A stretch of DNA of 22,737 nt. Origin: a virus. The notes under the pieces are model-generated. The model was not told where the DNA came from, did not search any database, and saw only the letters and a program-made list of their open reading frames with translations. Location of the stretch: IMG/VR virus record IMGVR_UViG_3300028272_000006, positions 1-22,737 of that record, one strand, 5' to 3'. Made by a program: the position numbers and the translations under genes. Below, in pieces: positions 1-22,737 of the stretch; positions within the stretch are counted from its first letter, which is position 1; every line of letters begins with the position of its first letter.

Positions 1-1338
1 CACATTCTTGGCAATCTCAGGAGCGTCCTTGTTCTCGTTGAAAAGAGTATGGATTCGATCGGAGAGCTTAGAAGGCTCAGGAGCATGTGGTGGAACAACT
101 TCAGGAGGAGAAGCAACCAGTCCCTCCTCTGAGCTCTTAACCACATCACTAATTGGTTCAGCCTTCGGTGCTGTAGGTTCAGCAACTACTTCAGGCTTGG
201 TAGACTTACGCATTATTACTAAGTCACCTGTCGATGCGTCAACTGCTTCTTTTAGGAACTGAGCCTCCACAGCCTTAACCAGAGCCTCTTCACCCTTATC
301 TTCACCACGAAGCTTCTCAACTTCTTTTAGCTTGCGCCCTCTCAACACCTCCATTCGTTTAACTTGCTCTGGCGTTGCCTTCTCACCAAACGCTGCAGCC
401 TCGTTGGTAGTCTTGAACGCAGGAATCTTTGCTGCTTTCTTCTCAGGAAGTTTAAGCTCCTTCGCAATCTTCATAAGCACTACGTCAGCCACGCCTTTCT
501 TGGCCAGGGCCGATAGCTCTTCTTGAGTTGGAACGATCTCCGGTGCTTCTCTTTTCTTAAGTCTTAGAGCCTTGATCTCCTCTGCTGACGGAAACTCTGG
601 TTCCACCTCCTTGACAACTTTCTCAATCTCCTCGACAGTCAGTCTGGCTTTCTTCTTAGGAGCAACTCTGTGAATGGCTTTAGCTATCAGACCGTACATA
701 CCTAATTCCACCAACGTTCCCAGCGTCGTCTTGACAGCTACACTAAGCTTCCTGGCTGTCTCCTCAGACACAGGAATAAGAGGCTTCCTATGTTTTCTGC
801 CCTCAGACACAAAGTCCATAAACAAGTCAGCAGGAGTTTCAGGTACCTCCGGAATAGCCTCGACGGCGGCCACAGTGGTCTTGTGTGGAATAGTTGCTAT
901 CTCACCTGTCGCCATCGCAGCCGGAGTAGCAGGCCCAGGACCTAACCATCCACCAGCCTTCTCAGCTTCCATAAGTGCTTCGTCAATAGGCAATCCTGCA
1001 GCCACAGCCAGACCTAACCTCCCTGCTGACTCCAAACCAACAGCCGGAACTGCAGCTATACCTTTCACAAGGTGACCTACTGCCTCAGCTATGTCAACTG
1101 GAACTGCGGCCTTGCCAGTCACAGGTTCTCCAACGAACGGTGACGGCGTTATCGCCTTGCCAACTGGAATCCCTTCCAACTCCATCGTCTTCAACTGCTC
1201 TGCCATAAGGGTCGGCCTGGGAAGTAAAGGAGACGAAACCTTCCCAGGCACCTTTCCTTCCAGACCTAGTTGGCTCAGAAGGGACCCTCGCTCTTCCGCT
1301 CGTGGACTAATACCTAATTGTTTTAACACATCTGGCAT
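1..1338 (-). CDS. Large Ala/Pro/Glu/Lys-rich distal structural protein (C-terminus off the window)
   Basis: An open frame of 446 codons runs without a stop from an ATG at 1338 to the left edge, so the C-terminus is missing. The start is supported by CAGGAG about 6 bases upstream, overlapping the stop of the preceding gene (TAG at 1344-1342). The first 150 residues or so are rich in Gly, Ala, Val and Pro and could be membrane-interacting. Residues from about 220 on are highly charged (PKKKARLTVEEIEKVVKEVE and similar) and predict as alpha-helical or coiled coil. There is no catalytic motif I recognise. Being last after the nozzle-region genes in a probable podovirus, it could be an internal or ejected virion protein, but that is inference from position and composition only. 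Confidence 0.75.
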   Translation of the reverse strand, partial: MPDVLKQLGISPRAEERGSLLSQLGLEGKVPGKVSSPLLPRPTLMAEQLKTMELEGIPVGKAITPSPFVGEPVTGKAAVPVDIAEAVGHLVKGIAAVPAVGLESAGRLGLAVAAGLPIDEALMEAEKAGGWLGPGPATPAAMATGEIATIPHKTTVAAVEAIPEVPETPADLFMDFVSEGRKHRKPLIPVSEETARKLSVAVKTTLGTLVELGMYGLIAKAIHRVAPKKKARLTVEEIEKVVKEVEPEFPSAEEIKALRLKKREAPEIVPTQEELSALAKKGVADVVLMKIAKELKLPEKKAAKIPAFKTTNEAAAFGEKATPEQVKRMEVLRGRKLKEVEKLRGEDKGEEALVKAVEAQFLKEAVDASTGDLVIMRKSTKPEVVAEPTAPKAEPISDVVKSSEEGLVASPPEVVPPHAPEPSKLSDRIHTLFNENKDAPEIAKNV

Positions 1339-1341
1339 TGA

Positions 1342-2103
1342 CTACTCCTGCATAGACTCATAAACCTGTCTCAACACTTCCTCGACGGACATAGCGTTAG
1401 CCGTGGCTACCTTTCGTATGTCAGCCATAGTGAGCTGCTTTCCCTCCGTGTTCTTCGGCAGCACCACCTCGACGGTTTCTTTCACATCAGGCCAGAACGT
1501 CCTTGCCGTCTCTAACCAAATGAATCCAGTAGTGCTCTTAGAATTCTGGTTGATGAATTCTATCTCACCTTTAACTGCCGGATTCTTAAGGTTCATCCTG
1601 ATTCTAACAGCAGAATCCCTAACATCCTTATCCTTGGCAAGCTCGAACCTCTTTCCAGGAATGTCACTTACTTGAACCTCCCTTGTAGGCACTCTTTGAT
1701 CATAACCTTCAGGAGGCTTAGCTCCGAAGTTGACCCACTGAATGTCATTAGTACTCTCGTTTCTCCAGTAGTCACCACGTGGGATGTCGGTAGGAATCTT
1801 CTTGAGCTCTCTCCTTTCTTCCATCGTCAACGGTGGAGTAGGTGTAGACCCACTTACCTGTTCACTCCTGCCAGTCACGAGATTAGTCCGAAATATTCTA
1901 CCGAACTCGTCCGGCTCAGAAACCTGCCATCGCTCTGCAGGCTCTGACACTCCAAGTAGACCGGTTTCCGTTCGCAGCTTCTCAGTCGCAGCCTGACGAT
2001 AGAGCATATCATAAGCCTGACCAACGGTACTGGCCCTCATCTTCTCTACATCAGCTTCCATTCCCATCAAGGACGTAATTTGTTCTGGTGTTAGACCTGC
2101 CAA
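1342..2103 (-). CDS. Distal structural protein; may be the -1 frame extension of the upstream gene
   Basis: The frame encodes 253 residues from a TTG at 2103. The N-terminal part (LAGLTPEQITSLMG, then a charged helix) predicts as helical. The middle is polar, and the C-terminal 90 residues include VRIRMNLKNPAVKGEIEFIN and a TTGFIWLETARTFWPDV stretch. I do not recognise the family. The start is weak: no ATG with a ribosome binding site exists near the N-terminus, the first in-frame ATG (2067) has none either, and the frame stays open upstream to 2184. It therefore overlaps the end of the preceding gene, where a -1 frameshift signal sits at 2142-2148. It may be made only as part of a 448-aa fusion, or start independently at the TTG through coupling. 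Confidence 0.7.
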   Translation of the reverse strand: MAGLTPEQITSLMGMEADVEKMRASTVGQAYDMLYRQAATEKLRTETGLLGVSEPAERWQVSEPDEFGRIFRTNLVTGRSEQVSGSTPTPPLTMEERRELKKIPTDIPRGDYWRNESTNDIQWVNFGAKPPEGYDQRVPTREVQVSDIPGKRFELAKDKDVRDSAVRIRMNLKNPAVKGEIEFINQNSKSTTGFIWLETARTFWPDVKETVEVVLPKNTEGKQLTMADIRKVATANAMSVEEVLRQVYESMQE

Positions 2104-2114
2104 ATCCGCAGTTG

Positions 2115-2687
2115 TTAACTCGGACCCGGTAGGTCCCTGAGGAAAGGGTGCATGGCACTTGGGCGGCCAGCCCCTCCTCCCACTCTATTCAAAAGTTCAC
2201 CACCTCCAAGTTGGTTGATCGGAACAGATGGTGTTATCGGCTCAGTAAGTCCTGGCGAAGTACTCTCCATGGCTCCACCGAACAGTTCGTCGTAAATGTC
2301 ACGGCTAGGAGTCAAACCAAGGGTAATCTCTGGAAGCTTTCCCTCAGCTGCTCTACCTACTTTCATACTAGTGAATCCTTCGCTCCCTTGCGGAGTCGGC
2401 ACCCCACCCAAGGCGTCTCTCAACCAGTCCCAATTCGTTTTACGTCCCTCACGAGCTTTCGTAGCAGCCTTAGCAAACTTACGTGACTCACCAAGTTGGG
2501 CTCCCAGCCCTCCCAACTGATGCTGCCACGACTGAGGCTCTTCAGCTGAGAATGCCTGACCTGCCCTTCCAAGCATCATAGAGATCAGGTTCCAGTCGAT
2601 TCCTCCTCCAGGCGTCACTTGTGGAGTAGGCCCCATTGCTTGACCTCCTAGCTGATTCAACAATTCTTTGTTAACAAAACCTTCCAT
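2115..2687 (-). CDS. Gly/Pro/Leu-rich distal protein of unknown function
   Basis: This encodes 190 residues starting at ATG 2687, with TGGAGGTTTTTAA just upstream as ribosome binding site. It lies 13 bases downstream of the preceding gene. The protein has Gly-rich segments at both ends (GGQAMGPTPQVTPGGG near residues 14-29, and GGGELLNRVGGGAGRP near 161-176) around a helical middle with basic and acidic residues. No enzyme motif is visible. Its last nine codons overlap the upstream-open frame of the next gene and contain CCCTTTC in the phase expected of a -1 slippery site. Function is unknown. Position among the distal virion genes suggests a structural or internal virion role. Confidence 0.75.
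   Translation of the reverse strand: MEGFVNKELLNQLGGQAMGPTPQVTPGGGIDWNLISMMLGRAGQAFSAEEPQSWQHQLGGLGAQLGESRKFAKAATKAREGRKTNWDWLRDALGGVPTPQGSEGFTSMKVGRAAEGKLPEITLGLTPSRDIYDELFGGAMESTSPGLTEPITPSVPINQLGGGELLNRVGGGAGRPSAMHPFLRDLPGPS
2122..2148 (-). promoter_or_regulatory. Candidate -1 programmed ribosomal frameshift signal
   Basis: On the transcript the order is heptamer C-CCT-TTC (2148-2142) in the zero frame of the 190-aa gene, a five-base spacer CTCAG, then the hairpin GGACCT-ACC-GGGTCC (2136-2122). This matches the X XXY YYZ consensus, spacing and downstream structure of known -1 sites. Slipping after Phe182 would read PQGPTGSELTTAD and continue in the 1342-2103 frame, giving a 448-aa product. 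An SD-like GGAGGAGGGG lies about 22 bases upstream, farther than the spacing usually reported as stimulatory. This is a sequence-pattern prediction, not proof. Confidence 0.45.
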
Positions 2688-2700
2688 TTAAAAACCTCCA

Positions 2701-3672
2701 TTAAAATAGTCCACCAGCGATACCAAGAACCGCGCCTACACCTGCTCCCCAAGGATTTCCTCCACTAAACTGGAGTCCTGCCGCAGCACCACTCAACGCA
2801 CCACTAAGAACCGATTGTGTCTTGCTCATCTTGCCAGAGTCATTACCAACTACACCACCACCGATGCTAGCTAGTACCGCAGCACCGTAATTGGTTATCT
2901 CCAAATCCCACTTCGCGTCCATCTCATCATACTCATAATTCTCACGAGCTTCCTCACCCTTGGCAACGATCTTAATTCGCTTAGCGTCCGCAGTCAGTTT
3001 GGCTACGTCACCCTCAAGCTGAGTGCGCTGCATATGCACTTGGAGTAGACTAGTAACTCCTGTAGTAATCATCTCATTACGCTGACGTTCGGCCTCGACA
3101 TATAACACCTTGCCAAACGCTGTCAAGTCACGTTCCTTCTTGGCATACAAGTCAGCCTGACCGACTACAAACGAACTAGTCATCGCGGCGCCTATGTCAC
3201 GCATACCACTCTGCAGTTTTGTAACCATGTCATCGTAGTCTGAATCTATCACCGCGGCGTGGGCAACAATCGCGGCGTCGATGTGAGTAGTACTAACCAC
3301 ATTATCGTCTACCTGAGCTACTACCGCGTCCGAGTATGATGCGTAATCAGTTGCAACGCTAATCGCGTCAACGACGGCGTTGAATGCGGTAATTGCGGCG
3401 TCTATCGCAGTAATGTCTGTATCAGGATCGTAGGCAACTGCAGTAGTGTAAGGTGAGTTTCCTATCGCAGCGTCCATATAGCCATCTACATCATCTAACC
3501 ATGTAGAATGCATTGTTTCCATGTAAGTCGGATAGCTGACGCGACCAGAGCCTCCACCACCACCACTTCCACCACCCTTGCACTCGACAACAGACCCGAC
3601 GTAGTCAAAGCACTCGAGCTCGACTTCCTCCAACGTTCTTATGTCAATAACGACTTTAGTATAAACCTTCAT
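2701..3672 (-). CDS. Virion protein with Gly-Ser linker and glycine-zipper C-terminus
   Basis: This encodes 323 residues from ATG 3672, preceded by GGGAGC. Residues 1-32 form a compact N-terminal piece (MKVYTKVVIDIRTLEEVELE, then a Cys-Lys-Gly end), followed by a flexible linker of Gly and Ser at about 33-43. Residues 50-160 are an Ala/Val/Asp-rich helical region, and 160-260 a charged helix with many Gln, Arg and Glu. The last 45 residues are Gly/Ala-rich and hydrophobic (ALSGAAAGLQFSGG, then GAGVGAVLGIAGGLF), resembling a glycine zipper able to insert in a membrane. Such an arrangement fits a virion protein that enters or crosses the host envelope during DNA ejection. That role is inference; no named family is certain. 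Confidence 0.75.
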   Translation of the reverse strand: MKVYTKVVIDIRTLEEVELECFDYVGSVVECKGGGSGGGGGSGRVSYPTYMETMHSTWLDDVDGYMDAAIGNSPYTTAVAYDPDTDITAIDAAITAFNAVVDAISVATDYASYSDAVVAQVDDNVVSTTHIDAAIVAHAAVIDSDYDDMVTKLQSGMRDIGAAMTSSFVVGQADLYAKKERDLTAFGKVLYVEAERQRNEMITTGVTSLLQVHMQRTQLEGDVAKLTADAKRIKIVAKGEEARENYEYDEMDAKWDLEITNYGAAVLASIGGGVVGNDSGKMSKTQSVLSGALSGAAAGLQFSGGNPWGAGVGAVLGIAGGLF

Positions 3673-3681
3673 CAGCTCCCT

Positions 3682-3704
3682 CTTTGTTCATAAAATGAAC
3701 GAAG
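3682..3704 (-). repeat. Intergenic 23-nt near-palindrome, copy 1
   Basis: The transcript reads CTTCGTTCAT-TTT-ATGAACAAAG: a ten-pair stem (one G-U type pair) with a three-base loop. It lies between the GNAT-like gene and the 323-aa gene, just before the GGGAGC ribosome binding site. The same core GTTCAT/ATGAAC recurs at 9747-9761 and 16992-17014. No U-tract follows, so it is not a standard intrinsic terminator. Confidence 0.6.
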
Positions 3705-3707
3705 TTA

Positions 3708-4139
3708 TTAAAGCTCCCAAGTGACAAATATATACTTGGCCTCACCACCTAAAGCCTTGGCCATCTCGATTATCTCCTCCTGATCAGAGTATGCAACCAC
3801 ACGGCTGCACATTCTTCCTTGTGCATATTTCTTCAATGCCTTTATTCCTTCTCGCCATGTAGTAGACCTCGTATCTCCGATAGTCCAAAGAGCGTATAGC
3901 AACAGATTCCTCGTGTCATGAACACGATCCTCAATGACCGAAGTAACAACTGCGCCATCGACTACTGATTCACCAACACCATGATGGTAACTAATCCACA
4001 CTTGAACTGTTCCTGTAAGCATCTTGCCTAGGAGCCTTTGGTTTCTGTCTGGTGCTCCTGGTGGCAACGCGTCGTTCAATCCGGCCTTGATATCCTCCCA
4101 ATAGTTAGAAATCTGCTCTGGCATAAGTAGTAGCAACAT
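3708..4139 (-). CDS. GNAT-fold acetyltransferase-like phage protein
   Basis: This encodes 143 residues from ATG 4139 with a strong AAAGGAG seven bases upstream. The pattern fits a small GNAT fold: an N-terminal helix (PEQISNYWEDIKAGLND), strands around VQVWISYHH and AVVTSVIEDRV, a helix with TWREGIKALKKYAQGRMCSRVVAYS near residues 94-118, and a final strand GGEAKYIFVTWEL. The alternation of a strand, a helix with Lys-Lys-Tyr-Ala, then Cys-Ser-Arg-Val-Val-Ala-Tyr resembles the acetyl-CoA side of GNAT domains, but I cannot see a clean Q/RxxGxG/A loop, so it may be catalytically inert. Small GNAT-like proteins are found near tail genes of several uncultured phages (from memory). Substrate unknown. 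Confidence 0.55.
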   Translation of the reverse strand: MLLLLMPEQISNYWEDIKAGLNDALPPGAPDRNQRLLGKMLTGTVQVWISYHHGVGESVVDGAVVTSVIEDRVHDTRNLLLYALWTIGDTRSTTWREGIKALKKYAQGRMCSRVVAYSDQEEIIEMAKALGGEAKYIFVTWEL

Positions 4140-4142
4140 ATT

Positions 4143-4157
4143 CGTCTCCTTTAGACG
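4143..4157 (-). promoter_or_regulatory. Hairpin around the ribosome binding site of the GNAT-like gene
   Basis: The transcript reads CGTCT-AAAGG-AGACG immediately before ATG 4139. The five-pair stem places the AAAGGAG ribosome binding site in the loop and the 3' arm. This could tune initiation of the downstream gene. It is short and could be chance. Confidence 0.3.
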
Positions 4158-4159
4158 TT

Positions 4160-5509
4160 TTACAACTCTTGGCCACTGGCATACATCGAGTGCTTTTCGA
4201 GAAACTTGACTAACAGTTTAACGTAGTCAACGTTTGCGACGGAGCCTACATAAGTCGTTCCCTTTATCTTAACCCTAAACTCGTTGCCAGCAACCTTCGG
4301 ATAAGCCACGCCCTTTGGGTTCAACTCCTTCCATCCAGCGTCGTCGTTAAACGTATCACGATCTGATCGATAATTCGTTCTCCATTGGAGTCTGACGCTT
4401 AGAGCATCTCCGTCAGCATTATAGTAATTCCCTCCAACTACTATCTGCTCAATTAGCTTCCTGCCACGGGCGTTGAAGTCCAAGGTATCAGTGGTAAGCC
4501 TAATTTCGGCATCGTCACCATCCTTAAAGAACCCACATAGCGTTCCTCTGTAAGTGCCAGCGGAGGTACAATATTGATCAGTGGAGTACAATCCATTCTC
4601 GGTAAGCACATAACCTACACTACCATCTGAGACATATAAGCGCTTGCGCCCTGCACAATATGACAGTTTAATGATTCCACTCAAGTCCTCCATGAATTCT
4701 TTATAACCAAGTTTGTCTACCTTGTACTCTGAATCTATCATCCAAAGCTCGTTGTCGGCACTTAGCCAGAAGTGAACATTATCACTTCCATCCATCGCCG
4801 CACCCTGATTGAGACCGGAGCCGGTTAAAGGCTTGTATGAGTATGTTGACATAGGCTCTGATCTAGGTATCAACAAGCCTATGCCACCATCTCCGTAAAC
4901 CATAACTCCGTCACCTAACTTCTGAACGCGCAGCACTTGGCCTTGGCCCCATTCTCCCCAGGGCATATGTCGATAGCCAGAGGTTCGATTGAATCTTTTC
5001 GGACCTCCAGGAGTAACAGCAACTTCTCCAATACGGAAATCAAACTTTCCGACTTCACTCCACGCAACCGTATTATAAGCCATACTTGCGAAGCTAGCGT
5101 CGTCTCCGTGCTTGACACCTCCAACTACTAACTGTCCATTGAAGTTCGTAGCACATGCGTAAACCGGTGAGTTAGTGCTTGGCAAGGCACTTACCTCGTC
5201 AGCACCAACGGTCTTCTCCCAAGCATCGACTGTAATAGTATTGCCACTGCGAGCAAACGTGGTAGCCACGTAAAACATGTTGAAGTCCGCTACGGTGACG
5301 TACTTAACATTTGCAACTGCACCAAGGTTTTGAATCTCTGTAGCTGTCCACACGTTGCTAGTAGTACAATAAGCCTCGTAGAGATAAAGGTCCGTGGTTC
5401 CATCCTTAATAGCAAAGATCAATGTATAATACTCAAGGAAAAAAACTTGTGGCCAGGGCCAGTTGTCTCCCACGCTCCAGGTTCCAGTTCCTTGTATTGC
5501 GTCAGCCAT
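4160..5509 (-). CDS. Probable tail nozzle body, beta-propeller-like
   Basis: This encodes 449 residues from ATG 5509 with AAGGAAT upstream. It is almost all beta-strand with repeated aromatic-rich blades, for example WPWPQVFFLEYYTLIFAI (residues 17-34), NGQLVVGG, DGVMVYGDGGIGLL, NVHFWLSADNELWMID and KRLYVSDGSVGYVL. The C-terminal 110 residues form a separate beta domain (LSVRLQWRTNYRSD, GNEFRVKIKG, VDYVKLLVKFLEKH). Podovirus nozzle proteins such as T7 gp12 and P22 gp10 have beta-propeller cores, and the position after adaptor and small structural genes fits. The N-terminal signature one would expect is instead in the 142-aa gene at 7006-7434. Propeller assignment is by eye; an alternative is a receptor-binding or stopper protein. 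Confidence 0.6.
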   Translation of the reverse strand: MADAIQGTGTWSVGDNWPWPQVFFLEYYTLIFAIKDGTTDLYLYEAYCTTSNVWTATEIQNLGAVANVKYVTVADFNMFYVATTFARSGNTITVDAWEKTVGADEVSALPSTNSPVYACATNFNGQLVVGGVKHGDDASFASMAYNTVAWSEVGKFDFRIGEVAVTPGGPKRFNRTSGYRHMPWGEWGQGQVLRVQKLGDGVMVYGDGGIGLLIPRSEPMSTYSYKPLTGSGLNQGAAMDGSDNVHFWLSADNELWMIDSEYKVDKLGYKEFMEDLSGIIKLSYCAGRKRLYVSDGSVGYVLTENGLYSTDQYCTSAGTYRGTLCGFFKDGDDAEIRLTTDTLDFNARGRKLIEQIVVGGNYYNADGDALSVRLQWRTNYRSDRDTFNDDAGWKELNPKGVAYPKVAGNEFRVKIKGTTYVGSVANVDYVKLLVKFLEKHSMYASGQEL

Positions 5510-5510
5510 A

Positions 5511-5702
5511 TTATTCCTTACATCCCTTACAGTTGCGTTTCTCTCTTATGGGTCTCGCTCCCAACGTTGGCGTCCCAATTTGCACCCGTTTGCTACCAAG
5601 AAACGAATCTATATCCTCTGTCGTAAAGCCCTTTCGAAGTATTCTTCGCGTCTCTCTCAAAACTTTTGGAGAGAAAGCTTCCAAATATGAAAGATCCTTC
5701 AT
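5511..5702 (-). CDS. Small basic protein of unknown function
   Basis: This encodes 63 residues starting at ATG 5702. The TAATG overlap with the preceding stop and GGGG eight bases upstream favour this ATG over two in-frame ATGs at 5714 and 5708. The N-terminal half predicts as helical (MKDLSYLEAFSPKVLRETRR). The C-terminus carries a CKGC pair. It is tightly coupled to both neighbours in the nozzle region. Function is not recognised. Confidence 0.6.
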   Translation of the reverse strand: MKDLSYLEAFSPKVLRETRRILRKGFTTEDIDSFLGSKRVQIGTPTLGARPIREKRNCKGCKE

Positions 5703-7006
5703 TAGCATCCCCATTCGTAATAATTACGTAAGCGAGAAGTATAGCACTTTCTGGCGTTAGGGTAGCCAGGCTCAGGAGTATTTATACACGGAACTCTCCA
5801 AGCCTCGTACTCAGGATCCCACTCAATGCAGTAGTCACAGTCCCCTCCCGTTCCAGGTTCGTGCTGGCAATACTGATCACAAGATCCGTAAGGAGGAGTA
5901 TCCTCACACAAGTGGTGAGCCGAGCCACCCCAGTAAGTAGACACACTTGTCTGTCTTTGATATCCTTCTATGTACTCGAAATCGCTATCGACACTACTGG
6001 GGTTCTCCGTCGTTCCATGCTTGCCCCTCATATCATCGTGGCAGGTCTCGGACTTCAATACCCACTGCCCAGTCGTGCATCTGACATATCCTATGCATTC
6101 ATCTTCGCATCTGTCAGTTACAGTTATTATAGCTGTTCCACAAGCACCTGCAGCTGCGGTTAGAGTATTAGTTCGAGTGCTGGTCGAGGCCGGAACGCTG
6201 AATCCTGTTCCTGACACTTCCCAAGTAAAAGGTGGACAGCCGTCAGTTACAACTACAGTGGCTTCGCCGCTCGCGTCTACAGTCTCGTCCGAGTTGGCAG
6301 TATCATAGACGATATCGTCTCCGACATAGCAATCACAGTTACAGAGTGTAGCGGTTTGACCGCATAAGTCCTCCACTCCTACGCAGGCAAGATCGTTATC
6401 TTCAGTGCCATGAAGACGATTACGTCGACTATTAGTAGCCGCATTGTCTAAAGTATAACCAGCTCCCGAGACTGTCCAATCAAACGGTGGACACCCACCA
6501 TCAAGAAAGACTACGACCTCGCCAGGAAAAGGCGATAGCTCGCTTGCCAGCGTTTGAAATGATAGCGCTGGAGGATCATCACAACACGTTGCAGCGCCGT
6601 CCCACAACACGTTGATCGTAACCTCAAGTCCGTTCGTATCGGTCACTGTCGCGACTGTGTCCTGGCCTTCATCAGCATCAGACTCAATCGTATTGTAGCG
6701 TACACTAGTCGTGGCACTACTAAACGTAGCCCACGCGTTGTCAGACTCCCAAGTAAAGTTTGGGCATCCACCTTCGACATAAAGAACGACAGCACCACTG
6801 CGACCGATGGAATAGATATTCAACGGACTAGACCTGAAGCTATGTCCAGGTTCGCTACCACAAGGATAGTCCTGAATCATCTCCTCGTTGATCGGCTCAC
6901 CACTACCATCCTTTGTCATAACTTCCGGCGTCACTTTGCCACTTGGCGTCGATGGAGTATATCCTGACGGATACATGGCAGTAGGAATTCTAGTTCTATC
7001 AACCAT
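5702..7006 (-). CDS. Cysteine-rich protein with three Ig-like repeats, virion surface candidate
   Basis: This encodes 434 residues, start ATG 7006 in a TAATG overlap with the previous gene. Three imperfect repeats share a pattern of small/hydrophobic strand, Asp/Glu-Gly, Cys-Pro-(Pro/Asn)-Phe, x-Trp, then Ser-Gly-x-Gly: near residues 73-133 (EGGCPNFTW), 163-220 (DGGCPPFDWTVSGAGY) and 248-298 (TDGCPPFTWEVSGTGF). This fits bacterial Ig-like (BIG-type) domains, which phages use as add-ons for surface binding. The C-terminal 125 residues are a distinct Cys/Tyr/Asp-rich domain (C367 to C434). In total there are 24 cysteines, unusual for a protein folded in a reducing cytoplasm. It lies between the two putative nozzle pieces. 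Binding target unknown. Confidence 0.65.
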   Translation of the reverse strand: MVDRTRIPTAMYPSGYTPSTPSGKVTPEVMTKDGSGEPINEEMIQDYPCGSEPGHSFRSSPLNIYSIGRSGAVVLYVEGGCPNFTWESDNAWATFSSATTSVRYNTIESDADEGQDTVATVTDTNGLEVTINVLWDGAATCCDDPPALSFQTLASELSPFPGEVVVFLDGGCPPFDWTVSGAGYTLDNAATNSRRNRLHGTEDNDLACVGVEDLCGQTATLCNCDCYVGDDIVYDTANSDETVDASGEATVVVTDGCPPFTWEVSGTGFSVPASTSTRTNTLTAAAGACGTAIITVTDRCEDECIGYVRCTTGQWVLKSETCHDDMRGKHGTTENPSSVDSDFEYIEGYQRQTSVSTYWGGSAHHLCEDTPPYGSCDQYCQHEPGTGGDCDYCIEWDPEYEAWRVPCINTPEPGYPNARKCYTSRLRNYYEWGC

Positions 7007-7434
7007 TAAGTTACCACAATGTACTCATTAAGAAGCGTATCAGCATCGGAGTCTAAGTATCCAGTCTTTGTAAGTCTAAGAGTATGACCGCCGACAGCAA
7101 CATCGTCAACATCAAGCTCACCATTAGCATCAGTCGTTCCCTTCAATACCCCATCGATGTAAACGCTAACCGTTTGAAGTTCACTAGCATCAATGTAGTC
7201 AGCAACGTGAATAGTAATGTCACGCGTGGCACCGGCGGCAGTCCACTTACCAAGTCCTCCCCATGTGATACCAGTGGCGTTCAGGTCAACAATGGCCTCG
7301 TGCAAACCAAGGCCCTTTTCACTTGGAGCGAAGTTATGACACTCTGTAAGGCCTTGCTCGTCGCGCGGTGCAGTTGTGAACCTTCGCAGTCCCTTGAGTA
7401 GACCTTCCTTAAACGTATATTGGAATTCTCTCAT
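7006..7434 (-). CDS. Nozzle N-terminal signature fused to a PEGA/carboxypeptidase-regulatory-like domain
   Basis: This encodes 142 residues from ATG 7434; the ribosome binding site is weak (AGGGG or TTTAGG). Residues 1-50 (LKGLRRFTT, APRDEQGLTECHNFAPSE, GLGLHEAI) resemble the N-terminal segment of nozzle-type proteins, where a short strand is followed by an 'all-gene-copy' stretch; T7 gp12 opens with a similar arrangement (LKGGISQQP, then a GLQKRPPL end). Residues 70-142 form a beta domain (TVSVYIDGVLKGTTDANGEL, then GGHTLRLTKTGY) typical of PEGA or carboxypeptidase-regulatory-like folds. The protein therefore looks like the front of a nozzle protein with a decoration domain appended. The rest of the nozzle would be the 449-aa gene downstream. 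Inference from pattern, not alignment. Confidence 0.5.
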   Translation of the reverse strand: MREFQYTFKEGLLKGLRRFTTAPRDEQGLTECHNFAPSEKGLGLHEAIVDLNATGITWGGLGKWTAAGATRDITIHVADYIDASELQTVSVYIDGVLKGTTDANGELDVDDVAVGGHTLRLTKTGYLDSDADTLLNEYIVVT

Positions 7435-7445
7435 AACCTAAATCA

Positions 7446-7616
7446 CTAACCCCTTCGTTTGTCAGCCCACTCACCGAGGCCAGTAGGTTCTGGTTTCTTC
7501 TTCACAGGACAGACCTCGCCTGCTTGTTGACGTCTTCCAACGCCAGCGTTTTGTCGTTGAAAAGATTCCTTAAAAGGGCCTGTTCCGTTCTTTTTACCTC
7601 TTTGACTTTGTCCCAT
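7446..7616 (-). CDS. Small basic Gly/Gln/Arg-rich protein
   Basis: This encodes 56 residues beginning MGQSQRGKKNGTGPF and ending GEWADKRRG. The ATG at 7616 overlaps the HNH stop as TAATG and has GGAGGAG eight bases upstream, which strongly supports it as a real gene although it is short. It is strongly basic with one Cys-Pro (EVCPVKKKPEP). No domain is recognised. Its place between adaptor-region genes and nozzle pieces suggests a small virion component. Confidence 0.6.
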   Translation of the reverse strand: MGQSQRGKKNGTGPFKESFQRQNAGVGRRQQAGEVCPVKKKPEPTGLGEWADKRRG

Positions 7617-8077
7617 TATAGTTCTCCTCCTATATCTACATATACTTCGTTGCGAACTATATATCCTATATGTGATCTGTCTACACCGAATGTATCAGCT
7701 AGCTCCTGCTGAGTGAACTTTCCGATTGCATAACCTCTCCTTATAGCGGATATAGCATCAACTGAAAGTCTTCCTACCCTACTCTTCTTAACTGCGTCCC
7801 GAAGATTGTCCGAATCGTCTCCAAGAAACAGATGGTCAGAGTTAACGCAGGCAGGGTTGTCACACTTATGACATACGTGCATCCCTTCAGGAATCTCACC
7901 GAAGCAGATCAACCACGCGAACCTATGAGCCTTCCAGATCCTTCCCCCAAAAGCGAAAACGCCATAGCCCTTTGGGTTACGAGCCCCAGTCCATTCCCAA
8001 CACTGATCGACTTTCTCGACGTGACTAGAAAACCTATTGATTAATCTGTCATTTATCTCAGTCGACCAACAAGTCAT
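7616..8077 (-). CDS. HNH homing endonuclease with C-terminal helix-turn-helix
   Basis: This encodes 153 residues from ATG 8077 in an ATGA overlap with the preceding gene; AAGAGG lies eight bases upstream. The HNH core is clear: CWEWTG at 26-31, HRFAW at 51-55, then H67-V-C69-H70-K-C72-D73-N74-P-A-C77-V-N79 with H82-L83. This is the phage HNH_3-type layout with paired cysteines. Residues 119-140 (FTQQELADTFGVDRSHIGYI) form a helix-turn-helix likely to contribute DNA recognition. It is a free-standing mobile gene inserted between small structural genes; its target is presumably the intergenic site of intronless or insertless relatives. Family assignment is firm; target is inference. Confidence 0.9.
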   Translation of the reverse strand: MTCWSTEINDRLINRFSSHVEKVDQCWEWTGARNPKGYGVFAFGGRIWKAHRFAWLICFGEIPEGMHVCHKCDNPACVNSDHLFLGDDSDNLRDAVKKSRVGRLSVDAISAIRRGYAIGKFTQQELADTFGVDRSHIGYIVRNEVYVDIGGEL

Positions 8078-8277
8078 AGCTTAGACCTCTTCTCCCAAAA
8101 CTCTCCCATTGGCGCGGAGTGATGTTTAGCTGGCTTGCCTGTAGGTTTCCACCCATGAGCAACGCCACGCAGTAAGTTAGCCTGAGCTTCAGCCTTTGCT
8201 TTGGTAGTGCCCTTAGCAGAAACTTTCCTACCATGCGAAACCTGAAAGCCGTCTACTTCCTTGATCTTGACTGGCAT
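8074..8277 (-). CDS. Small basic phage protein
   Basis: This encodes 67 residues from ATG 8277, with AGGAGGTATAGTA directly upstream. It starts MPVKIKEVDGFQVSHGRKVS, followed by a Lys/Ala-rich helix (KGTTKAKAEAQANLLRGV) and a His/Lys-rich tail. It is strongly basic. Small proteins of this type (VSHG...SAKGTTKAKA) are common hypothetical genes next to phage head-tail genes, from memory. No function is known. Its stop overlaps the start of the HNH gene. Confidence 0.65.
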   Translation of the reverse strand: MPVKIKEVDGFQVSHGRKVSAKGTTKAKAEAQANLLRGVAHGWKPTGKPAKHHSAPMGEFWEKRSKL

Positions 8278-8279
8278 TA

Positions 8280-8777
8280 CTATACCTCCTCATCTTCGAT
8301 CAGTGCCTCGAATTGATCGACCAAAAACTTAGTACTGGTCAGGTCCTTCATTCCTACTTGATACAACAGACCTACCCAAACACCAAGAGCTCCCTCCTCA
8401 GACTCGTCTGCCACTTCAATCACCAACGAGTCTCCAGCCTTAACGAGAAAGTCAACCTTCTGCATTGTAGCCTTCGCCTTAAGTGGAAAGGTCTTAGTAA
8501 GCTCCTCATCACTAGATACTATATTTACAACTACAAGTGAACCCTTATGACACTTCTCAGCACGCATTGCAGTGTGAGTTATAACACCATCGGCCGGAAA
8601 GATTGCTCTCAGTACAATAGCATCCTTGATCGAGGACTCACAGTAACCAAAGATCGGTGAGGCCGGAATTAGTCCAACAACAGTTCTGTGAAGTCTACGA
8701 CTAAAGCGTTGAAGAATTCGCTCAAGGTGCTTGAACTTCTGATCGGTGGTTTCACCTTTGATCTCGATAGGCTTCAT
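8280..8777 (-). CDS. Structural protein of unknown function, head-tail region
   Basis: This encodes 165 residues from ATG 8777 with GGGGG five bases upstream; the previous gene ends two bases before. Residues 1-35 are helical and basic (FKHLERILQRFSRRLHRTVVG). Residues 38-150 predict as a beta sandwich (KDAIVLRAIFPADGVI, SLVVVNIV, KVDFLVKAGDSLVIEVAD, GALGVWVGLLYQV), and the tail is acidic. A short helix followed by a beta sandwich would suit a small decoration or completion protein. No family is recognised. Position after the adaptor supports a head-tail joining or tail-shaft function, but this is inference. Confidence 0.65.
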   Translation of the reverse strand: MKPIEIKGETTDQKFKHLERILQRFSRRLHRTVVGLIPASPIFGYCESSIKDAIVLRAIFPADGVITHTAMRAEKCHKGSLVVVNIVSSDEELTKTFPLKAKATMQKVDFLVKAGDSLVIEVADESEEGALGVWVGLLYQVGMKDLTSTKFLVDQFEALIEDEEV

Positions 8778-8779
8778 AG

Positions 8780-9505
8780 TTACCCCCTTATTGATCCAAC
8801 GTTGTAAGACTCTTCCTCAACCATATCCATCTCGACACCAGTAGTAAGTGCAGTTATTGCGTTAAGCCAGTCGTTCATTCCTTCAGTATTGCGATTCATA
8901 GCCTCAAGTACGTAACACGCCGCAGCAATTAGCACATCAGGATGATTCACACTCCAATAGTTATTATCATCGTCATCGGTCATGTTCTTGCAATACCACA
9001 GACCATGAACCTCAACGACAATCGTCTCATCCGTAGGAGGCATCCACATAACGCCGTTGTACTCGTAGTCATACTTACTGGTCTCGGAATATGTAGTATC
9101 AACAAATTTCTCAATGTATATAGTGTTACTTTGCGGATGTGTACGTAGCAATGCAGGTGTGTAGTAAGTCGGTGTCCCACTGTCAATACTTCCTGCTGGT
9201 TCATTGTAGTATTCCCTAAACGTGTCAGCACTGCGACGCTCCAACTTCTTACGAAACTCATCGTTGGATACCCAGACCTCAAGAATCGCCCTGCACTCTT
9301 GAAACACTTTGTACCACGTGTCAACAGCAGCGTCTTCGTAATGCTTAGCCTTCGAGAAGCTCGTGGTTACCTTTCTATCTAAAAACCGTGATCCACGTTG
9401 GATATAGAAGTCAGCTCCGTTGTCAGCCCAGTCGGTAGTATCCATGACCAAGTCGTAGCGACCAGACTCCTTGACGAACTGCGTTCTTATTTCCTTTAAG
9501 TTCAT
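8780..9505 (-). CDS. Head-tail adaptor, SU10-adaptor-like
   Basis: This encodes 241 residues from ATG 9505 with GAGGACAAT upstream. The N-terminal helices (LKEIRTQFVKESGRYDLV, then DNGADFYIQRGSRFLDR) and the central Tyr/Trp-rich part (FREYYNEPAG, MWMPPTDETIVVEVHGLWY) match what I recall of the phage adaptor family typified by SU10, which forms the ring below the portal and joins it to the tail. The C-terminal helical section (HPDVLIAAACYVLEAMNRN) is also typical, with an acidic end. It follows the capsid gene with one small gene between, the expected order. Confidence is moderate to high by pattern; no alignment was run. Confidence 0.75.
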   Translation of the reverse strand: MNLKEIRTQFVKESGRYDLVMDTTDWADNGADFYIQRGSRFLDRKVTTSFSKAKHYEDAAVDTWYKVFQECRAILEVWVSNDEFRKKLERRSADTFREYYNEPAGSIDSGTPTYYTPALLRTHPQSNTIYIEKFVDTTYSETSKYDYEYNGVMWMPPTDETIVVEVHGLWYCKNMTDDDDNNYWSVNHPDVLIAAACYVLEAMNRNTEGMNDWLNAITALTTGVEMDMVEEESYNVGSIRG

Positions 9506-9512
9506 ATTGTCC

Positions 9513-9731
9513 TCAATTATAAAGAACGTCGAGTTCCATATTTACACTCACGTCGACAAGTTGTCCCCTACTCTTCGCAACAGGCTTATCACCATCCTTC
9601 CTATCAAGATTTATATAGGAAACTCTTAACTTGTACTTCTTCTCAAAGGCCTTAGCCAGATCGAGAATTTGCTTCTCAAGTACTATCCTGGCTTTCTTGA
9701 CCTCCTCGATAGTCGTTGATTCCTTGGCCAT
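9513..9731 (-). CDS. Small helical protein between capsid and adaptor
   Basis: This encodes 72 residues if started at ATG 9731, chosen because AGAGGAG sits seven bases upstream; longer in-frame starts (9752, 9779) would place the coding region inside hairpin structure and lack a site. Residues 5-34 predict as a coiled coil (TTIEEVKKARIVLEKQILDL), followed by beta strands (LRVSYINLD, VDVSVNMELDVLYN). No family is recognised. Small proteins here may be head completion or chaperone proteins, but I see no direct sign. Confidence 0.6.
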   Translation of the reverse strand: MAKESTTIEEVKKARIVLEKQILDLAKAFEKKYKLRVSYINLDRKDGDKPVAKSRGQLVDVSVNMELDVLYN

Positions 9732-9746
9732 ATCTGACTCCTCTAC

Positions 9747-9761
9747 GTTCATTTTATGAAC
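9747..9761 (-). repeat. Intergenic near-palindrome, copy 2
   Basis: The transcript reads GTTCAT-AAA-ATGAAC, the inverted form of the core seen at 3682-3704 and 16992-17014; with flanks CTTC upstream it matches those copies for about 19 bases on one side. It lies between the capsid gene and the 72-aa gene, just ahead of the AGAGGAG site. Its first four bases are shared with the 3' arm of the larger hairpin at 9758-9787, so both cannot fully form at once. Confidence 0.6.
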
Positions 9762-9787
9762 GAAGATGGGTTGCCCCATCCTCGTTC
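9758..9787 (-). terminator. GNRA-capped 13-bp hairpin after the capsid gene
   Basis: The transcript reads GAACGAGGATGGG-GCAA-CCCATCTTCGTTC, with 12 Watson-Crick pairs, one G-U pair and a GCAA tetraloop of the GNRA class. It begins about ten bases after the capsid stop. A stem this stable could terminate transcription partially or protect the 3' end of capsid mRNA. No U-tract follows, so a true intrinsic terminator is doubtful. Confidence 0.45.
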
Positions 9788-9796
9788 GTTAAGGGT

Positions 9797-10929
9797 TTAT
9801 AAACTGTTGTCCTCACCAACGCCGTTCAAATATCCCCAACCGTTCGGATGATGATACTCAAGTCCGGCCTCAGTCAAGTACTCCTCGTCTGTTCCATCAC
9901 GCCGCGTCCAACCAGTGTTCTGTTTTTCTTCATCGGAGAAGAACGTGGTATCCGTGATGAATCGATACCTTAAGCCCGTCGGTTCGAAGATCACCATGCT
10001 ATGACGATTAGTGGCCTCAAACGAAAACAATGGATGAGTAACCATATTAACTATACCGAATGGGGTAATCCACTCGTTAACCGCCAGTCCATAGGCCTTG
10101 GTCTTCGGATTGATCTGAATAGTTCCGTAAGTCTCGGCCAACCGGTTAATACCGAGCAATGCTCCACTTCCGACAAACGCCAGTTTCTCACCTTTGCCGT
10201 ACCGAAACATCTGCTCGAAGTAAGTGTCCAACCAGTCCTTGCCACTCTGTAGCCAGGTATCACCAGAGTAGGTCGTATTGACCTTGAAACTGTCACTCAC
10301 ACCAACGTTGCTCGAACCGTCAGAGCCATACTGTAATGCCCTGATAAGACCCATCGTGGTTCGCTTAGGCTTGCCGTTTTCACCTGTGCCAGCCCACTTA
10401 TAGCCCCACAAGAAGGCTTTTTCCATCTCGATGGAATGTAGTTCCAGACACTCACGTTTGGCCTCACGGTAAGCGTCACCAGTTCTCAGCCTGGTCAACC
10501 GTGCGGTTCGGGTGATGCTCAGGGACGTCCGAAAGATCTCGGTGTAGTTTGACCACTCAACCGGATCGTAACTGATCGCATCAGGCATGTTAGCACCCTC
10601 AGCGTTGGCATTACCGATAACCAACAGTCTGTCACAGTCATCTATGCTGTAAGTGCTGTCATTGTCGTCGTCTTCGATCAGCTTAACACCGACGTTAAGT
10701 TGTGAAGTGTTTACCGAAGTGACCAAACCGTTAACGTCCACGGCGTAGTTACCAGTATACCTCATTAAAACCTGATGTCCCACTCTGAAGTGGGTCAGAT
10801 CACTCGCGCTCATTACGAAGTAAACGGTCTCACCTGAGGTTCTACTGTCACCAACCGCACCAGAGTTATTCACATTCATCCAACGAGCCGTTACTGTACC
10901 TGCCTGTGAAGGCAATAACTTCGTCCACC
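9797..10929 (-). CDS. Major capsid protein, exon 2 (SU10-like family)
   Basis: This is the second and larger capsid exon: 377 complete codons plus the last two bases of a split Trp codon, ending with TAA at 9797. It begins W-T-K-L-L-PSQAG and includes a beta insertion (residues with HFRVGHQVLMRYTG), the segment EIFRTSLSITRTARLTRL, then EAKRECLELHSIEMEKAFLWG, which fits the capsid family of phage SU10 (DUF5309-like, HK97 fold). The C-terminal part contains GIVNMVTHPLF and a Gly/Tyr-rich end. There is no start codon of its own with a ribosome binding site: the first codons look like TTG-CCT only by accident. Joined to exon 1 it gives a 435-aa protein, a normal length for the family. It is the most expressed gene expected here. 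Confidence 0.9.
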
Positions 10930-11767
10930 CAGGACGTCAATAGACTTTCATCTATTGTTGGACTATATCTTCACCCGATGTCACGGGTGCGACATTATAG
11001 TCTCTGAAGGTTTCACTGCCTCAGTGTAGTGTCTGAGTCTTTTAGCTTTTCGTGGAATCTGAAAGTAGCATCCAGCATCCACAAAGGAACGGATGTTAGG
11101 CTTAATAATATAAACAGTCTTGGAAAAGCCAGAAAGCTGCTTATGAATCTTTCCGACCTTTACACCAAGCTTCTGTAAGAGCCTTGCCACATCCTCAACG
11201 AACGTCTTATGTCTCGAAGCGAAGCCGACCCTCCATGAAACTCCATACTTAGCACCTGAATGCTTCTGCTCAGCAACATATCCATCAGTGTCGAAGAGCC
11301 CTGCCAGAAAGTCTAAGCGAGCTTTTCTGCTGGCTCTGAAGACCTCGTCTCGAATCACCAACTTCTCTCCTATAAAGTATCTGAAGAGACTATAAATAAG
11401 CTCGTTCGAAGCGTTGTAGCCGTACATCAAAGTTCCGTTCGGATTGGTGTAGGAGTACACTTTGTAGTTAGTACCAAAGAAAGTATCAATCTCATGGCTC
11501 GTTCTCTGAACGCAACTCAGGTCCATATTGCGTAAGTGAACATTGATTGCAGATCCATACTTTCCTATGCTTCCGTCTCCAGTCATAGCACCAATCGAAT
11601 AAGCTAAAGGTTCAAAGTACTTGTCCATAATATGCAGTAAATTTCCCTGCTGATTGTCCATAGTATCCTCTCCAGTTTCACGCTTTGGTCGAAGTAGGCT
11701 TTAGGAGTTTCCAGCAATTTCTGTCGTTTTATATCGAGAGATTTCGCTCTCGTTCACCAGTAGACCT
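10930..11767 (-). ncRNA. Group I self-splicing intron in the major capsid gene
   Basis: An 838-nt intron splits a Trp codon of the capsid gene. Elements seen on the transcript: P1, exon end TTCATT (11773-11768) with guide GGTGAA (11758-11753), giving a U-G pair at the 5' splice site; P10, CTACT (11763-11759) with exon 2 GGTGG; P2, CGAGAG/CTCTCG (11752-11735); P3, CGACA (11726-11722) with TGTCG (10994-10990); P4, TTGCTG (11717-11712) with CAGCAG (11652-11647); P7, GACTATA (11002-10996) with TATAGTC (10967-10961); P8, CACCCG/CGGGTG (10989-10972); P9, CAATAGA/TCTATTG (10957-10938). The last intron base is G (10930), as required. The core sequences TTCAGAGACTATA and AAGATATAGTCC are typical of phage group IA introns. 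Splicing joins CAT-T to GG-TGG-ACG, giving His-Trp-Trp-Thr. Confidence 0.96.
10981..11661 (-). CDS. LAGLIDADG homing endonuclease inside the capsid intron
   Basis: This encodes 226 residues from ATG 11661, with GGAGAGG eight bases upstream. It has two LAGLIDADG motifs, LAYSIGAMTGDGS at about 19-31 and LDFLAGLFDTDGY at about 116-128, so one chain forms the two-fold active site with acidic residues D29 and D126. Between and after them are the usual saddle strands (INVHLRNMDLS, SWRVGFASRH, KTVYIIKP). It probably cuts intronless capsid genes at the HWWTK-coding site to spread the intron. It may also help folding as a maturase, which some family members do. The first codons overlap the 3' strand of P4 and the last codons overlap P7, P3 and P8, so protein and ribozyme constrain each other. 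A start at Met12 is possible but has no better site. Confidence 0.95.
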   Translation of the reverse strand: MDNQQGNLLHIMDKYFEPLAYSIGAMTGDGSIGKYGSAINVHLRNMDLSCVQRTSHEIDTFFGTNYKVYSYTNPNGTLMYGYNASNELIYSLFRYFIGEKLVIRDEVFRASRKARLDFLAGLFDTDGYVAEQKHSGAKYGVSWRVGFASRHKTFVEDVARLLQKLGVKVGKIHKQLSGFSKTVYIIKPNIRSFVDAGCYFQIPRKAKRLRHYTEAVKPSETIMSHP

Positions 11768-11942
11768 AATGAAAAATAGGGTCGTCAACTTTCTCCTCTC
11801 GCAACTTGGAGAGAATTGCAGTCAACGGAGCCTGGCCATTTGGATAAAGGTACAGCATCGTCTCACGCCAATTCTCCGGACGTTGATTGTCGGCCCAGTC
11901 GCCTGTACCACGCATCCCAAGAAATCCAGGATTTCCAGCCAT
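11768..11942 (-). CDS. Major capsid protein, exon 1
   Basis: This exon encodes the first 58 residues of the capsid protein plus one base of codon 59. It starts at ATG 11942 with GGAGGTG eight bases upstream. The protein reads MAGNPGFLGMRGTGDWADNQ, then RPENWRETMLYLYPNGQAPL, then TAILSKLREEKVDDPIFH. The 'Pro-Asn-Gly-x-Ala-Pro-Leu-Thr-Ala' stretch and the 'DDPxFHWWTK' junction are typical of the N-terminus of SU10-like capsid proteins. Without splicing, translation stops at TAG directly after His58, releasing a 58-aa fragment. Confidence 0.93.
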
Positions 11943-11964
11943 TTAACGCACCTCCATTAAAAGT

Positions 11965-12189
11965 TTAGTTTATACTTGGATCAGCTTGTCCCTCGGGCAC
12001 TCGAGGTTTTGCGACAGCCACAATGTTTGGTACGACGCTAGTACCCACGATTCTAATTTCAGGTATCAAAGCGCAGTCGAATTGCCTGCTAAGTCGCTCA
12101 ACCCCTTGCATGAACTTTTGAACTCGTTCCTGCTCACTGCCTTCAAAGATCTTGATTCCAGGCATGTCAATTACGTTGTCACTTGCCAT
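11965..12189 (-). CDS. Small protein upstream of the capsid gene
   Basis: This encodes 74 residues from ATG 12189 in a TAATG overlap, with GGGAGGAG upstream. A helical middle (FEGSEQERVQKFMQGVERLS) is followed by a strand region (CALIPEIRIVGTSVVPNIVAV). Residues such as RQFDCALIPEIRIVG recur in small phage proteins placed near capsid genes, in my memory, but no function is established. It lies 22 bases upstream of the capsid start and is likely cotranscribed. Confidence 0.65.
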   Translation of the reverse strand: MASDNVIDMPGIKIFEGSEQERVQKFMQGVERLSRQFDCALIPEIRIVGTSVVPNIVAVAKPRVPEGQADPSIN

Positions 12190-12545
12190 TACTCCTCCCG
12201 ATTCTCGACGAACTTCTCATAAAGTGAAAAATGCTCGTTCGTCAACTTCTTTTCATCGTTCAGCTTCTTGAGCGCGTTATGGATGATGTCGGTCATTTTC
12301 TCACCGATCTGAATTTGCCTGCTTGATAGCGCTTCCTGATTCCATCGAACCTGGTCACCGTCCTGGACGAAGTTAAGTTTCTTGTGTTCGTCCTCATCAA
12401 AACTCAGGTTCTCGCGTAGCTTGCGCACAAGTTTGATTGTGGTGAAGTCACCCTCCTTCGGAAGGATATTCAATAAAACCAACCGCTCAATGACGGTTAG
12501 CTCAGTCCCTAATTGTTGTGTTGCTTCTTGAACTTGATCTTCCAT
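12189..12545 (-). CDS. Helical protein of unknown function, head region
   Basis: This encodes 118 residues from ATG 12545 with AAAGGAG upstream. It opens with a helix (LTVIERLVLLNILPKEGD), followed by a charged helix (TIKLVRKLRENLSFDEDEHK) and a segment QDGDQVRWNQ, then a long C-terminal helix. The pattern 'ERLVLLNILPKEG' with 'GDQVRWN' occurs in many small phage hypothetical proteins, from memory. No enzyme motif is seen. The stop overlaps the next start (TAATG), showing coupling with the 74-aa gene. Confidence 0.7.
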   Translation of the reverse strand: MEDQVQEATQQLGTELTVIERLVLLNILPKEGDFTTIKLVRKLRENLSFDEDEHKKLNFVQDGDQVRWNQEALSSRQIQIGEKMTDIIHNALKKLNDEKKLTNEHFSLYEKFVENREE

Positions 12546-12569
12546 TGAAAAATCTCCTTTGGTTTAAGA

Positions 12570-12716
12570 TTATTTCTTCTTGCCAGATTTCCTTTTGGCC
12601 TTTGGTCTGACCTTTTTCACTTCATACGAAGTACCACACTTAGGACAGACACTAACCTCAGAGTAACCTGGCATTCTGAACTTGCACTTTGGACAAATTT
12701 TAGTTTCGTCTACCAT
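12570..12716 (-). CDS. Small zinc-ribbon protein
   Basis: This encodes 48 residues from ATG 12716. Two CPKC knuckles, C8-P-K-C11 and C24-P-K-C27, separated by twelve residues, form a rubredoxin-type zinc ribbon. The C-terminal twenty residues are Lys/Arg-rich (VRPKAKRKSGKKK) and could bind nucleic acid or acidic protein. The ribosome binding site is only AAGG. The gap before the next gene is 24 bases. In a morphogenesis region, such a protein could be a minor head component or a regulator; neither can be decided here. Confidence 0.7.
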   Translation of the reverse strand: MVDETKICPKCKFRMPGYSEVSVCPKCGTSYEVKKVRPKAKRKSGKKK

Positions 12717-12738
12717 TGTTATACCTTGAGTTTAAGGT

Positions 12739-12942
12739 TTAAGTACATTCCTCAGTGCCTTTAACCGTTACGTTAAGTGACCACTTCTTGTCATTAGGCA
12801 CTTGGTCAGCAATCAGGTCTTCCCACTCTCCTCCTCGCTCCTTGGTCTGTACTCTGACCTTCGTCTTCTCGTTCATTGTAAGTGTAAGACTACCATATAA
12901 GGAAGCAGGAGTGGTGACACATTCTGTTCTTGATAGTTCCAT
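12739..12942 (-). CDS. Small beta-rich protein of unknown function
   Basis: This encodes 67 residues from ATG 12942. The sequence predicts as beta strands (ASLYGSLTLTMNEKTKVRVQ, then KKWSLNVTVKGTEECT). No clear ribosome binding site is seen, so it may start by coupling or be weakly expressed. It lies between the 885-aa fibre-like gene and the zinc ribbon. No family is recognised. Confidence 0.5.
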   Translation of the reverse strand: MELSRTECVTTPASLYGSLTLTMNEKTKVRVQTKERGGEWEDLIADQVPNDKKWSLNVTVKGTEECT

Positions 12943-12963
12943 GACAAAACTCGTTTAAGGTTA

Positions 12964-12981
12964 GGGAGCCCGGAGGCTCCC
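12964..12981 (-). terminator. UNCG-type capped hairpin after the 885-aa gene
   Basis: The transcript reads GGGAGCC-TCCG-GGCTCCC, seven perfect pairs with a UCCG loop of the very stable UNCG class. It begins 13 bases after the stop of the 885-aa gene. What follows is TAACCTTAAACG, not a U-tract, so it may only partly terminate or may protect the upstream message. Confidence 0.5.
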
Positions 12982-12994
12982 ATTAAGTTTAAGG

Positions 12995-15652
12995 TTAACC
13001 TGCTACGTCCCAGAGCTGAATGTACTTAGTTCCCCATGTCGCTCCACCACTATCAGTACACATCCTGACTCTAACCCAACCATTCTCAGTTCCGCACGTT
13101 CCGGTTAGCTTCCAAGCATCCCCATAGTTTACGTTCTGAACTGGTCCGAAGGAGAACACATTAGCAAATCCGCCAGAGAACTCCATAGCATGAGGTTTAA
13201 CTCCTTGAATCCCATTATTCCTGACGTAAATACCATAGTCGCCCTCGGCAGATGCCACTTGACCATTAAGATCACAATAGATGGCATAAGCACTTCCAGC
13301 TTTCCCTGCCACATCTGCTGCAAGATTGTATCGAGCGAACAGACCAATTAGCTTCTGGCCAGTAGCAGGACCATAGTGGGTACTGCCATACGTTTGCGCC
13401 TGTGCTAGAACACCAATTAACGTCTGAACACCAGCTGCTGCACTTAACGAACGAGATGTAAATTCACCAGCTACACATGGATTATCACCAGAACCAGCAG
13501 CAGAAGTATAAGCATTAATCTCCACACCAGTAAACTTACCAACTGAAGAATGTAGGTACATCTGAACTGCGTGCTGATTAGCAGTAGCAAATACTATAGG
13601 TGCGTTCGGTGCAGTATGCCCGCCCGATGCAGCGTAACCACCTCGGATAAGACAAGCATTTCCATCGCCAGCTTGAGTACTCACAGTAAGTGCAAAATCT
13701 ATACCTACTGTGGTATAAGCACCAGACATAGCGAGACCAGTAGCACTAGTTCCAATGTCAATACCAGTAGTACAGTCATCTCCAACATCAATACCAGTCG
13801 TGATAGTTGCGGTTGACGAGATCAAAATAGCTGTAGCAACATTAGAGTACGAATATAACCAGGCAATACCGTTTGCTGCAGTTACTCCTGACTCCACATG
13901 ACCAGCTATTGCGTAACAATTATCTGTTACATTTCCCGCGCCACCTACTACACCAAGAACACCATAACCATTACCAACTGCCATAGTTTTACTGGAATCT
14001 ACAGTAAACTTACCAGAGACTCCAATCAGATGAGCTCCACCTACCGTGGACATACTATCCTTAACTGTTGCATGGCCCTGAACACCGTAAGCTGCCGCTA
14101 CGTCCTTGTATATGTGTGCATGAGCCATTAGCCCACCAACTCGTGAGTTGGTTTGATCTGCTGTCGTTGCATCTATACTAAGATAAGCAGCATAAACGGC
14201 CGAGTCTGACGAAGACGGATTTGCGATACTATCACAAGCCACTTGAAGAGCATACAGGTTATCAGTAACCGTAATCTCTTTTCGTGTCTCAACAGACCCA
14301 ACACTAATAAAAGCGTTGTCCTTAGCACTCGTCAAGGTCATATCGGTTAAGTCAATACCGTTAGTACACGTTCCAGTAAGTGCTATACCGGTTGTTGCAC
14401 TTCCAATGTCGATACCAGTAGTAATCGTTCCACTACCATCAATGTCGATACCAGTGGTAATCGTAGTACTCGTCGCCGGATCAATAAGAATCATAGCAGC
14501 TACGGCCTGAGCAGTACTGTTCTGGATTAGATGAAGACCATAATCCATATACGTGTCACCGTGGTTGTAAGCGTGCATGAAGGCAGTTTCACCACTGTAG
14601 TTAACACTTGATCCGTAGCTCAGCATCAGGGTATACACCTGAGAATCCCAAGAGCCAGTGCAAGTGTTCCAAATATCGCCCTTCAAAGCTGCCCAAGAAC
14701 TCAAGCCTGAGTTGCTATTGGCAAAAGTTCCTTTTGCCTCGATTCCGCCATAGACACCTACGAAATCGTTCACATTTGAAGAGGCCGCTGGAGTAGCAAC
14801 TACCATTCCATGAACGCCAAAGACGTTAGTTATATCCATCTCCTGACGAACGATGGATCTCACACCATACAACCTTCCCTCGGCTGTTCCAGTACCAGCC
14901 ACGGCTGACGTTTGAGTTAAGTCTACATGCACTCCAGAAACGTGAATGTTTCCAAGAGTTAGCATCGGAACGTCCATATCCAAACTGACGCCGTGAGTGG
15001 CCGGAAGATCTCCAACAACGTTAATGCTGTCAACGTACATCGCACCAAGATCATCCTCAGTATCACTGAGGTAGATATACTTGGCCGTGCCTCCAATGTT
15101 TACCCTCAGCGTTCGAGAGTTCTCAGAAAGCAAATGGCCAGCTCCAGCAGAGATTCCATCAGTATGAAACAAGAATCCCTTATCGTCGAACTCACCAACT
15201 CCGTCACCCCAGGCTCCAAACTTCAAGAATGCCACTGGACGAGTCGTTGTACTCGTCATCAGTGTGCAGCCATCAGGTACGTTCATCTCGGCGTCGAAGC
15301 AGTAATACGCACCACCGAGATTGTGCATATCCTTCGCAGCTATATTCATCTCACCGCAGATTGCAGCTGCCATTCCACCTGCAGAATCACCAGTATCACC
15401 GTAGTCGATTCGACCCACGATGGCATTGGCCCAAGAACCAGTTCTATACTCCGAAGCAAGTGATGCTCTAAACGTCTCAAAAATGCCAGCACCAGCAGCG
15501 TTCTGCGTATGAGTAAAATTCGCAGATCTGATAGTTCCCGTCAGCTTACTTCCTGACGTCAGAACATCGAGTCTCCCGTCATTGCGATAGACGGTGACTA
15601 TCTTGCCATCGGAGTCTATGCCGGCTCGAAGTAAATTACCTCTAAAAGACAT
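12995..15652 (-). CDS. Large repetitive beta-structured fibre-like virion protein
   Basis: This encodes 885 residues from ATG 15652, with GGAGGTG nine bases upstream. The short N-terminal domain (MSFRGNLLRAGIDSDGKIVT) is followed by a Gly/Ala/Thr/Ser-rich chain with low Lys/Arg content. Two internal copies of a module carry tandem Thr-Thr-Gly-Ile-Asp-(Ile/Val)-Gly turns: about residues 394-440 (TITTGIDIDGSG, SATTGIALTGTCTNGIDL) and 612-655 (TITTGIDVGDDCTTGIDIG, TSATGLAMSG). Such short repeats are typical of beta-helical, trimeric phage fibres. The place beside scaffold and capsid genes, not the tail genes, suggests a head-attached fibre or decoration. The C-terminus (GWVRVRMCTDSGG, then YIQLWDVAG) is a small beta cap. 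No enzymatic motif is evident. Confidence 0.7.
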   Translation of the reverse strand: MSFRGNLLRAGIDSDGKIVTVYRNDGRLDVLTSGSKLTGTIRSANFTHTQNAAGAGIFETFRASLASEYRTGSWANAIVGRIDYGDTGDSAGGMAAAICGEMNIAAKDMHNLGGAYYCFDAEMNVPDGCTLMTSTTTRPVAFLKFGAWGDGVGEFDDKGFLFHTDGISAGAGHLLSENSRTLRVNIGGTAKYIYLSDTEDDLGAMYVDSINVVGDLPATHGVSLDMDVPMLTLGNIHVSGVHVDLTQTSAVAGTGTAEGRLYGVRSIVRQEMDITNVFGVHGMVVATPAASSNVNDFVGVYGGIEAKGTFANSNSGLSSWAALKGDIWNTCTGSWDSQVYTLMLSYGSSVNYSGETAFMHAYNHGDTYMDYGLHLIQNSTAQAVAAMILIDPATSTTITTGIDIDGSGTITTGIDIGSATTGIALTGTCTNGIDLTDMTLTSAKDNAFISVGSVETRKEITVTDNLYALQVACDSIANPSSSDSAVYAAYLSIDATTADQTNSRVGGLMAHAHIYKDVAAAYGVQGHATVKDSMSTVGGAHLIGVSGKFTVDSSKTMAVGNGYGVLGVVGGAGNVTDNCYAIAGHVESGVTAANGIAWLYSYSNVATAILISSTATITTGIDVGDDCTTGIDIGTSATGLAMSGAYTTVGIDFALTVSTQAGDGNACLIRGGYAASGGHTAPNAPIVFATANQHAVQMYLHSSVGKFTGVEINAYTSAAGSGDNPCVAGEFTSRSLSAAAGVQTLIGVLAQAQTYGSTHYGPATGQKLIGLFARYNLAADVAGKAGSAYAIYCDLNGQVASAEGDYGIYVRNNGIQGVKPHAMEFSGGFANVFSFGPVQNVNYGDAWKLTGTCGTENGWVRVRMCTDSGGATWGTKYIQLWDVAG

Positions 15653-15682
15653 AGTCTCGCACCTCCAAAAGTTAGTTGTTAG

Positions 15683-16045
15683 TTACGCAATCTCATTGTC
15701 TACCACGAACCACCTCAAACCATCGCTGTAAAGCAGCACTGCATCATCGTCGGCGTCCATAGTGGTAATGTTACTCCAGTCTGTAGAATCGTCCTGATCC
15801 TGGATCGTAACAGCACCAGCGGCGTCCATCAACGAGATGGAATAGAACTTGCCAGCTGCTTCCGCGACGGGAGGAAGTGTGACAGTGAACGTTCCATCAA
15901 CGGTGTTGGTGTCAATCAGAACCACTTGCTCAAACACTTCCATTGTATCAGAAGTATAGGCAGCAGTCCTTGACCACTTGACTACCGAAGTGTCACGTTT
16001 CACTTGCATACCCTCAAGGGCAGCCTGTCCTCTCTCGATACCCAT
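15683..16045 (-). CDS. Small beta-sandwich virion protein
   Basis: This encodes 120 residues from ATG 16045 with TAGGAGGACACCTA directly upstream. The first 25 residues (MGIERGQAALEGMQVKRDTS) are extended, followed by a beta domain: QVVLIDTNTVDGTFTVTLPP, AAGKFYSISLMDAAGAVTIQ, then DDAVLLYSDGLRWFVVDNE. A fold of this type, ending with a 'LYSDGxxWxV' strand, is frequent in phage fibre caps and head decoration proteins. Its location between scaffold-like protein and the 885-aa fibre fits a decoration or fibre partner. Function inferred. Confidence 0.65.
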   Translation of the reverse strand: MGIERGQAALEGMQVKRDTSVVKWSRTAAYTSDTMEVFEQVVLIDTNTVDGTFTVTLPPVAEAAGKFYSISLMDAAGAVTIQDQDDSTDWSNITTMDADDDAVLLYSDGLRWFVVDNEIA

Positions 16046-16056
16046 TAGGTGTCCTC

Positions 16057-16971
16057 CTAATCAAAGGTTATTAAATCATCAATCTCCTTAGCCATCCCAG
16101 TCAACTTAGCGTCACCGCCACGCTGACGGGAACCTCGCGTTTTCACAAACGCAGGGTCGTTTATAGGTTCAGTAACACTCCCTCCCGGTTTTGGCTTCGT
16201 TCCAGCCTTTGGAATAGGCATCCCGAGAACCTTTCGTGTGCGAACGGCGGCCTCGGTAAAAACCTTGTCTACAGTCCAATCAGGGTTTTCTGAGTGCACC
16301 TCATTCGCAACCATTTGGACAGACCTTCGTACCGGAACCAAGTCAGTATTAGCATCATAAAAATCCTTGACCAGACCTTGAAACGCGATCTGTCGCCGGA
16401 CATGGGAAACTACTATTTCCGGAACGCTAAGTAATGTGCGCTCCTGAGCCATCGGAATAGACTGCTCGATGGCCTTCAAGTAAACCTGATTGAGCACCTT
16501 ATTGAGCTCAGCAGGATTCTCGACTATTCGTTCGACCTCCTCTTGGGTCTTACCTTCAAGGAAGTTGATTTCACTTATTTCAATCGGCTTAGGTAGCTCT
16601 GGTCCTGGTGCAGGTTCTGGTATAGGTTCTCCAGGCTTCGGTTCCACGACCACTGGTTTCGGAGTCACTGACTGGATCGGTTCACCACTAAGAATCCTCT
16701 CGTTCCACTCCATGAGCTTCGCGTTCTGAGCCTCAAGTCTCGCAAGCTTCTCCTCAGTCGTCTCCTCGTGAGGTTCGGGTTCCGGTTTAGGTTCAGAAGC
16801 CGGTTCTGGAATAGGTTCTGGAACCGGCTTAGGACTTGGTTCTGGCTCTGGCTCCAGAGTAGGCTCTGACACTGGTTCTGGCACTAACGTAGGTTCAGGT
16901 TCCGACTCTGGCTCAGACACCGTAAGAGCACCCAACATATCGTCTATTTCTTTTGAAACTCCATTTGCCAT
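16057..16971 (-). CDS. Scaffold-like protein with Pro-Glu repeat
   Basis: This encodes 304 residues from ATG 16971 with AAAGGAGGACTGTT upstream. Residues 19-68 are a low-complexity Pro/Glu/Ser tract (EPEPxP units), residues 71-95 a coiled coil ([20 protein letters not shown]), residues 100-130 a second Pro-rich stretch, and 135-255 helical. The last 45 residues are basic and Gly-rich. A charged, helical, low-complexity protein between portal and capsid genes matches scaffold position and character, but no protease or known scaffold motif is seen. Near-identical short motifs occur at both ends: SKEIDDML (6-13) and AKEIDDLI (294-301). Confidence 0.6.
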
Positions 16972-16991
16972 AACAGTCCTCCTTTAATCAT

Positions 16992-17014
16992 CTTCGTTCA
17001 TAAAATGAACAAAG
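16992..17014 (-). repeat. Intergenic 23-nt near-palindrome, copy 3
   Basis: The transcript reads CTTTGTTCAT-TTT-ATGAACGAAG, the same element as at 3682-3704 with two arm bases exchanged so that pairing is kept. It lies between the 96-aa gene and the scaffold-like gene, upstream of AAAGGAGG. Exchange of paired bases suggests that the fold is selected, not only the sequence. Confidence 0.65.
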
Positions 17015-17020
17015 TTAATG

Positions 17021-17311
17021 TTAAACATCCGTTAATCCATCTCTCAAGTTTCTCAACGTTTCATCAGGCAAGCGCAATACATAGCGCAACGCCGCCGCAT
17101 TCCCTCCTAACCTTCGTAAAGTTCTTTCCAAGTACAAGTTATCTGGGTCCTCAAGGTGATCTCGAATATCCTCCAACCAGGCCTCGATCTGCATCCTCAT
17201 GTTTCGCCAGAACGGCGACTGCATCCCAAGTTCGAGCTCCCTTGGTGAGCAGTCTAGCTTGACTAAGACCTTCTCAAAAACTTCAGTTTCTATCTCCTTC
17301 GCCTCGTCCAC
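17021..17311 (-). CDS. Helical protein between portal and scaffold-like gene
   Basis: This encodes 96 residues with a GTG start at 17311, backed by AAAGGAGGTG about four to eight bases upstream. The whole chain predicts as alpha-helical and is rich in Leu, Glu and Arg (FEKVLVKLDCSPRELELG, WRNMRMQIEAWLEDIRDHLE, LRRLGGNAAALRYVLRLPDE). No family is recognised. The gene begins 12 bases after the portal stop. It might be a small scaffold partner or chaperone; this is a guess from location. Confidence 0.65.
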   Translation of the reverse strand: MDEAKEIETEVFEKVLVKLDCSPRELELGMQSPFWRNMRMQIEAWLEDIRDHLEDPDNLYLERTLRRLGGNAAALRYVLRLPDETLRNLRDGLTDV

Positions 17312-17323
17312 TCCACACCTCCT

Positions 17324-19327
17324 TTACATCGCTACAAGGTTACCAGCCTCCGCGCCTCTCAAGGCCTCTTCATCAGGAACTACCTTGGCCTGCGTCCTTT
17401 CAAAGTCACTTATGTTCTTTGCACCAAGGTTACGTGCGATATGTCGAAAGATTCGAACAATGTCGAAGTTCTTATCAAGCTCAGGATGCTGTGCAAGGAT
17501 ATTGAACATCGTAATCCAGGAATCAGAGAAGTTATTTCCTGGCACACTTCCATCCCTTACGAGCACATCATAATCAACTAAGATGTCAAACGGTGAGATG
17601 GAAACCCTTCCACGCTTTACGTCTGTGCCAAACTCCTTAATCAACTCTTCTTGCCAACGACCAGTGCACTTAACGAAACTGTCTTGCGACGCCAGTTGCT
17701 GTGCGTGACTAGCAAACATATATCCAATGTCCTGCATTCCCTGCCAGCCGATCAACTTGGCAATTCGCTCTAGTCGATTGATCGCTCCGGCGCGTGTACC
17801 TTGAAACTCCTGACCAGTCAATCGCTCTGGGCCACCCTGTCGTAACGCTCCCATCATAGACTCGTCAGCTCCGCCAATCTTCTGCATCCACTGAACGATC
17901 CACGAAGAGTCACCGATGTTGGCACTCGTGATGTCACTTACCTTCAACTGCATTGCAGCGTTCTCGACGCCACGACCCCAAGCAGGTCGACGCATCCGTA
18001 CGAGCTTTCCAGGTCTTGGATCTTCCATGTCCTGTGCGTTAAGTAAGTAAGGATCATAGATAATCATATCCTGGATGGCCTTACGAACGTTTGCAATATG
18101 GGAATTGAACAACCAGTCAAGCGTCCCCTGCAAACCATGGAGCACTTCAATTCGTGACACTGGCGTCGACGTATAACCGTCCGAATCTGGAGCTATGACA
18201 GCAATCGGATACATATTATGAGTAAGTCCAAGTGGCTTTGCCTTAATCACTAAACAATCACTAGCAACACTGAATAACCATTTTTCTGGATACTCAGACT
18301 TTCCAAGAGCCTTATCCCCACCATCGTTCCAGTCCTTAGGAATCAGATCCACGTACATATTAACGACGTCGACAGGATCAGTAGCCTCAAATCTGCCACC
18401 TGCTTCACGGATCGACATTCCTGTTTTCTCTGTCCGTCTGGACTTATCCTCAGCATATAATGAGGACTTCTTGTAGATCAGACTCTTCAAATAACGAACA
18501 TTGAAAAGATCCGGTCCTATGGACTCCTCATTCAGCAACTTCACGAAGCTTGTTCGTTCTACCCATCCAGCAAACTCACCATCTTGAACGTTGTTACAAG
18601 GCACGTTTGGATCTGGCAACCACAAATAAGGATCGACGTTGCTAAGTTTGTTTCCCTCAAATAGCAATTGATCCTCCAAAACCTGCTTTCGCTGACCTTG
18701 ATTAATGAACTGCCCGAGTTGCCCCAAGAATCCTGTAGCACCTTCTACAACCTTGCCTCCACGATGCTCATACCATCCTGGAGCACCAATACCTAAGCCA
18801 TATCCAATTCCATCGCGGAACATAGTATGCAATGCCAGGGCTACCTTGTTCTTGTTGGAATGAACGTTAATCATCAGTTCCATCAGTATCGCACCGATAG
18901 TATCCTCTGGTCCAGTCCCTTCGTACCTAAATATTGGCTCTTCCAAAAAGGCCATTACCAAGTACGTAAGCACAGTCTCCAGGATAGCGTACGAGTACGG
19001 AAACACTATTGAAATCGGTTTGTTCTTAGTTTTGGAGTCCTTTTTTAGATCCTTCTCCTCATTGTCGTACGAACCAATTCCACTCGAATCTGGATCTATA
19101 TAAGCAGTCAAACAACGATCGATCTCGTTCCATGAGTCGAAACGATTGCTCATAACGCGATGGCTAACTAGCGTACGTTGCAAAACCTCAGTCACGATCT
19201 TTCTATGAAGCGCAGAACCTGGTGATAAGTCTAGCCAACGCGGATAGTCATAATCGTACTTCACGTCCGCGGCGGATATGTCCATTCGATTCTGCTTGCC
19301 AATGTCTCCGTAAACAATGTTAGGCAT
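17324..19327 (-). CDS. Portal protein
   Basis: This encodes 667 residues from ATG 19327 with TAGGAGACATTAA upstream. The size and pattern fit the portal proteins of P22/SU10-like phages. Visible features are a helical start (GSALHRKIVTEVLQRTLVSH), the wing region with PISIVFPYSYAILETVLTYL, DPYLWLPDPNVP near residues 235-246, WLFNSHIANVRKAIQDMIIY before the stem, and the crown side with MMGALRQGGPERLTGQEFQG around residues 489-508. The portal forms the dodecameric ring through which DNA enters and leaves, and docks TerL and adaptor. Gene order TerL, small, fibre-like, portal is slightly unusual because fibre-like and small genes separate it from TerL. Identification is confident by pattern. 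Confidence 0.88.
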   Translation of the reverse strand: MPNIVYGDIGKQNRMDISAADVKYDYDYPRWLDLSPGSALHRKIVTEVLQRTLVSHRVMSNRFDSWNEIDRCLTAYIDPDSSGIGSYDNEEKDLKKDSKTKNKPISIVFPYSYAILETVLTYLVMAFLEEPIFRYEGTGPEDTIGAILMELMINVHSNKNKVALALHTMFRDGIGYGLGIGAPGWYEHRGGKVVEGATGFLGQLGQFINQGQRKQVLEDQLLFEGNKLSNVDPYLWLPDPNVPCNNVQDGEFAGWVERTSFVKLLNEESIGPDLFNVRYLKSLIYKKSSLYAEDKSRRTEKTGMSIREAGGRFEATDPVDVVNMYVDLIPKDWNDGGDKALGKSEYPEKWLFSVASDCLVIKAKPLGLTHNMYPIAVIAPDSDGYTSTPVSRIEVLHGLQGTLDWLFNSHIANVRKAIQDMIIYDPYLLNAQDMEDPRPGKLVRMRRPAWGRGVENAAMQLKVSDITSANIGDSSWIVQWMQKIGGADESMMGALRQGGPERLTGQEFQGTRAGAINRLERIAKLIGWQGMQDIGYMFASHAQQLASQDSFVKCTGRWQEELIKEFGTDVKRGRVSISPFDILVDYDVLVRDGSVPGNNFSDSWITMFNILAQHPELDKNFDIVRIFRHIARNLGAKNISDFERTQAKVVPDEEALRGAEAGNLVAM

Positions 19328-19337
19328 TTAATGTCTC

Positions 19338-20654
19338 CTAAGCAATGGTTCCCACTGGAATATATCTAGTTAATGAACCTGGTATTGTCACCTTGATAAA
19401 ATGTGTCGTTGTCAATGTCTTTCCGCCAACTGCCTCAATGGCATTTCCTACTCCTATGGTAGTATTAAACTCAATCATTTCTTCGCTTACGTCTGCTTGA
19501 TCAAGATAAAGCACCGGAATTGCAGCAGCAGTTGAGGCCTGATCTACGTGAAGCTTTCCAGAAAGACTATTTGTTCCAACTCCAACAGCTGCTCCAGAGA
19601 GAGGAGCTAACGTAACGTTATTGGTTCCAGTAGGATTGGCAACTAGGAGCTCACCTGATGATGTAAAGCAGGTAAAATCATATTGGCTACCAGCGCTACC
19701 CTGTATAGACATACCAGCAACACTATTTTTATATATCCTTCCGCCTTTTGATGCGTCAAAAGCTACATTAGTAGTTACCCTGATCGCTCCTGCAATATCA
19801 AGTATATCAGTTGGACTTGAAACTCCAACGCCTATGTTTCCAGTTATTTCTAGCCAGTTATTTGCATTATCAAAGACGATCTGCGGATTACCATCTGTTA
19901 CCCCAATAGCACCATTGGCAGGTAAGATGAGATTACCAGTGGTGGTAATGGTTCCACACCCTATTGTTCCTACGCCCGTTAAATTCTGAGTATTGAAATC
20001 TACTGCTCCGGTTGCTGCTGCGAGAGCTGTTTGAACGTTGGTGAAGTTACAAGTCGCTTTGGCTGTGTTAGCCACAATAGCGGCCAGTTGAGTTGAAACT
20101 ACGAAATTGTCATCAACAGTTAGCGTTTTAGGAGTCGTTCCACCAGCTACTGTAAAACCAGTTGCAGCAGCCGTCAGTGTGAGTCCATTAACTGTAGCGA
20201 ATGTAACATCTGCATCGGTAGTCAGATCCTGATTCAGGATTGACGCAAGTTCAACAGTTAGCGTACATACTGAACCGAATGTGAGCGTTCCAGTACTTCC
20301 ATCACCGATTGTGAAGTTCTCATTCAATGTCAAAGAGCGCGTTCCGCCACCTACAAGAAGATTAAGAACGTAATCGTCAGCACCGTCCTCGTTCCACTTA
20401 AGTTCCAACGTGTTGGAGCCGTCAGTGTCGTCCAACTTGATCGAACCTACTGTCACAGCACCGTCGATGTCGGCGTCACCAGTAACGTCGAGGTCCCCAC
20501 CGACGTTGAAGTCGCCGTCAAACCGCCCAGTACCATCACAACGAACGCCTTGCTGATTCTCACCACTGAAGTCACCATCAGGATCTTCAATGGCCTCATC
20601 ATCAAGATACAAACCCGGCCCGAACGAGCCTATGTAGACCTTTTTTAATGCCAT
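19338..20654 (-). CDS. Repetitive beta-helical fibre-like virion protein
   Basis: This encodes 438 residues from ATG 20654, immediately after the preceding stop, with GAGGAAG upstream. The N-terminal 40 residues (ALKKVYIGSFGPGLYLDDEA) could anchor it to the virion. Residues 45-75 show short Gly-Asp repeats (DGDFNVGGDLDVTGDADIDG), residues 75-330 Thr/Gly/Leu/Val-rich beta repeats, and the C-terminus a cap ending TTTHFIKVTIPGSLTRYIPV. This resembles phage fibre or spike proteins with a folded C-terminal head. There is no enzymatic motif. It lies between TerL and portal, a rare position for a fibre, and could be head-attached. Similar C-terminal 'YIPVGTIA' ends occur in phage virion proteins from memory. 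Confidence 0.65.
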   Translation of the reverse strand: MALKKVYIGSFGPGLYLDDEAIEDPDGDFSGENQQGVRCDGTGRFDGDFNVGGDLDVTGDADIDGAVTVGSIKLDDTDGSNTLELKWNEDGADDYVLNLLVGGGTRSLTLNENFTIGDGSTGTLTFGSVCTLTVELASILNQDLTTDADVTFATVNGLTLTAAATGFTVAGGTTPKTLTVDDNFVVSTQLAAIVANTAKATCNFTNVQTALAAATGAVDFNTQNLTGVGTIGCGTITTTGNLILPANGAIGVTDGNPQIVFDNANNWLEITGNIGVGVSSPTDILDIAGAIRVTTNVAFDASKGGRIYKNSVAGMSIQGSAGSQYDFTCFTSSGELLVANPTGTNNVTLAPLSGAAVGVGTNSLSGKLHVDQASTAAAIPVLYLDQADVSEEMIEFNTTIGVGNAIEAVGGKTLTTTHFIKVTIPGSLTRYIPVGTIA

Positions 20655-20972
20655 TTACTTTTTCTTCCTCTTCTCTTCTTCCGCTCTTTCAAATGCCTCC
20701 CTACGTTCCCTGATAGACAACATAGCTTGCCTGCCTCCACTTTTGGGCTTAGGCTCAACTGGGGGAGTAGGAGTGGGAGTGGGTTTGACCACTGGCTTCG
20801 GCTCCTTCGTCGCATTCTTAAGAGCTTCGTTTCTACGTTCAATAGCGGACTTGGCTTCACTACCCACAGTCTTGACTTGTTCTTTTTTCTCCTTTGGTTT
20901 CCCAAAGAACCCGCCCATGTTGTGAGCAAGACCTCTTCTGCTGCTCTCATACAGCCTGACTACTCTAGGCAT
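20655..20972 (-). CDS. Small basic protein with Pro-Thr/Pro-Lys tract
   Basis: This encodes 105 residues from ATG 20972, chosen because GGAGG lies seven bases upstream; it overlaps the TerL end by eight bases. A longer frame extends into TerL but has no start signal. The protein is very basic, with a low-complexity tract at about residues 57-78 (PKPVVKPTPTPTPPVEPKPK) and a helical C-terminus ending in a run of Glu, Arg and Lys (FERAEEEKRKKK). It may bind DNA or TerL, but no family is recognised. Confidence 0.65.
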   Translation of the reverse strand: MPRVVRLYESSRRGLAHNMGGFFGKPKEKKEQVKTVGSEAKSAIERRNEALKNATKEPKPVVKPTPTPTPPVEPKPKSGGRQAMLSIRERREAFERAEEEKRKKK

Positions 20973-22482
20973 TTCTAATCCTCCAATTTCCAACCCGCGG
21001 CTCGAGGTCCTCGTAAAGCTCTCTATACTCGTCCTCTGGATTCTCGAACTCTGGACCTTCAAAATATCGTTCCCCAAGATCAAGCATCTCAATGATGTAC
21101 GCGAACGCATCCATGATATCCCAGAGCCTTGATCTTGGAAAGCTCATCAACTGCGTTTCCAAACCGACACAACAAGTCTCGTTATGATAAACGTAACCTT
21201 GTCGATAGAACGGAAGCAGTTCCTTTATACGCTTTTCCTTGCCCCTTTCCTTGGAATCTCCACCACGTGCCTTGAGCCATACTGGTTCTCCGTAAGGCAA
21301 GCCCCTCTTGATTATCTCGTTCTTAATCGGTTGCTTAATGAACTCTTCCAACGATGTTACTTCGACACCAAGAACGCGAGCGTTGAGTCTAGCCATCATA
21401 CCAAACATTTCTTCATACAGCTCGTCCGGATATAGCTTCTTGGACACAATATCACGAACATAAAGCCTGGCGCTCTGACGATCAATTCCTACTCCAACGA
21501 TGGCACTCTCAGCAGAGTGCATCTTGACGGTCTTCGCAGGATCGGCGATTACCACAGACTCAATTTGCTTCTTGACTTTGATGAACTCCTCGCCTGTTTC
21601 CGAGTAGCCTTTGAAGTAGCTTTGTTGAAAGATCGCATCTTCCACTGAGACTGGGAGATTTCTGTATTCACGTGCGAACACATCAAGTTGGCCACGTCGT
21701 TCGAAACCGTCATATAGCTTCTTGACCTTGTCGTCTGACATAAAACCAGGCCAATTGGAATGAAGCTGATCGTCACACAGTTCTAACCTTACACCGTACC
21801 AATCAGGGTCCTCAAGTAGATGAACAAGCAACGAATCTTCATGAAGCACCGTTCCAACGACAACGATCTTCCAGTCATCTCGTGAGCGGTTGACGGAGTT
21901 GCAAACGTCAGAAAACCACCATTCACGTAGCTTTTCCCGCAGCTCGTCGTTGCGAACCTCCTCTGGATCTTCCAAATCATCTGCAATAATTAAGTCTGGT
22001 CGCCAACGATCAAACAAGATTCCACGAACCTGCTGGCCAGCACCACGTGGCATGACCATCGTGCCCGATTGCGTTATCCACTGCTCCTTAGAGAACGAGT
22101 CGCTCTTTATCGGGCCAAACAGTTCTTTAACAACCGAGTTGGTCGCGAGCTCTCGCTTGAGATTCTCACCATCCATCACGGCTTTAGTCGCCGTAGCGCT
22201 AATAGGGACAATGAACTTCTTCTCTCGAAACAGTATCCGCTTAGCGGGATGAGCAATCGTGTCTATCGTGGTCTTTCCGAAGCCACGTGGTGCCGCAATT
22301 ACTGCCTGCTGAATAGAGTCGTCGTCCAGAATCTTGAAGATCTCATCATGTAGATCCGAAAACGGAAGCCAGAAACGTTCTGGGAACAACACCTTGGCAC
22401 TAACACGCGTGCTTGCATAGCACTGTGCCATGATGTCTTTGACCTCCGGATCGTCCTTGAGACGTAAGTTGGTATCAGTCAA
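20965..22482 (-). CDS. terL: Terminase large subunit
   Basis: This encodes 505 residues. The ATPase domain has Walker A APRGFGKTT (64-72), Walker B DLIIADDLED (163-172) and a coupling motif VVVGT (207-211). The RNase H-like nuclease domain has D314 in VIADPAKT, E374 in LGVEVTS, and D458 in DIMDAFAY as likely metal ligands. TerL pumps DNA into the prohead through the portal and cuts concatemers. The start is TTG 22482 with AGAGG six bases upstream, overlapping the end of the previous gene by eight bases; the next Met (residue 18) would remove the first helix. No small terminase subunit is recognised in the window. Confidence 0.95.
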   Translation of the reverse strand: MTDTNLRLKDDPEVKDIMAQCYASTRVSAKVLFPERFWLPFSDLHDEIFKILDDDSIQQAVIAAPRGFGKTTIDTIAHPAKRILFREKKFIVPISATATKAVMDGENLKRELATNSVVKELFGPIKSDSFSKEQWITQSGTMVMPRGAGQQVRGILFDRWRPDLIIADDLEDPEEVRNDELREKLREWWFSDVCNSVNRSRDDWKIVVVGTVLHEDSLLVHLLEDPDWYGVRLELCDDQLHSNWPGFMSDDKVKKLYDGFERRGQLDVFAREYRNLPVSVEDAIFQQSYFKGYSETGEEFIKVKKQIESVVIADPAKTVKMHSAESAIVGVGIDRQSARLYVRDIVSKKLYPDELYEEMFGMMARLNARVLGVEVTSLEEFIKQPIKNEIIKRGLPYGEPVWLKARGGDSKERGKEKRIKELLPFYRQGYVYHNETCCVGLETQLMSFPRSRLWDIMDAFAYIIEMLDLGERYFEGPEFENPEDEYRELYEDLEPRVGNWRIRNA

Positions 22483-22681
22483 GTTTTTCCTCTATTCTTC
22501 CAATAGCAACAGTGAGTTCTTTTATGGCTTTAGCTTGGCTATCAATCTTGTCCTCAATCCGTTCAAGACGATGTGCACATTTATCTTCAACTCGCTCGAT
22601 CTTGTTATTAAGTGTAGCAGTAGTAGCTACGCCAATCATCAAAAGTCCGCCAAGAATTGGGAGTATGATTGCAGTTCTCAT
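22475..22681 (-). CDS. Small membrane-anchored coiled-coil protein
   Basis: This encodes 68 residues from ATG 22681, chosen because GGAGG lies nine bases upstream; the ATG overlaps the preceding stop as ATGA. A hydrophobic helix (AIILPILGGLLMIGVATTAT, about residues 4-23) is followed by a charged coiled coil with heptads of Ile/Leu and Glu/Lys (about 25-68). This layout resembles phage spanin-like, holin-like or Rz-like small proteins, or a superinfection-exclusion protein. It is too short and lacks lipobox or paired gene to decide. It sits directly upstream of TerL. Confidence 0.65.
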   Translation of the reverse strand: MRTAIILPILGGLLMIGVATTATLNNKIERVEDKCAHRLERIEDKIDSQAKAIKELTVAIGRIEEKLD

Positions 22682-22737
22682 GGCGCAATTCCTCCGTCGG
22701 TAATATTCCAACCATTCGTCACGAGTGCTGCCCGTGC
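22678..22737 (-). CDS. C-terminal end of a BspA/leucine-rich-repeat-like protein (start off the window)
   Basis: The right edge encodes 19 residues, ARAALVTNGWNITDGGIAP, followed by TGA that overlaps the next ATG. The 'ARAALVxxGWxITDGG' pattern is typical of the last repeat of BspA-type leucine-rich-like surface repeats (DUF285-like), which phages carry in tail or fibre proteins. Only this tail is visible, so the identity is tentative. Confidence 0.5.
   Translation of the reverse strand, partial: ARAALVTNGWNITDGGIAP

Follow-up and report, generated by a model that had tools for sequence, protein, structure and literature searches.

For phage introns, a tendency to sit in genes of nucleotide and DNA metabolism has been stressed (PMC11878797). 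Introns in the gene for the major capsid protein (MCP) have been published for the mycobacteriophage LittleE and for crAss-like phages. In LittleE, excision of a group I intron from the MCP gene was shown by RT-PCR and protein sequencing (PMC3706429), and in a crAss-like phage the MCP is encoded in five fragments (PMC7886860). The locus described here is located in IMGVR_UViG_3300028272_000006, a 22.7-kb linear IMG/VR virus fragment from a metagenome assembly, which was analysed over its whole length of 22,737 nucleotides (the window). It resembles LittleE, where an ~820-bp insertion in the MCP gene has a U before the 5′ splice site, a terminal G and a LAGLIDADG-like open reading frame (ORF) inside (PMC3706429). 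However, LittleE is a temperate mycobacteriophage with an HK97-type capsid and an intron ORF on the opposite strand (PMC3706429), whereas the window has an SU10-type capsid and an ORF on the sense strand inside the intron core; the two are likened by description. The crAss-like Zeta phages are similar: there, too, an uncultured phage has its MCP gene split by group I introns, with several in one gene (PMC7886860). Their capsid lineage is unlike that of the window, and the closest parallel to them is a relative of the window locus, L013, with two ORF-bearing insertions in its MCP gene.

The minus strand of the window includes genes for a terminase (phrog_38), an SU10-type portal (PF23899) and an SU10-type MCP (PF17236), and the nearest capsid protein in the cultured collection is that of Desulfofustis phage LS06-2018-MD01 (46% identity). 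A free-standing HNH endonuclease ORF (HNH_3, phrog_1872; 7616–8077, minus strand) lies between structural genes. The MCP frame starts with an ATG at 11942 and runs into a TAG directly after His58, and the frame downstream (9797–10915) was recognised as SU10_MCP (PF17236, E 5e-29). Joining of 11942–11768 to 10929–9797 gave a 435-aa MCP with the junction DDPIFH-WWTKLL, so that removal of the segment between them restores a Trp codon and an HWWTK motif in frame, as predicted. Exon 1 (11768–11942, minus strand) comprises codons 1–58 and the first base of codon 59, and exon 2 (9797–10929, minus strand), which carries the SU10_MCP domain, includes the stop codon. The intervening 838 nt (10930–11767, minus strand) are inserted in phase 1 within the Trp59 codon and have a G+C content of 44%, as compared with 49–50% in the exons.

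Two contigs that lack the insert, L001 and L002, encode MCPs 85–88% identical to that of the window. In BLASTN, the alignment of the window with these relatives breaks exactly at 11768|10929, whereas the relatives are contiguous at 2986|2987; the empty-site junction in L002 reads TTTCATTGGTGGACTAAG. Hence, the limits of 11767–10930 given in the original prediction were right to the base. As read from the sequence, a junction moved by one base either way would give HGWTK or a stop codon. The insert is absent from 37 of the 38 MCP relatives among the viral contigs, in which exons 1 and 2 are contiguous, and the WWTK motif is kept in most. Alignment with these intronless proteins placed the join at residue 58/59, in agreement with the expected position. 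In the 38th relative, L013, a homologous intron occupies this site.

Homologous introns were found in the same codon region of the same capsid family in four more uncultured phages from IMG/VR, namely L013 (the same contig as L041 and L166), L163, L164 (the same contig as L044) and L165. The ribozymes of these introns are 73–78% identical, and their endonucleases 56–62% identical, to those of the window. Sequence comparison thus confirmed the proposal of a group I intron at 11767–10930, within an SU10-type MCP gene, on the evidence of the intronless relatives, of the compensatory changes seen with the four homologous introns and of an Rfam match below the curated cut-off. A group II intron was considered and rejected, as an Rfam group II match was absent and the ORF does not encode a reverse transcriptase.

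The helices originally proposed (P1, P2, P3, P4, P7, P8, P9 and P10) are all present at definable coordinates on the minus strand. P1 (11753–11773) is formed by UUCAUU of the exon (11773–11768) and GGUGAA of the internal guide sequence (11758–11753) and covaries in the five introns; the last U of the exon pairs with G, and an in-frame UAG is located directly at the 5′ splice site. The P10 guide UCUACU (11759–11764) has GGUGGA of exon 2 (10929–10924) as its partner. P2 is a hairpin, CGAGAG/CUCUCG (11735–11752). The 5′ strand of P3, CGACA (11722–11726), pairs with UGUCG at 10994–10990, and the relatives show CG to UA and AU to GC double changes. The P4–P5 region (11648–11716) consists of P4 (11716–11711 with 11653–11648) and P5 (11706–11704 with 11659–11657), and the loop of P5 contains a Shine-Dalgarno-like GGAG. 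On the 3′ side, P7 (11002–10996 with 10967–10961), the 3′ strand of P3 and P8 (10989–10984 with 10977–10972) occupy 10961–11002, followed by the P9 hairpin CAAUAG/CUAUUG (10938–10957) and the terminal guanosine (omega G) at 10930. The 3′ strand of P3 starts one base after P7, which presumably leaves no room for P7.1/P7.2 as in subtype IA.

In all five introns, the core helices P3, P4, P5, P7 and P8 are formed in the right order. Across P1–P5 and P7–P10 of the five introns, 245 of 249 pairs form. This proportion is biased upward, as the pairings were first picked by eye and checked afterwards, and the compensatory changes carry more weight. Such double changes were observed in 18 columns, located in P1 (4), P10 (4), P2 (2), P3 (2), P8 (3) and P9 (3), and P4, P5 and P7 do not vary among the five introns. 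When the strands of P1, P2, P3, P8 and P9 were slid by 1–3 nt, pairing fell from 97% to 28–45%. The U·G pair at the 5′ splice site and the terminal G, both noted previously as typical of group I introns, are shared by all five, as are a P10 of 6–7 pairs and, at the 5′ junction, a UAG in frame with the MCP.

The anticipated match to the Rfam covariance model RF00028 was obtained over the whole segment (11777–10939, 29.7 bits, E 1.7e-5), but its score does not reach the gathering score of 50, which is a curator's threshold and not a biological definition. The score is lowered by the ORF insert of ~650 nt within the core, which stretches the alignment; the match to the 3′ half of the intron gave 27.9 bits. 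Free energy minimisation of the single window sequence did not return the full group I fold, a frequent outcome with RNAs of this kind. Another Rfam-like match (12546–12805, 20.2 bits) covers ordinary coding sequence with a small zinc-finger-like ORF in it and was dismissed as due to chance.

The intron further includes an ORF for a protein of 226 aa in the P6 region (10981–11661, minus strand), which went unmentioned in the original prediction. This ORF overlaps the ribozyme core at both ends: its start lies on the 3′ strands of P5 and P4, the first residues MDNQQ being encoded by the core, and its stop lies in the P8 loop. The protein matched LAGLIDADG_3 in Pfam (PF14528, E 2.5e-13) and the PDB profiles of PI-PfuI (2e-7) and I-DmoI (3e-5), and the fold predicted by AlphaFold (pLDDT 84) was matched by Foldseek to 1dq3 (PI-PfuI, 5e-10) and I-DmoI (2e-9). 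It has two LAGLIDADG motifs, SIGAMTGDG and LAGLFDTDG; across the five homologues, both are conserved and their catalytic aspartates, D29 and D126, are invariant. As judged by motifs, Pfam, PDB profile and predicted fold, the protein is a putative LAGLIDADG homing endonuclease. Like I-DmoI and PI-PfuI, it would be a monomer with two LAGLIDADG motifs, although it shares ~20% identity with them and its cleavage activity is only predicted. With the single window protein as query, no match was found in the viral contigs; the endonuclease alignment as query recovered four relatives there. In the reference genomes, all LAGLIDADG matches were distant (23–35% identity, mostly archaeal), and hence a cellular source was not found among them. 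In the introns of L042 and L043, the same ribozyme-encoded MDNQQ start leads into a different, shorter endonuclease ORF (172–175 aa). Comparison with the window suggests an exchange of endonuclease ORFs on a single ribozyme scaffold.

In the MCP tree, four changes of state are needed to account for the four carriers that have full exons, at least three of these changes being forced by supported branches, and the sisters of the window, L001 and L002, are without the intron. Scattered carriers with intronless nearest relatives, together with the lower G+C content of the intron, fit a mobile element gained by homing; it is possible that the intron was instead lost in L001 and L002. Endonuclease identity between carriers (50–72%) is about that of their capsid proteins (55–62%), which indicates that no recent donor was sampled, and no near-identical intron in another phage was found among the viral contigs.

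The insertion lies inside codon 59 (T|GG) in the window, L013 and L163. In L164 and L165, it is located after codon 57, 4 nt upstream, a placement supported by P1 (AGUAU/GUACU and AGUUU/GAACU), P10 (UAUUGG/CCAAUA), the terminal G and the length of the spliced protein. Placement of these two introns at the site used in the window was rejected, as it would leave no terminal G and a protein one residue shorter. L164 and L165 have the closest pair of endonucleases (72%), and therefore one shift suffices to account for the offset. There is about an even chance that the five introns represent a lineage confined to the SU10-type capsid gene in which the insertion point slid by 4 nt, P1 and P10 having been rebuilt in two members to splice after codon 57 with the in-frame UAG kept. 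The alternative for L164 and L165 is an independent insertion at a neighbouring site. The 4-nt upstream placement of two homologous introns, accompanied by corresponding changes in P1 and P10, is a small novelty. The contig of L013 (IMGVR_UViG_3300023257_000135) has a second insertion upstream in the same MCP gene, after MAFLGMR (L166:2340–3260), which includes a separate LAGLIDADG-like ORF and a core resembling td/nrdB (AAACGGGGAACCTCTC, GACAATCCCGTGC).

The best explanation of the locus as a whole, and a highly probable one, is a mobile group I intron in the Trp59 codon of the MCP gene that would be excised as RNA and spread by its endonuclease. The intron looks intact, and from its anatomy and the comparison with relatives we infer the splicing chemistry, the ribosome-stop effect, DNA cleavage and homing. 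On the late transcript, a ribosome translating exon 1 would halt at the UAG at the 5′ splice site, and the ribozyme could then fold unhindered. Stop codons in frame with the upstream exon have been described and are believed to assist intron folding by halting the ribosome (PMC3984707). P1 would present UUCAUU to the internal guide and guanosine would attack after the U at 11768; the freed exon, aligned by P10, would then attack after the terminal G at 10930, joining CAU-U to GG so that the complete 435-aa MCP would be encoded again. Translated from unspliced RNA, the LAGLIDADG protein would cleave capsid genes that lack the intron at the same conserved HWWTK-coding site, leading to copying of the intron into co-infecting phages.

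It is conceivable, though improbable, that the intron is a regulatory device tuning capsid output and that its ORF encodes a maturase instead of, or besides, an endonuclease. The LAGLIDADG maturases bI3 and I-AniI are also among the Foldseek matches, and translation of the ORF, the start of which lies within P4/P5, could compete with splicing. However, most close relatives make capsids without the intron, and homing with no regulatory role would fit both the scattered distribution and the conservation of the two LAGLIDADG motifs. Less probable still is a degenerate remnant that has lost splicing, the capsid gene being broken or the contig misassembled. The sub-threshold Rfam score would fit such a remnant. 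Against it, no damage is seen in P1, P10, the core or the terminal G; the endonuclease reading frame is uninterrupted, the two MCP exons are whole and in frame with each other, and homologues occur on four independent contigs. An intein, or another in-frame insertion removed at the protein level, has a negligible probability in spite of the occurrence of LAGLIDADG endonucleases in inteins and the fold match to PI-PfuI, being excluded by the TAG at the first codon of the insert in the MCP frame and by a separate ORF that starts at an ATG of its own and terminates before exon 2 is reached; in addition, a Hint domain was not found and the ribozyme helices covary.

The mobile group I intron favoured here is one of a known type, with earlier examples in other phages. 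The original prediction regarded a capsid-gene location as unusual, but it is not exceptional, given LittleE, the crAss-like MCP genes and several further introns in MCP and other major-head genes in IMG/VR. Among the viral contigs, the 3′ core pattern matched only the four other carriers, and thus the exact lineage looks confined to the SU10 capsid site. A narrow 5′ core pattern was found in five contigs, always in capsid genes and in three kinds of these (SU10 MCP, phrog_9953 and phrog_212). With a looser core pattern, introns were found in many gene types, including the major-head genes phrog_1357, phrog_138 and phrog_11589. A capsid preference of the intron core holds only for the narrow 5′ core family, with few cases.

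Further introns were observed in other contigs. In L042, the MCP gene (phrog_9953-like) contains an intron with an endonuclease and, farther downstream, a group I intron without an ORF (L042:4203–4443) that reaches the Rfam gathering score (54.1 bits). L040 has a further group I intron (L040:7111–7491, 81.5 bits) besides the one in its MCP gene. Eighteen intron cores lie in genes of one cluster (L058, L059, L062, L063, L066, L088, L103 and others), the tested members of which match phrog_4088. This group gave no Pfam match, and its capsid identity is unconfirmed by Pfam or PHROGs; capsid-like by eye, it may represent an intron-rich major capsid family that lacks annotation.

Automatic gene calling would split MCPs of this type: exon 1 (58 aa) would be missed, and the call for exon 2 would begin at an internal TTG. 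The introns described here add a well-documented family of mobile capsid-gene introns for which the exact empty site is known in close relatives, and the 4-nt offset between homologous members would make a change of a group I insertion point testable.
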